From: an uncultured Campylobacterota bacterium
Lineage (GTDB): Bacteria > Campylobacterota > Campylobacteria > Campylobacterales > Sulfurovaceae
Reading direction: 5' to 3'
Length of the DNA stretch: 64,000 nt
Assembly (NCBI GenBank): GCA_937141405.1
Contig: CAKZQQ010000005.1
Span: 620,001 to 684,000, forward strand
Positions 1 through 64,000 of this stretch are shown here, piece after piece. Each line of letters begins with the position of its first letter. Position 1 is the stretch's first letter. Under the pieces are notes generated by a model. The model was not told the origin of the DNA. It did no database searches and saw only the letters and a program-made list of their open reading frames with translations. The position numbers and the translations under genes were made by a program.

Positions 1-196
1 AGCCACCATTTTTACCTCGAATGCTTCGTATCAAATCTGCTTTTTTGAGTTTTATCATCAATTGATTAAGATAGTTTTTTGGGATATTGGCATTTTTTGC
101 TATCGTAGTAGCATCCATCGGAGTAGTCCCATCATGATTTGCAAGCTCAAACATGGCACGTAAACCATACCTCCCCGCCGAAGTGATCAAAGCCAT
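1..196 (-). CDS. Rrf2-family transcriptional regulator, N-terminal part (cut by window edge)
   Basis: The reverse strand reads MALITSAGRYGLRAMFEL and continues open to the window edge, giving the winged-helix half of an Rrf2/IscR/CymR-type repressor (about 65 residues visible). The ATG lies 4 bp after the metY stop. An AGGA Shine-Dalgarno lies inside the last codons of metY, so the two genes are probably co-transcribed and coupled. Some Rrf2 proteins (CymR) control cysteine and methionine genes, so control of metY is a reasonable inference. The C-terminal half, which would show whether Fe-S cysteines exist, is outside the window. Confidence 0.85.
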   Translation of the reverse strand, partial: MALITSAGRYGLRAMFELANHDGTTPMDATTIAKNANIPKNYLNQLMIKLKKADLIRSIRGKNGG

Positions 197-200
197 ACTA

Positions 201-1466
201 TTATCCTAGTGCCCGCTGAAGATCTTTTATGAGGTCAGAGGTATGCTCAAGCCCGATACTCAGTCTTATCGTCGTTGGATTGATTCCGGCAACTTTAAGC
301 TCATCTTCGCTCATCTGTGAGTGTGTCGTGCTTGCAGGATGAACGATAAGTGATTTGCTATCGCCTATATTCACCACGATACTCAAAAGCTCAACGCTAT
401 CAATGATACGCTTTGCCTCCTCAAAGGAGCCGACTTCAAAGGAGATAAGCCCGCTTGCTTTACCCCCTTTAAAATACTTCTGTGCTTTTTTATAATCACT
501 ATGACTTTCTAATCCCGGGTAATTGACCGCTTTTACTTTCGGGTGTGATTCTAAAAATTTTGCAATTTCAAGCGCATTATCAGAATGTTTTTCTATCCTT
601 AAAGCGAGTGTCTCTAGTCCTTGGATAAAGAGCCAACCATTAAATGCACTCTGGGCTGCTCCTATGTCTCTTAGAAGAGAGAGTCGGATGCGTAATGTAA
701 AGTTTGGAAGCGGCACATCAGTATAGACAAGTCCATGATAACTCACATCCGGTGTATTAAAATGATAATAGCGTTTTGAATCTTTAAAAAATTCATTGAG
801 TCCTTCTCTCTCAACAATGATACCTCCAAGTGCCGTTCCTTGACCATTTGTATACTTTGAAGTTGAATGGACAACCACATCAACGCCAAATGCGATCGGG
901 TTACATAAAATTGCTGTCGCAACCGTATTATCACAGATTGTCAAAACACCATGTTTTTTAGCGATACTGACAACTGCATCAATATCCGTGATAGCTATCT
1001 GAGGATTTGAGAGCGATTCAAAAAATATCGCTTTTGTCTTCTCGTCTATCAACCCCTCAAGATCACTTGCATCACTGCTTTTAAATACCCTCGCCTCAAT
1101 ACCAAATCTTTTGAGCGTATAGGTTGCAAGTGTAGCTGTACCTCCATAGAGTTTATCAGAGATGATGATATTATCTCCCGCTTCTGCTACATTGGCAATC
1201 GCATAAAATACCGCAGCTGCGCCCGAGGCGACAGCGATTGCTGCCGCACCGCCTTCAAGCTCGGCAAATCTTGCTTCAAGTATATCATTGGTTGGATTTG
1301 TAAGCCTACTATAGATGGGTCCAAGCTCTTTAAGTGCAAAAAGATCTGCTGCATGTTCGGCATCTCGAAAAGCATAGGCCGTGCTCTGGTAGATAGGAAC
1401 ACTCATTGTTCCAAAGCCTTGCTTTGTGTCATATCCGGCATGCAAAGCTATCGTCTCTTTTTCCAT
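201..1466 (-). CDS. metY: O-acetylhomoserine sulfhydrylase (PLP)
   Basis: This is a cytosolic PLP enzyme of the Cys/Met metabolism family that makes homocysteine from O-acetylhomoserine and sulfide, in direct-sulfhydrylation methionine synthesis. The protein has 421 residues, normal for MetY. It opens with ETIALHAGY, has the early YSRLTNPT substrate motif, and carries the PLP-binding lysine at K204 in HSTSKYTNGQGTALGG. The ATG start has an AGGATGAG ribosome site. The downstream partner is an Rrf2 regulator. Closely related family members (cystathionine gamma-synthase, methionine gamma-lyase) are possible, but the length and the N-terminal motif favour MetY. Confidence 0.92.
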   Translation of the reverse strand: MEKETIALHAGYDTKQGFGTMSVPIYQSTAYAFRDAEHAADLFALKELGPIYSRLTNPTNDILEARFAELEGGAAAIAVASGAAAVFYAIANVAEAGDNIIISDKLYGGTATLATYTLKRFGIEARVFKSSDASDLEGLIDEKTKAIFFESLSNPQIAITDIDAVVSIAKKHGVLTICDNTVATAILCNPIAFGVDVVVHSTSKYTNGQGTALGGIIVEREGLNEFFKDSKRYYHFNTPDVSYHGLVYTDVPLPNFTLRIRLSLLRDIGAAQSAFNGWLFIQGLETLALRIEKHSDNALEIAKFLESHPKVKAVNYPGLESHSDYKKAQKYFKGGKASGLISFEVGSFEEAKRIIDSVELLSIVVNIGDSKSLIVHPASTTHSQMSEDELKVAGINPTTIRLSIGLEHTSDLIKDLQRALG

Positions 1467-1497
1467 ATCTCATCCTTTTTTTAATTTCATTACCCAA

Positions 1498-1526
1498 ACT
1501 ATAGTAAAATAAAATGTTAATGTCAA
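1498..1526 (-). promoter_or_regulatory. sigma-70 promoter of metY
   Basis: On the minus strand TTGACA (1521-1526) is followed after exactly 17 bp by TATAGT (1498-1503), about 32 bp before the metY ATG. This is a near-consensus housekeeping promoter. The AT-rich flank upstream could hold the Rrf2 operator, but I see no clear palindrome. Confidence 0.75.
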
Positions 1527-1604
1527 GTATTTCTATTATATTTATTAAATATTACTATTTTAAGGGGATTATAAATCAATAGTAAATTACTTAAGTATAT
1601 TATG

Positions 1605-2579
1605 TCAAAAGCTTTTTGCTAAATCTTCCAATGCTTTTTTCTCGCCACTCTCAAAGTTGCCCCATCTAAAGAAAACTACCTTTTTTGGTCTCTTCATAAT
1701 TGGCTTCAAATTATCAATCGCCTCTTGAAGCATCGGGATTGAGACACTATCAAATCGCACCCTATCACCCTCGTAGAGTAGTTTGCCTTTAAGATAATGC
1801 TCTTTGGTGACTTGATATAAATTATCTGAGAGATGTTTAAAATTTTTCCCGATGATCTCATCTTTGCTGACGCCCTCTATCGCCCCAACAACTTTAGAGA
1901 AACGAATAATCGTCGCTTGTGTATAAAGTGGCAACGCCAAATCTAACGCTAAAGGATAGGTGTCAAAATTGTAGTGATACCTCTTTGCAACATCAATATC
2001 TAAGATGTAATTTTTTGTATCAATTGAGGTAAAATCACTCATATTATAATACATAAGCATACCGCTATCAGCAGGCGGTACACCCGTCTTGGAAGCATAT
2101 TTTATCTGATGCAATCGAATAGTTACTTCTATTTTTTTCTTTGATGCCGCTTTTAGCTCTTTGAGCATTGCAAAGTATTTCTCCTTGCTGCTTGGCGTCC
2201 AATCACAATCTACCTCTATCTTCTCATATGTAAAGTTGGCACTTTGTGATAACTTCTCTATATTTTGGTATATATTTTGCGCCAATTGCCTAGCATCGAC
2301 ATATGATAAAACTCTATTGTCTATATAGATAACCGGGACTATCTTTGAGTTTGAAGCAGTTTTAAAAATCGTATCTCTATACTCTACATTTTTGCCGTTA
2401 TAGCCGATATCGATACATTTGATATAGTGCGGTTTAAGCAAAGTATCTTTGGGTATGTTATAGCTCTGTTTCCAATGATAAAAGTCAATACTCGGGTGTT
2501 GTTTGAAGAATGCATTATAGACAAAATAGGCTCCGATAAGAAGCGATACTATAGCTATAATGCGAAGATATCTTCGCAT
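1605..2579 (-). CDS. membrane-anchored protein, DUF3142-like
   Basis: This 324-residue protein has a short basic N-terminus and one hydrophobic segment (about residues 6-24) with no lipobox, so it is probably tethered to the inner membrane facing the periplasm. The pattern KIEVDCDWTPSSKEKYFAML, followed by IEVTIRLHQI and MLMYYNM, resembles DUF3142, a TIM-barrel family of unknown function that looks like a glycoside hydrolase. I start it at the ATG at 2579, which overlaps the upstream stop as TGATG; an in-frame TTG one codon earlier is less likely. It is translationally coupled to the 725-residue exported protein upstream, so the pair probably works together. The substrate is unknown. Confidence 0.72.
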   Translation of the reverse strand: MRRYLRIIAIVSLLIGAYFVYNAFFKQHPSIDFYHWKQSYNIPKDTLLKPHYIKCIDIGYNGKNVEYRDTIFKTASNSKIVPVIYIDNRVLSYVDARQLAQNIYQNIEKLSQSANFTYEKIEVDCDWTPSSKEKYFAMLKELKAASKKKIEVTIRLHQIKYASKTGVPPADSGMLMYYNMSDFTSIDTKNYILDIDVAKRYHYNFDTYPLALDLALPLYTQATIIRFSKVVGAIEGVSKDEIIGKNFKHLSDNLYQVTKEHYLKGKLLYEGDRVRFDSVSIPMLQEAIDNLKPIMKRPKKVVFFRWGNFESGEKKALEDLAKSF

Positions 2580-4756
2580 CAAAAAAACCTAAATGAAGCG
2601 CAGCTTTTTATAACCTCTTTTCCGTATTGTGTATTGCTGTACTCTCTTTTATACTTTTTGATATTTTTATTAAAATTCTTATCTTTTTGAAGTGCCTCTT
2701 TCATATTTTCCAAATAGTTAAATGAAGGACCCCAACCCTCTTTTTTGGCATAAGCGATGCAAGCATTTGCAAGATCGATTTTTAGAAGTTGGTACGCAAT
2801 CTTGGCCTTAAACTCTTTTTTGCGCGCATATCTGAGCGCTATCTTATACTCTTTTTGCGCCAAAGAGAGGTCTGTGCTTTTTAGCGATGGTTCATATGGC
2901 GAGAAGGAAAGATAGACGCTTCTGCGGAGTGTGGCACTCATAGGAAAACTTCCGAACCAACTCTTATTGTAAAGTCCCGTTGCATAAAGATAGTGATCCA
3001 TCGGATCTTTCGAGCCGGCTTTTATCTTTTGTTGTAACTCAAGCATAACTTTTGCAAATTTTTTCTGTGTATAGGGTCTCTTTTTTCCACTTCTATTATT
3101 GCCGCTCAAAAATGTATTAAATGGATTATAGGGTGAGGCTTCACTATCTTTGGGCAATTTTGCCAGATACTTATTTGCTTTTTTGAAATTATTATCTTGC
3201 ATAAAAAGAAGCGCGGCTATTTTATATATATCTCCGCTCTGCAAATTTTTCACATTGTGCTCATAAACTTTTTTCTCAAAAAATGAGCGATTTTTCTCTT
3301 TGATATAGCGCTCAAACTCATCTGCATTCGCATTGACAAGCGACCACAATCCATAGTAGTAAGGCATATAATAAGACGATCCATTGGCAGTGTAAAGCTT
3401 GAGTATATCTCTTTTTGCATGCCCTTGCGGATAGAGTGTTGCGATCTGTAAAACACTATAGCGCAATAGTGATTGCTGTTGTGCTTCAGGCAGCTGAGAT
3501 AAAATCGGTTTAATTGCAGTAGCCAATTTAGCTTGATTTTTAAGATTTTTTGTTCTATTGAGCATATCAAGATAACCGATAAGAGCGACATAGACCTGCT
3601 CTTTTTTAGAAGCCTTCGCGCGAAGCTGTTTAAATCGCTTGTTATCAAGCGGTTTATAATCAATCATATCAAGATAGAGATTTGCATAAAGCGTAAAAAA
3701 AGAGGGGTCTTTTTGTGCTTTTAAGATATCTTTATATGCAGCTATCTGCTCTGCATAACTCTTTTTTATCTCATCGGTTTTTATCTTATAATACTCTTCT
3801 TGCATAATGGTATATCTTTGATTTTGTAAATCCTGCATGACCATATAGCTCAGTCTATCGAACCAGATAGATTGTGGTGCTATCTTAGCTATACTCTTTA
3901 AATCTTTTATGCCGCTATTTTGCCAATGCATAGCCCGCAAAAAATACAAAAGCGCCTTTTCATCCTCGTTAGTAGCGCGATCGAGCATAGCATGCCAATC
4001 GGCATTACTTGTAACTTTAAAATCATAGTACCCTAGGTAAGGATTGACTTTATGTGTTGCAAATATCTTCGCATAGAGCATATTAGCCTCAACCATTTTA
4101 TGCATTCGCTCAAAAGCTCCGGCTCTCAATGCTGTTATCCACTCATCGACGATTGAGCCTTTTATGATAATGGATTTATACTCTTCATAAAGCTTTAGCT
4201 CTTGCGAAAACTCTCCATAGTAGTGGTAGAGTCGCATGACCAAAAAGAGATATCTCTGCTTTAAAAATCTATCTTGCGTATCACCGATGAGCTTTATGCC
4301 CTCTGTTATAATGGCATTATAATTCGGGGGGAGTTTTTCACCTTCGTTTTTTATAGCAAAAGGCATCTGGAGTGACAAAAAATTGATATATGTATCAAAA
4401 TTCGCATCATTGATCTTTGCTTTATACTTCTTATATATCTCTTGAATCGGAGCAGAATCATAAAAGAGCTCATTGATCTCTTCTTTTGTCATCTTGGAGC
4501 CAAAATACCCGCTCCATGCCTCTATATTATGTGCAGGTTCAACATCATTCTTAAAATGATACCATCGATCACCATGTGCCCCATAACCCTCAGAGAGATC
4601 ATAGAGAGGATTTTTGGGATCGATATCGACAAATGAGGGGTCTAGAAAATTGTAGTATTCATCTTTGACATATGTCTCGCCCCAACCTCCGGCACATGAA
4701 AACGCTTGCGCGCTCAAAAGAGCTATACCTATAACGATATTTTTAAAAAATCCCAT
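2579..4756 (-). CDS. large exported protein of unknown function, helical-repeat-like
   Basis: The 725-residue protein has a signal peptide (MGFFKNIVIGIALLSAQAFS) followed by CAGGWGETY. Cleavage may be by signal peptidase I; the AFSC sequence is a poor lipobox. The mature part is rich in Lys, Tyr and Ala, with many short amphipathic helices that read like TPR/SEL-type solenoid repeats, but I cannot define a repeat register. No enzyme motif is visible. It shares a 1-bp stop/start overlap with the DUF3142-like gene after it, so the two form an operon. I do not recognise the family with confidence. Confidence 0.7.
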   Translation of the reverse strand: MGFFKNIVIGIALLSAQAFSCAGGWGETYVKDEYYNFLDPSFVDIDPKNPLYDLSEGYGAHGDRWYHFKNDVEPAHNIEAWSGYFGSKMTKEEINELFYDSAPIQEIYKKYKAKINDANFDTYINFLSLQMPFAIKNEGEKLPPNYNAIITEGIKLIGDTQDRFLKQRYLFLVMRLYHYYGEFSQELKLYEEYKSIIIKGSIVDEWITALRAGAFERMHKMVEANMLYAKIFATHKVNPYLGYYDFKVTSNADWHAMLDRATNEDEKALLYFLRAMHWQNSGIKDLKSIAKIAPQSIWFDRLSYMVMQDLQNQRYTIMQEEYYKIKTDEIKKSYAEQIAAYKDILKAQKDPSFFTLYANLYLDMIDYKPLDNKRFKQLRAKASKKEQVYVALIGYLDMLNRTKNLKNQAKLATAIKPILSQLPEAQQQSLLRYSVLQIATLYPQGHAKRDILKLYTANGSSYYMPYYYGLWSLVNANADEFERYIKEKNRSFFEKKVYEHNVKNLQSGDIYKIAALLFMQDNNFKKANKYLAKLPKDSEASPYNPFNTFLSGNNRSGKKRPYTQKKFAKVMLELQQKIKAGSKDPMDHYLYATGLYNKSWFGSFPMSATLRRSVYLSFSPYEPSLKSTDLSLAQKEYKIALRYARKKEFKAKIAYQLLKIDLANACIAYAKKEGWGPSFNYLENMKEALQKDKNFNKNIKKYKREYSNTQYGKEVIKSCASFRFF

Positions 4757-4818
4757 ATCCTACCCTATAATACTTTTTTTGTAGTTAAGATTATAGCTTT
4801 TGATAAATATAATTGCGG

Positions 4819-5154
4819 TTAAAACAGCTCTTTGAAGCGTGTTTCATCAAACCCGACAATCACACTATTTTTATATTCGATAACAGGTCTTTTGATGATG
4901 AGATTCTCCTTTGCCATCCACTCGATCTTTTGTGTATCGGTTAAGTTCAACTCTTTGAGTTTCAATGTTTTATATTTTGTCCCTTTTGTATTGAGCAGTA
5001 TATCTAAGCTTGTATGTCCTAACCATTCTTGAATCTTAGCTGCATCCACAGGCTCTTTTTTAAAATCTATAAATTCATATTTGATGCCGTTATCATTCAT
5101 AAATTTGAGTGCTTTTCTCACACTACCACATGTTTTGATGCCGTATATTTTCAT
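4819..5154 (-). CDS. ArsC/Spx/YffB-family thioredoxin-fold protein
   Basis: This is a 111-residue protein with the family's N-terminal motif MKIYGIKTCGSVRKALKFM and the later RP-x-I/V pattern (IKRPVIEYKNSVIVGFDE). It has one active-site Cys in TCGS and no second Cys nearby, as in YffB-type proteins, which probably use glutathione or another thiol, and unlike Spx CxxC. True arsenate reductase activity cannot be claimed. It is a single gene with its own AT-rich leader. Confidence 0.82.
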   Translation of the reverse strand: MKIYGIKTCGSVRKALKFMNDNGIKYEFIDFKKEPVDAAKIQEWLGHTSLDILLNTKGTKYKTLKLKELNLTDTQKIEWMAKENLIIKRPVIEYKNSVIVGFDETRFKELF

Positions 5155-5511
5155 AATTATCCCTTTGATTTATAATTAATGAATGATAGCAAAAAAGGTT
5201 TATTTATAGTTGTGATGCTCACCTTCACACTTCGTTTGCAATCCCTCAAGTAAAATTGTCAAGCAAATTAAAAATAAGCTGCTCTTTCTGTCGCTTTCAC
5301 ACTTCTTGTGCAGTTGTGAATGCGAGCACTGCGAAGCACGAGCGTTGAACAACGCCCGCACAATTGTGAAACGACGATTTTCTTTTCTTACTTTTCTTTA
5401 CTAAAAAGAAAAGTTATAGAGATTTCTTGTTTCCTTTTTAGCAAAACAATAAAAAGTTACTTTAACTCATTTTCGCATAACAAGCTATTTGAGAATATGC
5501 CGTTTCACGCC
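5155..5511. other. non-coding spacer with inverted repeats
   Basis: The 357 bp between the ArsC-like gene start and the guaB stop contain no convincing gene. The stretch from about 5285 to 5385 is GC-richer than its surroundings and carries nested palindromes: TTCACA/TTGTGAA arms around 5289-5317, GCGTTGAACAACGC near 5342, and ACTTTTCTTT/AAAGAAAAGT arms at 5390-5415. A shorter form of the last hairpin recurs near 25345. It could be a dispersed intergenic repeat, or a guaB 3' structure read on the minus strand. Confidence 0.45.
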
Positions 5512-6972
<1,461 letters not shown>

Positions 6973-7083
6973 CTAAAAATATGAGAGTATTAGGCTGTTG
7001 ATATATTGTGCAATAATACCCAAAAACTTCTTTCAAGCTCGAACAAGAAACAGCGTGAAAACCTCTTATTTAAAAAAAATTAA

Positions 7084-7839
7084 CTATGCTTTTTCATCAC
7101 TTTTAAGCCACTCAAGCGCCTCTGCTCTATCTTTAAAGGCTTTCATCTCTCCACCTATAAACCATGAGCCTATCTTTGCGGCAATATCTTGCCAATTTTT
7201 ATGCCCGTAAATTGCAAGCTTTTCAAAGTGATTTCCATGCTTTAATCCAAGACTAAAATCATCCCAAGCCGCTCTTGCTTCCCATCCGTCAAACTCGCTC
7301 ATATCCACAAGTATTTTTATCTTCGGCTCTCTCATCCCTACGGTTGCGGCATCTAGTATAGGATTGATCTTTTCATAATCAGCATGAGTTAATGTTCCAA
7401 CTACTTTCATACTCATAAAATACTCATCACCTGCTCGAAACATCCCGATAGAGATACCATGTCTACTCACCTCTGCAATATCTCCGTCGCCTGCCCATTT
7501 TTTAGCCTCTTCGAAGTCATCATAATCAAATTGTTTCACTTCGGCACTTACAAAGTGATCCACAACATGATCTGCAAATTCGCCTATTGCAGAATCGGTA
7601 CAAATAGCAACTCTACTGAGCAACTTTTGATGATCTTTTACAAATCTAAAGTGAGTGAGCATTGCTCCAAAAGAGTCCCAACCCGGGAATGATTTTGTAT
7701 AGATAACAGCACCTTTAAGCTTATCGTGCGTTTCAAGGTAAAGATCTATCATATGTGAAGCTGTTTTAAAATCATCTTCACTCAACGGACCATTAGGCAT
7801 CAATACGGCTACGCCTCTGTCTACATTTATCAAAAGCAT
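7084..7839 (-). CDS. protein with two fused SpoIIAA-like (STAS-superfamily) domains
   Basis: The 251 residues divide into two similar halves (about 1-125 and 127-247). Each contains the SpoIIAA-like pattern: a helix with LxGAVIYTKSFPGWDSFGAM or IKILVDMSEFDGWEARAAW, then a strand KLLSRVAICTD or FEKLAIYGHKNW, then a helix ending in VKQFDYDDFEEAKKWA or MKAFKDRAEALEWL. These small cytosolic domains usually occur singly, and their function is mostly unknown (lipid or anti-sigma-like binding has been proposed). Here the duplication may make an intramolecular dimer. The gene lies 60 bp downstream of gatA in the ileS direction. Confidence 0.8.
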   Translation of the reverse strand: MLLINVDRGVAVLMPNGPLSEDDFKTASHMIDLYLETHDKLKGAVIYTKSFPGWDSFGAMLTHFRFVKDHQKLLSRVAICTDSAIGEFADHVVDHFVSAEVKQFDYDDFEEAKKWAGDGDIAEVSRHGISIGMFRAGDEYFMSMKVVGTLTHADYEKINPILDAATVGMREPKIKILVDMSEFDGWEARAAWDDFSLGLKHGNHFEKLAIYGHKNWQDIAAKIGSWFIGGEMKAFKDRAEALEWLKSDEKA

Positions 7840-7899
7840 TACTTCTCCTTTTGCATTTTGATAAATTATAGCACAAAATAAAAAATAAAAATTAAATAG

Positions 7900-9237
7900 T
7901 TATCCGACATACCCCATGGCACGCTCTAAGCTACTCGCACCATCAAAGATCGCTTGCTCATTAAAGGCTTTGGCGATAAGCTGAAATCCTATCGGCAAAC
8001 CGTTGCTATCTTTTTTGACAGGTAAAGAGAGCGCAGGCAATCCTGCAAGGTTGATAGCAATCGTGTACATATCACTCTTGTACATCTCAAGCGGGTCTTG
8101 CATAGAACCAATCTTTGGAGCAGTGCTTGGCGCAACAGGAGAGAGGATAAGATCAGCTTCATCAAATATCTTATTGAACTCATCGCGTATCAGATGGCGC
8201 ACTTTTTGTGCTTTGAGATAGTAGGCATCATAATACCCGCTAGAGAGCACGAAGTTTCCAAGGAGTATTCTTCTTTTGACCTCTTCACCAAACCCTTCAC
8301 TTCTGGTCTTATAGAAGAGCTCTTCGACACTATTTGATGATGCTCTATTGCCGTATCTTACACCGTCATATCGAGCGAGGTTTGTTGCTGCTTCGGCAGT
8401 TGCAACGATATAGTAAGTTGAGATATCATACTTGGTATTGGTCATATTTTTATGGATAACCGTATGGCCTGCATCTTCAAAAGCTTTGAGTGTCTCGGCA
8501 TACGCCTCTTGTATCTCAGAGTTCGCTTCAGATATATAGTTATCGATCGCCGCAATAGTTAGCTTTCTATTCTCATCGACAACGCTCTTGCCCTCATTGA
8601 TATCGGCACTTGTAGAATCTTTTGGATCATGCCCTTTGAGGATATCATAGAGGATCATCGCATCTTCTACATTTTGTGTGATTGGCCCTATCTGATCCAA
8701 ACTTGATGCATAAGCACCAAGTCCATAACGGCTCACTCTTCCATAGGTCGGTTTAAGCCCCACACAACCACAATACGCAGCAGGCTGACGGATAGAGCCG
8801 CCCGTATCACTCCCGAGTGCAGCGATAGCGATGCCGCCGGCAACAGCAGCTGCAGAACCGCCCGAACTACCCCCTGGGACATGCGCCGTATTGTGTGGGT
8901 TTTTTGTGATGCCATAAAAGCTACTCTCTGTCGTACTTCCCATAGCAAACTCATCCATATTTGATCTACCAAAAGCCATCATCCCTGCATTTTTTAGTTT
9001 TGTGATAACGGTCGCATCATAAGGGGCAACATAGCCTTGGAGTATCTTTGATGCGCTTGTTACGCTCCAGCCATCGACTTGGATATTGTCTTTGATGAGT
9101 ATCGGCACACCCTCCCCGCTACTTCCAAAATCGATATAGGCATTAAGGTCACTCGCTTTGGCTCTCTTTTCAAGATCAACTCTGATCTCTGCTAGCTCCT
9201 CTTTGCTCTTTGTCAATGCCTCTTTTAGCGTTATCAC
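7900..9237 (-). CDS. gatA: aspartyl/glutamyl-tRNA amidotransferase subunit A
   Basis: GatA hydrolyses glutamine and passes ammonia for transamidation of Glu-tRNA(Gln) or Asp-tRNA(Asn). The amidase-signature triad is visible as K49 (VPILIKDN), cis-Ser S124 (GGSSGGS) and nucleophile S148 (DTGGSIR). The length of 445 residues is slightly short but complete. Translation starts at GTG (9235-9237), which overlaps the stop of a tiny upstream membrane gene as GTGA, so expression is coupled to it. gatB and gatC are not in the window, which is common in this phylum. Confidence 0.95.
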
Positions 9238-9356
9238 TTTGACTCCTTATGTTTATAATAATGGACCAATCCAAGTCCTATGCCTATGATGATAGCTATC
9301 ACCACAATCGAGCCGATGATAACCTCCAAACTAACGGGCTTTGAAAGATCAAACAT
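9234..9356 (-). CDS. 40-residue single-span membrane protein between ileS and gatA
   Basis: A short frame encodes [20 protein letters not shown], continues hydrophobic and ends KHKESK. It has one transmembrane segment (about residues 12-33) and a basic tail, so N-out/C-in topology is likely. It overlaps the ileS end by 8 bp and its stop shares GTGA with the gatA start, so it is probably translated between two essential genes. The frame stays open far upstream inside ileS, but the ATG at 9356 is the sensible start. The function is unknown. Confidence 0.6.
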
Positions 9357-12099
9357 CCACAACCTCGCTACATCTCTCACAGAGGCTTGACTCATCTTTG
9401 GATTTAAACTGCCAACATCTTGGACATTTTGCACTTGTAGCTCTTTTGATTGCAAAGCTGATACCCTTAAACTCAAAGGAACCGAGTTGTTCACTCGCAC
9501 TCTCCTCTTTGATGCCTGAAACCACAAACCAATCCTCAACATCTCTAAGTGAACTCAACTTCCAATCAAATCCGCTAGCCACCAAATCAAGCTCTAGCGT
9601 TGCTTTGATAAGTTTCTCTTTTTTGAGTCTATCAATCTCTTCACTAAAAAGCTCTTTAACTTCACTCAAATCGCTCAAATCAAGATCAAAATCTACGCTT
9701 GGAAGTTCATAGAAACCAAAATCGAAGATATTTTTTGCTTCGCCTTTTATAAGCGGTGAAGCAAATTCGAGTATCTCATCGGCAGTAAATGTAAGCACAG
9801 GTGCTATGAGCCCAAGCATACTTTTAGCGATCATCGCCATAGCGCTTTGTGCACTTCTTCTTGCTTTGTCATCTTTGGCATTACAGTAGAGTCTGTCTTT
9901 GCAGATATCCATATAAACGGCACTCAACTCATTGGTTAAAAATCGATTGAGCACGGCAAAACCTCGTAAGAAATCATAGGTATCAAATGCACTTTTTACA
10001 TCATCGAAAACTTGCTTCGCATAACTCACGATCCATCTATCGAGCTCTCCAAAATTTTCCACAGGTTCAAGTGCATCAAGATCATCGATATTGGCAAGCA
10101 AAAATCTAAAGGTATTACGTATCTTTCTATACTGCTCTGCGGCTTGTTTTAAGATATTATCAGATATCTTTTGATCATTTTGATAATCACTCAAAGCCAC
10201 CCAAAGACGAAGTATCTCACTCCCATATTGCTTGATGACCTTATCCGGAGCAACGACATTCCCCTTGGATTTGCTCATCTTCTCGCCCTTCTCATCCATA
10301 GTAAATCCATGTGTGATGAGTGTCTTATAAGGCGCGTGTCCATGCACAGCACTTGAGAGTAGAAGTGAACTTTGAAACCAGCCTCTATGCTGATCGCTAC
10401 CTTCTAGATAGACATCAGCAGGATACGCACCCGCATCATACTCGCCGCTTTTGAGTACGGCGTTCCAAGTCGAGCCACTATCAAACCAAACATCCAAGAT
10501 ATCATTGACCTTCTCTAACTCACTCGCCTCATAACCGCTTCCCGGATAGAGGAGCTCTTCAATACTCATATCATACCATGCATCACAGCCGTGTTGATCA
10601 AAAATCATCGCGATAAAATTGAGCACTTTTGCATCAAAGATAGGCTCTTTGGTCGCTTTTTTTCTAAAGAACGCTATAGGTACACCCCAACTTCGCTGTC
10701 TTGAGATACACCAATCAGGACGCTGTTCTACCATCCCTTGCAATCGCCCTCTTCCCCAATGTGGATAAAACTTTGTCTTATCTATCTCGCCTAATGCTAC
10801 TGTTCTAAGACTTTTTTGATCGTCACCAAATGCACCGTCAATTGAGATAAACCACTGTTTTGTTGCTCTGTAGATGAGTGGTTTTTTTGTTCTCCAACAG
10901 TGTGGGTAAGAGTGCACAAATTTACTCTTGTGGAGCAGTGCATCACCCAACATCTCCAAGATAGGTTCATTGGCTTTAAAGATATGCATACCCACAAACT
11001 CTTTTGGTAAGAGGTGGTGCCCTAGGATGCTCTCATCAAAAAGTCCTTTCTCATCAACAGGCATTAACACTTCAAGGTTGTATTTGAGTCCTACCCTATA
11101 GTCATCCTCTCCGTGTCCCGGAGCCGTATGGACTGCCCCCGTTCCGCCATCTAGCATGACATGCTCACCAAGTACGACTGTCGAGCTTCTATCATTGAGC
11201 GGGTTGATCGCTATCTTGAGCTCTAACTCACTCGCTGCTATCTTGCGACTTGAATGTGCACTGATGATGCCAAGCTCAGCAAGCGCCTCATAGCGACTTT
11301 GCGCCACTATGTAGCCATCATCACTGAGTAGATACATCTCTTCGGGATTGAGTGAGATACCTGTATTTGAAGGGAGTGTCCAAGGTGTAGTTGTCCAAAT
11401 GACAATCGCAGCTTTTCCATGGATCTCAAGCTCTTGTTTGGATTTCTCACTCAACTCAAATGCAACATAGATAGAGTAGTCCTCTTTATCCTGATACTCT
11501 ACTTCAGCATCAGCAAGGGCACTTCTAGCTGCCCATGACCAAAAGACGGGTTTGTTACGCTCGACAAGCAAGCCTTTTTTTGCCACCTCACAGAGTGTTC
11601 TATAGATATTTGCCTCAAATTTATAGTCCATCGTCACATAAGGATGATCCCAATCAGCGATAACACCAAGTGACTCGAAGCCCTCTTTTTGTATCTGCAC
11701 AAACTCTCTGGCATGGGCTCTACAAAGCTCTCGAAACTCGCTCACATTCATCGCCTCTTTTGCCGCTTTACCGATCTTCTCTTCGACCTTTTGCTCTATA
11801 GGCAATCCGTGACAATCCCAGCCCGGAGTAAAGCGCACCGACTTGCCTTGAAAATAGTTATATTTGACAACGATATCTTTGAGTATCTTATTGAGTGCAT
11901 GCCCTATATGGATGGCGCCGTTTGCATACGGAGGCCCGTCATGAAATGTAAATGACTCAGCACCTTCGCGGTTACGAATCATCTGAGTATAAACATTTTG
12001 TTCTCTCCACTGCTTGTATCTTTTTGGTTCATTTTCCGGCAAGTTTCCTCGCATAGGGAAATCCGTCTTTGGTAATAATAGCGTATCTTTGTAGTCCAT
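9349..12099 (-). CDS. ileS: isoleucyl-tRNA synthetase
   Basis: This class I synthetase charges tRNA-Ile and edits valine. The 916-residue protein shows the HIGH motif at residues 64-67 in GPPYANGAIHIGHALN, the editing-domain TTTPWTLPSNTG, the KMSKS loop in GEKMSKSKGN, and a C-terminal zinc site CPRCWQFK...CERC. This is the bacterial type (IleS1). It heads the group ileS / small membrane gene / gatA / SpoIIAA-like on the minus strand. No T-box was found in the 68-bp leader. Confidence 0.97.
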   Translation of the reverse strand: MDYKDTLLLPKTDFPMRGNLPENEPKRYKQWREQNVYTQMIRNREGAESFTFHDGPPYANGAIHIGHALNKILKDIVVKYNYFQGKSVRFTPGWDCHGLPIEQKVEEKIGKAAKEAMNVSEFRELCRAHAREFVQIQKEGFESLGVIADWDHPYVTMDYKFEANIYRTLCEVAKKGLLVERNKPVFWSWAARSALADAEVEYQDKEDYSIYVAFELSEKSKQELEIHGKAAIVIWTTTPWTLPSNTGISLNPEEMYLLSDDGYIVAQSRYEALAELGIISAHSSRKIAASELELKIAINPLNDRSSTVVLGEHVMLDGGTGAVHTAPGHGEDDYRVGLKYNLEVLMPVDEKGLFDESILGHHLLPKEFVGMHIFKANEPILEMLGDALLHKSKFVHSYPHCWRTKKPLIYRATKQWFISIDGAFGDDQKSLRTVALGEIDKTKFYPHWGRGRLQGMVEQRPDWCISRQRSWGVPIAFFRKKATKEPIFDAKVLNFIAMIFDQHGCDAWYDMSIEELLYPGSGYEASELEKVNDILDVWFDSGSTWNAVLKSGEYDAGAYPADVYLEGSDQHRGWFQSSLLLSSAVHGHAPYKTLITHGFTMDEKGEKMSKSKGNVVAPDKVIKQYGSEILRLWVALSDYQNDQKISDNILKQAAEQYRKIRNTFRFLLANIDDLDALEPVENFGELDRWIVSYAKQVFDDVKSAFDTYDFLRGFAVLNRFLTNELSAVYMDICKDRLYCNAKDDKARRSAQSAMAMIAKSMLGLIAPVLTFTADEILEFASPLIKGEAKNIFDFGFYELPSVDFDLDLSDLSEVKELFSEEIDRLKKEKLIKATLELDLVASGFDWKLSSLRDVEDWFVVSGIKEESASEQLGSFEFKGISFAIKRATSAKCPRCWQFKSKDESSLCERCSEVVDV

Positions 12100-12167
12100 A
12101 GATTCTCTTTGAAGTTGATTCTTAAGTTGTGGCGATTATAGCAAAATGTGAATTAAGTTTTGGTTGA

Positions 12168-12419
12168 TTAGAGTTCGCCGAGCAAATCTTGTATAGAGAT
12201 AAGATGTTTACCCACTCTCTTCTCGCCATTTTTACCCAATATACAATCATTTAACAATCGCATCAACTTCTCATAGGTTTCACTTGGGACGATATAGGCA
12301 TTGGGGACATTGTGATTGAGCACGGCGATAGCTTCTTTGCCCGCTTTTTTGATGACACTGCTTGGTGATTTTTTCAACTCACTGATACTCACACTCTTCT
12401 CTGCATAGATGCTTCTCAT
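12168..12419 (-). CDS. StbD/Phd-YefM-like antitoxin, apparently without a toxin
   Basis: The 83-residue protein reads VSISELKKSPSSVIKKAGKE, AIAVLNHNVPNAYIVPSETYE, typical of StbD-type antitoxins of the Phd/YefM superfamily. The N-terminal half should bind DNA as a dimer, and the tail would neutralise a RelE/StbE-like toxin. No toxin gene lies on either side: downstream there are only 68 bp before ileS. The leader has TAGTAC/GTACTA half-sites near 12423 and 12463, possibly an autoregulatory operator. It is either an orphan antitoxin or the remnant of a TA pair. Confidence 0.8.
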   Translation of the reverse strand: MRSIYAEKSVSISELKKSPSSVIKKAGKEAIAVLNHNVPNAYIVPSETYEKLMRLLNDCILGKNGEKRVGKHLISIQDLLGEL

Positions 12420-12520
12420 TTTAGTACCTTTTTACATACTTTATTTGGTATATTATAGCGTACTATTTTTATAAAGGAGCTTCTCCTCATTTCACTTTGG
12501 CACTTCAACAAAAGAAGGCT

Positions 12521-12958
12521 CTATGCCTCTTTTTCGATAGCGATCGATGCACTGTAGTTGCCGTGAAGGTTGCATTTTGTGATACTTTTAAGCTCCTTAA
12601 CGCCCTCTAGTTGCACGCGTGCACTTAAAAATCCTCTTGAGATAACCGGCTCAAGGTCTGCATGTGCTACGAGTTTATTATCAGCATAAAGTTCTATCGC
12701 ATAGATCCAGTGATTTGCATCACTTGGGTGGATGATGCCCTCTTGTCCAACGGTAATCTCAACGAGCGTATAGCCTTTCTCGTCTTTTCCTTTGAATTCG
12801 ATCTGTGGCATATGTTTATACTCAAAATCATTTGGATTTTTGGGGTCTTGCAACTCCATATCTTTAGTATTGACTATAAGTTTCTCATCATAAGCGCTTA
12901 GCATACTCACGCTCGCGATTAGCAGCGCTCCTGCACTCAAAGCTTCTCTTCTATTCAT
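12521..12958 (-). CDS. superoxide reductase (neelaredoxin/class II type) with export signal
   Basis: This 145-residue protein matches the mononuclear-iron superoxide reductase fold. The square-pyramidal Fe ligands can be placed at H49 (YKHMP), H77 (IIHPSD), H83 (ANHWI), C129 and H132 (CNLHG), with the catalytic Lys at K48. The N-terminus MNRREALSAGALLIASVSML looks like a Tat-type signal, which suits a metalloprotein folded before export, so it should detoxify superoxide in the periplasm. The ATG at 12958 is chosen because GGAG lies just upstream; an in-frame ATG 11 codons earlier lacks a site. There is no desulforedoxin domain. Confidence 0.85.
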   Translation of the reverse strand: MNRREALSAGALLIASVSMLSAYDEKLIVNTKDMELQDPKNPNDFEYKHMPQIEFKGKDEKGYTLVEITVGQEGIIHPSDANHWIYAIELYADNKLVAHADLEPVISRGFLSARVQLEGVKELKSITKCNLHGNYSASIAIEKEA

Positions 12959-13298
12959 AGGTAACTCCTTTTTGAAGTCATTGTAATACAAAGAGATTAA
13001 AAAGATATAAAGATGTTTATGTAGTGATGTCTGCTAAAGACTATCGCCATTGCGAGCTTGTTTTAAATCTTCAAAAAGTGGAGATTTAACGCTTGATCTC
13101 TTGATCTTCATTTTTCAAGTCCAACGTTATCTAAGCAATACACTTTCAAACTTTAGAGATAATAAAATTTAAATTAAAATTTAGATAAAATGAAGTTAGA
13201 AAATTATAATCATAATAGGTATCGTTGCAAAATGACATATTTTTAAATAAACTAAAAATAAATTGCTATTCTTTTTCAAAATATAATGAGGAAGTATC
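12959..13298. other. intergenic boundary of the AT-rich island
   Basis: The 340 bp between the divergent superoxide reductase and methyltransferase genes hold no gene I can support. Base composition drops sharply in GC from about 13140 on, marking the left edge of the R-M island. The palindromic AT stretch AAATTTAAATT lies near 13167, and the 16-nt element described separately lies at 13227-13242. Confidence 0.5.
13227..13242 (+). promoter_or_regulatory. shared island element upstream of the R-M operon
   Basis: GCAAAATGACATATTT starts 72 nt before the methyltransferase ATG. The identical 16-mer occurs on the minus strand starting at 18117, 73 nt before the mazF ATG. The core AAATGACAT also forms the palindrome at 17535-17549. 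The matching distances suggest a common operator or promoter part, or inverted ends of one mobile unit. Confidence 0.5.
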
Positions 13299-15842
13299 AT
13301 GCAAACACCTAGTTTATTTGATTATATTAACAATACACAAGGAATAGATATAAAAACTTTAACTTATATTTCGCTTTTTAGTAGTGCTGGAATTGGTTGT
13401 TATGGATTTAAACAACAAGGTTTTAAATGTATCGCAACAAATGAGTATTTAGAGAAAAGAATAAAAATACAGCAATATAATGATAAATGTGAATTTGCTA
13501 GTGGTTATATACAAGGTGACTTAGCAACAAAAGAAATACAAGATAAAATCTATAAAGAATTAGAAAATAATAATGTAAATGACTTAGACGTATTAGTTGC
13601 AACTCCTCCTTGTCAAGGCATGTCAGTAGCAAATCATAAAAAAAACAATGAAACAAAAAGAAATTCACTTGTTGTTGAATCTATTAAAATTGTCAATAAA
13701 ATTAAGCCTAAGTTTTTCATTTTTGAAAATGTAAGAGCATTTTTAACTACTATTTGTACGGATGTTGACAATACCGATAAGCCTATTGGTGACTCTATTG
13801 AATTAAACTTAGCAGGTGATTATAATATACTATCTAAAGTAGTCAATTTTAAAGAGTATGGTTCTCAATCAAGCAGAACAAGAACTTTAATAATGGGAGC
13901 TAGAAAAGACTTAGTTAACATTAGTCCTTATCAGCTTTTCCCAAAAGAACAAAAAGCAAAAACTTTAAAGGCACTCATTGGCGATTTACCGTCATTAAAG
14001 ATGATGGGAGAAATATATGATGACGATATTTATCATTCATATCGAAGTTTTGATACTAAAATGCTACCCTGGATAAAGGACTTAAGAGAAGGAGAATCTG
14101 CTTTTGATAATAAAGATCCATTAAAAAGACCTCATCGAATTATTCATGGGAAAATAATATACAATAAAAATAAAAATGGTGATAAATATTCAAGATGGTA
14201 TTGGAATAAAGTTGCTCCTTGTATACACACAAGAAATGACATTTTAGCTAGTCAAAGTACAATTCATCCATCTGACAATAGAGTATTTAGCATTAGAGAG
14301 TTAATGCAAATGATGACAGTACCAAATGACTTTAAATGGTCAAATATAGATTCTGACACACTTAATAATTTACCGATAGAAGAAAAGAAAAAACACCTAA
14401 AACAAGAAGAGTTAAATATAAGGCACTGCATAGGTGAAGCAGTTCCGACTAAAATTTTTGAGCAAATTGCCTCCAATATAAAAAAAGCTTTAAAAAACAA
14501 AGTGCTATCTATCAATGAGATAACTAGGATAATACAAAAATATAACCTTGAAGATATGAATACATTAAGAGCATTTATATCAAATAATGAACACAAATAC
14601 GATATAAATACTCTTTATAATATTGCAGAACTTTCAAATATAAAAAGGACTGAAACTAAAGCATATTTTACAAGAGAAGATATAGTGTTTAATGTTATAA
14701 ATAAATTACCTAGTTTTAAAGCCAAAAAGAGCTTAAAAATATTAGAGCCATCAGTAGGGATTGGAAACTTTTTACCTTTATTGTTTAAAAAGTATAAAGA
14801 TATTCAAGATGTTATTTTGGATGTTATTGATATTGATAAAAACTCATTGGATATATTAAAAATACTATTGTCTAAAACAAACATACCTAAAAATTTCACG
14901 ATTAACTTTATTCATACAGATTTTTTACTGTGGGAAAATAGTACAGCTTACGATTTAATTATTGGAAATCCACCTTATGGGAAAGTTGCAAATAACAAAA
15001 CTCTACTAGATAAATATAAATTAAATTGTAAAAATAAAGATACAAATAACTTGTTTTCATTTTTCATAGAAAAAGCAACAAGATTATCAAAGTATGTATC
15101 ACTAATAGTTCCAAAAAGCTTAATTAACGCACCAGAGTTTAATCAAACAAGAGATTTATTAGAAAATACAAATCTGCACTCAATCACTGATTACGGAGAA
15201 AAAGCTTTTAAAGGTGTCAAAATAGAAACTATTAGCTTTTTATTAGATACTTATAAACAAGATAAATTTGAAAAAATAAAAATTGAAAGCTATATAACAA
15301 ATAGTATTGAATATCAAGATAAATCTTATATATTTTCTAAAGAGTTTCCTTATTGGTTAATATATAGAAATAGTTTTTTTGATGCTATTGTAGATAAAAT
15401 GGAATTAGATATTTTTGAAAGTTTTAGAGATAGGCAAATCACAAAGAAACATACTCTAAGTAAGGGTAAAATTAGAGTTCTAAAATCAAGAAATATTGAT
15501 AATAATGATATCAAAGATATAAAAGATTATGATTGTTTTATAAATGATGTTGATAGCTTTGTAGTTTCAAAATTTTTGAATCAAAATGATATAGTCTTAG
15601 TACCAAATCTTACTTATTATCCAAGAGCGACATTTTTGCCCAAAAATACAATTACTGATGGGTCAGTTGCACTGTTAAAACCTAAAGAAAATATCAAAGT
15701 TACATCTGAACATTTAGAATATTATAGTAGTGAAGAATTTACAGAATATTATAAAATAGCCAGAAATAGAGGGACTAGATCATTAAATATTGATAATAAT
15801 TCTGTTAAATTTTTTGGGTTATTGAAAGAAAACATATCTTAA
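13299..15842 (+). CDS. bifunctional DNA methyltransferase: C5-cytosine domain fused to gamma-class N6-adenine domain
   Basis: Residues 20-400 form a m5C methyltransferase: motif I ISLFSSAGIG (24-33), motif IV PPCQ with catalytic C105, ENV at 143-145, QSSRTR at 190-195, a short target-recognition region, and motifs IX/X (SIRELMQMM, GEAVPTKI). Residues about 450-847 form an amino-methyltransferase: motif X-like YFTREDIV, motif I ILEPSVGIGNF (481-491), motif IV NPPY (557-560), then a TaqI/Eco57I-type recognition region. This order defines the gamma class. Two modification chemistries in one chain fit an asymmetric target with C methylated on one strand and A on the other, as in some type IIS systems. 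It is the first gene of an AT-rich, probably acquired operon. The ATG has a GAGGAAG ribosome site. Confidence 0.9.
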   Translation: MQTPSLFDYINNTQGIDIKTLTYISLFSSAGIGCYGFKQQGFKCIATNEYLEKRIKIQQYNDKCEFASGYIQGDLATKEIQDKIYKELENNNVNDLDVLVATPPCQGMSVANHKKNNETKRNSLVVESIKIVNKIKPKFFIFENVRAFLTTICTDVDNTDKPIGDSIELNLAGDYNILSKVVNFKEYGSQSSRTRTLIMGARKDLVNISPYQLFPKEQKAKTLKALIGDLPSLKMMGEIYDDDIYHSYRSFDTKMLPWIKDLREGESAFDNKDPLKRPHRIIHGKIIYNKNKNGDKYSRWYWNKVAPCIHTRNDILASQSTIHPSDNRVFSIRELMQMMTVPNDFKWSNIDSDTLNNLPIEEKKKHLKQEELNIRHCIGEAVPTKIFEQIASNIKKALKNKVLSINEITRIIQKYNLEDMNTLRAFISNNEHKYDINTLYNIAELSNIKRTETKAYFTREDIVFNVINKLPSFKAKKSLKILEPSVGIGNFLPLLFKKYKDIQDVILDVIDIDKNSLDILKILLSKTNIPKNFTINFIHTDFLLWENSTAYDLIIGNPPYGKVANNKTLLDKYKLNCKNKDTNNLFSFFIEKATRLSKYVSLIVPKSLINAPEFNQTRDLLENTNLHSITDYGEKAFKGVKIETISFLLDTYKQDKFEKIKIESYITNSIEYQDKSYIFSKEFPYWLIYRNSFFDAIVDKMELDIFESFRDRQITKKHTLSKGKIRVLKSRNIDNNDIKDIKDYDCFINDVDSFVVSKFLNQNDIVLVPNLTYYPRATFLPKNTITDGSVALLKPKENIKVTSEHLEYYSSEEFTEYYKIARNRGTRSLNIDNNSVKFFGLLKENIS

Positions 15843-15858
15843 TACACAGGAATTGCAA

Positions 15859-16230
15859 ATGCATAAAAATAGTTACGGTCAAAATAGACAAGTAAAGTTT
15901 ACGACTGAGCGTGAATACTACAGAGCACTTGGTTATCTAGCAAAATCAGACAATACTTCATCTATACATTGGGAAAATAACGAGGATCAAGGTGCTTGGG
16001 GAAGTGAAGGTAGAATACATTTTTTAATTAACACTCCTCCTATACCTGGATATTTTAAATTAACAGCTGGTAGACCAGGTGTAGAACATCATACTAATTG
16101 CAATGAGTTTGTTGAGAATATTGTAATAAATCATAATTTTGTAATGAGTAGTAGCCAAAATATTGAAAATATAAGAAGTACAGTACCAGCTAGTTTTATT
16201 AATGATTTCAATTATGGATTAACACTTTAA
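15859..16230 (+). CDS. small unknown protein between methyltransferase and nuclease
   Basis: This is a 123-residue protein starting at the ATG at 15859 (AGGA seven bases upstream), 16 bp after the methyltransferase stop. It is soluble, with no signal or transmembrane segment. Notable segments are FTTEREYYRALGYLA near the start, then SIHWENNEDQGAWGSEGRIH and FKLTAGRPGVEHHTNCNEF. I recognise no family: it lacks Vsr mismatch-endonuclease motifs and an obvious HTH of C-protein type. Its position suggests a restriction subunit, an inhibitor or a controller. Confidence 0.7.
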   Translation: MHKNSYGQNRQVKFTTEREYYRALGYLAKSDNTSSIHWENNEDQGAWGSEGRIHFLINTPPIPGYFKLTAGRPGVEHHTNCNEFVENIVINHNFVMSSSQNIENIRSTVPASFINDFNYGLTL

Positions 16231-16250
16231 TAATGTAAGGATATTAACTT

Positions 16251-17411
16251 ATGATAAACACTATAGAAGCTTACTTACAAACTATTGATTTAGATATTAG
16301 AAAAACAAACAATGCTAGGTTTTTTGACCAAAAAGTGCAACCAGATGTTTTAAGTGCTGTTTGTGAATGTATATTAAACTGCATTAATGAAGATGACTCA
16401 TTTAGTGTAAATGATGTCAGATATTGTGATTATTCAAATGAATTAGTAACTGAAATATTTAATAAGCCCGATATAAAAAAAGCAGAAAATGAATATGATA
16501 AGTTTTTTTCTCAACCCTTGAAAATGTTAGCTTATAGTGGTTTAGTAAGTGAAGAAAAAAATGGTCGTTCAAATGTGTATAAAATCATAAAAAAAGACTT
16601 TATTGAGTATATTTCTTTAAGAGATAGAAATGCTTTTTATTTTTTATCAATGTATCTTGAAAAAGTTTTAAAAGATAGTGATATATGGAAATATTTTGAT
16701 AATTTTTTTAATAAACAAGATAAAAATTCATTGTATGAATTAAGAGATAAGTATGTAGCTTTTATTATTGAAAATACTGCAATTACAAAAGAACTTGAGC
16801 CAATACGAATATTTAATCCTATGCTCAATATTTTAAGTTTTAAGTATAAAAAATTTGGTAGTAAATCAGGTGAAGTGTCTATTGTTAACTATAATGATTT
16901 ACTTTATAATAGACCAAATTGGAGAGATGTTAAAAAAGATAAATCTGTTACCAGAGAAGAATTTAATGTACAATTCTTCGAAAAAGAAATTAAGAATGAA
17001 AAATTTTATAAATATCAAATCGAAAAAGCCAAAAGACTTGTTAAAACTATTCATTCCTTTAGTGAAATTCATAGGTTCGACGCATATCCAGCGACACAAG
17101 CACATCATATTTTTTTGGCGTCACAATTTCCAGAATTAGCTGATATTCCTGAAAATATTATTGCTATAACTCCAAATCAACATTTTTATAGAGCACATCC
17201 AAATAATAAAACGAGTGTTTTAGATAAATCATATCAAGCAATTTGTTTAATTTCAAAATTAGATTCTATTGAAATTGATTATAGAAATGGTAATGGGTAC
17301 TATACTAAAGAAAATTTTATTGATGTAATTAATATTGGTTTAGAGCAAGACTTTAGTTATGCAATTGATTTTGAAGAATTGAAACATAATATCATCAGAT
17401 ATTACACTTAA
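16251..17411 (+). CDS. putative type II restriction endonuclease with HNH (beta-beta-alpha-metal) site
   Basis: The 386-residue protein is third in the R-M operon. Near the C-terminus, AHHIFLASQFPELADIPENI followed by IAITPNQHFYRAHP has the HNH layout: H285/H286 (general base), N302 or N309, and H311. Residues about 80-120 (LKMLAYSGLVSEEKNGRSNV) look like a winged helix and may read DNA. Some type IIS enzymes such as Eco31I use an HNH site with a double-activity modification system, which supports but does not prove the role. The very low GC matches its neighbours. The recognition site is unknown. Confidence 0.75.
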   Translation: MINTIEAYLQTIDLDIRKTNNARFFDQKVQPDVLSAVCECILNCINEDDSFSVNDVRYCDYSNELVTEIFNKPDIKKAENEYDKFFSQPLKMLAYSGLVSEEKNGRSNVYKIIKKDFIEYISLRDRNAFYFLSMYLEKVLKDSDIWKYFDNFFNKQDKNSLYELRDKYVAFIIENTAITKELEPIRIFNPMLNILSFKYKKFGSKSGEVSIVNYNDLLYNRPNWRDVKKDKSVTREEFNVQFFEKEIKNEKFYKYQIEKAKRLVKTIHSFSEIHRFDAYPATQAHHIFLASQFPELADIPENIIAITPNQHFYRAHPNNKTSVLDKSYQAICLISKLDSIEIDYRNGNGYYTKENFIDVINIGLEQDFSYAIDFEELKHNIIRYYT

Positions 17412-17430
17412 AAAAACAGATAACAAAACC

Positions 17431-17455
17431 CAGTAATGAACGGGTAACATTACTG
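17431..17455 (+). terminator. inverted repeat after the R-M operon
   Basis: CAGTAATG (17431-17438) pairs perfectly with CATTACTG (17448-17455) around a 9-nt loop, 19 bp after the nuclease stop. There is no following T-tract on the plus strand, so termination may be weak or Rho-assisted. Confidence 0.45.
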
Positions 17456-17534
17456 AAATTCGCCGTTATCTCAGGTACCACACCATCATAATAATCCAAT
17501 TTTATCATTATAAACTAAAATAGTGAGTGTGATT

Positions 17535-17574
17535 TCAAATGACATTTGACTTTATCTATATTATTGGATATAAT
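17535..17574 (+). promoter_or_regulatory. orphan sigma-70 promoter with palindromic operator
   Basis: TTGACT (17546-17551), a 17-bp spacer and TATAAT (17569-17574) form a near-consensus promoter reading rightward, but no plus-strand gene follows. A perfect 15-bp palindrome TCAAATGACATTTGA (17535-17549) overlaps the -35 box, and a further TCAAATG half-site lies just after the -10 (17575-17581). The palindrome shares AAATGACAT with the elements upstream of the R-M operon and mazF. Confidence 0.6.
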
Positions 17575-17580
17575 TCAAAT

Positions 17581-17651
17581 GTACATATATGGGCTGGGTG
17601 CAAACCTTTGCTCGCCCCTTGGGGGCAACTACTTCACTCAAAACTTTTTTT
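17581..17651 (+). ncRNA. candidate small RNA convergent with the mazF 3' end
   Basis: The transcript predicted from the orphan promoter begins near 17581. It contains the hairpin GCCCCTTGGGGGC (17614-17626) and runs into T7 (17645-17651), which overlaps the last codons of mazF in antisense. There is no credible reading frame. It could be a small regulatory RNA or a leader of lost genes. The evidence is sequence layout only. Confidence 0.35.
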
Positions 17652-18044
17652 AATAGCTTCATTTATTTTCATCTGTAATGTTTTTGATATAAATGGTTTT
17701 ATAACATCTTTTACTCTTCTTTTCTTGTCGATATTTCTAATATGACTAACTTTTATAGTTGTTTTGTTCTCAACGATATGCCCATATCTATCAATATCTA
17801 TCACTACATTTGTTCTATAATTTTCATCGCCCTCTCTATAGGTTGTTAAAGGAACTACGGCGATAATATCTGCTTTTACATCGTTTGAAACTACTATTGC
17901 CATATGTCTATAACAAAATTCATGACCCATATTTAAACCATGAGTGTATGTTCTAGTGTCTTCACAATCTAAATCTTCTTTTTTATTTCCAAATTCCACC
18001 CAAAGTAATGAATATTTATTCAAATCTGCCCATCTTATCGCCAT
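17634..18044 (-). CDS. MazF/PemK-family toxin (solitary)
   Basis: The 136-residue protein has the MazF/PemK pattern: GHEFCYRHMAIVVSND, then IIAVVPLTTYREGDENYRTN, then TTIKVSHIRNIDKKRR near the C-terminus. Family members are mRNA interferases of the SH3-like barrel fold. They normally pair with a small antitoxin immediately upstream, but here nothing is encoded between this ATG and the Fic gene. It lies tail-to-tail with the R-M operon and shares a 16-nt upstream element with it. Alternative antitoxins are a distant protein, the Fic module, or the convergent RNA candidate. Confidence 0.8.
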   Translation of the reverse strand: MAIRWADLNKYSLLWVEFGNKKEDLDCEDTRTYTHGLNMGHEFCYRHMAIVVSNDVKADIIAVVPLTTYREGDENYRTNVVIDIDRYGHIVENKTTIKVSHIRNIDKKRRVKDVIKPFISKTLQMKINEAIKKSFE

Positions 18045-18064
18045 TTTTGTAGTCCTTGCTTTTT

Positions 18065-18117
18065 GAATATATTATAATGCAATATCCAACGAATATATTA
18101 TAAATATGTCATTTTGC
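18065..18117 (-). promoter_or_regulatory. mazF leader: 13-bp direct repeats and shared 16-nt element
   Basis: GAATATATTATAA occurs twice on the plus strand (18065-18077, 18091-18103), 26 bp apart and each containing the palindrome AATATATT. On the minus strand these supply TATAAT -10 sequences. GCAAAATGACATATTT, identical to the element before the R-M operon, covers 18102-18117 on the minus strand. The layout suggests an operator-controlled promoter. Confidence 0.5.
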
Positions 18118-18148
18118 CATATTGAGGTATGCTTATCACAACTCTATC

Positions 18149-19285
18149 TTACAACACAACCTCATAACGCGTACTTCTCCCGCTTGTGCCTGCAACCTGC
18201 TTGATGCATCCTTTATCGACAAGCTCTTTGATGTCTCTTGCAGCTGTCGCTTTACTCGTCTTTGTGATAGACAAATATTTCTTTGTACTAAGTCCTCCAT
18301 CAAAACCATCAACTCCTATATTGAGTATCTTGTTGAGTACTTTTATTTGTCTTTCATTGAGTTCTTTATCTCTGCATCTATCCCAAAATTTTGTCTTTTG
18401 GATGATGTATGTGATATTGTTTTGAGACAATAGCATCGCCTCATCAAACATATCCAAGTGCCACTCGAGCCAAGGAGTGATGTCATAATCTCTATTATAA
18501 AATAGATTCGTAGTGCGATCTAGTATCTTGTAGTACTCTTTTTTCTTTTTGTTGATTGCCGAAGAGAGAGAATAGAGTTTTGGCGTTCCCTTTGGAATAT
18601 GCAACGAGATGATATAATCCGCAATAGCTCTTGCAATCCTGCCGTTGCCATCTTCATAGGGGTGGATAATCACAAACCATAGATACGCGATGGCACTTTT
18701 TATATATGCATTGGTATCACTTTCATTACAATATCTCAAAAGTCTTGCGATATCATCAGCTATCAACGATGAAGGTGGGGCTTTATAGTGAACTTTCTCA
18801 TGACCTATGGCACCGGAAACCACCTCCATATCATCACTCTCTCTAAACGAAGCAACTCGAATCTTCTCAAGTGCATTAAATCTATTTTCAAAAAGACAAT
18901 TATGCCATCCATGAAGTCTATCTTCTGTGAGCGGTGATCTATTGGTAGCGCAATCTACAAGGATTTCCACCAAATTATCACTTTGATGTGTAGAGCTATC
19001 TTTTGAAGAATCAAAATTTGCATCAAGTTTTTTCAAAAGCGAATCCCTTACGCTCTGTCTTTGAAATATCTCCCCCTCTATCGCGGATGTGTTGATAGCC
19101 TCTTCTAAAAAAGTATCAATATTTATCAGTGCACTGTCATCTTGTGCTATCAACTTTGATATCCCCTCTAAGATTCCTCTATGATGTTCGATTTTTATAA
19201 GTCTATCAGTTAATTTTGAACTATCAAATCTAAAATGAGGATATACCTCGTGCTGCCATATCCATTTTTGTATATTTTTATCCAT
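18149..19285 (-). CDS. Fic-domain protein with DUF4172-like N-terminus and C-terminal winged helix
   Basis: This 378-residue protein starts at the ATG at 19285, which has a GGAGAT site; in-frame ATGs further upstream lack one. The N-terminus WIWQHEVYPHFRF matches DUF4172. The inhibitory motif TSAIEG (66-71, S/TxxxEG) precedes the Fic core, making it a class II, self-inhibited enzyme. The catalytic loop HPYEDGNGRIAR (208-219) is intact, so AMP transfer to a protein target is predicted. The C-terminal 70 residues (KYLSITKTSKATAARDIKEL) form a winged helix that could bind the repeats in front of the gene. It lies next to the R-M/MazF island. Confidence 0.9.
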   Translation of the reverse strand: MDKNIQKWIWQHEVYPHFRFDSSKLTDRLIKIEHHRGILEGISKLIAQDDSALINIDTFLEEAINTSAIEGEIFQRQSVRDSLLKKLDANFDSSKDSSTHQSDNLVEILVDCATNRSPLTEDRLHGWHNCLFENRFNALEKIRVASFRESDDMEVVSGAIGHEKVHYKAPPSSLIADDIARLLRYCNESDTNAYIKSAIAYLWFVIIHPYEDGNGRIARAIADYIISLHIPKGTPKLYSLSSAINKKKKEYYKILDRTTNLFYNRDYDITPWLEWHLDMFDEAMLLSQNNITYIIQKTKFWDRCRDKELNERQIKVLNKILNIGVDGFDGGLSTKKYLSITKTSKATAARDIKELVDKGCIKQVAGTSGRSTRYEVVL

Positions 19286-19295
19286 ATTTATCTCC

Positions 19296-19372
19296 ATGAG
19301 ACGATTAATTGTCTTAATCATATCATATTATGAGACGACTTGTCAAAATAATCACCTCATTTTATGAGACGA
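19296..19372 (-). promoter_or_regulatory. fic promoter with three operator-like repeats at 34-bp spacing
   Basis: ATGAGACGA occurs at 19296, 19330 and 19364 on the plus strand, exactly 34 bp apart. Units 2 and 3 also hold a reverse partner near the end (ATCACCTCA, ATCATCTCA), making imperfect inverted repeats. On the minus strand TTGACA (19341-19346) and TATGAT (19317-19322, 18-bp spacer) form the promoter. One repeat lies upstream of the -35, one between the boxes and one just after the -10. This geometry suits repression, probably by the winged helix of the Fic protein. Confidence 0.6.
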
Positions 19373-19616
19373 TTAGCATCTATTATCATCTCAATGCCCC
19401 TATTTTGGCTACCCCTTTAAATCTTTTTTTGTAGGTTTTTCTCCATTTACCATAGAGCCATCTAGCATATAACTTTTTACTGCGGGTGTCACCCTACTCT
19501 AAATTAAAATAAAGCAATCAAAACAGAACGCCGTAAAACAGTGCCTTATCATAAATATCAAATAATTATTTAGCTTAAAAATTATCAATATTTCTCACTC
19601 ATTTTTGTAAAAAATA
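19373..19616. other. intergenic region between fic and the reductase genes
   Basis: No gene can be supported here. A minus-strand frame of about 35 strongly basic residues runs over 19386-19493 without a normal start codon and may be a gene remnant. The rest is AT-rich leader for the downstream operon. Confidence 0.4.
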
Positions 19617-19645
19617 TTGCAATTTACACACTCTCTCGCTATAAT
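19617..19645 (+). promoter_or_regulatory. sigma-70 promoter of the activase-dehydratase operon
   Basis: TTGCAA (19617-19622), a 17-bp spacer and TATAAT (19640-19645) stand about 50 bp before the chosen ATG. The position rules out the longer reading frame that would begin at the -35 box. Confidence 0.7.
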
Positions 19646-19694
19646 ACCGAAAAATTTAGCTCTTCAAAATGCAAAGAAGCGTACAAAGAAAATA

Positions 19695-22600
19695 ATGCCA
19701 AAAAAATACACATTAGGTATTGATATCGGTTCCACAACAGTAAAATATGTTGTCTGTGATGAAAACTTTAGTATCGTAGCTAAGGCCTACACTCCACACG
19801 ATACCAAACAAGCATCAACACTGCTAAGACTTCTCGAAGAACTCTCGCAAACATACGGTGAACTGTATAGCAATATAGAAAAAGTTTACATAACAGGCTC
19901 AGGCGCTACCCGTATCGCCCCAACGATTAACGCGCGTTTCGTACAAGAGGTTAATGCCGTCGTTTTAGCAGTAGAGCATAACCATCCGGATGTACGTGCC
20001 GTCATAGAGCTCGGAGGACAAGATGCCAAAATCATGCATTTTAAACAAGATGAAAATGGCAAAAAATCCGTAATCACCTCTATGAATGATAAGTGTGCTT
20101 CGGGAACGGGTGCGACGATCGAGAAATGTACCATGAAAGTCGGTATGGAGAGTGAAGAGATCCAAAAACTTATATTTCAAACCGATACGCTCCATCATGT
20201 GGCTGCTAAGTGTGGGGTTTTTGCGGAAACAGACATCGTCAACCTTGTCAAAACCTCTGTGCCTCGTGAAGAGATCATGAACTCACTCGCTGATGCTATC
20301 GTCATGCAAAATCTCACAGTCCTTACTCGCGGGAACACACTGATGCCAAATGTACTCCTCCTTGGTGGACCCAATGCGTATCTACCGTTTTTACAAGAGT
20401 GTTGGCGTATGCGTATAGCTGAGATTTGGGATGAGCGCGACATAGCCTACGATAAACACAACATCAATCAACTCATCAATGTGCCCGAAAATGCGCAATA
20501 CTACGCAGCCTTAGGCGCAGTCATCTTTGGTGAAGGTGAAGCAAACAACGGCAAAGATTTTGCAGGGCTCACACAGCTCAAAACCCTCGTCGAATCAGGC
20601 GATATCGACGAAGACGACAATTGCGATACGCCTCTTGTTAAGAGCTCTGAAGAGCTACTGGCTTTTAAAGATACCTATGCGATCAAACCTTTCAAAACCC
20701 CTACACTTACCAAAAAAACAACTTGCTTTTTGGGGATAGACGGGGGCTCTACCTCCTCCAAAGCTGTGCTTTGCGATGAAGAGGGAAAATTGCTTCTTAA
20801 AGTCTATCAGCTCTCCAAAGGTAATCCTATCGTCGATACCTTGGAGCTTTTAGAGAAAATCGAAGCGCAAAATTCGCATGGTTTTTACGATATACAAGGT
20901 TTAGGTGTCACGGGATACGCTGCAGATGTGCTTGAGGGTGCGCTTAGGGCTGATGCAAATATCATCGAGACTATCGCCCATATGAAATCTGCACAAAAAA
21001 CTTTTGGAGAGAGCATCAATGTTATTTGCGACATTGGCGGACAAGACATCAAAGTGTTATTTATGGAAAACGGTATGATGAAAAACTTCCGTCTCTCCAA
21101 TCAATGCTCTGCGGGCAATGGTACTCTACTGCAATCTATGGCAAAACAGTTTGGCGTGCCTATGGAAGGGTTTGCCGATGTAGCTTTTGCCGCCAAAAAA
21201 GCACCTATGTTTAACTATGGGTGTGCCGTATTTTTAGATACCGATAGAGTCAACTTCCAAAAAGAGGGCTACAGCAAAGAAGAGCTTTTTGCAGGGATAT
21301 CTAAAGTACTACCGAAAAATGTATGGCAGTACGTTGTGCAAGCACCTAACCTTGGGGCATTTGGAAAACATTTTGTACTTCAAGGGGGCACGCAATACAA
21401 CCAAGCAGCGCTTAAAGCACAAGTAGACTACATCAAAGAGAAAGTGCCTGATGCCAAGATAGATATCCACCCACATCCTGGTGAAGCCGGAGCGTATGGC
21501 GCTGCACTTGAAGCCAAAGAGATAGTGATGCAAAGGGGCTATGCGACATTTTGCGGCATGAAAGAGGCATTGCAGATGACTTACACTTCCAAGACGGATG
21601 AGAGTACACGCTGTCACTTTTGCAACATCAAATGCTCGCGTACTTTTATCGATACACAAACGCCCTCATCTGAATCTGTGCGCTATATCGCCGGCTTCTC
21701 TTGCGAAGAGGGAACTGTGGAGTCACGTGAAGCACTCAAAGCATTGAAAAGCTCAAGAAAGGCATTGCAAAAAAGCATACCTAACCTTGTAAAAAAAGAG
21801 TCTATCGACCTCTTTGAATCTCACCATAAGATAACAGACAGACCTGATGCCTCGATGCGTATTCATGAGCAAAAAGTTAAAGTAACCCTAGGGGGCTGGG
21901 GACCTACCCTGCGCAAAGAGGTAAGCCGTCCTTTTCATCTCTCAAGTGCGCAAGATAAAGTCTACAGACATAATGTCAAAATAGCCATCCCAAAGGTACT
22001 CAATATCTACTCGCTAGCACCTTTTTTGCGTACCTATCTCGAGGCACTTGAAGTGGATAGTAAAAATATTATTTTCTCGGATTTTTCAAATGAAGATATG
22101 TTTTTAGAGGGTGCAAAATATGGCTCTGTCGACTCTTGTTATCCTGCAAAAGTAGCACAATCTCATGTCTATGCACTGCTCTATGAGAAAAAATTTGCTC
22201 GGATGAATTTTGAGTATCTCTGGTTTCCCTCAGTAACTGAGCTACCGGGTTACGTAGAGTATGTCACAGGGCAAACCTCTTGTCCTGTTATCTCAGGTAC
22301 GCCAAAAGTGATTTGGTCTGCATTTACTAAAGAGAAAAATCTTTTTGCACAAAAAAATATCGAGTATGTTGATGATGCGCTCAATTTTGACAACAAAAAA
22401 CTACTCAAAAAACAACTTTTTACTCAATGGAAAGAGAGGCTACGCATCACTGAAGATGAGAGCAACTGGGCTGTAGAGCAAGCTTGGAAAGCACTAGATA
22501 AAAATGATGAAAAGATCATGAAAGAGGGACGCACCATTTTAGATGAGGCTGTTGCAAATGATGAGATAGTTATCTTACTTTTGAGTCGTCCCTACCACTC

Positions 22601-23087
22601 TGATCCGGGGTTGAACCATGAAGTGCTTGACGAATTTCAATCCTTGGGCTACAAGACTCTTTCTATGCGTGCAATCCCCAAAGATGAAGCATATCTTTCG
22701 GATTATTTTGGCGAAGAGATCAAGGAGGGATATATAAAATCAGTCTATGATATTCGTGATGTATGGGCAGAAAACTATTCGACCAACTCTTCACAAAAAG
22801 TATGGGCGGCAAAATTTGCAGCACGACACCCCAATGTTGCAGTGCTTGATTTGAGCTCTTTCAAATGTGGGCATGATGCGCCTACATATGCAATCATCGA
22901 CAAAATATTGAGCGCTTCACATACGCCACACCTCACCTTGCACGATATCGATGCAAACAAACCCGGCGGGTCTATCAAAATACGCGTAAAAACTTTTGCT
23001 TATACTTTGGAGCAATACAAACAGAGCTTAACACCTAAAGGGGCCAAAAAACAATACAATAGCTACAAAAAAGGAGTTACGGCATGA
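19695..23087 (+). CDS. fused double-activase and HgdB-like component of an ATP-dependent iron-sulfur reductase (2-hydroxyacyl-CoA dehydratase / double-cubane family)
   Basis: This 1130-residue protein contains two ASKHA activase domains (about 5-285 and 344-612). Each has phosphate loops (GIDIGSTTVK, GIDGGSTSSK), a GGQD motif and both Fe-S cysteines: C134/C173 and C471/C510. In stand-alone HgdC-type activases two subunits share one [4Fe-4S] cluster, so the tandem could form that cluster within one chain. A CHFCNIKC motif (640-647) follows, then a DUF2229/HgdB-like region with further Cys (C815, C863). The product should use ATP to drive low-potential electrons to the partner encoded 4 bp overlapped downstream. 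The substrate is unknown. The start is taken at MPKKYTLG. Confidence 0.85.
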   Translation: MPKKYTLGIDIGSTTVKYVVCDENFSIVAKAYTPHDTKQASTLLRLLEELSQTYGELYSNIEKVYITGSGATRIAPTINARFVQEVNAVVLAVEHNHPDVRAVIELGGQDAKIMHFKQDENGKKSVITSMNDKCASGTGATIEKCTMKVGMESEEIQKLIFQTDTLHHVAAKCGVFAETDIVNLVKTSVPREEIMNSLADAIVMQNLTVLTRGNTLMPNVLLLGGPNAYLPFLQECWRMRIAEIWDERDIAYDKHNINQLINVPENAQYYAALGAVIFGEGEANNGKDFAGLTQLKTLVESGDIDEDDNCDTPLVKSSEELLAFKDTYAIKPFKTPTLTKKTTCFLGIDGGSTSSKAVLCDEEGKLLLKVYQLSKGNPIVDTLELLEKIEAQNSHGFYDIQGLGVTGYAADVLEGALRADANIIETIAHMKSAQKTFGESINVICDIGGQDIKVLFMENGMMKNFRLSNQCSAGNGTLLQSMAKQFGVPMEGFADVAFAAKKAPMFNYGCAVFLDTDRVNFQKEGYSKEELFAGISKVLPKNVWQYVVQAPNLGAFGKHFVLQGGTQYNQAALKAQVDYIKEKVPDAKIDIHPHPGEAGAYGAALEAKEIVMQRGYATFCGMKEALQMTYTSKTDESTRCHFCNIKCSRTFIDTQTPSSESVRYIAGFSCEEGTVESREALKALKSSRKALQKSIPNLVKKESIDLFESHHKITDRPDASMRIHEQKVKVTLGGWGPTLRKEVSRPFHLSSAQDKVYRHNVKIAIPKVLNIYSLAPFLRTYLEALEVDSKNIIFSDFSNEDMFLEGAKYGSVDSCYPAKVAQSHVYALLYEKKFARMNFEYLWFPSVTELPGYVEYVTGQTSCPVISGTPKVIWSAFTKEKNLFAQKNIEYVDDALNFDNKKLLKKQLFTQWKERLRITEDESNWAVEQAWKALDKNDEKIMKEGRTILDEAVANDEIVILLLSRPYHSDPGLNHEVLDEFQSLGYKTLSMRAIPKDEAYLSDYFGEEIKEGYIKSVYDIRDVWAENYSTNSSQKVWAAKFAARHPNVAVLDLSSFKCGHDAPTYAIIDKILSASHTPHLTLHDIDANKPGGSIKIRVKTFAYTLEQYKQSLTPKGAKKQYNSYKKGVTA

Positions 23088-24598
23088 ATAGTAAATGTAG
23101 CGCAATGAGCATGATTGAGAAAGATGCTACTCAATGCAATGCTCCAGAAAACAAGATAACACAATGGAGAGAGACGCCTACAAAAAAGATACTCTATGCT
23201 CCCAAAGAAGAGACGATGATCCTTTTAGGGGGACTCACTAACCTACAAGATAAACTTATAGAGACGGCTCTATGCTCGTTAAGTCCAAACTTTATCGCCC
23301 TTCCCAATCCAAATCTAGAATCATTTCAAAAAGGAAAAGCTTTTGGAAACAGAGGGCAGTGCAACCCTACCTATTTTACGGTAGGAAATCTTGTAAAATA
23401 TCTCCAAGAGTTGCGAGACAAGCAAGGACTCACTACAGAAGAGATAGTAAAAAAATATGCCCTTGTTACTGTAGGCGGGTGTGGTCCTTGTCGTTTTGGC
23501 ATGTACATTACTGAATACAAAAAAGCTTTACGCGATGCCGGCTTTGATGGTTTTCGCATCACCTCTATCGCTCAAAACAAAGGTATCTTTCAAGAGTCTG
23601 ATAAGGAAGAGGATATACTTGACCTCTCCCCGAAATTTTTTATCATTTTACTCAAAGCTATTATCATTGGTGACATTATCAACCTGCTAGGATATAAAAT
23701 GCGTCCCTACGAGATAGAAGCAGGCAGTGTCGATAAAGCGATGGAGGCATGCCGAGTTATAGTCTCAAAAGCTTTTGAGCAAAAAACAAACTTGCCTAAA
23801 GCGCTTTGGGATTGTCGTAAAGTGCTTAAAAAAGTAAAACTCAATCGCCTACAACCTAAAGCAAAGATATTGGTCATGGGTGAGTTTTGGGCTGCTATGA
23901 CAGAGGGGGACGGCAACTATAATCTTCATAGATTTTTAGAAGCTGAAGGAGCAGAATGTACGCCTCAACCTATCATCAACCGCCTGATGTTGACCTTTTG
24001 GGAGGCAGAATACAAACTCAAAAAAATAGAAACTTTGGCAGTAGAAAACGGCAAGAAGATAGACTTTAGTAATGTTAAAAGTCGCCTGCTCATCAAAATG
24101 GCCAAAATAGCAGTAAAAATACACTTTGGTATCTATGCAAAGGCGATTGGTCTTTATAACTATGAAATCCCGAATATGAAGAAATTGGCCACATTAGGAG
24201 AGCAATATTACACGCTTGATTGCGAAGGGGGAGAGGGGCATCTTGAGGTAGCACATCTCATCGAATCCGTAAAAGACAATCTATCGCATCTTACCATCTC
24301 AATCAAACCTTTTGGTTGCATGCCAAGTTCTGCCGTAAGTGATGGAGTACAGTCTCTTGTTACTAGCCATTACCCTTCAGCAAATTTTTTATCTATAGAG
24401 ACTTCCGGCGAAGGTGCCGCAAATTTCTACTCACGTGTACAGATGGCACTCTTCAAGGCAAAACAAGCAGCGATAGAGGAGTATGAGATACTCAACATAC
24501 CTCGAAACATTCCGCAAAAAGTGCACAACTATCTCTATCAGCCTCATAACAAAAAGACAGGTACGGCAGCACAATTGATTGCAAGCTTAAGAGACTAA
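23084..24598 (+). CDS. HgdB/double-cubane-like reductase component
   Basis: This 504-residue partner overlaps the activase stop by ATGA. It resembles the COG3581 class of 2-hydroxyglutaryl-CoA dehydratase-like proteins. Likely cluster ligands are C93 (RGQCNPTYF), C133 and C136 (GGCGPCRFG), C380 (LDCEGGEGH) and C412 (KPFGCMPSS). The N-terminal 25 residues hold extra Cys and look disordered. Related double-cubane proteins reduce small molecules at an [8Fe-9S] site; whether this one holds one or two cubanes cannot be read from sequence. No CoA-ester pathway genes are nearby, so a dehydratase role is not supported by context. Confidence 0.82.
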   Translation: MNSKCSAMSMIEKDATQCNAPENKITQWRETPTKKILYAPKEETMILLGGLTNLQDKLIETALCSLSPNFIALPNPNLESFQKGKAFGNRGQCNPTYFTVGNLVKYLQELRDKQGLTTEEIVKKYALVTVGGCGPCRFGMYITEYKKALRDAGFDGFRITSIAQNKGIFQESDKEEDILDLSPKFFIILLKAIIIGDIINLLGYKMRPYEIEAGSVDKAMEACRVIVSKAFEQKTNLPKALWDCRKVLKKVKLNRLQPKAKILVMGEFWAAMTEGDGNYNLHRFLEAEGAECTPQPIINRLMLTFWEAEYKLKKIETLAVENGKKIDFSNVKSRLLIKMAKIAVKIHFGIYAKAIGLYNYEIPNMKKLATLGEQYYTLDCEGGEGHLEVAHLIESVKDNLSHLTISIKPFGCMPSSAVSDGVQSLVTSHYPSANFLSIETSGEGAANFYSRVQMALFKAKQAAIEEYEILNIPRNIPQKVHNYLYQPHNKKTGTAAQLIASLRD

Positions 24599-24600
24599 AA

Positions 24601-24633
24601 AGTGCAGTTTTACTAAAAGATAAACTGCGCACT
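24601..24633 (+). terminator. hairpin after the reductase operon
   Basis: AGTGCAGTTT (24601-24610) pairs with AAACTGCGCACT (24622-24633) with a 2-nt bulge, 3 bp after the stop codon. No strong T-tract follows. It probably protects or ends the operon transcript. Confidence 0.5.
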
Positions 24634-24698
24634 TCTATCCAAGATGACATATCGTCAAAATATAGTAAACACAATCAACTCTATGCTACAATTACTCC

Positions 24699-25343
24699 AT
24701 GAATTGGAATGAAGTGATTGAGATTGAGCGCAATAAAGAGTATTTTAAAAAACTAAAAAGCACTATAGATGAGCGCTATGAAAACAGCACCGTTTATCCT
24801 CCTAAAGCAAAGATATTTAATGCCTTTGCAAAATGTGATTATGAGAGTCTCAAAGTCGTCATCCTAGGGCAAGACCCCTACCATGGAGCAGGACAAGCGC
24901 AAGGGCTCTGTTTCTCTACGCCTGCTTCCATCCCAAACCCACCCTCGATGCAAAATATCCTCAAAGAGATCACGAGTGACATAGGCGCATGCACGGTCAA
25001 AAACGGCGATCTCACTCCTTGGGCGCGCCAAGGCGTGCTCTTACTTAATGCGACGCTTAGTGTAGAAGCAAGCAAACCAAAATCACATTTTGGGCTTGGT
25101 TGGGAGATATTTACAGATAACATCATCCGTTATATCTCCGATAATTTTAACGGCATCGTTTTTCTGCTTTGGGGCTCACCTGCAATTGCCAAAAAGAGCC
25201 TCATCGATACTCACAGGCATCATATCCTCACTGCCCCGCATCCAAGCCCCCTCTCTGCGTATAGAGGATTTTTTGGATGTAAGCATTTTAGTAAAACTAA
25301 TGCGCTTCTTAAAGAGCAAGGGAAAACGCCTATCGCTTGGTAA
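24699..25343 (+). CDS. ung: uracil-DNA glycosylase, family 1
   Basis: The enzyme removes uracil from DNA at the start of base-excision repair. The 214-residue protein carries the water-activating motif GQDPYHG with D59, the uracil-recognition region GLCFSTP, and the minor-groove loop HPSPLSAYRGFFGCKHFS. The length and motif order are normal. It is expressed alone or with the CinA-type gene 45 bp downstream. Confidence 0.97.
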   Translation: MNWNEVIEIERNKEYFKKLKSTIDERYENSTVYPPKAKIFNAFAKCDYESLKVVILGQDPYHGAGQAQGLCFSTPASIPNPPSMQNILKEITSDIGACTVKNGDLTPWARQGVLLLNATLSVEASKPKSHFGLGWEIFTDNIIRYISDNFNGIVFLLWGSPAIAKKSLIDTHRHHILTAPHPSPLSAYRGFFGCKHFSKTNALLKEQGKTPIAW

Positions 25344-25388
25344 ATACTTTTCTTTACTAAAAAGAAATTTCTATGCTAAAATATCTCT

Positions 25389-25877
25389 ATGCAAAGAGAA
25401 GAACTCATAACCAAAATCATCGACGAGCTTAGAGCGCAAAATAAAACTATCTCCTTTGCGGAGAGTTGCACGGGTGGACTGCTCGCAAGTGAGTTCACAC
25501 GCATCGCGGGTGTCAGTGATGTACTCAAAGGCTCTATGGTCACCTACTCCAATGCTATCAAACACAAATGGCTCGGTGTTGATGATGCCGTGCTAGAAAG
25601 ATTTGGCGCAGTGAGCCACCAGTGTGTCGAACAGATGCTAAAAGGCATCCAAAAGGAAGCAGCAAGCGATATAGCCATAGCAATCTCAGGCATAGCAGGT
25701 CCCGGAGGTGGAAGTGCAGAAAAACCTGTCGGCACTGTTTATATAGGTATCCTTTTAGATGATACACTTGACATCAACCACTGCCTATTTAAAGGCACAA
25801 GAGGAGACATCCAAGAGGGCTCTGTAGATTTTGCACTTGAACTACTCAAAAAAGAGCTAAATATAAGCCTGATTTGA
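25389..25877 (+). CDS. pncC: CinA C-terminal-type nicotinamide-nucleotide amidase
   Basis: The 162-residue protein is the stand-alone CinA_C domain (PncC/YgaD), which deamidates NMN to nicotinate mononucleotide in pyridine nucleotide recycling. Diagnostic stretches are FAESCTGGLLASEFTRI, GSMVTYSNAIKHKWLGV and ISGIAGPGGGSAEKPVGTVY. The N-terminal molybdopterin-like domain of full CinA is absent, which is common. Confidence 0.92.
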   Translation: MQREELITKIIDELRAQNKTISFAESCTGGLLASEFTRIAGVSDVLKGSMVTYSNAIKHKWLGVDDAVLERFGAVSHQCVEQMLKGIQKEAASDIAIAISGIAGPGGGSAEKPVGTVYIGILLDDTLDINHCLFKGTRGDIQEGSVDFALELLKKELNISLI

Positions 25878-25889
25878 GGGCTATTTATC

Positions 25890-25918
25890 TTGACATATCA
25901 TAGTATATAAGCTATAAT
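25890..25918 (+). promoter_or_regulatory. promoter of the tRNA cluster
   Basis: TTGACA (25890-25895), a 17-bp spacer and TATAAT (25913-25918) form a perfect consensus promoter 19 bp before the first tRNA. Confidence 0.85.
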
Positions 25919-25937
25919 TCCGTCCACTTGTTTTGAA

Positions 25938-26013
25938 GTCTCGTTAGCTCAGTTGGTAGAGCATCTCACTTTTAATGAGGTGGCCCTAGGTTCGAATCCT
26001 AGACGGGACACCA
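25938..26013 (+). tRNA. tRNA-Lys(TTT)
   Basis: The 76-nt cloverleaf has acceptor GTCTCGT/ACGGGAC, loop CTTTTAA with anticodon TTT, T-arm GGTTCGAATCC and encoded CCA. It is identical to the copy at 26333. Confidence 0.97.
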
Positions 26014-26062
26014 TTGTTAGCTTTTTTTAAAGCAAGTATGAGATATAATCTCAACTCATTTT

Positions 26063-26138
26063 GGTCGCTTAGCTCAGTTGGTAGAGCGCTACCCTTACAA
26101 GGTAGATGTCATAAGTTCGAGTCTTATAGCGACCACCA
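26063..26138 (+). tRNA. tRNA-Val(TAC)
   Basis: The 76-nt cloverleaf has acceptor GGTCGCT/AGCGACC, loop CTTACAA with anticodon TAC, and encoded CCA. It is identical to the copy at 26563. Confidence 0.97.
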
Positions 26139-26160
26139 TAATTGTTGAATCTAATGTATT

Positions 26161-26219
26161 AGATTCTGAAACAAGTTCAGAATGACACATCGTCACCCTG
26201 GATTTATTTCAGGGTCTAT
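26161..26219 (+). repeat. REP-like palindromic pair, copy 1 (tRNA spacer)
   Basis: AGATTCTGAAACAAGTTCAG with flank AATGACA is followed, inverted, by GTCACCCTGGATTTATTTCA with flank GGGTCT. Each unit is itself palindromic (CTGAAACAAGTTCAG type). The two units face each other as in BIME elements. The same unit is inside the gene at 28912. Confidence 0.75.
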
Positions 26220-26249
26220 ATTTTTAGATGCTTGACACTGTTTTTATGC

Positions 26250-26326
26250 GCGGTGGTAGTTCAGTTGGTTAGAATACCTGCCTGTCACGCAGGGGGTCGC
26301 GAGTTCGAGCCTCGTCCACCGCGCCA
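26250..26326 (+). tRNA. tRNA-Asp(GTC)
   Basis: The 77-nt cloverleaf has acceptor GCGGTGG/CCACCGC, loop CTGTCAC with anticodon GTC, discriminator G and encoded CCA. Confidence 0.97.
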
Positions 26327-26332
26327 TTTTCT

Positions 26333-26408
26333 GTCTCGTTAGCTCAGTTGGTAGAGCATCTCACTTTTAATGAGGTGGCCCTAGGTTCGAATCCTAGACG
26401 GGACACCA
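26333..26408 (+). tRNA. tRNA-Lys(TTT), second copy
   Basis: Identical in all 76 positions to the tRNA-Lys at 25938. It starts only 6 bp after the tRNA-Asp CCA, so it is processed from the same transcript. Confidence 0.97.
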
Positions 26409-26477
26409 TTTATAAATACTGTTTTTAGCAGAAAAAATACAAACAAAGTTTGTCTATATGACTGTTAGGATCTAGAT

Positions 26478-26553
26478 GACCCTTTCATCTAGTGGCCAAG
26501 GATGTTGCGTTTTCAACGCAGACACAGAGGTTCAAATCCTCTAAGGGTCGCCA
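26478..26553 (+). tRNA. tRNA-Glu(TTC)
   Basis: The 76-nt cloverleaf has acceptor GACCCTT/AAGGGTC, anticodon stem TGCGT/ACGCA with a TTC anticodon, T-arm AGGTTCAAATCCT, discriminator G and encoded CCA. Confidence 0.96.
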
Positions 26554-26562
26554 ATAATAATA

Positions 26563-26638
26563 GGTCGCTTAGCTCAGTTGGTAGAGCGCTACCCTTACAA
26601 GGTAGATGTCATAAGTTCGAGTCTTATAGCGACCACCA
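26563..26638 (+). tRNA. tRNA-Val(TAC), second copy
   Basis: Identical to the tRNA-Val at 26063; part of the duplicated Val-spacer-Asp segment. Confidence 0.97.
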
Positions 26639-26660
26639 TAATTGTTGAATCTAATGTATT

Positions 26661-26719
26661 AGATTCTGAAACAAGTTCAGAATGACACATCGTCACCCTG
26701 GATTTATTTCAGGGTCTAT
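26661..26719 (+). repeat. REP-like palindromic pair, copy 2 (tRNA spacer)
   Basis: Identical in sequence and position to copy 1 at 26161-26219, as expected from the segmental duplication. Confidence 0.75.
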
Positions 26720-26748
26720 ATTTTTAGATGCTTGACACTATTTTATGC

Positions 26749-26825
26749 GCGGTGGTAGTTCAGTTGGTTAGAATACCTGCCTGTCACGCAGGGGGTCGCG
26801 AGTTCGAGCCTCGTCCGCCGCGCCA
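26749..26825 (+). tRNA. tRNA-Asp(GTC), second copy
   Basis: Differs from the first copy in one acceptor base: the 3' strand is CCGCCGC instead of CCACCGC, changing a T-A pair to a T-G wobble at the fifth pair. It should still fold. CCA is encoded. Confidence 0.96.
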
Positions 26826-26895
26826 CTTCTTCTTAAAATCAAATCCTCAAATCTATTTTGTTATAATGATTGTACAACTTAAAAAAGGATTACCC

Positions 26896-27102
26896 ATGTC
26901 AAAAAAAGTAGTAAAAGTGATAGAAGTGCTCGCCCAATCAGAGAAAAGCTGGGAAGATGCGGCACAAAGAGCCATCAAAGAGGCTTCAAAATCTGTTAGA
27001 AATATCAAATCAATCTACATCCAAGATCAAAGTGCAAAAGTAGAAGACAACAAAATCGTCAAATACAGAATCACAGCAAAGATATCATTTTTAATTGATT
27101 AA
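26896..27102 (+). CDS. dodecin (flavin-binding storage protein)
   Basis: The 68-residue protein MSKKVVKVIEVLAQSEKSWE followed by DAAQRAIKEASKSVRNI is a dodecin, a dodecameric flavin binder that sequesters riboflavin or FMN. The reading frame is open upstream through tRNA-Asp, but the ATG at 26896 after AAAAAGGAT is the true start. The expected flavin-stacking Trp is present (W19 in KSWED). It ends 2 bp from the convergent hisD stop. Confidence 0.92.
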   Translation: MSKKVVKVIEVLAQSEKSWEDAAQRAIKEASKSVRNIKSIYIQDQSAKVEDNKIVKYRITAKISFLID

Positions 27103-27104
27103 AT

Positions 27105-28397
27105 CTACTCTTCGATTCTCAGTCTTACGCTCTGCTCATGAGCCGTAAGCCCTTCTGTGTGTGCTATGATAGCACATGCTTCACCTAACTCTTTAATGCC
27201 CCGTTTACTCATAGAGATGATAGATGATTTTTTCAAAAAATGTTCTACACTCAGTGGTGAATAAAATCTTGCCGTACCGCCTGTCGGGAGAGTATGGTTT
27301 GGTCCTGCGACATAATCGCCGATAGGCTCAGGTGTATTTTCTCCTAGAAATATGGCGCCTGCATGCTTGATAGCATCAAGCAACTCCATCGGTTCAGCAA
27401 CCATCACCTCAAGGTGCTCCGGAGCAATTCTATTCATCAAATCAACCGCTTCACCCATATCACTTGTCACGATGATAGCACCTCGAGTATCGATCGATTT
27501 TTTGGCAATCTCTCTTCTGCTAAGTGTTTCGAGATAACTCTCTACTCGCACACTCACTGCCTCTGCAAGCTCTAAACTCGGTGTGATAAGGATAGAGCTT
27601 GCCATCTCATCATGCTCAGCTTGTGAGAGCAGGTCCATAGCGATATAATCAACATGTGCATCTGCATCGGCTAAAATACCTATCTCACTCGGGCCTGCAA
27701 TCATATCGATATTTACTTCACCGTAAACAAGTTTTTTTGCCGTCGCGACAAATATATTGCCGGGACCCGTAATCACATCAACTTTAGGGATGCTCTGCGT
27801 CCCATAGGCAAGAGCACCAATAGCAGAAGCACCACCGACCTTAAAAACCTTCTCTACGCCGCAAAAATGGCATGCAGCAAGCAACAGTTCATTGATCTCA
27901 TCTTCTGGTGTCGGTGTGCAGACGATGATCTCTTCAACGCCGGCAACTTTAGCAGGAATATAGTTCATAAGTAGTGAGCTTGGATAGGCTGCTTTACCTC
28001 CGGGGATATAAAGCCCTGCTCGATCAACCGCTGTTACTTTCTGCCCAAGCAGACTCCCATTTGCCTCCTCATCGATCCAAGTACGCGGCATAAGCTTTTT
28101 GTGATATGCCTCTATGCGATCATAGGAGAGTTTAAGGGCGGCTCGAAGATTATCATCGATAGATTCATAGGCTTTTTGCATCGCCTCTTGAGTTACCAAA
28201 AGTTCTTGTGGCTCTTTTGGGTTCCATCTGTCAAATCGTGCAATCTGCTTGATAAGCGCACTATCACCCTCTGTTTTTATCTCTTGAAGTATCTCTCCGA
28301 CTATCTTGGAGACACCCTCTATATCCATCGCTCCTCTTTGCAAGAGTGCATCAAACTCTTGCGTAAAACCATTTGAGCTTGTCTTAATTATCTTCAT
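27105..28397 (-). CDS. hisD: histidinol dehydrogenase
   Basis: HisD oxidises L-histidinol to histidine in two NAD-dependent steps at a zinc site. The protein has 430 residues, the usual length, when started at the ATG at 28397 (AAGGA five bases upstream); the frame is open upstream but overlaps the preceding gene. Typical segments are PGGKAAYPSSLLMN, VDVITGPGNIFVATAKK, the catalytic/zinc region SQAEHDEMASS, and EHLEVM. It overlaps the PLP-enzyme stop by 14 bp. No other his genes are nearby, as usual in this phylum. Confidence 0.96.
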   Translation of the reverse strand: MKIIKTSSNGFTQEFDALLQRGAMDIEGVSKIVGEILQEIKTEGDSALIKQIARFDRWNPKEPQELLVTQEAMQKAYESIDDNLRAALKLSYDRIEAYHKKLMPRTWIDEEANGSLLGQKVTAVDRAGLYIPGGKAAYPSSLLMNYIPAKVAGVEEIIVCTPTPEDEINELLLAACHFCGVEKVFKVGGASAIGALAYGTQSIPKVDVITGPGNIFVATAKKLVYGEVNIDMIAGPSEIGILADADAHVDYIAMDLLSQAEHDEMASSILITPSLELAEAVSVRVESYLETLSRREIAKKSIDTRGAIIVTSDMGEAVDLMNRIAPEHLEVMVAEPMELLDAIKHAGAIFLGENTPEPIGDYVAGPNHTLPTGGTARFYSPLSVEHFLKKSSIISMSKRGIKELGEACAIIAHTEGLTAHEQSVRLRIEE

Positions 28398-29322
28398 TGC
28401 CATCCTTAAATCTTCTTTCATAGCGTGGTAACATACTCTCGTTTCCCAAAAGTCCGCCTTGATGCACATAGAGTATAGCGCCATCAAGCTTCTCTAGATT
28501 TGCCATCAAAACCTGCCAGCCTATAGGATCATAGAGAAGATCAAATGTAATCTCAGTGCTTTTTTGTAATTCTAACCAAATTTTATAGTGTTCTTTATAA
28601 AGCTTTCCAAAATGCCACTTTTTTGGAGGATTTACAATAGTAGGATACAAACTTGTATCCTCTTCTAGTAAACTAAATTGTTGCACAAGATATGCCGCGT
28701 CTCCAACACATGGTGTCGTATAAACTTTTATGCCGTGTTCCTTAAGATATTTTTGCAAGAAAAGCGCTGTTGTTCCCGTACCTGAGGGTAAAAAAATATT
28801 TAATCTTTGGATACTGCTTGCAACTTGCCAATCGATTATCTCTTTTGCCATTATCTCCAAGCCAAAGTCTGCCTCTTTGTCTCTACCGCCCTCGTTTATA
28901 AACAATGTGCCATCATCATACTGAACTTGTTTTAGTATCTCTTTATTTTTAGATTCTGAAATAAATTCAGAATGACAAGATATCTTCATCCCGTTTTCTA
29001 AGGCTTTTGCATAATTACCATGAGGATTTATCTTTAAATACTCAGAGAGATGATCCGTATAATAGGTAAATTTCCAACCTCTCAACTTAGCAAGTACCGA
29101 CATACTATACATTGCATTGGATTGGTTTGAGCCATACGAAACAAGCTTCTTGATGTGTGGGAAATCATTTACGAGATAGTAGTGGAGTTTCCTGGCTTTA
29201 TTGCCGGAGAAATCATGACTGATAAGATCATCTCTTTTGAGATAAAAGTTGTGGCCTCTAAAGACTATAGGCTCTATCGGCGTGGGGAGGTTAATTTCTT
29301 CCAATACAATTAAGATCCTCAT
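28384..29322 (-). CDS. PLP enzyme of the ACC deaminase / D-cysteine desulfhydrase family, with in-frame palindrome insertion
   Basis: The 312-residue fold-type II protein has the PLP lysine K42 in DFSGNKARKLHYYL, then SYGSNQSNAM, and a phosphate-binding loop PSGTGTTALF. Residues about 116-138 (CHSEFISESKNKEILKQVQY and DDG) do not belong to the family; they are the translation of a REP-like element at 28912-28978 that kept the frame. The insert lies between the small-domain helix ALENGMKIS and the strand TLFINEGG, probably a surface loop. The ATG overlaps the fba end by 32 bp; a TTG at 29304 is an alternative start. The exact substrate is unknown. Confidence 0.8.
   Translation of the reverse strand: MRILIVLEEINLPTPIEPIVFRGHNFYLKRDDLISHDFSGNKARKLHYYLVNDFPHIKKLVSYGSNQSNAMYSMSVLAKLRGWKFTYYTDHLSEYLKINPHGNYAKALENGMKISCHSEFISESKNKEILKQVQYDDGTLFINEGGRDKEADFGLEIMAKEIIDWQVASSIQRLNIFLPSGTGTTALFLQKYLKEHGIKVYTTPCVGDAAYLVQQFSLLEEDTSLYPTIVNPPKKWHFGKLYKEHYKIWLELQKSTEITFDLLYDPIGWQVLMANLEKLDGAILYVHQGGLLGNESMLPRYERRFKDGNEDN
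28912..28978. repeat. REP-like palindromic pair inside a coding sequence
   Basis: On the plus strand ATCATACTGAACTTGTTTTA with flank GTATCT is followed, after about 10 bp, by AGATTCTGAAATAAATTCAG with flank AATGAC. The units are the same as those in the tRNA spacers but in the opposite arrangement. The insertion adds about 23 codons without a stop on the coding strand. Confidence 0.78.
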
Positions 29323-30358
29323 AGGCTTGAAGCAGACGTGCTACCATGGACTCTTCGCCTGCTCTAAGCCATTTTCTTGGATCGTAGTAACTTTTATTTG
29401 GCTTATCTTCGCCTTCCGGATTGCCGATTTGTGCTTGAAGATAGGCTCTATATTGTGCTTCATATCCTCGAACACCATCCCAAAATGCCCACTGGGTATC
29501 GGTATCGATATTCATCTTCACCACACCATAATTAATGGCATCTCGTATATCCTTAAGCTCAGAACCTGACCCCCCGTGAAATACAAAATTTACAGGCTTT
29601 GAAGGAGTATTATATGTTTGTTCGATATATTTTTGTGAATTATCAAGAATAGTAGGCGTCAATACAACGTTCCCTGGTTTATAGACTCCATGCACATTAC
29701 CAAAAGAGGCAGCTATAGTAAATCTATCGCTTACCTCTTTGAGCTCTTTGTAGGCATAAGCAACCTCTTCGGGCTGTGTATAGAGCAGTGCATTATCGAT
29801 ATTTGTATTATCAACGCCGTCTTCTTCGCCGCCGGTAACTCCAAGCTCAATCTCAAGCGTCATGCCAAGCGCATCCATCTTTTTGAGATACTCTTTGCAT
29901 ATCGCGATATTCTCCTCGAGTGGCTCTTCGCTAAGATCAAGCATATGCGATGAAAAAAGTGGTTTACCATGCACTTTAAAATGCGCTTGGCTTGCTTCTA
30001 GAAGTGTATCTATCCACGGAAGTAGCTTTCTAGCTGCATGATCTGTATGCAAAACAACAGGGACGCCGTATGCTTCTGCTAAAGTGTGTACATGCTGTGC
30101 TCCGGCAATTGAACCTAGGATGGCTGCTTTATCACTTGGTAGTGACTTTCCTGCCCAAAAAGCGCCACCACCGTTTGAAAACTGGATAATAATGGGAGAG
30201 TTCGCTTTTCTTGCTGCCTCTAATGCCGCATTAACAGAATCATTTCCAACGACATTAACAGCCGGAATAGCATAGCCTTCACTTTTGGCCGTCTCAAAAA
30301 GTTGAGTCAGTGCATTACCGCTAAGGACACCCACTCCTACTTTACTTACTACTCCCAT
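29291..30358 (-). CDS. fba: class II fructose-bisphosphate aldolase
   Basis: This zinc-dependent aldolase of glycolysis and gluconeogenesis is 355 residues long (class IIA length). Zinc and substrate motifs are visible: VVLHTDHAA, LEIELGVTGGEEDG, FGNVHGVYKPG, FVFHGGSGS and KMNIDTDTQWAFWDG. It follows two SurA-like chaperone genes on the minus strand, the same order as Campylobacter peb4-fba. The start MGVVSKVGVGVLSG has an AAAGGAG site. Confidence 0.96.
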   Translation of the reverse strand: MGVVSKVGVGVLSGNALTQLFETAKSEGYAIPAVNVVGNDSVNAALEAARKANSPIIIQFSNGGGAFWAGKSLPSDKAAILGSIAGAQHVHTLAEAYGVPVVLHTDHAARKLLPWIDTLLEASQAHFKVHGKPLFSSHMLDLSEEPLEENIAICKEYLKKMDALGMTLEIELGVTGGEEDGVDNTNIDNALLYTQPEEVAYAYKELKEVSDRFTIAASFGNVHGVYKPGNVVLTPTILDNSQKYIEQTYNTPSKPVNFVFHGGSGSELKDIRDAINYGVVKMNIDTDTQWAFWDGVRGYEAQYRAYLQAQIGNPEGEDKPNKSYYDPRKWLRAGEESMVARLLQAYEDLNCIGRN

Positions 30359-30373
30359 GCAAACTCCTTTAAT

Positions 30374-30850
30374 CTATTTGACGACTATTTTTGCACTTTT
30401 GATTATGTTTTGAATAGCTTTTTCTTGTCTTAGTTGTGCTTTTATTCTATCTTTCACCTGATCAAGAGCGGGAAGCTTGGTAGGTTCTTTACTTGCCTTT
30501 TTTACTTTATCGTAAAAATCTTTTACCTCTTTATCGCTTACGGTTGTTTTGCTAATCTTTTTTTGTATCCATAGATTAGAAAGCGCTGCATCTTTCTCCT
30601 CTTGAGTTAACTCTTTTGCTGCTCTTTTTGCTGCAATCTTAGATGGAGCAATCACTTCTAGAAGTTGTTTCTTGCCATTTGGAGGCAATTTATCATAAGT
30701 CATTTTTCCTTTACTGAGTGCTTTAAGTGTTTTTTCTGCCTCAACTTTAGTTACAGGCATTCCATCTATCGTTCCGACTATAGTATCTGCCGCACTTGCA
30801 TAAACAAATAGAAATGAAACTAAAGAGATTGTTGTTAAAATTTTCTTCAT
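30374..30850 (-). CDS. periplasmic SurA/PEB4-like chaperone fragment without PPIase domain
   Basis: The 158-residue exported protein has signal peptide MKKILTTISLVSFLFVYASA and mature start ADTIVGTIDGMPVTKVEAEK, typical of SurA_N-type chaperones, then Lys-rich helices ending DRIKAQLRQEKAIQNIIKSA. The central parvulin domain is missing and the N- and C-terminal helices are joined directly. It is probably a holdase for outer-membrane proteins and looks like a paralogue of the full-length gene just upstream. Confidence 0.78.
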   Translation of the reverse strand: MKKILTTISLVSFLFVYASAADTIVGTIDGMPVTKVEAEKTLKALSKGKMTYDKLPPNGKKQLLEVIAPSKIAAKRAAKELTQEEKDAALSNLWIQKKISKTTVSDKEVKDFYDKVKKASKEPTKLPALDQVKDRIKAQLRQEKAIQNIIKSAKIVVK

Positions 30851-30927
30851 TTTTTTCCTTTAATTGGTGATTAAAACTGCCAAGAATTATACTCAAATAA
30901 AGTAAATTCAATATTAACGATGATTCA

Positions 30928-31770
30928 CTATTTTTTTATGAGTTTATCAAAATTGTCCTCTATTTTTGCTCTCGCTCTTAGCTCTTTTGCGATCTCTATG
31001 AGTTGGATTTGAAACTGTTTTTGTCTTAAGATTCCCAATATTTTTTTCTTCACAAGCTCATAAGGGATTGCTTGTGTTGAACTTTTATTTTCAAGATAGA
31101 AGATGATGTAACCGAAATCAGACTTGATGGGCTCTTTTGTAATCTCCCCACTTTTAAGCGTTGTAAGCGATTCGCTTGCCTCTTTACCTATATTGGCAAC
31201 TGCATCTGCACTACTGATATCCTTAGCCGTATCCTCTTTTTTATCTAGAGATTTTTCATTGTAGAGATCGATAAAGCTCTCTTTGAGTTTATCCTTCTCT
31301 ACACTCGAGAGATAATCAATCGCCTCTTTTGCCTCTTTCTCGCTTTTAAAAAGAATATGGCGAAGATTGAGTTCAGGCTTTGTTACAAACTTATCTTCAT
31401 TGTTCTTATAAAACTCTCTTGCCTCACTATCACTGATAATGATAGTATCAAGTTGTGACTCTATCCAAGTTTGCACCAACAGCTCTTCTTTAATCTTTTG
31501 CAGCTTCGCTTTATAGCGCTTGCTCTCCTCAATTTTTGTTTTTTTTGCTGTCTGCAAGAAAAGTTCACGCTCAATCAGCCTATTTGTCACCATTCTTTTT
31601 TGTTCTAGCGTGAGATTATCGAAACTGGTATTTGGCAACAACTTAGAGGTAAAATCTCTAGCATCTTGGAGTGTAACTTTCTCATCATTGACTTGCAGCA
31701 AAACATCATCACCCTGTGCGGCAATACCGATAAAAGCGAAGAGAAAGAGTAGTCGAAAAAAATAGCGCAT
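30928..31770 (-). CDS. periplasmic parvulin-type peptidyl-prolyl isomerase (PEB4/Cbf2-like)
   Basis: The 280-residue protein begins at the ATG at 31770 (GAGG upstream) with signal MRYFFRLLFLFAFIGIAAQG. A SurA_N-like chaperone region (DVLLQVNDEKVTLQDARDF) is followed by a PPIC domain (LNLRHILFKSEKEAKEAIDY ... FGYIIFYLENK) and a C-terminal helix that completes the chaperone lobe. It folds outer-membrane and periplasmic proteins. The gene order with fba and the divergent nth matches Campylobacter. Confidence 0.88.
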   Translation of the reverse strand: MRYFFRLLFLFAFIGIAAQGDDVLLQVNDEKVTLQDARDFTSKLLPNTSFDNLTLEQKRMVTNRLIERELFLQTAKKTKIEESKRYKAKLQKIKEELLVQTWIESQLDTIIISDSEAREFYKNNEDKFVTKPELNLRHILFKSEKEAKEAIDYLSSVEKDKLKESFIDLYNEKSLDKKEDTAKDISSADAVANIGKEASESLTTLKSGEITKEPIKSDFGYIIFYLENKSSTQAIPYELVKKKILGILRQKQFQIQLIEIAKELRARAKIEDNFDKLIKK

Positions 31771-31859
31771 AATAAACCTCATTTCATAAATCATTAATTA
31801 TAATCATACACTTTTATGGTAAATTATCAATTAACAAAAACCATATTTTAGGGGTTCTT

Positions 31860-32504
31860 ATCAAAAAGGCAACAAAAAAAGAGATAGAAGCGATAAAAGA
31901 GACACTCTTAAAGCTCTATCCGGACTCTACTACTGAGCTTTGCTATAGTAATATCTATGAGCTTCTTGTGTCGGTTATGCTCTCGGCACAGTGTACCGAT
32001 AAGCGGGTTAACATCATAACTCCTCAACTTTTTGAAAAATTTCCGGATATAAAAAAGCTCGCTAAGGCTGATATCAATACACTTCGTTCACTCATACAAA
32101 CATGTTCATTTTTTAACAATAAAGCAAAAAATCTCATCAAAATGGCAAACCAGGTCATAGAGCAGTTTGGGGGCGAGATACCGCTTTCTCAAAAAGAGCT
32201 TGTCACACTTGCCGGCGTTGGACAAAAAACAGCAAATGTCGTTATGCTTGAGTTTACGGGAGCCAATCTTATGGCTGTTGATACACATGTCTATAGAGTT
32301 GCACATCGATTAGGACTCAGTGATGCCAAAAATGTCAAAAAGACGGAAGAGGATTTGGTAAAAAAATTTAAAAGTGATCTTCATAAACTCCATCAAGGCA
32401 TGGTGCTCTTTGGTAGATATCACTGCAAAGCTATCAACCCAAAGTGTGATGAATGTGCATTAAAAGTTTATTGTAAAAGTAGTGATAGATTTAAAGCAAA
32501 TTAG
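31860..32504 (+). CDS. nth: endonuclease III with no canonical start codon
   Basis: This enzyme excises oxidised pyrimidines. It shows the helix-hairpin-helix LAGVGQKTANVV with the catalytic Lys and Asp (VDTHVYRV) and the [4Fe-4S] site C-x6-C-x2-C-x5-C (CKAINPKCDECALKVYC). Homology clearly extends upstream of the first GTG (31968): KEIEAIKETLLKLYPDSTTE and LCYSNIYELLVSVMLSAQ. The frame is open back to 31776 yet holds no ATG, GTG or TTG before 31968. AGGGG (31850-31854) stands five bases before ATC at 31860, which gives a normal 214-residue protein, so AUC initiation is proposed. A GTG start would delete the N-terminal helices. Confidence 0.85.
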   Translation: MKKATKKEIEAIKETLLKLYPDSTTELCYSNIYELLVSVMLSAQCTDKRVNIITPQLFEKFPDIKKLAKADINTLRSLIQTCSFFNNKAKNLIKMANQVIEQFGGEIPLSQKELVTLAGVGQKTANVVMLEFTGANLMAVDTHVYRVAHRLGLSDAKNVKKTEEDLVKKFKSDLHKLHQGMVLFGRYHCKAINPKCDECALKVYCKSSDRFKAN

Positions 32505-32513
32505 AGTAGAAAT

Positions 32514-32537
32514 CAAACTCCCCCGTAGGGGTGGTTG
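32514..32537. terminator. hairpin between convergent nth and hup
   Basis: CAAACTCCCC and GGGGTGGTTG arms form a GC-rich stem with two mismatches in the 44-bp gap between the two convergent stop codons. It could serve both strands. Confidence 0.5.
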
Positions 32538-32548
32538 ATGTTTGGAGA

Positions 32549-32830
32549 TTAAAGACCAGAAACAGCGTCTTTTATAGTCTTACCAAATTTAAATTTCGGT
32601 GCAGTGTGCGCCGGCTTATTGTAAGTCTTGTTAGTACCCGGTACGAGTCCTGATTTTGCAGCTACTTTTGCAGTTGAGAATGAACCAAACCCAACCAAAG
32701 ATACATCTTCTTTTTTAACGAGCGCATCTTTTACAGAATCTGTAAATGCTTTTACTGCTCTTTCTGCTGCTGCTTTACTTTCAAAGCCACCATTTTTTTG
32801 TACTAATTCGACGAACTGTGCTTTTGTCAT
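32549..32830 (-). CDS. hup: HU-family DNA-binding protein
   Basis: The 93-residue nucleoid protein matches HU throughout: MTKAQFVELVQKNGGFESKA at the N-terminus, VSLVGFGSFSTAKVAAKSG with the GFGSF motif, the beta-arm GTNKTYNKPAHTAPKFK with the intercalating-Pro region, and the end GKTIKDAV. It is a single gene. TATAAT at 32859-32864 (minus strand) is the likely -10. Confidence 0.95.
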   Translation of the reverse strand: MTKAQFVELVQKNGGFESKAAAERAVKAFTDSVKDALVKKEDVSLVGFGSFSTAKVAAKSGLVPGTNKTYNKPAHTAPKFKFGKTIKDAVSGL

Positions 32831-32879
32831 CTTGCTTCCTTTTTGTTAAGATTCGGCTATTATATCACAAACAAATCTT

Positions 32880-32916
32880 AAAAAACGATAAAAAAGCGCC
32901 CTCTACATCGTTTTTT
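32880..32916. terminator. perfect 10-bp inverted repeat in the hup-gmd spacer
   Basis: AAAAAACGAT (32880-32889) and ATCGTTTTTT (32907-32916) form a stem with a 17-nt loop and T-runs on both strands, so it may act as a bidirectional terminator. The rest of the 312-bp spacer (32831-33142) contains only AT-rich promoter-like sequence, including TATAAT at 33103-33108 before gmd. Confidence 0.5.
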
Positions 32917-33142
32917 CTTAATATTTTAATATAAATTACTGTTTTTATAAAAAATAAACTATCTTTCTCAACTTTCATTGCACAAAGATATCACAAGAGG
33001 TAAAGAGAGTACCGGATAGTTACATACGAGAAAATGTAAAAATAAATAAGGTAAAATATAGTCATTATGAGATTTTAAAATGAACAAAAAAGTTTATAAC
33101 AATATAATATGATTGATATATAAACCATCAAGGGCACCACGC

Positions 33143-34159
33143 ATGAGACAAAAAAAAGTAGCACTTATAACCGGAATTACCGGCCAAGACGGAAGCTATC
33201 TTGCTGAACTTCTCTTAAACAAAGGGTATGAAGTACACGGAATCGTGCGAAGAGAATCTCTTGAAGATGAGGAAAAGCTTAAAAATATAGAGACTATCAA
33301 AGATAATCTTATCTTACACGAAGGAAGTTTAGGAGATCATCTTGGGATTTATAAAATTTTCTCAAAAGTATTGCCCGACGAGTGTTATCACCTCTCTGCA
33401 TCAAGCTTTGTCAACTACTCTTTTAGTAACGAGTTTGAAACAACGACAAACAATTTTAATGCAACTTATTACTTGCTCTCTACTATTTTAGAGATTAAAA
33501 AAGAGTGTAAATTCTATTTTGCCGGTAGCAGTGAAATGTTTGGTGAACCCGAGATTACTCCTCAAGATGAAAATACTCTATTTAATCCAAAAAGTATTTA
33601 TGGAATTTCAAAAGTCTCAAGTTATTATTTACTCAAAAACTACAGAGAGAAGGAAGGGATTTTTGCTGCAACAGGCATTATGTATAACCATGAGAGCCCT
33701 CGAAGAAGAAATCAATTTGTCACAAAAAAGATCATATCCTCTGTAGTAAAAATAAAACTGGGATTACAAGAAAAAATATATCTAGGAAACCTTGATGCAA
33801 AACGCGATTGGGGGTATGCGCCTGATTATGTTAGGGCAATGCATATGATACTTCAAGCAAATAAGGCTGATGATTTTGTAATTGCAACCGGGAGGTTACA
33901 TACCGTAAGAGAATTCTTAGATATTGCCTTCTCCTCTCTGGGGTTAGATTATAAAAATTATATTGAAATAGATTCAAAATTTTTTAGAACAAGTGAACAT
34001 AATCCGTTGTGTGGGAATCCAAAAAAGATAAAAGAGGTTCTAGGATGGGAAAATCAAAAAAGTTTAGATGCCATTATACAAGAGATGCTAGAGCAAGAGA
34101 TGTTGAAATATAAAAATGAAAAAAATACTCAAAAATTAAATTACCAAACTAAGGGATAA
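33143..34159 (+). CDS. gmd: GDP-mannose 4,6-dehydratase
   Basis: This extended short-chain dehydrogenase converts GDP-mannose to GDP-4-keto-6-deoxymannose for deoxyhexose in capsule or O-antigen. The nucleotide motif GITGQDGSYLAE, the substrate region RRESLEDEE, the catalytic YGISK (Tyr/Lys) and NHESPRRRNQFVTKKI are present. I start at the ATG at 33143; the frame upstream lacks a good start. At 338 residues it is slightly shorter than usual. Normally it sits among fucose/rhamnose and glycosyltransferase genes, but here only a ruined glycosyltransferase follows. Confidence 0.9.
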   Translation: MRQKKVALITGITGQDGSYLAELLLNKGYEVHGIVRRESLEDEEKLKNIETIKDNLILHEGSLGDHLGIYKIFSKVLPDECYHLSASSFVNYSFSNEFETTTNNFNATYYLLSTILEIKKECKFYFAGSSEMFGEPEITPQDENTLFNPKSIYGISKVSSYYLLKNYREKEGIFAATGIMYNHESPRRRNQFVTKKIISSVVKIKLGLQEKIYLGNLDAKRDWGYAPDYVRAMHMILQANKADDFVIATGRLHTVREFLDIAFSSLGLDYKNYIEIDSKFFRTSEHNPLCGNPKKIKEVLGWENQKSLDAIIQEMLEQEMLKYKNEKNTQKLNYQTKG

Positions 34160-34530
34160 AGTTTTACAGAATCCACTCTTGAGGAGTAAAATTACATATA
34201 TTGTAAACCATTTCCAAAATTTCAAAATACGATTAAAAGGACTGGCTCCAAAAAGCGTACATTATAGAGATTGGAAATCAACAAAAAAAGAGAATGAATT
34301 TCTTGTAGATGTCAGTCATATATACAAAAATTAGATTTGTTTCATTTAGGTGCGGATATAAAGAATAGCTGTGCAACAAAAGGTATCCCGAGTGATGCAA
34401 ATAAAGTTTTAGACGCACTCAAAACAACCTCATCGTTTTTAATGGTAAGTACTATACAGTCAAGAAAAGGATACAAGCAAACCCTCTAAAAGCATTTTAA
34501 CAACTTATGAACTGTATGAAAAATAATTGA
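34116..34530 (+). pseudogene. decayed GT4-type glycosyltransferase
   Basis: Three reading-frame pieces give one family. Frame one from the ATG at 34116 reads MKKILKN-stop-ITKLRDKVLQ and ends GLAPKSVHYRDW...FLVDVSHIYKN, the N-terminus of a glycosyltransferase. A second frame from 34331 reads LDLFHLGADIKNSCATKGIP ... FLMVSTIQSRKGYKQTL, the donor-domain start (the usual form is FHLGAD...FLMVGTIEPRKGH). A third frame continues LKAF-stop-QL to 34530. The middle of the gene is deleted and the C-terminus is gone. It overlaps the gmd end and stops just before tRNA-Leu. Confidence 0.78.
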
Positions 34531-34556
34531 TATGTTGGATTTAAAAAAATTGAAGA

Positions 34557-34640
34557 TGGTGCGTACGAGAGGATTTGAACCTCCACACCTATTGGCACTA
34601 CCCCCTCAAGGTAGCGTGTCTACCGTTCCACCACGTACGC
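34557..34640 (-). tRNA. tRNA-Leu(GAG)
   Basis: The minus strand gives acceptor GCGTACG/CGTACGC, anticodon arm CTACC-TTGAGGG-GGTAG with GAG, a long class II variable arm (around TGCCAATAGGTGT), T-arm GAGGTTCAAATCCTC and encoded CCA. Length 84 nt. Confidence 0.95.
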
Positions 34641-34654
34641 ATAAGATTATAAAT

Positions 34655-34678
34655 TTAGCAGGAGAAAGCTCCTGCTAA
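34655..34678 (-). terminator. terminator of atpE
   Basis: TTAGCAGGAG (34655-34664) and CTCCTGCTAA (34669-34678) form a perfect 10-bp stem 21 bp after the atpE stop. The following minus-strand sequence is AT-rich rather than a clean T-run. Confidence 0.7.
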
Positions 34679-34699
34679 TAGCATTAACCCAAGAAAGGA

Positions 34700-35053
34700 T
34701 TAACCGACTGTGATAAATGGATTGGCAAAAAGTGCAATAAATGCCAATACGAGTGTATAGATAACTTGTGCTTCGATCATCGCAATAGCGATAAACATTG
34801 TTGTCATCAATTTACTACCAAGTCCCGGATTTCTTGCAGTTCCTGCAATCGTTGCAGCAGCAGTATTACCCATACCTATAGCACCACCAAGTGCAGCAAT
34901 ACCAACACCTATAACAGCTGCAAGTATAGAGTATGCGGCAATCATCGTACCATTAGCATCTGCATCAACAGCTATTGTTGTTATTTTTGCAACTTCTTCT
35001 TCACCAAATGCAAGAGCACCTAAGGCTAAGAAAGCTAAGAAAAGTTTTTTCAT
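34700..35053 (-). CDS. atpE: F1Fo ATP synthase subunit c
   Basis: This is the proton-binding ring subunit. The 117-residue protein has an N-terminal hydrophobic leader (MKKLFLAFLALGALAFG), then two transmembrane helices, the polar loop ARNPG, and the ion-binding Glu in AMIEAQVIYTLV. The Na-type signature residues after the Glu (S/T) are absent, so proton coupling is likely. The leader-like extension is typical of Campylobacterota. The gene stands apart from the other atp genes, also typical of this phylum. Confidence 0.94.
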   Translation of the reverse strand: MKKLFLAFLALGALAFGEEEVAKITTIAVDADANGTMIAAYSILAAVIGVGIAALGGAIGMGNTAAATIAGTARNPGLGSKLMTTMFIAIAMIEAQVIYTLVLAFIALFANPFITVG

Positions 35054-35176
35054 CGTTAATCCTTTTTTTGAGTTTTAAGTCTTATGACTACCCTTAAAGA
35101 TCCGTTCGGCTTGCGTATCCCTACTTATCATCTTTTAAAAGTGCGAAATTATACCCAAAAATGGTTTAAAGATATT

Positions 35177-37372
35177 TTATGAAACAAACTCTACGGTTGC
35201 TAATTCTACTTTTTTACCTTTTTGCTCTAACACAACAACCTCTATAGGGTCACCCTCGGTGTAGAGTGATCTGAGATTATCTACTCTCTCTTTTGATATC
35301 TTTGAGATATGCAAAAGCGCATCAAAGCCATCAGGCATCTCTACAAAAACTCCAAAATCAACTATCTTTTTAATCTTCCCATGATAATGACCGCCTATCT
35401 CATATATGAGGGGCTCCTTGGTCTCTTTATTTGCAATATTTTGTATATGCTCTTTTGCCTCTTGTATCTTTTTCTTATCATCACCGACAAGTTTAACATC
35501 ACCTTTATCTCTATCAATATCTATACTTACTTCAAATCGCTCTATGATATCTCTGATAGTCGCACCTGCTTTGCCAATGATATCAACAATTTTACTCGGG
35601 TGTACACTAAAAAACTCTACCGAAGGGAGCGCACCGCTTGGTTGGATAGCCATACTTGCCTGCTCCATGATAGAGAGTATATGCTCTTTGCCTATCTTGG
35701 CTTGGTTGAGTGTCTCTTTGAGTATCTTGAGTGAAGCGCCCGGAATCTTGATATCCATCTGCAAAGCACTAATACCTTCATGTGAACCTGCGATTTTAAA
35801 ATCCATATCCCCATCATGATCTTCAAGCCCCATGATATCTGTAAGTATGGCATATCTATCTTCACTCTCATACACTAACCCCATCGCAATGCCTGCAACC
35901 AACGATTCGCTTTGAATATCGGCTGCCTTAAGCGCTAATGAACCGCCACAAACCGTTGCCATAGAAGATGAACCATTGCTCTCTAGTATCTCAGAGACAA
36001 GTCTAATGGTGCCATCAATCTCATAACCTAACATAGGCTCTAGTGCCCTTTTTGCTAAATTGCCATGCCCCAACTCTCTCCTGCCTACGGGACCTATGGG
36101 TTTAGCTTCACCAACGCTAAATGCCGGAAAGTTATAGTGCACCATAAACTGCTCTTGTCTTGGAGATTTATCAGTGATATATTCATACATCTGTGCATCT
36201 TTTTTGTCTCCCAATGTAACAGTCGCAAGTGCTTGCGTCTCACCGCGCGTGAAGAGACATGAGCCATGCACACTTGGAAGAATATTGGTCTCTATGTCGA
36301 TAACTCGCACCTCATCATAAGCTCTCCCGTCAGCCCTTATCTTGTCATCTAAAACGATAGAACGAGAGAGATCCCTTTTGAGTGAATAAAGAGCACGAGA
36401 AAGTACCTCTTTCTCTACTGCTTTATCACTACTTGAGAGATCTTCAAGTATTGTATTTCTGAGCTCCTTGAGTGCCATACTTCGCTCACTCTTTGACATA
36501 TGAGCAATGGCATTTTTAAGCTCATCATGATAGTTTTTATCTATATGCTCATAGAGCTCTTTATCTATATCATGGGTATCAAGAGAAAGATTTAAAAGAG
36601 GTTTTTTAAATTTGATAAAGAGAGTCTCATAAGCATGTGAAGAATTTTTGATCGCTTCACTTGCCTTTTCTATATAGGATATCAACATATCCTCAGAGAC
36701 GACATTACTACAGTTTCTCATAAGAGCTTTGGTTGAAACCCCGGGATCAACAACGCTCATCTCACTAATCACCGGAATATCCATAGAGGCGATAGAGCGC
36801 ATCTCAATCATCATCACGTCTTCTTTGCTTCCTACAACTAAAAGGTCTAGTGTTGATTTTTTTTCAAAAAGGTCATACGATGGATTTATGATAAGTTCAT
36901 CATCTATGTTTGCAAGTCTCACTCCGGAAACCAAACCATCAATAGGAAGATTAGAGGTTTTGAGTGCAGCGCTTGCCGCATGCAGGGCAGCGATTTGCAT
37001 ATCAACTTCACTATCAGCACTGACAACCATGATAGTTATCGTAATAGGATAGGAAAAACCTTTTGGAAATAGCGGTCTTAAAGATCTATCTATGATGCGC
37101 GATGTCAATGTCTCAAAATCACTTGGTTTTGCCTCTCTTTTTATGAACCCGCCGGGTATCTTAGAACCTGCATATGCTTTCTCTATATACTGTACCGTAA
37201 GAGGTAAAAAATCCTCTTCAACAGCTTTTTCATCTACGGCAACAACGGCTAACAATACCGCTTTTTTCTGTTTATACCATACGCTCCCACTCGCTTGTTT
37301 TGCAATTTTATTAAATGTGTAACTCTCTTCCAAATTGTTTTCAAATATATCAATACTCTCTATTTTTGCCAA
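35177..37372 (-). CDS. pnp: polynucleotide phosphorylase
   Basis: This 3'-5' phosphorolytic exoribonuclease of the degradosome is 731 residues long. The two RNase PH domains are seen at FNKIAKQASGSVWYKQKKAV and VHGSCLFTRGETQALATVTL, with the catalytic acidic motif DHDGDMDFKIAGS in the second. C-terminal KH (KIVDIIGKAGATIRDIIERF) and S1 (YHGKIKKIVDFGVFVEMPDG) domains complete it. It lies 60 bp after the J-domain gene in the purD-lptD operon direction. Confidence 0.96.
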   Translation of the reverse strand: MAKIESIDIFENNLEESYTFNKIAKQASGSVWYKQKKAVLLAVVAVDEKAVEEDFLPLTVQYIEKAYAGSKIPGGFIKREAKPSDFETLTSRIIDRSLRPLFPKGFSYPITITIMVVSADSEVDMQIAALHAASAALKTSNLPIDGLVSGVRLANIDDELIINPSYDLFEKKSTLDLLVVGSKEDVMMIEMRSIASMDIPVISEMSVVDPGVSTKALMRNCSNVVSEDMLISYIEKASEAIKNSSHAYETLFIKFKKPLLNLSLDTHDIDKELYEHIDKNYHDELKNAIAHMSKSERSMALKELRNTILEDLSSSDKAVEKEVLSRALYSLKRDLSRSIVLDDKIRADGRAYDEVRVIDIETNILPSVHGSCLFTRGETQALATVTLGDKKDAQMYEYITDKSPRQEQFMVHYNFPAFSVGEAKPIGPVGRRELGHGNLAKRALEPMLGYEIDGTIRLVSEILESNGSSSMATVCGGSLALKAADIQSESLVAGIAMGLVYESEDRYAILTDIMGLEDHDGDMDFKIAGSHEGISALQMDIKIPGASLKILKETLNQAKIGKEHILSIMEQASMAIQPSGALPSVEFFSVHPSKIVDIIGKAGATIRDIIERFEVSIDIDRDKGDVKLVGDDKKKIQEAKEHIQNIANKETKEPLIYEIGGHYHGKIKKIVDFGVFVEMPDGFDALLHISKISKERVDNLRSLYTEGDPIEVVVLEQKGKKVELATVEFVS

Positions 37373-37431
37373 AATGGCTCCTTTTTATTTTCTTTTATAA
37401 TTGTACCTAAAAGGAGTGCAAGAAACGCTTT

Positions 37432-37701
37432 TCAAGGTCTAAATTTCTCCGTGTGTGTGTCGCTAGGAGCGTGAATATCTATCTCTTTATCATCAAATGT
37501 GTATCGAAATGAGTCGATATACTCCATAAGTACTTCATAAGCCTCATTGATCTGTGCCATCTGCTGCTCATCACCACCCTTATCGGGATGTAATTCTCTT
37601 GCTAAATGCCTATATCGTTTTTTAATATCTTCTCTTGTTATAAGCTTTGGAAGCGAGAGTCTCTCAAGTGCTATCTCAAGCTTCTTTTTTAACTGTTTCA
37701 T
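37432..37701 (-). CDS. small J-domain protein
   Basis: The 89-residue protein is essentially one J domain: TREDIKKRYRHLARELHPDK followed by GGDEQQMAQINEAYEVLM, with the HPD motif needed to stimulate DnaK ATPase. No zinc or C-terminal substrate domain is present. It overlaps the lptD stop by 4 bp (ATGA), so it is coupled to an outer-membrane LPS assembly gene, which hints at a dedicated co-chaperone role. Confidence 0.88.
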   Translation of the reverse strand: MKQLKKKLEIALERLSLPKLITREDIKKRYRHLARELHPDKGGDEQQMAQINEAYEVLMEYIDSFRYTFDDKEIDIHAPSDTHTEKFRP

Positions 37702-39779
37702 CGAAAAAGATCACCTGTTCCCACTGTTGCAAACGGTTTGAAGTTCAATTGAAAATAGAATGTTGTGCTATCGATATAAGAGGCTCCACTACTTTTGAGC
37801 ACAGGTGTTGTGTTTTGTGCCAATCCTGCACTAAAGCCAAAACAATCTTTTTGATATCTTGCGCCAAATCTCCATTGCGTTGATTGCCCCTCATCAAAAT
37901 TGTAGCTCACGCCTGCATAGCCACTCCATCTTGGAGAAAAATCATATCTTAAATTTGTATTGATGCTATTTGCAATTGCAACTTCAATATCATCTTCAAA
38001 GAACTCTTTTTTATAGGTGTGAGAAAGGCTTAAAAGGTAGTTATCCCCAATCCAGCTTGCTCTATGTGCCATAGATTTTATTTTACCCACATCATAATCA
38101 TAGGCAATATCTTGATAAATACTCCAACCATCTCCGTAATATCCCATTTCATTACTTATATCACCTTTGGAATTTGCTCTATCAACATAAAAATTTTGCG
38201 AAAAACGATCAAAAAATTTAAGCTTCATCTCCTTATTATAAAAATATTGAGCAAAATCAAACTTTATACTCTCCTCGGGAAGTCCAACAGAGAAGAGCTT
38301 TCTCTTCTCTTCTGTGAGCTCATTAAAGTCGATAGGATCTTCTATTTCACTTCCCGGCAATATATAAGAGATGGATGGATGGACTACATGCACAAAACTA
38401 TCATACTCCTTGACAAGGTCACTAAAGATTTTTATATTGTGTACCGTGCTAAAATATTCAAAATTACTCTTTCCATCATCATACTCTTTGAAAAAAAGTT
38501 TTGTGTAATAGAGGTCTTCGCTGAGTGATACCTTTAAAAAATCATCAAAAAGTGCAAAAGAGTATTCAAAAGGAATCGCAATCTCATTTCTTTTGGTCCA
38601 AATACCCTCTTTTCTGTAAAGATTTGTAAATTGAAAGTCGGCACTATAGGTAAGGTTATTAAAGATAATCGGCTTGAGATATTTATGAAGCTGAAAAGAG
38701 GGCAATATCTGCAATGTAGAGCTATTGCTTGTCTCTCTTGTGTCGATGAAATATTTTGCATTCAATCCTGCATAGTAGTCATCATCGTGTAAAAAATAGT
38801 TAAGTCTACTCTCTTGGAGCGGCGTAAGTCCAAAGTGTGTCAATGTATTTTTTTGAAGATTGAGCGCATCAATATCATTGAGATAGGTCACATTGGCATA
38901 GAGTCCTTCTGTGTAGTCAAGATTGAGCCACTGCTTTACAAAGTTGCTTGATTCATAAAGAAACTCGAAAGAGTAGTGATCTCTGTTTTCTAAACTCTGA
39001 TCCTCTTGAAATGACCGGGAATCTTTAAAATAGCTCGTCCTTATCTGTCCACTCGAGTACTTTGAGTCAACAAATCTAAAAGTACTATACCCGCCAAAAC
39101 CTCTTGTTGTTCTGATTTGCGGGTTAAACTCTATATCCATATTTGGAGCAATAGCCCAAAATATTGGTTGCTCATAAAAAAACCCTTCATCACTACTGTA
39201 ACCAAAATAGGGAAAGAGAGCTCCGCTTCTTCGCTCATTATTTGTTGAAAACGCAAGGTATGGAAAATAAAAAACAGGCACATCCCACATATAGAACTTT
39301 GCGCCATAGAGTTTCATATACTCTTCTTTGCTATCAAAATTGGAACTATCAAAACTTATTCTCCACAGAGGAGATCTCAGTGCACAGCTCGAAAGTATAG
39401 AATTGCCTATCTTGTAAATATCTTTTGTTTTATTTGCATCATCTGCATAAAGCCAAATATCACTTTGTGTTGTTAAAAAAAGCTTATCAAACTGCGTGTT
39501 GTCACTATTGGTATCGATCGTAACCTGCTCGGAGCACTCTTTCGTTCCCTCGTAGCCAACCGATTCGATATTGCCATAAAGGTTAAGTATATTGGTCGCT
39601 CTATTGAAGATTGCCTTATCTGATCCCAAAAGTGCATCCTCATAATGAACCATGACTCCATTCCCTGCCTCTACAACATTCTGCGTCGCATTGACATCCG
39701 TACTAAGAAGTTGCATCTTCTCATCTTGAGCATGAAGCAAGAGAGAGGATAAGAGAGCTGAGAGTATGATTTTACGCAT
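37698..39779 (-). CDS. lptD: LPS-assembly outer-membrane protein LptD
   Basis: The 693-residue protein has signal peptide MRKIILSALLSSLLLHAQ, a periplasmic jellyroll (VVEAGNGVMVHYEDALLGSD ... ILNLYGNIE), and a long beta-barrel with alternating aromatic strands, including the VPVFYFPYLAF motif typical of LptD. With LptE it inserts LPS in the outer leaflet. It overlaps the RDD gene by 8 bp and the J-domain gene by 4 bp. Confidence 0.92.
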   Translation of the reverse strand: MRKIILSALLSSLLLHAQDEKMQLLSTDVNATQNVVEAGNGVMVHYEDALLGSDKAIFNRATNILNLYGNIESVGYEGTKECSEQVTIDTNSDNTQFDKLFLTTQSDIWLYADDANKTKDIYKIGNSILSSCALRSPLWRISFDSSNFDSKEEYMKLYGAKFYMWDVPVFYFPYLAFSTNNERRSGALFPYFGYSSDEGFFYEQPIFWAIAPNMDIEFNPQIRTTRGFGGYSTFRFVDSKYSSGQIRTSYFKDSRSFQEDQSLENRDHYSFEFLYESSNFVKQWLNLDYTEGLYANVTYLNDIDALNLQKNTLTHFGLTPLQESRLNYFLHDDDYYAGLNAKYFIDTRETSNSSTLQILPSFQLHKYLKPIIFNNLTYSADFQFTNLYRKEGIWTKRNEIAIPFEYSFALFDDFLKVSLSEDLYYTKLFFKEYDDGKSNFEYFSTVHNIKIFSDLVKEYDSFVHVVHPSISYILPGSEIEDPIDFNELTEEKRKLFSVGLPEESIKFDFAQYFYNKEMKLKFFDRFSQNFYVDRANSKGDISNEMGYYGDGWSIYQDIAYDYDVGKIKSMAHRASWIGDNYLLSLSHTYKKEFFEDDIEVAIANSINTNLRYDFSPRWSGYAGVSYNFDEGQSTQWRFGARYQKDCFGFSAGLAQNTTPVLKSSGASYIDSTTFYFQLNFKPFATVGTGDLFR

Positions 39780-40185
39780 CGATGACTATCGCTCCTGCAA
39801 TTTTATCGTGGAGCGTCTGCACTTTTGGACTAAAAAATGCCAAAATAAAGCCGATATAGAAAATGACTTCACTAAAGATTCTAACAACAGCTCGTAGTAG
39901 TGATCGAACAAAATTCAAATTTGTCCCATCCTCCTCACTAACAACTCTTATCTTCATGATATATTTGCCAACTGTCATACCGTTATTCCACACTAGAAAA
40001 GCATGATATGCTATCTTAAGAAGTGTTATCGGGATAAACACTTGTTGCATAAATAGCATAATCGCCTCAGGAGTAGTCAGTGTCATTATCTGCTCATAAA
40101 AGATTGCAAAAATCAAAAAAGAGATAACAATATCATCAATCACAAAAGCCCCCATTCTCTTTTGTGTTGAGGCAATATTTTGCAT
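39772..40185 (-). CDS. RDD-family membrane protein
   Basis: The 137-residue inner-membrane protein has the RDD signature RMGAFVIDDIVISFLIFAIF and three transmembrane segments (about 15-35, 45-65, 100-122), with NGMTVGKYIMKIRVV between. The function is unknown; some RDD proteins take part in ion exchange. It starts immediately after purD and overlaps lptD. Confidence 0.88.
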   Translation of the reverse strand: MQNIASTQKRMGAFVIDDIVISFLIFAIFYEQIMTLTTPEAIMLFMQQVFIPITLLKIAYHAFLVWNNGMTVGKYIMKIRVVSEEDGTNLNFVRSLLRAVVRIFSEVIFYIGFILAFFSPKVQTLHDKIAGAIVIDA

Positions 40186-41454
40186 CTACTCTCCTAGTGC
40201 CTGATAGGCGATATCGCTTCTGCACTGCTTCCCGGCAAAGTGTACTTGACCGCAAAGCATATAGGCACGATCTCGTGCCTCTTTGATGCTCTCTCCTATA
40301 CCGACACAAACCAAAACTCTTCCGCCTGTAGCATAGAGCTTTCCATCCTCTTTTGCAACACCTGCAAATGATATATGTGCATTGGATTTGATATCATTAT
40401 GGACGATGTCATCGATGATTATCTCACTTTTTGGTGAACTTTTATAAGGGTAATCTTTACTTGCCATGACAACACCGACTGCAAACTTATCTTCTATCTC
40501 AATCTTAAGTGATCCAAGATCACCTGTTGCTGCTTTATAAAAAAGATCAAAAGGGTTTTTAAGCAACGGCATGATCTCTTCGCACTCCGGATCACCAAAA
40601 CGGACATTGTACTCTAAGATCAAAGGCTCGCCGTCAACAACCATCACTCCCATAAAAAGGACGCCATTGAAGGGCATACCCTCTTCTATCATCCCTTGAA
40701 GCGTTGGTTCCACAACTCTCTCTTTAAGTTTTTTATAGATACTCTCATTTACAAGAGGGGTTGGCACATATGCTCCCATACCTCCCGTATTTGGTCCCTC
40801 ATCATTGTCCAATAATCTTTTGTGATCTTGAGCAGCAGGAAGTAAAACATAATCTTTGCCGTCACAAATAGCAAAAACCGAAAGCTCATAACCATCTAAA
40901 AATTCTTCGATGATAACTTTTTTACCTGCATCACCAAAAGAGTTTCCGCTGAGCATCTCTTTTGTCGCCTCTTTTGCCTCATCTACATTTGCTGCTATGA
41001 TGACACCCTTACCGCCACACAGTCCATCTGCTTTGACAACAATAGGCGCACTAAGTGTTTCGATAAATTCACTTGCTACATCAAGCGAGGTAGTCTCTAT
41101 ATATCTTGCCGTCGGGATATTATGACGTGCAAGAAAATTTTTCATAAAGACTTTTGATCCCTCTAACTGCGCAGCCTCTGCGCTTGGGCCAAATATATTG
41201 AGCCCCTCTGCTTTAAATATATCGACAATGCCTGTAACAAGAGGTGCCTCAGGACCAACGATAGTAAGCGCAATATCATGCTCTTTCGCCCAAATTGCAA
41301 GCTCATTATGCTCTACTAATGGGACATTTTCTCCGATATCATCAGTCGCACCGTTTCCCGGGGCAAAATATATCTTTGAGACTTTTACATCTCTTTTGAG
41401 CGCTAAACCTATGGAGTATTCTCGCCCGCCGCTTCCAATTATCAATACATTCAT
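40186..41454 (-). CDS. purD: phosphoribosylamine-glycine ligase
   Basis: The second step of purine synthesis: ATP-grasp ligation of glycine to phosphoribosylamine. At 422 residues it is full length, with [20 protein letters not shown] at the N-terminus, [20 protein letters not shown], the ATP-grasp region [14 protein letters not shown], and [20 protein letters not shown]. It heads the purD-rdd-lptD-J-pnp run and is preceded by a predicted 6S RNA, an arrangement I recall for epsilonproteobacteria. Confidence 0.96.
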
Positions 41455-41514
41455 ATTTTCTTTATCCTCTTGAAATTAACTTTAAAACTACACAAAAAAT
41501 CTGTACTTCTAAAG

Positions 41515-41728
41515 CTATTTGCCCCAAGCGACCGTTCTGTAAAGAAGTCAGCCCAAAAAAAGCCAACGATGCAGGAGAGAGAGAATCTTTAGGAGTTAAT
41601 TCTAAGCTTACGCTTCAATCAAAAAAACTACACACCAACCTCTACTAGTCCCGCCAGATATCAATGTTGGACCCTATAAAAAACAGTTATCGAATCGCTC
41701 AGGTTACATAAAGTTGTCTAAAACAACT
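41515..41728 (-). ncRNA. ssrS: probable 6S RNA
   Basis: The 303-bp spacer before purD encodes a long imperfect rod. The closing stem is CCTGAGCGA (41695-41703, minus strand) with TCGCTTGGG (41523-41531), 9 bp including wobble. Inner pairs follow, such as CCAAC/GTTGG around a large central bubble, and a GTAA-capped apical hairpin (AAGC/GCTT). This is the 6S architecture that mimics open promoter DNA and binds sigma-70 RNA polymerase. The 5' leader has an extra AGTTGT/ACAACT hairpin. Location upstream of purD supports the call. Ends are approximate. Confidence 0.65.
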
Positions 41729-41733
41729 AATCT

Positions 41734-41739
41734 ATTATA
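41734..41739 (-). promoter_or_regulatory. -10 box of the predicted 6S RNA
   Basis: TATAAT on the minus strand lies six bases before the predicted RNA start near 41728. The -35 region is AT-rich without a clear match. Confidence 0.5.
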
Positions 41740-41757
41740 ACTTATTAGCAATTATAT

Positions 41758-42393
41758 CTAGCTATTTTTTTCTAAATTTTGCGCCTCTTTTATGCATACA
41801 TCTATAAGGGGCTTTTGTGATATCACACAATGGACACTCTTTGGAAGCGCGTTCGCGGTTACTCTGCCTATAGCTACTGCTCTATAGCTATCATCCCACT
41901 CAAAATTATCAAAAAAGCACTTGACTGTTGAGGGAGAGGTAAAGATGATAACACTTCCTTTGGGAGGTTTCTTTTTTGTATCATAATGAACACACTGCGT
42001 CTCATATATGATCTGCTCATTGATTGTGACACCAAGAGTTTGCAATTGTGATCGTATATCCGTTGCTACTACCTTTGGTCTTAAGAAGAGTATTTTAAGA
42101 TGCGAGAAGTTTTGAGTAATATCTTGCACTAAAGACTCTCCATACCCTTTGGAGCTAAAAAGTACACTTCCGCCAAGCTCTTTAATCTTCTGTGTTGTCG
42201 CCTCGCCTATGGATATGACCGGATACTCTCTCCAACGCTTATCTAAAGAATGAACCATATCGACACAATTTTTAGAAGTAAAAAGAAGTGTGTCGCATAT
42301 GCCAAAATCTACACTCTTTGCAACCTTTACGCTTTTTATTATAGGCAGTGAGGCAATCCCCTCTTTTTTTGTTTGAGAGAGTAGATATATCAA
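41758..42393 (-). CDS. hemD: uroporphyrinogen-III synthase
   Basis: HemD cyclises hydroxymethylbilane for haem and sirohaem. Sequence conservation is low in this family, but the 211-residue protein has its two-lobed pattern: DTLLFTSKNCVDMV with PVISIGEATTQKIKELGG in lobe one, and IFTSPSTVKCFFDNF with YRAVAIGRVTANALP in lobe two. The ATG overlaps the upstream cation-efflux stop by 4 bp. Confidence 0.88.
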   Translation of the reverse strand: MIYLLSQTKKEGIASLPIIKSVKVAKSVDFGICDTLLFTSKNCVDMVHSLDKRWREYPVISIGEATTQKIKELGGSVLFSSKGYGESLVQDITQNFSHLKILFLRPKVVATDIRSQLQTLGVTINEQIIYETQCVHYDTKKKPPKGSVIIFTSPSTVKCFFDNFEWDDSYRAVAIGRVTANALPKSVHCVISQKPLIDVCIKEAQNLEKNS

Positions 42394-43295
42394 TTGTGAT
42401 CACCTACATTATAAACTTCATCATTGATATCCTCATCATCATAAGGATCAAAATGTGGCGTAATAATCCATCGCTTATTTGAATCAATCTTCGATATCTC
42501 CTCTTCTATCTGTTCAGCTATTCTGTGCGCATCCAATAGAAGCATATCGGGCTCTAAAACTATATGAAACTCAATAAAGTTCGAACTCCCGTCAGTTCTT
42601 GTCTTAAGCCAATGAAAACTATTAACTCTCGGATGTGATGAGATAATCTTTGATATCGTATCAATCTGCTCTTGGGGGAGTGCATGATCAAGAAGTATCT
42701 TAATCCCCTCTATGATAATACCCACGGCTGAATAGATGATATAGATACCGATAGCGAAACCAAAGATAGCATCGATGATATCATAGCCGCTCAACCAAAC
42801 AAGCAATAGGGAAAGAAGTATCACTCCATTGCTCCAAAGGTCTGTCTGATAATGCAATGCATCAGATTTTATGACTAGATTATCTGTTTTTTTAGCCACA
42901 GAAAGAAGATAGCGCACAAGCAAGAAAGTCACTATAATAGAAAATATCATGACATAGATTGATGGCAAAAGCAGATGTGTCTCTCCCGAAGTGAGTGCTT
43001 TTTCAAACGCTTTATAGATGATAAATACACCTGAAAGAGCGATGATAGTCCCCTCGATAACGGCAGCTATAGCTTGTATCTTTCCTTTGCCGTACTGAAA
43101 AGTCTTTGTTGGATCCTCTTCGGATTTTTTAATCGCAAAAAAGTTAAATATCGATATAGCAAAATCGAGTATTGAATCGATTGCTGAAGCAAGTACGGCA
43201 ACCGAACCGCTAACGATTCCAACAACCAACTTTGCAACGACCAAAACGAGAGCTATGCCACTTGCAACAATCGTGGCTCTTTTCTGCGGAGACAT
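42390..43295 (-). CDS. cation diffusion facilitator (FieF/MamM-like)
   Basis: The 301-residue inner-membrane exporter of divalent metal (Zn/Fe) by proton antiport has six transmembrane helices. The metal site is visible as D40/D44 (AIDSILDF) in helix 2 and the HYQTD motif in helix 5. A cytosolic C-terminal domain follows (HPRVNSFHWLKTR ... FIEFHIVLEPDMLLLDAHRI). The acidic/His tail may also bind metal. It is the middle gene of patatin / CDF / hemD. Confidence 0.92.
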   Translation of the reverse strand: MSPQKRATIVASGIALVLVVAKLVVGIVSGSVAVLASAIDSILDFAISIFNFFAIKKSEEDPTKTFQYGKGKIQAIAAVIEGTIIALSGVFIIYKAFEKALTSGETHLLLPSIYVMIFSIIVTFLLVRYLLSVAKKTDNLVIKSDALHYQTDLWSNGVILLSLLLVWLSGYDIIDAIFGFAIGIYIIYSAVGIIIEGIKILLDHALPQEQIDTISKIISSHPRVNSFHWLKTRTDGSSNFIEFHIVLEPDMLLLDAHRIAEQIEEEISKIDSNKRWIITPHFDPYDDEDINDEVYNVGDHN

Positions 43296-43337
43296 AGATA
43301 TCCTTATCTAAAAAGTATCAAAAATTGTATCACATTT

Positions 43338-44087
43338 TTATAAATCTTGCGATGCAAAAACTCTTTTTACATCTTCATAGCCAAGCGCAAAGAGTGCATC
43401 TGCTTCTGAGAGAGAAAAGAGCGAATAATCCCTTAATTTTGGAGATGCAATAACAATATCACACATATTTTCGCTTTGAGTGACTGCCGAAAATGCGCTC
43501 AAGAAAGCGATGCGTTTAGCAATCGATAAAAACCCGCTTTGATGATAGTCTCGCTCAATAGGATGGAGATTAACCCCTACGATTTTAAAAGGAAGATTTG
43601 TAAGCGGTTCAACAACAAGATTATTGGCAAACCCACCATCGGCAAAAAAAACATCGTCGTGTAAAACCGGCTTAAATACAGGGGTAAGTGCACCCGAAGC
43701 TAGACAAATCTCTTTTAAATCACCCTTGTCGAAAATGAAGCTTTTTGCGTGCGTTATATCAAAAACAGATATCCATAGAGGGATTGGAAGCTCTTCAATC
43801 TTTTTTTTCGGGATAAGCTTTTTAAAAACATCAGCATGATAATCGACATCGAAGAGTGAACCACGAAACCAATTGAAAGAGAAAACATCCTTAAACTCTT
43901 GTGATTTAAATATCTCAAGCTGCCTCTTTGGCTTGACTCCCGATGCATAACTTGCAGCAATAATAGCCCCGATAGAGACTCCACAGAGGGCTTTTATCTC
44001 AATATGCATCTCATCAAGACCGTGTAACACGCCTAAATGATACGCACCTCTTGCTGCGCCGCCGGATAGAGAGAGGGATATTTGCAT
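43338..44087 (-). CDS. patatin-like phospholipase
   Basis: The 249-residue serine acyl hydrolase has the oxyanion motif SGGAARG (8-14), nucleophile S38 in GVSIG, and the catalytic Asp D150 in ADGGF, all in the family order. It has no signal peptide, so it is cytosolic (RssA/YlbK type). The substrate lipid is unknown. The leader holds TATAAT near 44177 on the minus strand. Confidence 0.9.
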   Translation of the reverse strand: MQISLSLSGGAARGAYHLGVLHGLDEMHIEIKALCGVSIGAIIAASYASGVKPKRQLEIFKSQEFKDVFSFNWFRGSLFDVDYHADVFKKLIPKKKIEELPIPLWISVFDITHAKSFIFDKGDLKEICLASGALTPVFKPVLHDDVFFADGGFANNLVVEPLTNLPFKIVGVNLHPIERDYHQSGFLSIAKRIAFLSAFSAVTQSENMCDIVIASPKLRDYSLFSLSEADALFALGYEDVKRVFASQDL

Positions 44088-44285
44088 TCCATTGCTCCTT
44101 TTGCTAATAAATAACTTTGAGCTCGCCCCCTCTATGCTCTATATCGTACTTGCAATCCCCAACCCAATCTGTACAATTATAATACTTAACACCTTTGAAA
44201 TCCTTAGATTTTTTTTATATATTTTGCAGATACATATCAAGCATGTAGGAGAGGGATATCTATTTCATAAGATGGTACTCAAACA

Positions 44286-44318
44286 AAAAAGCTACAAATT
44301 ATTACCGAGTAGCTTTTT
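44286..44318 (-). terminator. intrinsic terminator of dsbD
   Basis: AAAAAGCTAC (44286-44295) and GTAGCTTTTT (44309-44318) form a perfect 10-bp stem whose minus-strand 3' arm ends in T6. It overlaps the dsbD stop codon. The remaining spacer up to the patatin gene has no gene. Confidence 0.8.
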
Positions 44319-46054
44319 CAATCATCTAAATATTGTAAAAACTTTTTCGCTTTTATAAAGCCAGTGATGCTTTTTTGTTTTATATTATTGCCCTCTTTAT
44401 CAAAGAAAAGCATATTGGGTGTTCCAAAGATATCGAAGTGTCGGAACATCTCCTTATCACTTTCTAAATTTCGCGTGACATCTACCGTGATAAATCGATA
44501 ACGCTCTAAAGCTTTTAGAACCTCTTTATCGCTAAAAGTAAACTCTTTAAGCTCCGCACAAGCAGCACATGCATCTTTCGTAAAATAGACAATCACAGGT
44601 TTATCACTCGTCTTAATTTCACCTAAAAGTGTTTCAAGATTATAGTATGCATCACCATGGGCATCTGCCTGAGATGCACTTGAAGTAGAAGTAAATCCTT
44701 CAAACGGATGCAACATTGACTTAGCTCCACTAAGTGCACCCACAAAAAGAGAGGCTCCATAGAGCGCTAAGATAAATGCAAATAAGCGCACAAGTATCCA
44801 AGCGCCTTTGCGAGTATTGTCAAAAAGTCCCATAAAGTATGCACTCCCCACAAACAAGAGTGCCCACAAGATAAGTGTTATACTCGCTGGAAGCACGCGT
44901 GCAAGCATCCAGATAGCAAGAGCGAGCATGATAACGCCAAATATCCGAGTAATCCTTGTCATCCAAGCGCCCGGTTTTGGCATAAGCTTTCCTGCACCCA
45001 AACCTACAAGTAAAAGCGGTACACCCATCCCCATACTCATCACAAAAAGAGCAACGCCTCCCAAAAGAGCGTCGCCGCTATGAGATATAAAGAGTACGGC
45101 GCCTCCAAGTGGCGGAGCAACACAAGGACCTACTATAAGTGCTGAGAGCACACCCATAATCACAACACCTAACACTCCTTTAGAGTATGCCTTATTGTTA
45201 ACATTTGAGATTTTTGATTGCCATTTTACAGGCAAAGCTATCTCATAATAACCAAAAAGAGAAAAGGCGAGAGCGACAAAAATTCCGGCAAATAGAACGA
45301 TTACAAACGGATTTTGCATCGCTGCTTGTATATCAGCGCCCAACAGTCCGGCAACAACCCCAACAACCGTATAAGTAAACGCCATAGAGATCACATAAAC
45401 AAGTGAGATAAAAAATGCTCGTGCTTTTGATGTCCGTCCTCCCTCTTTGGCTTGCGATACAAGGATAGAAGAGAGGATTGGAATCATCGGGAAAATACAA
45501 GGTGTCAATGAAAGCAAAAGCCCAAAGATAAAAAACAAAAAGACGATAAACACTCCACTCTCACCCTGAAGTACATTTTCGATTTTTGATACATTGACCT
45601 CATCACTCAATGCCCTAATCTTCCCAAAGAGTGATGCATCAGCATTAAAAGGAAATGTGTACTCTTGAGGCTCATAACATATCCCACCGGATGAGCATCC
45701 CTCAAAGGAGAGCGCTAGAGTAAAATCTTCCTCTTTAAGTTCACTCTTTGGAATATTGAGTGTAAAGCTCTCCCTATAGACATCTTCATCCATATAAAGA
45801 TCTGTTTTTGGCAGTGTGGGCTCAAGTTTCACGGATGTTATAGAGTCTTGAAACAAGAGTTTAAGTGTATCAGCATAGATATAGATATCTTTACCGAGTT
45901 TGACATCTATCAAAATCCCATCTTCTTTTTGAGTAGCCGTGACTTTAAATGCTTCTGCCGGGGAGAGGAATTTTTGCTTCTCTACACTTCCAAAGCCGGC
46001 ACCAAAAAGAGTCGAGCAGAAGATAAGTATCGATGCAAGAACTCTAAGCGCCAT
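44318..46054 (-). CDS. dsbD: thiol:disulfide interchange protein DsbD
   Basis: DsbD carries electrons from cytosolic thioredoxin to periplasmic reductants. The 578-residue protein has a signal peptide, an N-terminal domain with C120/C126 (CSSGGICYEPQ), an eight-helix membrane domain with the two redox Cys in LTPCIFPMIP and GPCVAPP, and a C-terminal thioredoxin domain with CAAC in KDACAACAELKEF. All three redox pairs are present. It is divergent from the YyaL-type gene. Confidence 0.95.
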   Translation of the reverse strand: MALRVLASILIFCSTLFGAGFGSVEKQKFLSPAEAFKVTATQKEDGILIDVKLGKDIYIYADTLKLLFQDSITSVKLEPTLPKTDLYMDEDVYRESFTLNIPKSELKEEDFTLALSFEGCSSGGICYEPQEYTFPFNADASLFGKIRALSDEVNVSKIENVLQGESGVFIVFLFFIFGLLLSLTPCIFPMIPILSSILVSQAKEGGRTSKARAFFISLVYVISMAFTYTVVGVVAGLLGADIQAAMQNPFVIVLFAGIFVALAFSLFGYYEIALPVKWQSKISNVNNKAYSKGVLGVVIMGVLSALIVGPCVAPPLGGAVLFISHSGDALLGGVALFVMSMGMGVPLLLVGLGAGKLMPKPGAWMTRITRIFGVIMLALAIWMLARVLPASITLILWALLFVGSAYFMGLFDNTRKGAWILVRLFAFILALYGASLFVGALSGAKSMLHPFEGFTSTSSASQADAHGDAYYNLETLLGEIKTSDKPVIVYFTKDACAACAELKEFTFSDKEVLKALERYRFITVDVTRNLESDKEMFRHFDIFGTPNMLFFDKEGNNIKQKSITGFIKAKKFLQYLDD

Positions 46055-46166
46055 AAAACTCCCTATAAATTTTTTAAGGTTTTAAATAGTATAAAATAAT
46101 AGTTATAATAAAAATCTGCTGGTATTGTAGCCGATATTGACTAATCAATTATTAATAGGAATAAAA

Positions 46167-48092
46167 ATGGGAAACAGACTCGCACAAGAATCATCGGCAT
46201 ACTTACAACAACATGCAGATAATCCTATCGATTGGTATCCATGGGGGGATGAAGCACTAAAAAAAGCGAAAGAGGCGCAGAAACCTATCTTTGTTTCGAT
46301 CGGCTATAGTAGCTGTCACTGGTGCCATGTCATGGCACATGAATCATTTGAAGATGCGAAAATTGCAGCGTTGCTCAATGAAAATTTTATAGCCATCAAG
46401 GTCGACAAAGAAGAGCGACCCGACATAGATAAATATTTTCAAGATATCTATACACTGATGAATGGTCGTGGTGGTGGGTGGCCAACCTCTATATTTTTAA
46501 CCCCCTCTCTCAAACCATTTTACTCTGCGACATATATACCCAATACTGCAAAATATGGGATGATGGCATTTGATGAACTCCTGAATACTATCATACAAAA
46601 ATACCAAAAACAACCAAAACTACTTGAAGAAAAAGGCGCTGAGGTGCTCGATTTTCTCAATCCAAAAAAAGAGAACATCCAAGCAACCAATATCGATAAA
46701 AGTTTGATAGATAGATTTGTCGATCAAGCAAAAAGCCTCTTTGATACCGAGTATGGTGGATTTGGCAGTGAACCAAAGTTTCCACAAACCTCAACCTATA
46801 TGACACTCTTAGAGATATATAAACTCACAAAAGAGGAGAAGATACTCGATATGATAACGCACTCTTTGAAGGCTATGTCTCAAGGCGGACTCTATGATCT
46901 CATCGATGGTGGATTTTGTAGATATTCGACAACACAAAACTGGCTCATCCCTCATTTTGAAAAAATGACTTACGACAATGCACTTTTGATACAACTCTAC
47001 AGTGAAGTCTTTATGGTTACCAAAGATGCCCATCTCAAAGAGATAGCACAGCAGAGTATCGACTTTATGATGCAATTTATGAGTCACGATCATCTCTTTT
47101 TTAGTGCTAGCGATGCTGATAGTAAAGAGGGGGAAGGAAGATATTTTACTTATGAATACAAAGAGTGCCTTGAAGCTTTTAGTAAAAACGGGTTTAGCGC
47201 CAAAGAAGCCAAAGAGACTCTGCAAGCACTTGATATTACCAAAGAGGGGAACTTTGAGGGTAGATCGATTGTCAATCTTAAAGAAGAGCTTGATGAAAAT
47301 AGACTTCAAAAAGCGTTGCAAATTCTTCGTGCCCTAAGAGAGCAAAGGGAGTACCCGTTTATCGATACAAAGATTATCACCTCGTGGAATGCCATGATGA
47401 TAGAGTCCCTCTTTATAGCCACATCAATCGATGCAGCCTATCAGGAAAGTGCAAAAAAATCACTTGATGCTCTCCTTAAAAAACTCTACATTGAAGGAAA
47501 ACTTTATCATACGGCTATGGATAAAAAGAGACCATATGTTGAGGCATTTTTAGAGGATTATGCATATCTTTGCTCTGCTCTGATTAAAGCTTATGAGACA
47601 ACATCTCAAGAGGATTATCTGCATATAGCTATCAAGCTTGCTAATCAAGCGATTAAAGAGTTTTATATAGAAAAGCAGTGGCACTTCTCAAATACGGAGT
47701 TTAAAACAAAAGATGAAAGATACGATACCTCTTATCCATCTGCAAGCGCTCTTATGGTGTATGTATTGCTCAAACTTGATCTGCTAAGCTCTTATGATTA
47801 TAGCAGTATCATAGACTTTACCTTGCGTTTTAACTCCTACGACCTTATGAGACAGCCTATCTCTTCTCCTCTTTTAACACAAGCAGCGATTGCAAATCTT
47901 TTAGGTCTTGTAACAATCAAATCGACAAGGGAAAATATCGAAAAAAATAGAGAAGCTATCAAGCTTTTACCCTTTACGATAGCTCTAGCAAACGATGATG
48001 CAAGGTGGACACTCTGTGATCATAAATCATGCTTTGCAAATGAAGATAATTTTCAAAAAATAATTCAACAAATAGACAAAAAAGGGATATAA
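46167..48092 (+). CDS. YyaL/SSP411-type thioredoxin-fold plus glycosidase-like protein
   Basis: The 641-residue cytosolic protein begins [20 protein letters not shown]; the ATG at 46167 is preceded by TAGGAA, while the frame upstream has only a TTG. Residues 30-160 form a DUF255 thioredoxin-like domain with CHWC (C50, C53) in [14 protein letters not shown]. The rest is an alpha/alpha toroid like N-acylglucosamine epimerases ([24 protein letters not shown]). The family is conserved from bacteria to human SPATA20, with poorly defined function. Confidence 0.9.
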
Positions 48093-48123
48093 TATAATCA
48101 TAAATCAAACTTAAGGAGGATTT

Positions 48124-48315
48124 ATGGATTGCAATATCGGGAAAATCGATAGAATTATAAGATTGGTCATCGGCGTTGCATTGCTTCTTTTAGCATTTCA
48201 ACTACAAAACATACTCTTAGGTATTGTTGGGCTTGTAGTGCTTGTGACAGGCGTTATCAAATTTTGTCTGCTCTACAAACTTCTTGGCATCAACACAGGT
48301 TGCCAAAAAGACTAG
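48124..48315 (+). CDS. DUF2892 (YgaP-type) small membrane protein
   Basis: The 63-residue protein MDCNIGKIDRIIRLVIGVAL with two transmembrane helices and the tail YKLLGINTGCQKD matches DUF2892, the membrane part of YgaP-like rhodaneses, here without the sulfurtransferase domain. It has a strong AAGGAGG ribosome site and lies 31 bp after the YyaL-type gene. Confidence 0.88.
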   Translation: MDCNIGKIDRIIRLVIGVALLLLAFQLQNILLGIVGLVVLVTGVIKFCLLYKLLGINTGCQKD

Positions 48316-48334
48316 ATACCCAAGCGGTATCTAG
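48312..48334 (+). terminator. hairpin at the DUF2892 gene end
   Basis: CTAGATACC (48312-48320) and GGTATCTAG (48326-48334) form a perfect 9-bp stem that includes the stop codon. No T-tract follows. Confidence 0.5.
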
Positions 48335-48372
48335 CAATCCTCACATTAAAGCTTATTTCCCTATAATTTTAT

Positions 48373-49881
48373 ATGCTTAAAGAGAGTCTAAAGATTTTTT
48401 TTGCCGATATGCGGGGCTCGCTTCAAGACCTCTTACCTATAGTTTTGGTCGTAGCATTTTTTCAAACATTCATCATTGGCGAAGTTCCAAAAAACCTCAC
48501 ATCAATCATCCTTGGACTCTCTATCGTTGCTGTTGGTCTTGCACTTTTTATACGCGGATTAGAGCTCGGCATATTTCCGATGGGTGAAAACTTAGCTGTT
48601 GAGTTTTCTCAAAAAGGCTCTCTTTTTTGGTTGTTGCTCTTCGCGTTTACTATAGGATTTTCAACTACGGTTGCTGAGCCGGCACTCATAGCCATAGCAA
48701 ACAAAGCCGCGATCATTAGCAGTGGACTCATTGATGCCTTTTGGCTTCGCATTACCGTTGCGCTCTCTGTTGGTTTTGCTATTACTCTAGGTGTTCTTAG
48801 GATTCTTTTGGGACACCCCATGCACTACTATGTTATCGGCGGATACATCATCGTTGTGATTGTCACCTTTTTTGCGCCCAAAGAGATTATCGGGCTTGCT
48901 TATGATAGCGGCGGGGTTACAACTTCTACTGTCACCGTTCCCCTCGTGGCAGCACTTGGTATCGGGCTTGCTTCAAGTATTAAGGGGAGAAACCCGCTCA
49001 TTGATGGATTTGGGCTTATCGCATTTGCTTCGCTCACGCCCATGATATTTGTTCAGATATATGGAATAGCAGTTTACAACATTATGGATATGCCAACCCA
49101 AGCACTTGCATTAGTCTCACAAGATGAAAAAAGCACAATCGAATATGCCTTCTCTTTGAGAGAAATTATTTTAGATCTTTTTGGAGTCATCAGAGACATC
49201 CTTCCTATACTTGCAGTGATATTTTTCTTTCAATTTTTTGTCATTAAAAAATCTATAACGAAACCAAAAAATATAGCTGCAGGTATCATCTTGGTAGTTC
49301 TTGGTCTCTACGCTTTTATCGTTGGTCTTGAGATGGGGCTCTTCCCTATCGGTGAAGAGATAGCTTTGCAACTCACCAAGCTCAATAATTTAACGCTCAT
49401 CTATCTCTTTGCTTTTTTGATAGGTTTTTCAACGACTATGGCAGAACCTGCTCTACTAGCTATTGGCATCAAAGCGCAAGAAGTTAGTAATGGAGGTATC
49501 AAACAGATGGCTCTTAGAATCATCGTGGCACTCGGTGTTGCTTTAGGCATCGCCCTTGGTGCATTTAGGATAGTCCAGGGTGATCCTATCCACTACTATA
49601 TCATCGTAGGCTATATCATAGCGATTACTTTGACATATTTTGCACCAAGGTATATAATTCCTATAGCATATGATAGTGGAGGTGTCACTACCTCTACGGT
49701 AACCGTACCTCTTGTAGCGGCACTTGGCTTAGGCTTAGCATCCAATATCGAAGGAAGAAATCCCCTTATCGATGGATTTGGACTTATCGCATTTGCTTCG
49801 CTCTTTCCTATGCTCACCGTGATGGGTTATGGGATATACTCGGAGTATAAAAAAAGTAAATCAAAAGGAGATGAGATATGA
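48373..49881 (+). CDS. DUF1538 membrane protein, internally duplicated
   Basis: The 502-residue integral membrane protein is made of two homologous halves (about 12-235 and 260-495), each with several helices and the same three conserved blocks: [13 protein letters not shown] / [13 protein letters not shown], then an HYYVIGGYI / HYYIIVGYI block, then [20 protein letters not shown] in both, followed by [17 protein letters not shown]. Near-identical protein motifs with diverged codons indicate old duplication under strong selection, typical of pseudo-symmetric transporters. The ligand is unknown. The next gene overlaps by 4 bp and encodes a PII-like regulator. Confidence 0.9.
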
Positions 49882-50228
49882 AATTTACAGCTTTAGTAGC
49901 TTTCATTAAAAGCGAAGAGGAAGAAGAGGCGATTAAAGTTGCCAAGGAGGAAGGTGCAGGAAGCGTGACCATCATATCAGGTAAAACTATCGGGCTTGAA
50001 GAGAAAAAGATATTTTTTGGACTCACACTTGAAGAGAATGTATCAATCTTAATCTTTATACTCCCTATTCGACTCTCGAGGAAAGTCATGAGGAGTCTGA
50101 GGAGTTCACTTGATCTTGATAATATAGAAAATAGAGGTCTCATTTTTTCAATTCCTTTGAGTCATGTCGCTGGACTTGATTTTAAAGAGTTGCAAAACTT
50201 TGAAGACAACATAAAAACCATGCTATAA
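49878..50228 (+). CDS. PII-like regulatory protein
   Basis: The 116-residue soluble protein [20 protein letters not shown] ... [19 protein letters not shown] ... [20 protein letters not shown] has the ferredoxin-like PII layout with a T-loop-like segment near residues 36-50, but lacks the uridylylation Tyr region of GlnB. PII-like proteins often bind a nucleotide and gate a membrane partner. Here the 4-bp overlap with DUF1538 points to that protein. Confidence 0.75.
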
Positions 50229-50238
50229 GGAGGATGAA

Positions 50239-50631
50239 ATGTTAGTTGAAGATATTATGACACCAAAAGAGAAAGCGGTTACGATTGATCCTATGACATC
50301 AGTAAGAAAAGCACTTGAGTTGATGAGAGAGAAGAAGATAAAATCGATCATTGTTGAGAAAAACTCGCCTGATGGTGCTTATGGACTGCTGACCTTTAAA
50401 AATATTTTACAAAGCATTGTTGCTGAAGACGGGGACATCGATCTTTTAAATGTTTTTGATATCGCAAATATACCTGCAATGTGTGTTCCAACAAAGATGA
50501 ATGTCAGCTATGCTGCAAAAATGATGGTAAAAAGTAGTATCAAGAGATTGCTTGTGTTAGAAAATAATGAGCTCAAAGGGATACTTACAATGACTGATGT
50601 TATAGAGACACTGATGGACGAGATAGATTAA
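50239..50631 (+). CDS. CBS-pair protein
   Basis: The 130-residue protein has two CBS motifs (VEDIMTPKEKAVTIDPMTSV and FDIANIPAMCVPTKMNVSYA), the second ending LLVLENNELKGILTMTDVIE. CBS pairs sense adenosine nucleotides such as AMP or ATP. It begins 10 bp after the PII-like stop with a GGAGG site, so DUF1538, PII-like and CBS form one operon with two candidate nucleotide sensors. Confidence 0.9.
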   Translation: MLVEDIMTPKEKAVTIDPMTSVRKALELMREKKIKSIIVEKNSPDGAYGLLTFKNILQSIVAEDGDIDLLNVFDIANIPAMCVPTKMNVSYAAKMMVKSSIKRLLVLENNELKGILTMTDVIETLMDEID

Positions 50632-50642
50632 AATACTTTAAT

Positions 50643-50663
50643 AGTCCACTTCAGCAGTGGGCT
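50643..50663 (+). terminator. hairpin after the DUF1538 operon
   Basis: AGTCCACT and AGTGGGCT form an 8-bp stem (one T-G pair) with loop TCAGC, 11 bp after the CBS stop. A palindrome CGACTAGTCG follows at 50667. There is no strong T-run. It could serve either of the convergent transcripts. Confidence 0.5.
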
Positions 50664-50691
50664 CGCCGACTAGTCGCTTTAGATTAAGACA

Positions 50692-50985
50692 TCATAGGCT
50701 TTTTGCATTATTGAATTCGCTAATCTCGCTCTCGACCATTGCATTTATCATTCTTATATAGAGGTCTGTGATGAGATTTGGGGAGAGTCCAAGAGAGATC
50801 GCCTGCTCTCTCACTTTTGATATCACGGCATCTATCCGCTCTTGCTCTTTGATTTCATCGACTGTATTTTTAAAATGGGCTATCTGTTTTATATACTCGT
50901 TCCTATTTGCGATAAGTTCGACTATTTCAGTATCAAGTTTATCTATCTCTTCTCGTGCCTCTTCAAGCGTATTACACTTTCTCAT
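50692..50985 (-). CDS. AroQ-type chorismate mutase (PchB-like)
   Basis: The 97-residue all-helical protein reads EEAREEIDKLDTEIVELIAN with RNEYIKQIAHFK, then RIDAVISKVREQA and a C-terminal helix MINAMVESEISEF. This is the AroQ fold that converts chorismate to prephenate. Overall similarity, with a single domain and a late E-S-E-I, also recalls PchB isochorismate-pyruvate lyase. It is a single gene; no Phe/Tyr genes adjoin. Confidence 0.85.
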   Translation of the reverse strand: MRKCNTLEEAREEIDKLDTEIVELIANRNEYIKQIAHFKNTVDEIKEQERIDAVISKVREQAISLGLSPNLITDLYIRMINAMVESEISEFNNAKSL

Positions 50986-51102
50986 ACAAACCCCCTTTAA
51001 AAATGTTTTGATGCATTATACCACATATTGATATTGTTGCTTTTTGGCATAATAAAGAGTTTAAGTTTGTGATGTAATCGATTAAAAAGGTGAGTGAGTA
51101 TC

Positions 51103-51124
51103 AATGCCTCCAAGTGGAGGCATT
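51103..51124 (-). terminator. terminator of grpE-dnaK
   Basis: AATGCCTCC and GGAGGCATT form a perfect 9-bp stem with loop AAGT, 9 bp after the dnaK stop. A T5 run appears about 14 nt further on the minus strand. Confidence 0.65.
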
Positions 51125-51133
51125 TAAAGGAGT

Positions 51134-53017
51134 TTATTCTACTTCTGCATCGATGATATCATCATCATCCGGTTTTGCTTCACCCGCTGCTTCGCCTTTG
51201 GCTCCACCCTGCTCTTTAGCATAAAGTGCTTCAGCAAGCTTGTGGCTTTTTTCGCTGAGTACTTTTATCTTCTCATCGATCTGCTCTTTTGTCGCAGCAT
51301 CATCTTTGAGCGTAGCCTCTAGATCTTCGATTGCTGCTTCAATCGCTTTTTTCTCGCCCTCATCAAAGTTCTCACCGATTTCACTAAGTGATTTTTTTGT
51401 TTGGTGCACAAGAGCATCTGCTTGGTTTCTAGTTTCGACTACAGCTTTTCTCGCCTCATCTTCACTTTTATGTGCTTCGGCATCTTGCACCATCTTGTTG
51501 ATCTCTTCATCACTCAATCCTGACGAACCGGTGATTTTAATCTCTTGGGTTTTACCCGTTCCTTTATCTTGTGCACTTACGGTAAGAATACCGTTTGCAT
51601 CGATGTCAAAGGTAACCTCGATTTGTGGAACACCTCTTGGAGCTGCAGGGATATCTCGGAGCTCAAACATACCAAGTGATTTATTGTCTTTTGAGAACTC
51701 TCTTTCACCTTGAAGAACATGGATACTTACAGCAGGTTGATTATCTTCTGCTGTTGAGAATACTTGCGATTTTTTCGCAGGTACCGTTGTTCCTTTTTCG
51801 ATAACTTTTGTAGTCACGCCACCTAAAGTTTCGATACCTAAACTTAGTGGTGTCACATCAAGAAGGAGGACATCTTTAACATCTCCTGCCAATACTCCCC
51901 CTTGAATAGCGGCACCAAGTGCTACGACTTCATCAGGGTTTACTGATTTATTGAGATCTTTACCGAAGAATTTTTTAACCTCTTCTTGTACGAGTGGCAC
52001 TCTTGTTGAACCACCGACCATAACGATTTCACTAATATCCTCTTTTTTCACGCCCGCATCTTTGATAACTCCGGCTATCGTTTTGATCGTGCTTGCTATA
52101 AGATCAGAAATGAGTGACTCAAACTTGGCTCTTGTTATCTTTTTGACCAAGTGTTTTGGACCTGATGCATCCGCCGTGATAAATGGAAGATTGATCTCGG
52201 TTTCAGTTGAACTTGAAAGCTCTTTCTTAGCGCTCTCTGCTGCATCTTTAAGTCTTTGTAGTGCCATAACATCTGCTTTGAGATCAACACTATTTTCTTT
52301 TTTGAACTCTTCAGCGATATAATCGATAAGACGATTATCAAAATCATCTCCACCCAAGAATGCATCACCACCTGTCGCCATAACCTCAACAACATTATCG
52401 CCTGTCTCAAGAGTCGTTACATCAAATGTTCCACCCCCGAGGTCATAAACAACGATAGTCTCAGACTCTTTTTTATCAAGCCCATAAGATAGAGCTGCAG
52501 ATGTTGGCTCATTGATGATTCTAAGCACATTAAGCCCGGCAATTGTTCCGGCCTCTTTTGTTGCTTTTCTTTGCGCATCATTAAAATATGCCGGTACAGT
52601 GATGACCGCATCCGTTATCTTCTCTCCAAGATATGCCTCTGTATCTTCTTTGAGTTTCATCAATACTTTTGCCGATATCTCTTGAGGTGTGTAAGTCTTT
52701 CCGCTCACTTCCACTGCACAAGCACCGTTTCTATCTATGATATGATACGGCAGTCTATCTTTTGCCTCTTTAGCGGTGGGCTCATCACACATAAGTCCCA
52801 TAATTCTCTTTATAGAATAGATGGTCTTCTCCGGATTAGTTACTGCTTGTCTTTTTGCACTCTCACCCACAAGCACTTCACCTTTATCGGTAAAAGCAAC
52901 AACGGATGGAGTTGTATTTTTTCCCTCTTTATTTGATATGATTTTTGCTTCGCCATGCTCATAGATTGCCATAGCTGAGTTTGTTGTTCCTAAATCAATT
53001 CCTAATACTTTTCCCAT
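51134..53017 (-). CDS. dnaK: chaperone DnaK (Hsp70)
   Basis: The 627-residue ATP-driven chaperone has the phosphate loop [15 protein letters not shown], the central [37 protein letters not shown], the linker [18 protein letters not shown], a substrate domain, and an acidic C-terminus [11 protein letters not shown]. It lies 106 bp after grpE in the same operon. Confidence 0.98.
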
Positions 53018-53123
53018 TTTGTTCTCCTTTTTTAAGTTTAACTATATATTTTTTGCCTCTGTGGCTCACTTCGTTTGACCAACTCTAAGATTCTGCATCG
53101 AGAGATAAGAGACTCGCTCTTAT

Positions 53124-53675
53124 CTATTTAACGGTACTTACCATTGCAGGTCTGAGTATCTGATCTTTTATCGTGTATCCCTTTTGGAGTACTTGAGCGA
53201 TCGTACCGCTTGGTTGTTCATCACTATCAACTTGCATAATAGCTTGATGAAGATTTGGGTCAAAATCTCCGCTACAATCGATCTCTTTCACACCGTTTTT
53301 CTCAAGCATCTTCTTGAGCTGTTCGTGTGTTTTTCTGATACCCTCTTCCATTAAAGAGAGAGTGTCCGGCAACTCCTCTTTAGATAGAGATTCTATCGAT
53401 ACGATAGCGCCGTCAAACGAGTCCATCACGCTGATCATATCTTTTGCAAATCCCTCATTTGAGTAGGCAATAGCATTTTGCTTCTCTTTATCTAACCTCT
53501 TTTTTGCATTCTCAAAATCTGCATAGGCTCTCATATATTTATCTTGCCACTCGGAAACCTTGCTCTTTAATGCTTCTACTTCATCGGTAGATTCACACTC
53601 TAAGTTCGTCTCTTCTTCGTTAGACTTACTCTCATCAGATGCTTCTTGATTGTTTAATTCTTCATCTTTAGACAC
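53124..53675 (-). CDS. grpE: nucleotide exchange factor GrpE
   Basis: The 183-residue DnaK cofactor has an acidic disordered N-terminus, a long coiled-coil (ALKSKVSEWQDKYMRAYADF) and the C-terminal beta domain (GTIAQVLQKGYTIKDQILRP). It has a strong AAGGAGG site. hrcA, which usually precedes grpE in this phylum, is absent here. Confidence 0.96.
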   Translation of the reverse strand: MSKDEELNNQEASDESKSNEEETNLECESTDEVEALKSKVSEWQDKYMRAYADFENAKKRLDKEKQNAIAYSNEGFAKDMISVMDSFDGAIVSIESLSKEELPDTLSLMEEGIRKTHEQLKKMLEKNGVKEIDCSGDFDPNLHQAIMQVDSDEQPSGTIAQVLQKGYTIKDQILRPAMVSTVK

Positions 53676-53743
53676 CCAAACCTCCTTATCTAAAATCTGC
53701 GCAATCCATATACAAAAAGTATATAAGTTTATGCTTCAAACAA

Positions 53744-53773
53744 ATTATACAACAGTGAGTCTATCTTTGTCAA
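53744..53773 (-). promoter_or_regulatory. promoter of grpE-dnaK
   Basis: TTGACA (53768-53773), an 18-bp spacer and TATAAT (53744-53749) on the minus strand form a consensus sigma-70 promoter about 70 bp before grpE. I see no CIRCE (TTAGCACTC-type) or HAIR palindrome in the 248-bp spacer. Confidence 0.75.
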
Positions 53774-53896
53774 GTCTAATATGAATATCTCTATATAAAA
53801 AACTTTAGTCTATATCACTAAAGGTTAAAAATAGAGCTAACCTTAGGGAAAAATGTAAAAAATATTGAAAAATTTTGGGATAAATTAGGGAGAGGT

Positions 53897-53916
53897 GGTA
53901 TCGCAAAAGCGATACC
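53897..53916 (-). terminator. hairpin after rpsO
   Basis: GGTATCGC and GCGATACC form a perfect 8-bp stem with a TTTT loop (minus strand), 7 bp after the rpsO stop. There is no T-tract. Confidence 0.6.
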
Positions 53917-53923
53917 TAAATGA

Positions 53924-54193
53924 TTAGTTTCTTATTTTTAGTTCATCTTTGAGAGCGTGCCATCTAGAAATATCTGTATTTTTCAGATATCTCATCAATC
54001 TTCTTCTTTGTCCAACCAATTTCAAAAGACCAAGTCTAGATGAGTGATCTTTTTTATTTGTTTGAAGATGTTCTGTCAAAGTTTCGATTCTTTTTGTGAT
54101 TAATGCTACTTGAACTTCTGTTGAGCCTGTATCTTGCTCGCCTCTTGCAAATTTAGAGATAATCTCTTTTTTTTCCGCCGAATCCAAAGCCAT
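53924..54193 (-). CDS. rpsO: 30S ribosomal protein S15
   Basis: The 89-residue protein starts at MALDSAEKKEIISKFARGEQ with a perfect AGGAGG site upstream; the frame is open further upstream, but that part is leader. TGSTEVQVALITKRI, HSSRLGLLKLVGQRRRLMRY and LKNTDISRW are diagnostic. It binds 16S rRNA helix 22 early in 30S assembly. Confidence 0.98.
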   Translation of the reverse strand: MALDSAEKKEIISKFARGEQDTGSTEVQVALITKRIETLTEHLQTNKKDHSSRLGLLKLVGQRRRLMRYLKNTDISRWHALKDELKIRN

Positions 54194-54339
54194 AATTGAC
54201 CTCCTGATAGGTATAAAAATTTCAAAAATTGATTTTGAGAAGTGAATTATACCCAACAGAGCTTAACTCTAGCATAATAAATTAAGATTTATCCAAGGTA
54301 ATTAGAGTAAAATTGTCTTAAATTTTTAAAAGGTATCCA

Positions 54340-54744
54340 ATGCTAATTACCCGTGCAACCGAGTATGCCCTCTTGTCCCTCGATTATATAAGAAAAAGTG
54401 AATACCCTATAGGTGCCGAGCAGCTCTCTGATGCACTCAATATCCCTAAAAGCTTTCTAGCAAAGATACTGCAAAACCTGGCAAAGAAAGAGATTTTAAT
54501 CTCTAAAAAAGGCGCAAAAGGTGGTTTCGTCTTACAAAAAGAGATCAAGGATGTAACACTTTTTGATATAGTTGCAGCTGTTGAAGGGCGACCTGCAATG
54601 GTATTTGATTGCACGCAATATACCGATACCTGTCCAAACAATGGTCCAAAAAACTGCACCATATCACCATTTTTAGTAAACTTCCAAAAAAAGATTGATG
54701 CACTTTTGCACTCTTTGAGCCTAGAGGATATACTGAGTGAGTAA
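54340..54744 (+). CDS. Rrf2/IscR-family regulator with three-cysteine cluster site
   Basis: The 134-residue protein has a winged helix (ATEYALLSLDYIRKSEYPIG ... LAKILQNLAKKEILISKKGA), then KGGFVL and a Cys segment FDCTQYTDTCPNNGPKNCTI with three Cys. This resembles the IscR/NsrR/RsrR-type Fe-S site, so it may sense iron-sulfur status, NO or redox. It overlaps the DHH phosphoesterase by 8 bp, which is an unusual partner. Confidence 0.9.
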   Translation: MLITRATEYALLSLDYIRKSEYPIGAEQLSDALNIPKSFLAKILQNLAKKEILISKKGAKGGFVLQKEIKDVTLFDIVAAVEGRPAMVFDCTQYTDTCPNNGPKNCTISPFLVNFQKKIDALLHSLSLEDILSE

Positions 54745-55765
54745 ACTCTACCATCTCTCCCATATCGATCTCGATGGGTATGGATGTCAATACCTTACCT
54801 CGAAAAATTTTAATGATATTTCACTTTTTAATGCAAACTACGGACCGGAAGTGCAAGCAAGACTCAGTGAAATCGTTACGCTTATAAAGAGCTCAGATAT
54901 TACGGACAACCTCATCCTTGTTAGTGATCTTAATCTGACGCCAAAAGAGGCAAGATGGATAGAAAAAGAAGCAAAAAAAGTTGATGCGAAGTTGCTCCTT
55001 TTAGATCATCACATTACGGGTAAGAAAAGTGCCGAGGAGCATGAATGGTACAACCTCGATACTAACTATTGTGCAACAAAGTTGACCTATGAATGGCTTA
55101 AAAAAGAGTTTAGTTTTGATAAACAAAACAGGTTTCAAAAACTAGTAGAGAGTATCAATGCGGTAGATATGTGGCATAGCGATCATGAGTTTTTTGAATT
55201 TGGGAAAGTAATGATGAGTATGATCGCAGGCTCGAAAGAGATAGGCAGAATCATCTTCTCTCAAGAAGATTCAGAGCTAAAGCGCTATCTCATCGAGACA
55301 TCTTATAGATATATAGATCAAGAAGATAGTCATATCAAGCTCGATGATAATGCTTATAAGCTCAAAAAAGATTTTTTTCTTAGAGATCAAAATGACACCA
55401 AAGATAACCTTGTTGCAAAATATATAACTTCGCTTTTAGGGAACCAAAAAGAGCGTTTCACTATCCACTACAAAAACTATAAAGGAGTTCTAGGATACAA
55501 CATCGGCAACTCCTCAATCATCGGCAATAAATTTTTAGTAGAAAACAGTGATTATAACTTCTATATGGATATCAATTTTAGAGGGCACTTCTCGCTAAGA
55601 GGCAATGGAACACTTGATCTCTCCGAGGTCGCACAAAAGATAGGAAATGGTGGCGGTCACCCAAATGCAAGCGGTGGAAAAATAGAAAACTTCAAAGACT
55701 CATTTGTCTATAGTGATGTCAAAAAGTTCGTCCAAGAACACATCAATCAAAAAACTAAATCTTGA
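54737..55765 (+). CDS. DHH-family phosphoesterase
   Basis: The 342-residue Mn-dependent phosphoesterase has HIDLDGYGC (D11, D13), the DHH motif at 90-92 (LLLLDHHITG) and a C-terminal DHHA1 nucleic-acid/nucleotide-binding motif GNGGGHPNASGG. Relatives include oligoribonuclease NrnA and cyclic-dinucleotide hydrolases; which applies is unclear. It overlaps the regulator upstream and converges with recR, sharing 11 bp. Confidence 0.88.
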   Translation: MSKLYHLSHIDLDGYGCQYLTSKNFNDISLFNANYGPEVQARLSEIVTLIKSSDITDNLILVSDLNLTPKEARWIEKEAKKVDAKLLLLDHHITGKKSAEEHEWYNLDTNYCATKLTYEWLKKEFSFDKQNRFQKLVESINAVDMWHSDHEFFEFGKVMMSMIAGSKEIGRIIFSQEDSELKRYLIETSYRYIDQEDSHIKLDDNAYKLKKDFFLRDQNDTKDNLVAKYITSLLGNQKERFTIHYKNYKGVLGYNIGNSSIIGNKFLVENSDYNFYMDINFRGHFSLRGNGTLDLSEVAQKIGNGGGHPNASGGKIENFKDSFVYSDVKKFVQEHINQKTKS

Positions 55766-56324
55766 CTCTTGCTTTAAATGCTTGAGAAAGCGAGAGCATA
55801 TCTATATTTTCAAGATCAACTCCCATTGGAACTCCTTGAGCAATCTTGGTAAAATTGACATCGAAACCTTTTAGCTTATCTTCCACATAAAGAATCATTG
55901 TATCAGTTGCAATACTTGGAGGAAATGCAAAAATCAACTCCTCAACACCGTTTATGGCGTTGAATAGATGCTCCTCATCAAGATCCTCAATCTGTGAGAT
56001 AACATAATAGACGCCATTATACTCCCCACTATCTTCAATGCTTAGTATATCTTTTGGACTCTGCACAACACAAAGCATTGATTCATCTCGAGCAGGGTCT
56101 GAACATATATTGCAAAGCTCATTTTCACTCATATTGTGACACTTCTTGCATCTTCGTATCGAGCCTACGGTTGCCTCAAGCGCATGCGCTAACTTCATAG
56201 CACCAAAATTATCAACCATAGCTGCATGGTATGCCATTCTTATGGCTGATTTTTTACCTATAGAAGGAAATGCTTCAAAAGCTGAGACTAAATTTTCAAA
56301 TATCTCAAGCTTAGAGTTTTTCAT
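55755..56324 (-). CDS. recR: recombination protein RecR
   Basis: RecR loads RecA at gaps together with RecO(F). The 189-residue protein has an HhH near the start (AFEAFPSIGKKSAIRMAYHA), the zinc site CKKCHNMSENELCNIC and a Toprim domain (ESMLCVVQSPKDILSIEDSG ... GVPMG). Its start overlaps the Dabb gene end by 14 bp. Confidence 0.95.
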   Translation of the reverse strand: MKNSKLEIFENLVSAFEAFPSIGKKSAIRMAYHAAMVDNFGAMKLAHALEATVGSIRRCKKCHNMSENELCNICSDPARDESMLCVVQSPKDILSIEDSGEYNGVYYVISQIEDLDEEHLFNAINGVEELIFAFPPSIATDTMILYVEDKLKGFDVNFTKIAQGVPMGVDLENIDMLSLSQAFKARVKI

Positions 56325-56604
56325 AATCCACTACCTTAGTAAACTCTGCTGCTTGCTTGATGATGCTCACAACCTCTAAATGATCCGGATGATTTGCATA
56401 CAAAGCAAGATCCTCTTTGCTCTTAAAGTGAGTTATCAAACTCATATCCATCGCACGCTCTTCGTTGGAGAAATTAGCACCGACTTCTAAAAACTCTATC
56501 TCTTTTATCTTAGAAGGTAGCCCCTCGAGCATACTTTTTATCTTTAGGAGATTTGCATCTCTATTTTCATCTTTTAATTTTAAAAATACTATATGAACTA
56601 TCAC
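56311..56604 (-). CDS. Dabb (stress-responsive alpha-beta barrel) protein
   Basis: The 97-residue protein MIVHIVFLKLKDENRDANLL ... FLEVGANFSNEERAMDMSLI ... LALYANHPDHLEVVSIIKQA is a single Dabb domain, a dimeric ferredoxin-like fold of mostly unknown role. The HPDH motif and the initial V-H-I-V-F are typical. It is coupled to recR. Confidence 0.9.
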   Translation of the reverse strand: MIVHIVFLKLKDENRDANLLKIKSMLEGLPSKIKEIEFLEVGANFSNEERAMDMSLITHFKSKEDLALYANHPDHLEVVSIIKQAAEFTKVVDYEKL

Positions 56605-56634
56605 CGCTACTTCTTTTGTTCTTGCTGTTTTTTG

Positions 56635-56663
56635 TTGCCATTATAGCAAAATTATGTTAGAAT
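56635..56663 (+). promoter_or_regulatory. promoter of dnaJ
   Basis: TTGCCA (56635-56640), a 17-bp spacer and TAGAAT (56658-56663) lie about 45 bp upstream of the ATG. Another TATAAT occurs at 56673. Confidence 0.6.
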
Positions 56664-56708
56664 TCGCGAGAATATAATCCTTTAAAAGTAAAAATTGACG
56701 GAGTTGTT

Positions 56709-57827
56709 ATGCAAGAGATAGACTATTATGAGATACTTGAAGTAAGTAGAGATTCCAACGGTGCTGAGATAAAAAAATCTTACAGAAAGTTGGCACTCAA
56801 GTATCATCCTGATAGAAATCCGGACGATAAAGAGGCAGAAGATCGATTTAAGCTAGTCAATGAAGCCTATCAGGTGCTCAGTGATGATGAAAAAAGATCG
56901 ATTTATGATAGATATGGCAAGAGTGGTTTAGAGGGTCGAGGCATGGGCGGTTTTAATAGCGCAAACATGGATGACATCATGGATATCTTCAACTCAATGT
57001 TTGGTGGCGGCTTCGGAGGTGGTTTCAAAAAGAGAAATGATCCAAACCAAAAATATGCACTTGATTTCGAGATAGAGCTCCACCTCGAATTCCACGAAGC
57101 CATCTTTGGATGCACTAAAGAGATAGACATTGCCTATAAGATACCGTGCGACAGCTGTAAAGGAACCGGTGCAAAAGGTGGCGCTATGGAGACTTGTAGC
57201 ACCTGTAAAGGGCAAGGACAGGTCATTATGCGACAAGGCTTTATGACTTTCAGCCAAACATGTCCACACTGTCACGGCAAGGGACAGATCATCAAAGAGA
57301 AGTGTGAGAAGTGTAAAGGGCAAGGCTTCGAGATGAAAGAGGAGCAAGTTACTATAGATATTCCTGCCGGTGTTGATAGCGGTAATCGCCTCCGAATCAA
57401 AGAGCACGGCAATCAAGCAAAAGATGGGCAAAGGGGTGACCTCTATATCACTTTTTTAGTCAAAGAGGATGAGCACTTTATCAGACAAGGTAATGATGTC
57501 TATATAGAGGTTCCCGTATTTTTTACGCAAGCAATTTTAGGTGAGAGTATCACAATTCCCTCTTTAAGTGGTGAGCTTACGCTTGAGCTTAAAAAAGGCA
57601 CCAAGGATAAAGAGCAATTTGTTTTTAAAAATGAGGGTATCGCTGATGTCCATAGTGGACGCAAAGGCAGACTTATTGCACAAGTCAAGATGGTATTACC
57701 GACAAAGTTAAACGACGAACAAAAAGAACTTTTAGGAAAACTTCAAGAGAGTTTTGGAGTTGAGAGCACACCGCAAAAAAGTATATTTGAAGCGTGCTTT
57801 GATAGAGTTAAAAATTGGTTTGAGTAA
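56709..57827 (+). CDS. dnaJ: co-chaperone DnaJ
   Basis: The 372-residue type I Hsp40 has a J domain with HPD ([20 protein letters not shown]), a Gly-Phe linker, four zinc repeats CxxCxGxG ([32 protein letters not shown]) and the C-terminal substrate domains. It has its own promoter, away from grpE-dnaK. Confidence 0.97.
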
Positions 57828-57831
57828 TATA

Positions 57832-58260
57832 TTACTCTTGCATCTTGCTCTCTGCCCACGCTTTAATGAGCTGTTTTTCATCATAGCTCAATTGTGTACT
57901 TCTGTGAACAAGCGTGTATGAAGGTAGTGGCATGCGGATTACCGTCGCATCGATAATCTTCTCATATTTCTTTTGTTGTGTTGCTTCGTCGTAGGCATTG
58001 AACTCAGAAAAATTGAGTATCTTTCTTCCGCTTTTTATATGATCTCGCACATACCAAGATGTAGGCGCTACATATCCATACCATGGCAGGGAAACACTAT
58101 TTGAATGGCAGTCATAGCAGGATTTTTGCAAGATAGTAGCTATCTCTTTTGGCGCTTGTATCTCTAACTCCTTTGGAGTCTCTACCTGCTCTTGTATATC
58201 TACTTTTATAAACTGTATTGCTATAAGAAAGATGATGACTGAGAATATAAATTTTTTCAT
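57832..58260 (-). CDS. haem-binding-domain protein (CxxCH)
   Basis: The 142-residue protein begins at the ATG at 58260 with an AGGG site; the frame is open upstream. One N-terminal hydrophobic segment (MKKFIFSVIIFLIAIQFIKV) anchors or exports it. SCYDCHSNSVSLPWYGYVAP is the single c-type haem motif typical of the haem_bd family, followed by WYVRDHIKSGRKILNFSEF and a late MPLPSYTLVHRSTQLS. It is probably a periplasmic monohaem protein. Confidence 0.88.
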   Translation of the reverse strand: MKKFIFSVIIFLIAIQFIKVDIQEQVETPKELEIQAPKEIATILQKSCYDCHSNSVSLPWYGYVAPTSWYVRDHIKSGRKILNFSEFNAYDEATQQKKYEKIIDATVIRMPLPSYTLVHRSTQLSYDEKQLIKAWAESKMQE

Positions 58261-58396
58261 ATCACGCCCTGGGTTTTTATTTTGGAGGATTATAGCATAA
58301 CAAAAAATATATAACACTCCAAATACTTTTATAAATTTTTTAAAAACCAAATAGTAGTATAATAAGAGCTAGTACGATAGATTGGGGAGGAACTAA

Positions 58397-59038
58397 ATGA
58401 GTCATCACATGAAAAAATATTCATTAGCTGAAGAGATATCGCATGCCATTACACATGGAGTTGGTCTGCTTTTAAGTATTGCCGGACTTGCGATACTTAT
58501 CGGATTTGCTGCTGTGCATAACTCTGCACTTGCCATCACTTGCAGTGCCATCTTTGGTGCAACACTCATCATACTCTATGGGGCATCAACGCTCTACCAT
58601 GCTGTTACACATGAAAAAATCAAAAATATCTTTCAGCAATTTGATCATGCCTCCATCTACCTTTTGATTGCCGGTACCTACACACCTATCACGCTTGTTG
58701 CGCTTGGAGGGGTATGGGGATGGACGATATTTTCTATCATTTGGGGATGTGCACTTCTAGGCATCACGCTAGAACTTGCTTTTCCGGGTCGCTTTAAAAA
58801 GATTGCCATAGCACTCTATCTTCTGATGGGATGGATGATTGTCATAGCCATAAATCCTTTGATAGACAATATAGAAAACGGTGGTTTGTGGCTTCTGCTT
58901 GCCGGCGGGCTCTCTTATAGTGTGGGTGTTATTTTCTATCTTTGGAAATCTCTGCCTTTCAACCATGCCATTTGGCATCTCTTTGTTTTAGGAGGAAGTA
59001 TCACCCACTATCTTATGGTGCTTATCTATATTATCTAA
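58397..59038 (+). CDS. hemolysin III / PAQR-type membrane protein
   Basis: The 213-residue, seven-helix membrane protein has the family opening YSLAEEISHAITHGVGLLLS, a central FQQFDHASIYLLIAGTYTPI and a late PFNHAIWHLFVLGGSITHYL; the conserved Ser, Asp and His residues suggest a metal-dependent hydrolase site. The haemolysin name is historical. Confidence 0.9.
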   Translation: MSHHMKKYSLAEEISHAITHGVGLLLSIAGLAILIGFAAVHNSALAITCSAIFGATLIILYGASTLYHAVTHEKIKNIFQQFDHASIYLLIAGTYTPITLVALGGVWGWTIFSIIWGCALLGITLELAFPGRFKKIAIALYLLMGWMIVIAINPLIDNIENGGLWLLLAGGLSYSVGVIFYLWKSLPFNHAIWHLFVLGGSITHYLMVLIYII

Positions 59039-59043
59039 AGAAT

Positions 59044-59070
59044 ATACTCCTCTGATTTCTCAGGGAGTAT
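59044..59070. terminator. bidirectional hairpin between hemolysin-III gene and htpG
   Basis: ATACTCC-T-CTGA pairs with TCAG-GGAGTAT across a TTTC loop (11 bp with one bulge) in the 40-bp gap between the two convergent stops. Confidence 0.65.
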
Positions 59071-59078
59071 TAGAGAAA

Positions 59079-60935
59079 TTAAAGCGCTTTTGAAGTGATA
59101 TTGGCCACTCTTTTTGCAAAAAGAGACTTCTCGTCTATCTCTAAACCTTCAGCAATTTTTGCACTATCAAAAAGTACCCACGCTATATCTTCAAAGAGCG
59201 TATCGTCTTTTATGCCCACAAGTTTTTTAAGCATCTGATGCTCCGGATTCACCTCAAAAATAAGTGGAACATCAGGAACTTCTTGCCCCATCTGCTTGAA
59301 CATATGGGCCATACTTGCCATAGGATTTGAGCTATCTTTAAGCACGCACGCAGGACTATCAGTAAGTCTAGAAGAGACCTTCACCTCTTTGACGGCATCG
59401 CCCAGAACTCCCTTCATTTTCTCAAGAAGTGGCTTCATATCCTCTTCTATCTTTGCTTGCTCCTCTTTATCTTTTGTTGCCGGCGGCTCGATAGCTGATA
59501 TATCTTTCAAGCTCCACTCTTTATACTGCCCTATCATCGGAGTGACGATCTCATCGATCTCACCGTCATCCATGATAAGCACCTCAATGCCGGCACTCTT
59601 ATAGGCTTCAAGGAGCGGCGAGCGGCGAGCAATCTTCTCATCATCTGCGATAAGATAATAGATCTCTTTTTTCTCACTATTACCTCGTGAGATATAATCT
59701 TCCAAACTTACCATGCCCTCTTCATTTGAGCTTTTGTACCTAACGACATCAAGCAAGAGCTCTTTGTTCGTATGGTCGATATAGATACCCTCTTTGATGA
59801 CCTTGTTATATTCGCGCACAAAGATATCCATATCATCATTTTTGAGTTTTTTTATCGCTTGAAGTATCTTTTTGGTCGCGCCTTGTTTGATATTGGCTAA
59901 GATGCGATTTTCTTGGAGTATCTCACGACTAACATTAAGCGGAAGATCAGATGAGTCGATGACTCCTCTTATAAAGCGTAAATAGGGTGGGAGTAGATCT
60001 TTGCTCTCATCAGTAATAAAGACTCGCTTCACATAGAGCTTTACACCACTTTGCCAGTCGGCTCTATACATATCCATCGGTGCTTTTTTTGGTATATAAA
60101 AAAGTGTCGTGTACTCATTTGCCCCTTCGGCTTTATTGTGCAGATACGCTAGCGGTTCATCATCACCATGCGATAAACTTTTATAAAACTCTACATAATC
60201 CGCCTTTTTCAAGCTACTTTTCGGCAAGCTCCATAACGCCTTTGCGCTGTTTGCTTGCTCTTCTTTATCAACAATTTTTGGCTCTTTGCCTTCTTCTTGT
60301 GCCTCTTCTTCTTTATACTTAAGTGTGATGGGATAGGCTATATGGTTGGAGTATTTTTTGATGATCTCTTTGATTCGCCATGGGCTTACAAATTCGCTCT
60401 CTTCATCTTTGAGTTTTACATAAATCACTGTTCCGTGCGACTCCTTAGTGACATCTTTAATCTCATACTCACCGCTTCCATCACTACTAAATTTATAAGC
60501 TTTCTCCTCGCCACATTTTTTAGTAATAACATCTACACTTTTTGCCACCATAAAAACCGAATAAAATCCTACACCGAACTGACCGATAAGATTGCTATCT
60601 TTTTTTGCATCACCGCTCATATTCTCTATAAATGACTTTGTACCTGACTTAGCAATAGTCCCTATATTTTCCATGAGATCCTCTTTGCTCATCCCGATAC
60701 CGTTATCGATGATTGAGATAGAGTTGTCCTCTTTATCAAGTGAGATGGTTATCGCCCCACTCCACTTCTCTTTTTTAAACGCATCATCTGTAAGATGCAA
60801 GTAGTTAAACTTATCGATTGCATCACTTGCATTAGATATGAGCTCTCTTATAAATATCTCTTTATTGGAATACAAAGAGTTTGCCATCAATTGCAAGAGT
60901 TGCCCTATCTCACTTTGATATTGATATTTTGACAT
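59079..60935 (-). CDS. htpG: chaperone HtpG (Hsp90)
   Basis: The 618-residue protein is started at MSKYQYQSEIGQLLQLMANS with an AAGGAG site; the open frame upstream crosses the promoter. The GHKL ATP site is seen in FIRELISNASDAIDKFNYL, DNGIGMSKEDL and GQFGVGFYSVFMVA. The middle-domain RGVIDSSDLPLNVSREILQE is conserved. It lacks the eukaryotic charged linker. Confidence 0.97.
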   Translation of the reverse strand: MSKYQYQSEIGQLLQLMANSLYSNKEIFIRELISNASDAIDKFNYLHLTDDAFKKEKWSGAITISLDKEDNSISIIDNGIGMSKEDLMENIGTIAKSGTKSFIENMSGDAKKDSNLIGQFGVGFYSVFMVAKSVDVITKKCGEEKAYKFSSDGSGEYEIKDVTKESHGTVIYVKLKDEESEFVSPWRIKEIIKKYSNHIAYPITLKYKEEEAQEEGKEPKIVDKEEQANSAKALWSLPKSSLKKADYVEFYKSLSHGDDEPLAYLHNKAEGANEYTTLFYIPKKAPMDMYRADWQSGVKLYVKRVFITDESKDLLPPYLRFIRGVIDSSDLPLNVSREILQENRILANIKQGATKKILQAIKKLKNDDMDIFVREYNKVIKEGIYIDHTNKELLLDVVRYKSSNEEGMVSLEDYISRGNSEKKEIYYLIADDEKIARRSPLLEAYKSAGIEVLIMDDGEIDEIVTPMIGQYKEWSLKDISAIEPPATKDKEEQAKIEEDMKPLLEKMKGVLGDAVKEVKVSSRLTDSPACVLKDSSNPMASMAHMFKQMGQEVPDVPLIFEVNPEHQMLKKLVGIKDDTLFEDIAWVLFDSAKIAEGLEIDEKSLFAKRVANITSKAL

Positions 60936-60960
60936 TTTTGCTCCTTGAAATTTTTTGCTA

Positions 60961-60989
60961 ATTATACACAAACTCGACTCTTTTTTCAA
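60961..60989 (-). promoter_or_regulatory. promoter of htpG
   Basis: TTGAAA (60984-60989), a 17-bp spacer and TATAAT (60961-60966) on the minus strand, 26 bp before the chosen ATG. Confidence 0.75.
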
Positions 60990-61118
60990 GAACTTTAGTG
61001 AAAAATAATAATAATATTGAGCCAATATCGCTAAATGTTTATTTTTAAAATATAATTTATTTCGAAAATAGGAATTTTGATGCTATAATATATCCAAATA
61101 TCATCTCAAGGAGTCTCC

Positions 61119-61532
61119 ATGAAAACTAGTGCACGCAATCAACTCAAAGGAACAATCAAAAAAATTATTGAAGGTAAGGTAAGTGATGAAGTTGTCATCG
61201 ATGTTGCAGGCAATACTCTCAAAGCCGTTATTACAAGAGAATCAGTAAATGATATGGGGCTCGCTATAGGGCAAGAAGTCTATGCGATTATCAAAGCTTC
61301 ATTTGTTATGGTTGCCAAAGAGAAGCCGGGCAAAATTAGTACACGCAATGTGCTTGAAACCAAAGTAGATGATATCATAGATGGGATGGTCAATTGCGAA
61401 CTCAAACTCTCTATGGGCAGCGCTATACTCACTGCTATCATCACGGAAGAAGCCACAAAAGAACTTGAGATTAAAAAAGGTGATACGCTCTACGCACTTA
61501 TCAAAGCAAGCTCAATCATCCTCGCGCAATAA
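61119..61532 (+). CDS. tandem Mop (di-Mop) molybdate-binding protein
   Basis: The 137-residue protein consists of two Mop domains (about 3-68 and 72-137), each starting with the typical SARNQLKGTIKKI or STRNVLETKVDDI. Such molbindins store or buffer molybdate or tungstate in the cytosol, or form the effector part of ModE. There is no HTH, and no mod genes adjoin. TATAAT at 61084-61089 is a likely -10. Confidence 0.9.
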   Translation: MKTSARNQLKGTIKKIIEGKVSDEVVIDVAGNTLKAVITRESVNDMGLAIGQEVYAIIKASFVMVAKEKPGKISTRNVLETKVDDIIDGMVNCELKLSMGSAILTAIITEEATKELEIKKGDTLYALIKASSIILAQ

Positions 61533-61535
61533 TTT

Positions 61536-61562
61536 TATACCTCTTTAAAGAGGTATATTTTT
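61536..61562 (+). terminator. intrinsic terminator of the di-Mop gene
   Basis: The perfect palindrome TATACCTCTTTAAAGAGGTA(TA) at 61536-61557 is followed by T5. It overlaps the stop of the convergent GCAxxG gene, so it may act in both directions. Confidence 0.8.
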
Positions 61563-62024
61563 GCTCTCTTTATACTCTTCGATAATTTTAGCTGCAATTT
61601 CAGCTGCACCTTCAGTAAATTTTGCACATTTTATCTCGCGAAGATTGTCCCCCACAAATTGGCTCCTGCCCTCTTCGCTACAAAGATCATGACCTAAAAG
61701 CTCTGTGCAATTTATAGAACCGAATCTATCATGAAACTCCTCTGTAAGCTTTTGAACAGCCCTGTAGTTATCTTCGATTGATTCATCTACATCTTTACGA
61801 CCTAGCGCCATATTGATCCCCAATATAGCCCCCATATATGCTCCACAGGAACCGCATGTATGGCCCATACCACCGCAAAATCCTGTTGCGATACCGGGAA
61901 TAAATTCTGATTCGATATCATGATTGTAGGCTATTGCACTCAAAACGCTCTCGGCACAGTGAAAACCTGAGTCAAAATGTACCTTGGCATCATTTTTAGT
62001 TTTTTCTATTCTCTTCTTTTTCAT
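61545..62024 (-). CDS. C_GCAxxG_C_C-family redox protein
   Basis: The 159-residue protein, started at MKKKRIEKTK with a GGAG site, has the family Cys pattern: FHCAESVLSAI, TGFCGGMGHTCGSCGAYMGAI, then NCTELLGHDLC. The clustered cysteines suggest an Fe-S or other metal site; related proteins accompany reductases, and the function is unproven. No signal peptide is seen. Confidence 0.88.
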   Translation of the reverse strand: MKKKRIEKTKNDAKVHFDSGFHCAESVLSAIAYNHDIESEFIPGIATGFCGGMGHTCGSCGAYMGAILGINMALGRKDVDESIEDNYRAVQKLTEEFHDRFGSINCTELLGHDLCSEEGRSQFVGDNLREIKCAKFTEGAAEIAAKIIEEYKESKNIPL

Positions 62025-62126
62025 ACTTTCTCCAATGTATATATACAAATAAATATATCAATATCTTTCAATAACCTAAGCTCTATTTTTATTTTAGCAA
62101 AGTATCACAAAAATAGCAAAGGTGCT

Positions 62127-63113
62127 CTATAGGCTAAGTACCTTTTTGTAGTTACTATAGAGTGGATTATCTTTAGGGAAATACTCTAATATTGCGCCGA
62201 TATAACGATCAAAAGGGTTATTGATTTTCGAGAGTGAAAAACGCTTTTTATAAGGAAGATCATAAGAGTTCAATACCATAGTAAAAGGCACCGGAAAATC
62301 CGTAGCAAAAAGTAGTTTCTCGTGGATTTGATGTTGATGGCTCAAATGGCGAAGCACTTTAGCTCTCACGGGAGTAAGAAGTGCAGAGATATCTGCATAG
62401 AGATTATCATAATGCTGAAGCATCTCAATCAATTTAAAGTACTCACTATTGTAATGTTTTGGATGTGACAAAATCGCCTTGTGAATTTTGAGCGGGGAAT
62501 AGCTCAGTGCCATATGTGCGGCAATGACATTGACACCTATCTCTAAAGGCTGTTGTAGCATATCGATAGATTCGCAATGTTTGATAGAGTGCACACTACT
62601 TTCACTACCTATATGAATGATGAGTGGGATATTTTTTGCTTTGAGTTTCTCAAAATAGGCTCTATAGCGCTCTTCATTTGTGTCAACACCCCAATAGTTT
62701 TGTAAAAATTTTGCCCCTTTAAACCCTAGCTCATGATATCTATCTATCATATCAAGTGCATCGGGTCGCATAGGGTTGATAGAGAAAAACGGAATGATGA
62801 TATCCGGATGTGCCTGATAGACCCCTAACACATCCTCGTTAGTTGCACAAACAGTTTGATCTTTGTGGAGCACCCTCCCCTTATCATCAACACGAGCATC
62901 AACACCAAAGAGTACACTATGAGAGAGGTGCATAGAAGAGCGGATATTATGCGTGAGTGCATCAAGATAAGCCTGATAAGGTTCCAAAAAAAGTCTTTTG
63001 GTATCTATCCCCATTTTTTTACCGAGCACCCGAAGAGCAGCACGATCATAAAAACGGTTGAAACGCACTTCACTACTGAGTAGGTGAACATGCATATCAA
63101 CCGTTTGCATCAT
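62127..63113 (-). CDS. amidohydrolase-2-family metal-dependent hydrolase
   Basis: The 328-residue TIM-barrel hydrolase starts at ATGATG after AGGAG and opens MMQTVDMHVHLLS, giving the HxH metal motif. Later metal or catalytic segments are IPLIIHIGSESSVH, NVIAAHMAL and LLFATDFPVPF, the last with the catalytic Asp. The substrate is unknown; relatives include decarboxylases such as ACMSD. Its ATG lies inside the end of the acyl-activating gene (17-bp overlap). Confidence 0.85.
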   Translation of the reverse strand: MMQTVDMHVHLLSSEVRFNRFYDRAALRVLGKKMGIDTKRLFLEPYQAYLDALTHNIRSSMHLSHSVLFGVDARVDDKGRVLHKDQTVCATNEDVLGVYQAHPDIIIPFFSINPMRPDALDMIDRYHELGFKGAKFLQNYWGVDTNEERYRAYFEKLKAKNIPLIIHIGSESSVHSIKHCESIDMLQQPLEIGVNVIAAHMALSYSPLKIHKAILSHPKHYNSEYFKLIEMLQHYDNLYADISALLTPVRAKVLRHLSHQHQIHEKLLFATDFPVPFTMVLNSYDLPYKKRFSLSKINNPFDRYIGAILEYFPKDNPLYSNYKKVLSL

Positions 63114-64000
63114 GAAGCTCCTGTGCCATTTTTTTTGCCTCTTTGAAGTCGCTTTTACCACTTGCTAGTCTAGGTAATTCCTTAACCTGAAAGAGCTTAC
63201 TTGGTTGCATAAGCGGAAGCATTTTACTCTCCTTGATAGCTGAAGTGATATCCTCTCTTGGAAGATCACTTTGATAGAGTAAAACTATCTTTTCACCTTT
63301 TTTCTCATCTTCAAGACTCACAGCAATAAGATCAACACTTCCGCTAAACAATTTTTCAAGCTGTTCTTCAACACTGCTTAAGCTTATCATCTCGCCACCT
63401 ATTTTTGCAAAACGGCTATAACGGCCTGCTATGGTGATAAAACCATCACTATCAACATGCCCCTTGTCGCCTGTTTTATAATACCGAGTGCCGTCTATTT
63501 TTACAATTACCTCATTCGTCTTTTGTGGCTCCCTTAAATACCTCTTCATAACTTGCGGTCCACCGACAATGATAAGTCCGTCTTCACCCAATGGAAGCTC
63601 TTCATAACTTTGCGGATCAACAATCTTAACGATAGTTCCCGGGAGTGATTGCCCCACCGTGCCAACCTTATTACCAACGATGAGTTGCATAGAATCTAAC
63701 TCTAGTGCATCAGGCATATTGACTGAGATAACAGGCGATGTCTCTGTAGCGCCATAGCCCTCATAAATATCGATTCCAAATTTCTCCATAAAAGATCTTT
63801 TAATCTCTGGTTTCAATTTTTCAGCACCTGCAACAGCCATACGGATACTTTTAAACATTAGAGGATGCAACTTTGAACTTTTTGCATAGAGTCTAAAGAA
63901 TGTAGATGTCCCAAACATTATAGTCGCTTGAAAACGCGCTGCAAGTTTACCGATAGCAAAAGCATCTGTTGGATCGGGAGCGCTCACCATGGTTACCCCC
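63097..64000 (-). CDS. Aas-like acyl-activating enzyme, C-terminal part (cut by window edge)
   Basis: The frame is open to the window edge (about 301 residues visible). It is an AMP-forming acyl-CoA/ACP synthetase: YEGYGATETSPVISVN (A5 motif), YYKTGDKGHVDSDGFITIAG, GRYSRFAKIGGEMISLSSVE, and the C-terminal catalytic Lys in LPRLASGKSDFKEAKK. APDPTD with ATIMFGTSTFFRLYAKSS is like the acyl-ACP synthetase half of Aas, which re-acylates lysophosphatidylethanolamine. The acyltransferase half, if present, lies outside. Confidence 0.85.
   Translation of the reverse strand, partial: GVTMVSAPDPTDAFAIGKLAARFQATIMFGTSTFFRLYAKSSKLHPLMFKSIRMAVAGAEKLKPEIKRSFMEKFGIDIYEGYGATETSPVISVNMPDALELDSMQLIVGNKVGTVGQSLPGTIVKIVDPQSYEELPLGEDGLIIVGGPQVMKRYLREPQKTNEVIVKIDGTRYYKTGDKGHVDSDGFITIAGRYSRFAKIGGEMISLSSVEEQLEKLFSGSVDLIAVSLEDEKKGEKIVLLYQSDLPREDITSAIKESKMLPLMQPSKLFQVKELPRLASGKSDFKEAKKMAQELHDANG

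What the first reader, a model, noticed from the sequence alone, without database searches (positions are those of the whole stretch)
13227..18117. Shared AAATGACAT-core operators tie the R-M operon, an orphan promoter and mazF into one regulatory unit
GCAAAATGACATATTT occurs 72 nt before the methyltransferase ATG (13227-13242) and, inverted, 73 nt before the mazF ATG (18117-18102). The same core forms a perfect palindrome (17535-17549) over the -35 box of a third promoter. The equal spacing and inward-facing genes suggest common control of restriction and toxin, or inverted ends of a single mobile module. Caveat: AAATGACATTTT also occurs once inside the methyltransferase gene (near 14233), and AT-rich DNA gives chance matches.
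Basis: partly seen in the sequence, partly recalled or inferred. Interest (0 to 1): 0.65.

Follow-up and report, generated by a model that had tools for sequence, protein, structure and literature searches.

The report
Hidden SOS-like regulon lacking LexA
The matching DNA motifs before a restriction-modification operon and a toxin gene are two of about twenty copies of a 23-base palindrome that also sits before recA, ruvA, dprA, radA and other repair, DNA-uptake and defence genes, apparently the binding site of a LexA-like protein in a bacterial group thought to have no SOS regulator.

Summary
The two 16-mers are real, but they are parts of a longer site, the palindrome AAATATGnCAnnnTGnCATATTT. 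It occurs 24 times in the genome (control 1), mostly between genes: before recA, ruvA, radA, dprA, comEA, comM, a Y-family polymerase, a RelB/DinJ antitoxin, two R-M systems, two MazF/PemK-like toxins and others. In most of these promoters a -10 box lies exactly 24 nt downstream. A matrix built only from sites outside the window ranks the mazF site first and the R-M site second of all positions in the 64 kb. The third palindrome (17535-17549) does not belong.

The likely binder is encoded on another contig: a CI-type helix-turn-helix plus S24 peptidase protein with an intact cleavage site and Ser/Lys pair. Its homologues carry the palindrome before their own gene (50 of 59), and recA carries it in several families. 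LexA proper is absent from all 150 genomes of the order searched.

Whether the protein activates or represses is open; the rigid spacing favours activation. There are no expression data here.

The parts
13220..13242 (+). Operator of the R-M operon: perfect right half TGACATATTT, degenerate left half (5 mismatches to the full palindrome)
   Evidence: Second-best matrix score in the window, 13.1 bits against 5.5 for the next place
13267..13272 (+). -10 box TATTCT of the R-M operon, 24 nt after the operator, preceded by TGC (extended -10)
   Evidence: Sequence; spacing; inferred promoter
13299..15842 (+). Fused C5 / Eco57I-type N6 DNA methyltransferase, 847 aa
   Evidence: PF00145 and PF07669; PADLOC MTase_II E 2e-242
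15859..16230 (+). 123-aa protein of unknown function in the R-M operon
   Evidence: No family match
16251..17411 (+). Type II restriction enzyme, 386 aa
   Evidence: PADLOC REase_II PDLC03488 E 8e-100
17634..18044 (-). MazF/PemK-like toxin, 136 aa
   Evidence: PF02452 E 2e-10
18071..18076 (-). -10 box TATAAT of mazF, 25 nt after the operator
   Evidence: Sequence; spacing; inferred promoter
18102..18124 (-). Operator of mazF, one mismatch to the full palindrome
   Evidence: Best matrix score in the window, 26.2 bits

Best explanation
The two elements are operators of a genome-wide SOS/competence-like regulon. The operator is the 23-bp palindrome AAATATGnCAnnnTGnCATATTT. It is most likely bound by a dimer of the CI-type HTH plus S24-peptidase protein at G000:C6:80659-81309 (L047:2160-2813, P0001), a functional counterpart of LexA in this LexA-less order. 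Shown here: the palindrome, its target genes, the fixed 24-nt distance to a -10 box, its conservation, and its presence before the regulator's own gene. Inferred: (1) the protein binds it; (2) DNA damage is sensed through RecA-stimulated self-cleavage at the conserved ASAGGG site; (3) the R-M operon and mazF, both rare and patchily spread genes, were recruited by gaining an operator. On the sign of control I lean (55-60%) to activation of the targets from a site just upstream of the -35 region, as lambda CI does at PRM, together with autorepression; LexA-style repression of the targets is the main alternative within this explanation.
For: 24 sites against 1 in the control; targets include recA, ruvA, radA, dprA, comEA, comM and a Y-family polymerase. 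-10 exactly 24 nt downstream in 16 of 21 own promoters and 20 of 31 in two relatives, other offsets rare. Window sites rank first and second with a matrix trained elsewhere. Same target set in another genus; recA carries the site in five families. P0001 family: CI HTH + Peptidase_S24, invariant ASAGGG, GxSMEPT and FxKR motifs, model resembling 186 CI, LexA and lambda CI, in 96 of 150 genomes, palindrome upstream of its own gene in 50 of 59 named homologues against 26 of 1039 control stretches. Three or more strict motifs in 27 of 96 genomes with the protein against 3 of 54 without, p = 0.0006. No genome of 150 has LexA over the curated cut-off. Self promoter has a different geometry from the targets.
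Against: No binding, cleavage or expression data. Several families have the protein but no site before recA (f4, f9, f17, f18). An activator destroyed by damage would switch repair genes off, so activation and SOS-type induction are hard to reconcile. The R-M operator is half degenerate. The -10 matrix was hand-set and the genome could be searched only by patterns. The Fisher test ignores relatedness of the genomes.
Confidence: 0.78

Rival explanations
1. Same regulon and operator, but the binder is another protein, for example the WYL-domain regulator at G000:C3:73000-73902 beside an operator, in the manner of the ssDNA-sensing PafBC or DriD.
For: A WYL/WCX protein lies next to a site; WYL activators control LexA-independent damage responses (general knowledge).
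Against: No match to it in 8 of 15 motif-rich genomes and mostly weak ones elsewhere; the 24-nt spacing at that site points to the divergent rhuM, not to the WYL gene; it offers no counterpart to the conserved site before the S24 gene.
Confidence: 0.08
2. The S24 protein binds the operator as a plain LexA-like repressor of all targets, released by RecA-stimulated cleavage.
For: S24/CI architecture with intact cleavage site; SOS-type targets; known LexA substitutes are repressors (PMC13148647, PMC8565304).
Against: Operator sits upstream of the -35 region at one rigid distance, unlike its place at the regulator's own gene; target -10 boxes often depart from consensus.
Confidence: 0.35
3. The two elements are a private operator pair of the island, or inverted ends of a mobile module.
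For: Inverted orientation and equal spacing.
Against: About 20 further copies before core genes, and in other genera; methyltransferase relatives lack the element.
Confidence: 0.02
4. The R-M site alone is a chance match in AT-rich DNA, while the mazF site is real.
For: Repeated 16-mers are common in this window (17 against 3 in shuffles); the R-M site has 5 mismatches to the palindrome.
Against: Clear second rank with a matrix trained elsewhere, correct spacing to a -10, and other C5-methyltransferase genes carrying the site in four families.
Confidence: 0.12

Closest known systems
FddR of Francisella (PMC13148647)
   Same: S24-family, phage-repressor-like protein acting in the DNA-damage response in place of LexA; binds a palindrome and autoregulates
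   Different: FddR binds GTG-N11-CAC, regulates itself and divergent genes, does not induce recA, and is absent outside its genus; here the regulon includes recA and many repair and uptake genes across an order
HdiR of Lactococcus (described in PMC8565304) and UmuDAb of Acinetobacter (PMC3978071)
   Same: LexA-like S24 regulators in lineages without LexA
   Different: Smaller regulons reported (itself and a UmuC homologue; error-prone polymerases and ddrR); unrelated operator; both described as repressors
Non-canonical LexA of Bacteroidetes (PMC8565304)
   Same: A phylum-level LexA substitute found by comparative motif analysis
   Different: Different phylum and protein family; repressor with a canonical damage response
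Lambda CI at PRM (general knowledge)
   Same: CI/S24 protein that activates from a site next to the -35 and represses elsewhere
   Different: Phage switch; different operator; the activation proposed here is inferred
Helicobacter pylori DNA-damage response (PMC2912397)
   Same: Same phylum, lexA absent, RecA-dependent response joined to competence
   Different: No regulator identified in that study; repair genes and recA are not induced there

Membership tests
Canonical LexA (TIGR00498) | Score over the curated LexA cut-off | tested here: not met
   P0001 scores 33.1 bits against a cut-off of 110.95; 0 of 150 genomes over cut-off
Canonical LexA (TIGR00498) | S24 catalytic domain with cleavage site | tested here: met
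   Peptidase_S24 E 1e-19; ASAGGG, Ser and Lys invariant
LexA-like S24 damage regulators (FddR/HdiR/UmuDAb kind) | DNA-binding domain joined to an S24 autoprotease | tested here: met
   Phage_CI_repr + Peptidase_S24; fold matches 186 CI and LexA
LexA-like S24 damage regulators (FddR/HdiR/UmuDAb kind) | Palindromic operator before its own gene | tested here: met
   50 of 59 homologues against 26 of 1039 control stretches
LexA-like S24 damage regulators (FddR/HdiR/UmuDAb kind) | Operator before repair or mutagenesis genes | tested here: met
   recA, ruvA, radA, Y-family polymerase and others
LexA-like S24 damage regulators (FddR/HdiR/UmuDAb kind) | RecA-stimulated self-cleavage and induction by DNA damage | not testable with these tools
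   Needs bench work
WYL damage activators (PafBC, DriD) | Regulator present wherever the operator is | tested here: not met
   Absent from 8 of 15 motif-rich genomes
Mobile module with terminal inverted repeats | Repeats occur at the module ends | tested here: not met
   Copies before unrelated genes genome-wide
C-protein-controlled R-M system | Small HTH controller protein in the R-M operon | tested here: not met
   The 123-aa protein has no HTH or other family match
Type II restriction-modification | Methyltransferase and restriction enzyme in one operon | tested here: met
   MTase_II and REase_II models

The most novel reading that the evidence does not exclude
A LexA-replacing CI/S24 protein that acts as an activator of a recombination, DNA-uptake and defence regulon across much of a phylum held to lack SOS, with the operator fixed 24 nt upstream of the -10, and with restriction enzymes and toxins recruited into it.
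Probability: 0.42. Interest if true: 0.87.

Novelty: new variant of a known kind. Interest (0 to 1): 0.78.

Why it matters
Campylobacterota such as H. pylori and C. jejuni lack lexA, and how members of the phylum control a DNA-damage response is an old open question (PMC2912397). This gives a specific candidate regulator, an explicit operator and a target list for relatives of Sulfurovum, Sulfurimonas, Sulfurospirillum and Arcobacter, all directly testable. It also places restriction enzymes, toxins and DNA uptake in one circuit with repair. In the open-access library searched, no such regulon in this phylum turned up; subscription papers were not searched.

Tried and rejected
Rfam scan of the island: nothing. 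WYL regulator as the binder: rejected by distribution and spacing. The 17535 palindrome as a member: rejected by matrix score. mazF relatives: one distant homologue in 150 genomes, no test possible. The 17500-17650 stretch as a dispersed repeat: only a 61-bp, 78% match in one other genome; its RNA fold is unremarkable (z -1.3). Paper searches on ComR boxes and on regulators of the H. pylori response gave nothing used beyond PMC2912397. A first hmmscan of cross-family targets failed on wrong coordinates and was repeated.

Full report
What was checked. Taken alone they are not convincing: repeated 16-mers are common in this window (17 against 3.0 in shuffles). A search of the whole genome (1.75 Mb, 8 contigs) changed the picture: 17 near-matches against 1 for the reversed pattern, many of them between genes. 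Their contexts showed that the 16-mer is the right part of a 23-bp palindrome, AAATATGnCAnnnTGnCATATTT.

The palindrome in this genome. With up to 3 mismatches it occurs 24 times against 1 for the control. At least three sites lie inside genes and are probably chance (L038, L039, L044). The others precede recA, ruvA, radA, dprA, a ComEA-like HhH protein, comM, a Y-family polymerase, a RelB/DinJ antitoxin followed by a YafQ-like gene, a second C5-methyltransferase, mazF, a PemK-like protein, two RhuM proteins, an ORF6N-like protein, a DUF2130 protein, a RAYT-like transposase, an SH3 protein, a CI/S24 regulator and a short HTH protein. YafQ, RAYT, ORF6N in this genome, the short HTH and the second PemK are my reading of the sequences; the family scans gave no match for RAYT, the short HTH or the second PemK.

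Fixed geometry. A -10-like hexamer lies exactly 24 nt after the palindrome in 16 of 21 promoters, and at 25 nt in two more, one of them mazF; no other offset has more than three. In two relatives the numbers are 20 of 31 at 24 nt and 7 at 25 nt. The -10 matrix was set by hand, but the peak is far above all other offsets. The R-M promoter (TATTCT at 24 nt) and mazF (TATAAT at 25 nt) both fit.

The two window sites. A matrix trained on the 19 sites outside the window scores 18102-18124 at 26.2 bits and 13220-13242 at 13.1, first and second of all positions; the next is 5.5. The R-M site has a perfect right half and a poor left half. The 17535 palindrome scores -10.7 at best and is not part of this.

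Conservation. In 150 genomes of the order the strict motif is concentrated in some families, with near-zero controls. In a second genus of the same family it precedes recA, ruvA, radA, dprA, comM, recG, recQ, radC, a Y-family polymerase, ORF6N, DUF2130 and a tyrosine recombinase. Upstream of recA it lies about 50-95 nt before the ATG, with a -10 usually at 24 nt, in families f1, f8, f16, f20 and f6. In those families variants of the palindrome also precede recG, recN, radA, radC, comM, integrases, a Bro-N protein resembling DinD (my reading), a YhcG-type nuclease and C5-methyltransferases. C5-methyltransferases carry the site in four families (L043 and the window in f1, L304 in f20, L314 in f6, L335 in f8), so the coupling of R-M genes to this regulon recurs.

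Names. A scan of named contigs places the window's family with Sulfurovum (Sulfurovaceae); homologues of the regulator occur in Sulfurovum, Sulfurospirillum, Sulfurimonas, Sulfuricurvum, Arcobacter and Nautiliaceae. The names of f8 (Arcobacteraceae) and f16 (Sulfurimonadaceae) are inferences.

The regulator. P0001 (G000:C6:80659-81309) has a phage-CI HTH and a Peptidase_S24 domain, an ASAGGG cleavage site and the Ser and Lys residues, invariant among homologues. It is present in 96 of 150 genomes. The structural model (mean pLDDT 79) matches phage 186 CI, LexA and lambda CI. Named homologues have the palindrome upstream in 50 of 59 cases at 13/16 or better, against 26 of 1039 control stretches; Nautiliaceae lack it. 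No genome of the 150 has a LexA over the curated cut-off; the weak hits in this genome and its relatives are largely these S24 proteins themselves. A WYL regulator was considered and set aside.

Activator or repressor. At target genes the operator ends just upstream of the -35 region, at one fixed distance, with -10 boxes that often depart from consensus. At the regulator's own gene the geometry differs: 15-16 nt to a mostly perfect TATAAT in Sulfurovaceae, about 26 nt with a TTGAC-like -35 in Sulfurimonas, and close before the start codon in several Sulfurospirillum. This looks like activation of targets and repression of self, as for lambda CI (general knowledge). Two S24-less relatives of the family have recA promoters with a decayed palindrome and a consensus TATAAT at the same place; that fits loss of an activator, but is a single genus. 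Against it, an activator destroyed on damage would switch repair genes off. The sign of control is therefore open.

The R-M island itself. The operon encodes a fused C5/N6 methyltransferase and a type II restriction enzyme. Four relatives of the methyltransferase in other families lack the element upstream. The operator is thus an acquisition within the host regulon, not a property of the cassette. mazF relatives are too rare to test.

Comparison with what is known. Other LexA-less lineages use S24 proteins: FddR in Francisella (PMC13148647), HdiR in Lactococcus (PMC8565304), UmuDAb in Acinetobacter (PMC3978071). The present family is of that kind, but with a different operator, a recA-containing regulon spread over an order, and a fixed promoter geometry. 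H. pylori and C. jejuni lack lexA, and H. pylori answers damage with a RecA-dependent competence response (PMC2912397).

Verdict. What is there is larger: two members of an SOS/competence-like regulon in a LexA-less order, with a specific candidate regulator. Binding, cleavage and induction remain untested.

Noticed in passing
window 17535-17640: Orphan TTGACT-17-TATAAT promoter over an unrelated odd palindrome, followed by a GC-rich stretch that folds into two hairpins; part of it is 78% matched in one other genome of the family.
   Followed up: partly
window 17634-18044: MazF/PemK-like toxin with no antitoxin gene seen next to it; a Fic/DUF4172 gene lies just upstream on the same strand.
   Followed up: no
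window 12168-12419: Phd/YefM-type antitoxin gene with no toxin gene beside it in the ORF list.
   Followed up: no
L049:2014-2277: 87-aa protein resembling the HTH half of the S24 regulator, without the peptidase domain, behind its own operator; it might modulate the regulon.
   Followed up: no
L009:747-4001: rhuM and a PemK-like gene have near-duplicate promoters with the operator, followed by an AriA-like (PARIS/OLD type) ATPase gene.
   Followed up: partly
L012:1270-1337 and L042:3504-3571: comM and the DUF2130 gene share a second similar stretch (GTGTGGATAG...CACATTTC) just upstream of the operator.
   Followed up: no
L163:167-1141, L306:511-1356, L308, L316: Tyrosine recombinases resembling integron integrases carry the operator with a -10 about 24 nt downstream in three genera, a parallel to LexA-controlled integron integrases.
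   Followed up: partly
L039 and L010 (G000:C3:66900-75500): CRISPR cas1 and cas2 genes within a few kb of a WYL-domain regulator and a rhuM gene.
   Followed up: no

What the first reader, a model, noticed from the sequence alone, without database searches (positions are those of the whole stretch)
19296..19372. Three fic-promoter repeats with exact 34-bp spacing around the -35 and -10 boxes
ATGAGACGA recurs at 19296, 19330 and 19364; units 2 and 3 have inverted partners (TGAGGTGAT/TGAGATGAT type). The copies lie before the -35, between the boxes and just after the -10, a classic repressor array. The Fic protein itself has a C-terminal winged helix, so autoregulation linked to AMPylation state is plausible.
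Basis: partly seen in the sequence, partly recalled or inferred. Interest (0 to 1): 0.6.

Follow-up and report, generated by a model that had tools for sequence, protein, structure and literature searches.

The report
Self-regulating operator array before Fic gene
Three evenly spaced mirror-image DNA sites sit on the promoter of a bacterial AMP-transferring (Fic) toxin-like enzyme; the same layout precedes its relatives in several bacterial groups, so they are most likely the docking sites by which the enzyme's own DNA-binding tail shuts down its gene.

Summary
ATGAGACGA occurs at 19296, 19330 and 19364, exactly 34 bp apart. Each copy is one arm of a 29-bp palindrome (11-N7-11), so there are six half-sites on the minus strand: O1 19393-19365, O2 19359-19331, O3 19325-19297. 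The -35 (TTGACA, 19346-19341) starts in O2's spacer and the -10 (TATGAT, 19322-19317) is in O3's left arm. In the 1.75-Mb genome these are the only sites within one mismatch. The same layout lies upstream of DUF4172-Fic-wHTH genes across Campylobacterota and in Alpha- and Gammaproteobacteria: a blind scan of 225 geometries picked a 33-34 bp period in 41 of 61 loci (shuffles 46 of 366), and a reverse search of 397 genomes put 18 of 20 hits directly before this gene. Neighbouring genes differ; half-site sequence varies with the Fic recognition helix. Best reading: autorepression by Fic itself, as shown for CccR of Yersinia pseudotuberculosis. The proposed link to AMPylation state is untested, and for CccR catalysis and repression are separable. 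New here: the multi-operator geometry, its breadth, and a predicted specific DNA target for the CbFic2-like branch, whose specific site was left open. No binding was measured.

The parts
18149..19285 (-). fic gene: DUF4172 + Fic + C-terminal winged HTH, 378 aa, class II Fic
   Evidence: Pfam DUF4172 1.9e-20 and Fic 3.8e-13; PADLOC SoFic 2.8e-39; closest solved structure CbFic2 8CIL, E 2.8e-82 and 38% identity; start set by ortholog alignment
19365..19393 (-). operator O1, TGAGATGATAA-N7-TAATCGTCTCA, upstream of the -35
19331..19359 (-). operator O2, TGAGGTGATTA-N7-AAGTCGTCTCA, spacer holds most of the -35
19297..19325 (-). operator O3, TGATATGATTA-N7-TAATCGTCTCA, left arm contains the -10, the rest covers the expected transcription start
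19341..19346 (-). predicted -35 TTGACA
   Evidence: 11 of 12 matches with the -10, spacer 18
19317..19322 (-). predicted -10 TATGAT
   Evidence: arm positions 4-9 stay -10-like (TACTAT, TACGAT, TATGAT) in Campylobacterota orthologs
18215..18253 (-). predicted recognition helix of the wHTH (residues 345-357, KATAARDIKELVD); second residue covaries with half-site type
   Evidence: AlphaFold2 model, wHTH pLDDT about 77-91; alignment
18629..18664 (-). Fic motif HPYEDGNGRIAR (residues 208-219)
19073..19090 (-). N-terminal inhibitory motif TSAIEG (residues 66-71), class II
19292..19295 (-). putative ribosome-binding GGAG before ATG 19285
   Evidence: sequence

Best explanation
The array is a set of three operators for the Fic protein itself. 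A homodimer, joined through the N-terminal DUF4172 helix as in the solved relatives, places its two C-terminal winged helices on the two 11-bp arms of one 29-bp palindrome. Three dimers side by side would cover about 97 bp, from upstream of the -35 through the -10 to the expected transcription start, exclude RNA polymerase and hold fic expression low (negative feedback on a potentially toxic AMP-transferase). Shown here: sites, geometry, promoter overlap, conservation, exclusivity in the genome. Inferred: binding, dimer stoichiometry, cooperativity, repression.
For: Geometry conserved: half-sites at about -74, -56, -40 and -22 from the start codon in most close orthologs; a blind scan of 225 geometries chose period 33-34 in 41 of 61 loci and the 18/16 layout in 20, against 46 and 2 of 366 shuffles. 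Reverse search: 18 of 20 operator hits in 397 Campylobacterota genomes lie directly before this gene, with no hits for the reversed control pattern. In its own genome the three sites are the only ones within one mismatch. Similar palindromes occur before Pseudomonadota relatives while the neighbouring genes differ: plasmid, arsenic, transposon and restriction genes. Half-site outer bases go with the recognition-helix residue: A with CTCA 30, T with ACCA 11, D with CGCA 8. Precedent: CccR represses its own promoter through palindromes near the -35 and -10, shown by footprint, EMSA and ITC (PMC9755527).
Against: No binding or expression data for this protein. The operator-residue correlation rests on few independent evolutionary changes (3 pairs, none contrary, not significant), the operator labels were assigned by hand, and two loci with P at that position still have CTCA. 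CccR's reported site (10-bp arms, 26-bp spacer) differs in geometry. Some distant relatives (Sedimenticola, Gluconobacter, Roseicitreum) show weak or unclear arrays. The monomer model is only moderately confident overall (mean pLDDT 66.5).
Confidence: 0.85

Rival explanations
1. A different regulator, encoded elsewhere, binds the array and controls fic.
For: No binding data identify the protein; many repressors use tandem palindromes.
Against: The array travels with fic across phyla and on plasmids with unrelated neighbours, is absent elsewhere in the genome, and its sequence changes along with the Fic recognition helix. A shared outside regulator would have to be present and co-vary in all these hosts.
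Confidence: 0.08
2. The Fic protein binds the array, but mainly as a store or switch for enzyme activity: DNA-bound dimers are kept in a deAMPylating, safe state, and repression is secondary.
For: In the closest solved relative, CbFic2, DNA binding promotes dimerization and switches from AMPylation to deAMPylation (PMC10628234; homology).
Against: The CbFic2 work used random DNA; three sites would hold only six monomers per chromosome copy; in CccR catalytic and regulatory activity are separable (PMC9755527).
Confidence: 0.15
3. The repeats are chance or a leftover of local duplication without function.
For: Tandem spacing can arise by duplication (general knowledge; no call supports it here).
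Against: Window-wide and shuffle controls, conservation of the layout with diverged bases over about 30-65% protein identity, and inverted partners in all units.
Confidence: 0.02

Closest known systems
CccR of Yersinia pseudotuberculosis (PMC9755527)
   Same: Class II Fic with C-terminal HTH; palindromes near the -35 and -10 of its own promoter; demonstrated autorepression by a dimer.
   Different: Reported site is one inverted repeat AGATAATCAT-N26-ATGATAATCT; here three 11-N7-11 operators 34 bp apart. CccR is a type VI effector acting on FtsZ; nothing here indicates secretion. The paper reports CccR's dimer as a back-to-back form unlike 3EQX.
CbFic2 of Coxiella burnetii (PMC10628234, 8CIL)
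   Same: Closest solved relative over the full length: same DUF4172, TSAIEG inhibitory motif, Fic and wHTH order.
   Different: Studied with random DNA; no specific operator known; proposed host target histone H3, which has no counterpart here.
SoFic / EcSofic anti-phage Fic proteins (PMC12249575)
   Same: Class II Fic with a C-terminal domain; PADLOC SoFic model matches (2.8e-39); here too the gene lies near a restriction-modification locus.
   Different: Far below the NCBIfam SoFic equivalog cut-off (42.6 against 550 bits); no room for an AS1-like small gene in the 104 bp before the next gene.

Membership tests
Class II Fic AMP-transferase | HxFx(D/E)GNGRxxR motif | tested here: met
   HPYEDGNGRIAR, with Y in place of F, as in the close orthologs aligned
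Class II Fic AMP-transferase | N-terminal (S/T)xxxE(G/N) inhibitory motif | tested here: met
   TSAIEG residues 66-71
CccR-type Fic autorepressor | C-terminal winged HTH | tested here: met
   AlphaFold model H311-323, H334-341, H345-357 and wing strands; full-length match to 8CIL
CccR-type Fic autorepressor | palindromes overlapping the -35 and -10 of its own promoter | tested here: met
CccR-type Fic autorepressor | operator with 10-bp arms and a 26-bp spacer | tested here: not met
   11-N7-11, repeated at 34 bp
CccR-type Fic autorepressor | protein binds and represses its own promoter | not testable with these tools
   needs EMSA, footprint and reporter assay
SoFic single-gene defence system | match to the curated SoFic equivalog model | tested here: not met
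   NCBIfam NF046030 42.6 bits against cut-off 550, although the PADLOC SoFic model matches
SoFic single-gene defence system | protects against phage | not testable with these tools
   needs plaque assays

The most novel reading that the evidence does not exclude
The array is both operator and on-DNA brake: Fic dimers bound to it are held in the deAMPylating form, so loss or degradation of chromosomal DNA, for example during phage attack, would at once derepress fic and release active AMPylating monomers. The promoter would then act as the sensor of a defence switch.
Probability: 0.1. Interest if true: 0.8.

Novelty: new variant of a known kind. Interest (0 to 1): 0.5.

Why it matters
Autorepression by a Fic-HTH protein had one experimental example in the papers searched. 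Here a specific operator layout is found across a large branch (Campylobacterota, Alpha- and Gammaproteobacteria), with half-site types that differ by clade. This makes directly testable whether the CbFic2-like branch, so far studied only with random DNA, are sequence-specific regulators of their own genes, and it gives defined DNA for asking how DNA binding switches AMPylation and deAMPylation.

Tried and rejected
Wider regulon in the own genome: the next-best sites (2 mismatches) lie in coding sequence (L052, L054) or, for L053, upstream of another gene in a stretch that by recall resembles a Fur box; rejected as targets. Phage-borne relatives or decoys: no relative in viral contigs and a single operator match in a phage coding stretch. 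AS1-like small antitoxin downstream: no room in the 104-bp gap to the PemK-like gene. Matching the CccR site to the 18/16 half-site layout: the published letters do not fit it. A strict one-residue recognition code: not claimed, because P also occurs with CTCA and Bradyrhizobium (A at that position) has CTGCA/CAGCA-like arms. Simple per-locus inverted-repeat scores against shuffles were too weak alone in AT-rich DNA, hence the four-half-site scan. Fetching the promoters of the pathogen proteins CccR and CbFic2 as yardsticks was left out; their papers were used instead.

Full report
Observation. On the minus strand the fic promoter carries three 29-bp palindromes (11-bp arms, 7-bp spacer): O1 19393-19365, O2 19359-19331, O3 19325-19297. 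Arms alternate in direction with steps of 18 and 16 bp, which gives the 34-bp direct period. The predicted -35 TTGACA (19346-19341) starts in O2's spacer and the -10 TATGAT (19322-19317) is part of O3's left arm. That arm is the one that departs from the TGAG consensus (TGATATGATTA), as expected if it must also serve as a -10. No other 9-mer in the window makes three spaced copies within 100 bp; 100 shuffled windows gave two such triples and none evenly spaced.

Gene. The protein is DUF4172 + Fic + winged HTH. It has an intact Fic motif (HPYEDGNGRIAR) and an N-terminal inhibitory TSAIEG, so it is class II. Orthologs align from ATG 19285; the longer ORF start at 19321 lies within O3. An AlphaFold model (mean pLDDT 66.5, winged-helix blocks mostly about 77-91) shows helices 311-323, 334-341 and 345-357 and a two-stranded wing. 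The best fold and sequence match is CbFic2, 8CIL.

Conservation. Upstream regions of 40 Campylobacterota loci (three of them near-identical, from one genome, and the window's own gene included) and 21 plasmid loci, 18 from Pseudomonadota and 3 from Campylobacterota, were compared. Close orthologs have half-sites at about -74, -56, -40 and -22 from the start codon. A scan that was free to choose among 225 geometries of four alternating half-sites picked period 33 or 34 in 41 of 61 loci and exactly 18/16 in 20; shuffles picked 33-34 in 46 of 366, about the level expected by chance, and 18/16 in 2. The window's promoter scored 52 against at most 42 in 400 shuffles. Most close orthologs show two operators; the window has three. 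Pseudoalteromonas, Pantoea, Acinetobacter and Raoultella carry TGAG/CTCA-type arms, and most alphaproteobacterial relatives carry TGCGG/CCGCA-type arms, often with the same 7-bp spacer.

Reverse test. An operator pattern with one mismatch allowed gave 20 hits in 397 Campylobacterota genomes. Eighteen lie directly before a DUF4172-Fic gene; of the other two, one is in coding sequence and one lies upstream of no fic. The reversed control pattern gave none. In the window's own genome only O1-O3 match within one mismatch. Four sampled same-genus genomes lack the gene and the sites. Gene neighbours differ among relatives, so fic is the only constant partner of the array.

Covariation. The second residue of the predicted recognition helix (residue 346) goes with the outer bases of the half-site: A with CTCA in 30 rows, T with ACCA in 11, S with ACCA in 1, D with CGCA in 8, V with ATCA in 1, R with GCCA in 1, M with AACA in 1; P appears with CTCA (2) and ATCA (1). 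On a tree built without the wHTH there are only 3 independent pairs; over random pairings 2.4 on average agree and none contradict, which is too few for significance. The operator labels were read by eye. This is suggestive, not proof.

Mechanism. Best-supported reading: Fic dimers bind each palindrome and repress fic. Shown: sites, layout, promoter overlap, conservation, exclusivity. Inferred: binding, dimer stoichiometry, cooperativity, repression. The arm-to-arm step within a palindrome stays at 18 bp in nearly all clades while the step between palindromes is 16 or 15, which suggests the 11-N7-11 unit is the one bound by a dimer. CccR provides the experimental precedent: C-terminal HTH binding by EMSA and ITC, a DNase I footprint on an inverted repeat near the -35 and -10, a 3.3-fold rise of the promoter fusion on deletion, and loss of repression in a dimer mutant that keeps AMPylation (PMC9755527). 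The 70-angstrom separation between CccR DNA-binding helices is about 20 bp of B-DNA, close to the 18-bp arm-to-arm distance here; that comparison is mine.

AMPylation link. Not supported by anything here. In CccR catalysis and repression are separable. In CbFic2, random DNA promotes a dimer that deAMPylates, and the authors call for work on a specific binding sequence (PMC10628234). The array described here is a candidate layout for such a sequence in this branch of the family.

Novelty. New variant of a known kind: Fic-HTH autorepression is known from CccR, but the tandem 11-N7-11 operators at 33-34 bp, their spread over several bacterial classes and the clade-specific arm types were not found in the papers searched. 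That library lacks most subscription journals.

Noticed in passing
window 17634-18044 (-): PemK/MazF-like toxin gene (Pfam PemK_toxin 2e-10) starting 104 bp downstream of fic on the same strand; no antitoxin-like partner identified. Neighbouring with fic not checked systematically in relatives.
   Followed up: partly
window 18065-18104: Two near-identical TATAATATATTC units 26 bp apart just before the PemK-like gene, possibly its own operator or promoter repeats.
   Followed up: no
window 13299-17411 (+): Restriction-modification locus: an 847-aa protein fusing a C5-cytosine methylase with an Eco57I-type methylase, an unassigned small ORF, then a type II restriction enzyme (PADLOC REase_II 8.4e-100).
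   Followed up: partly
genus code g10 (family f3) genomes: Many genomes of one related genus hold only truncated or stop-interrupted remnants of this fic gene, suggesting repeated decay.
   Followed up: no
L084 about 1501-1529 (G289:C63:3996-4024): A good operator match that is not upstream of a fic gene, between a YggS-like gene and a small HTH ORF near a type III methylase; may be chance or a remnant.
   Followed up: partly
L069 (Sedimenticola plasmid): The Fic protein is annotated as 587 aa, with an extra C-terminal part of about 200 aa, and its promoter lacks a clear array.
   Followed up: no
L062 (Bradyrhizobium plasmid): Sits inside the D/CCGCA group but has A in the recognition helix and CTGCA/CAGCA-like arms: a natural experiment for operator specificity.
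   Followed up: partly
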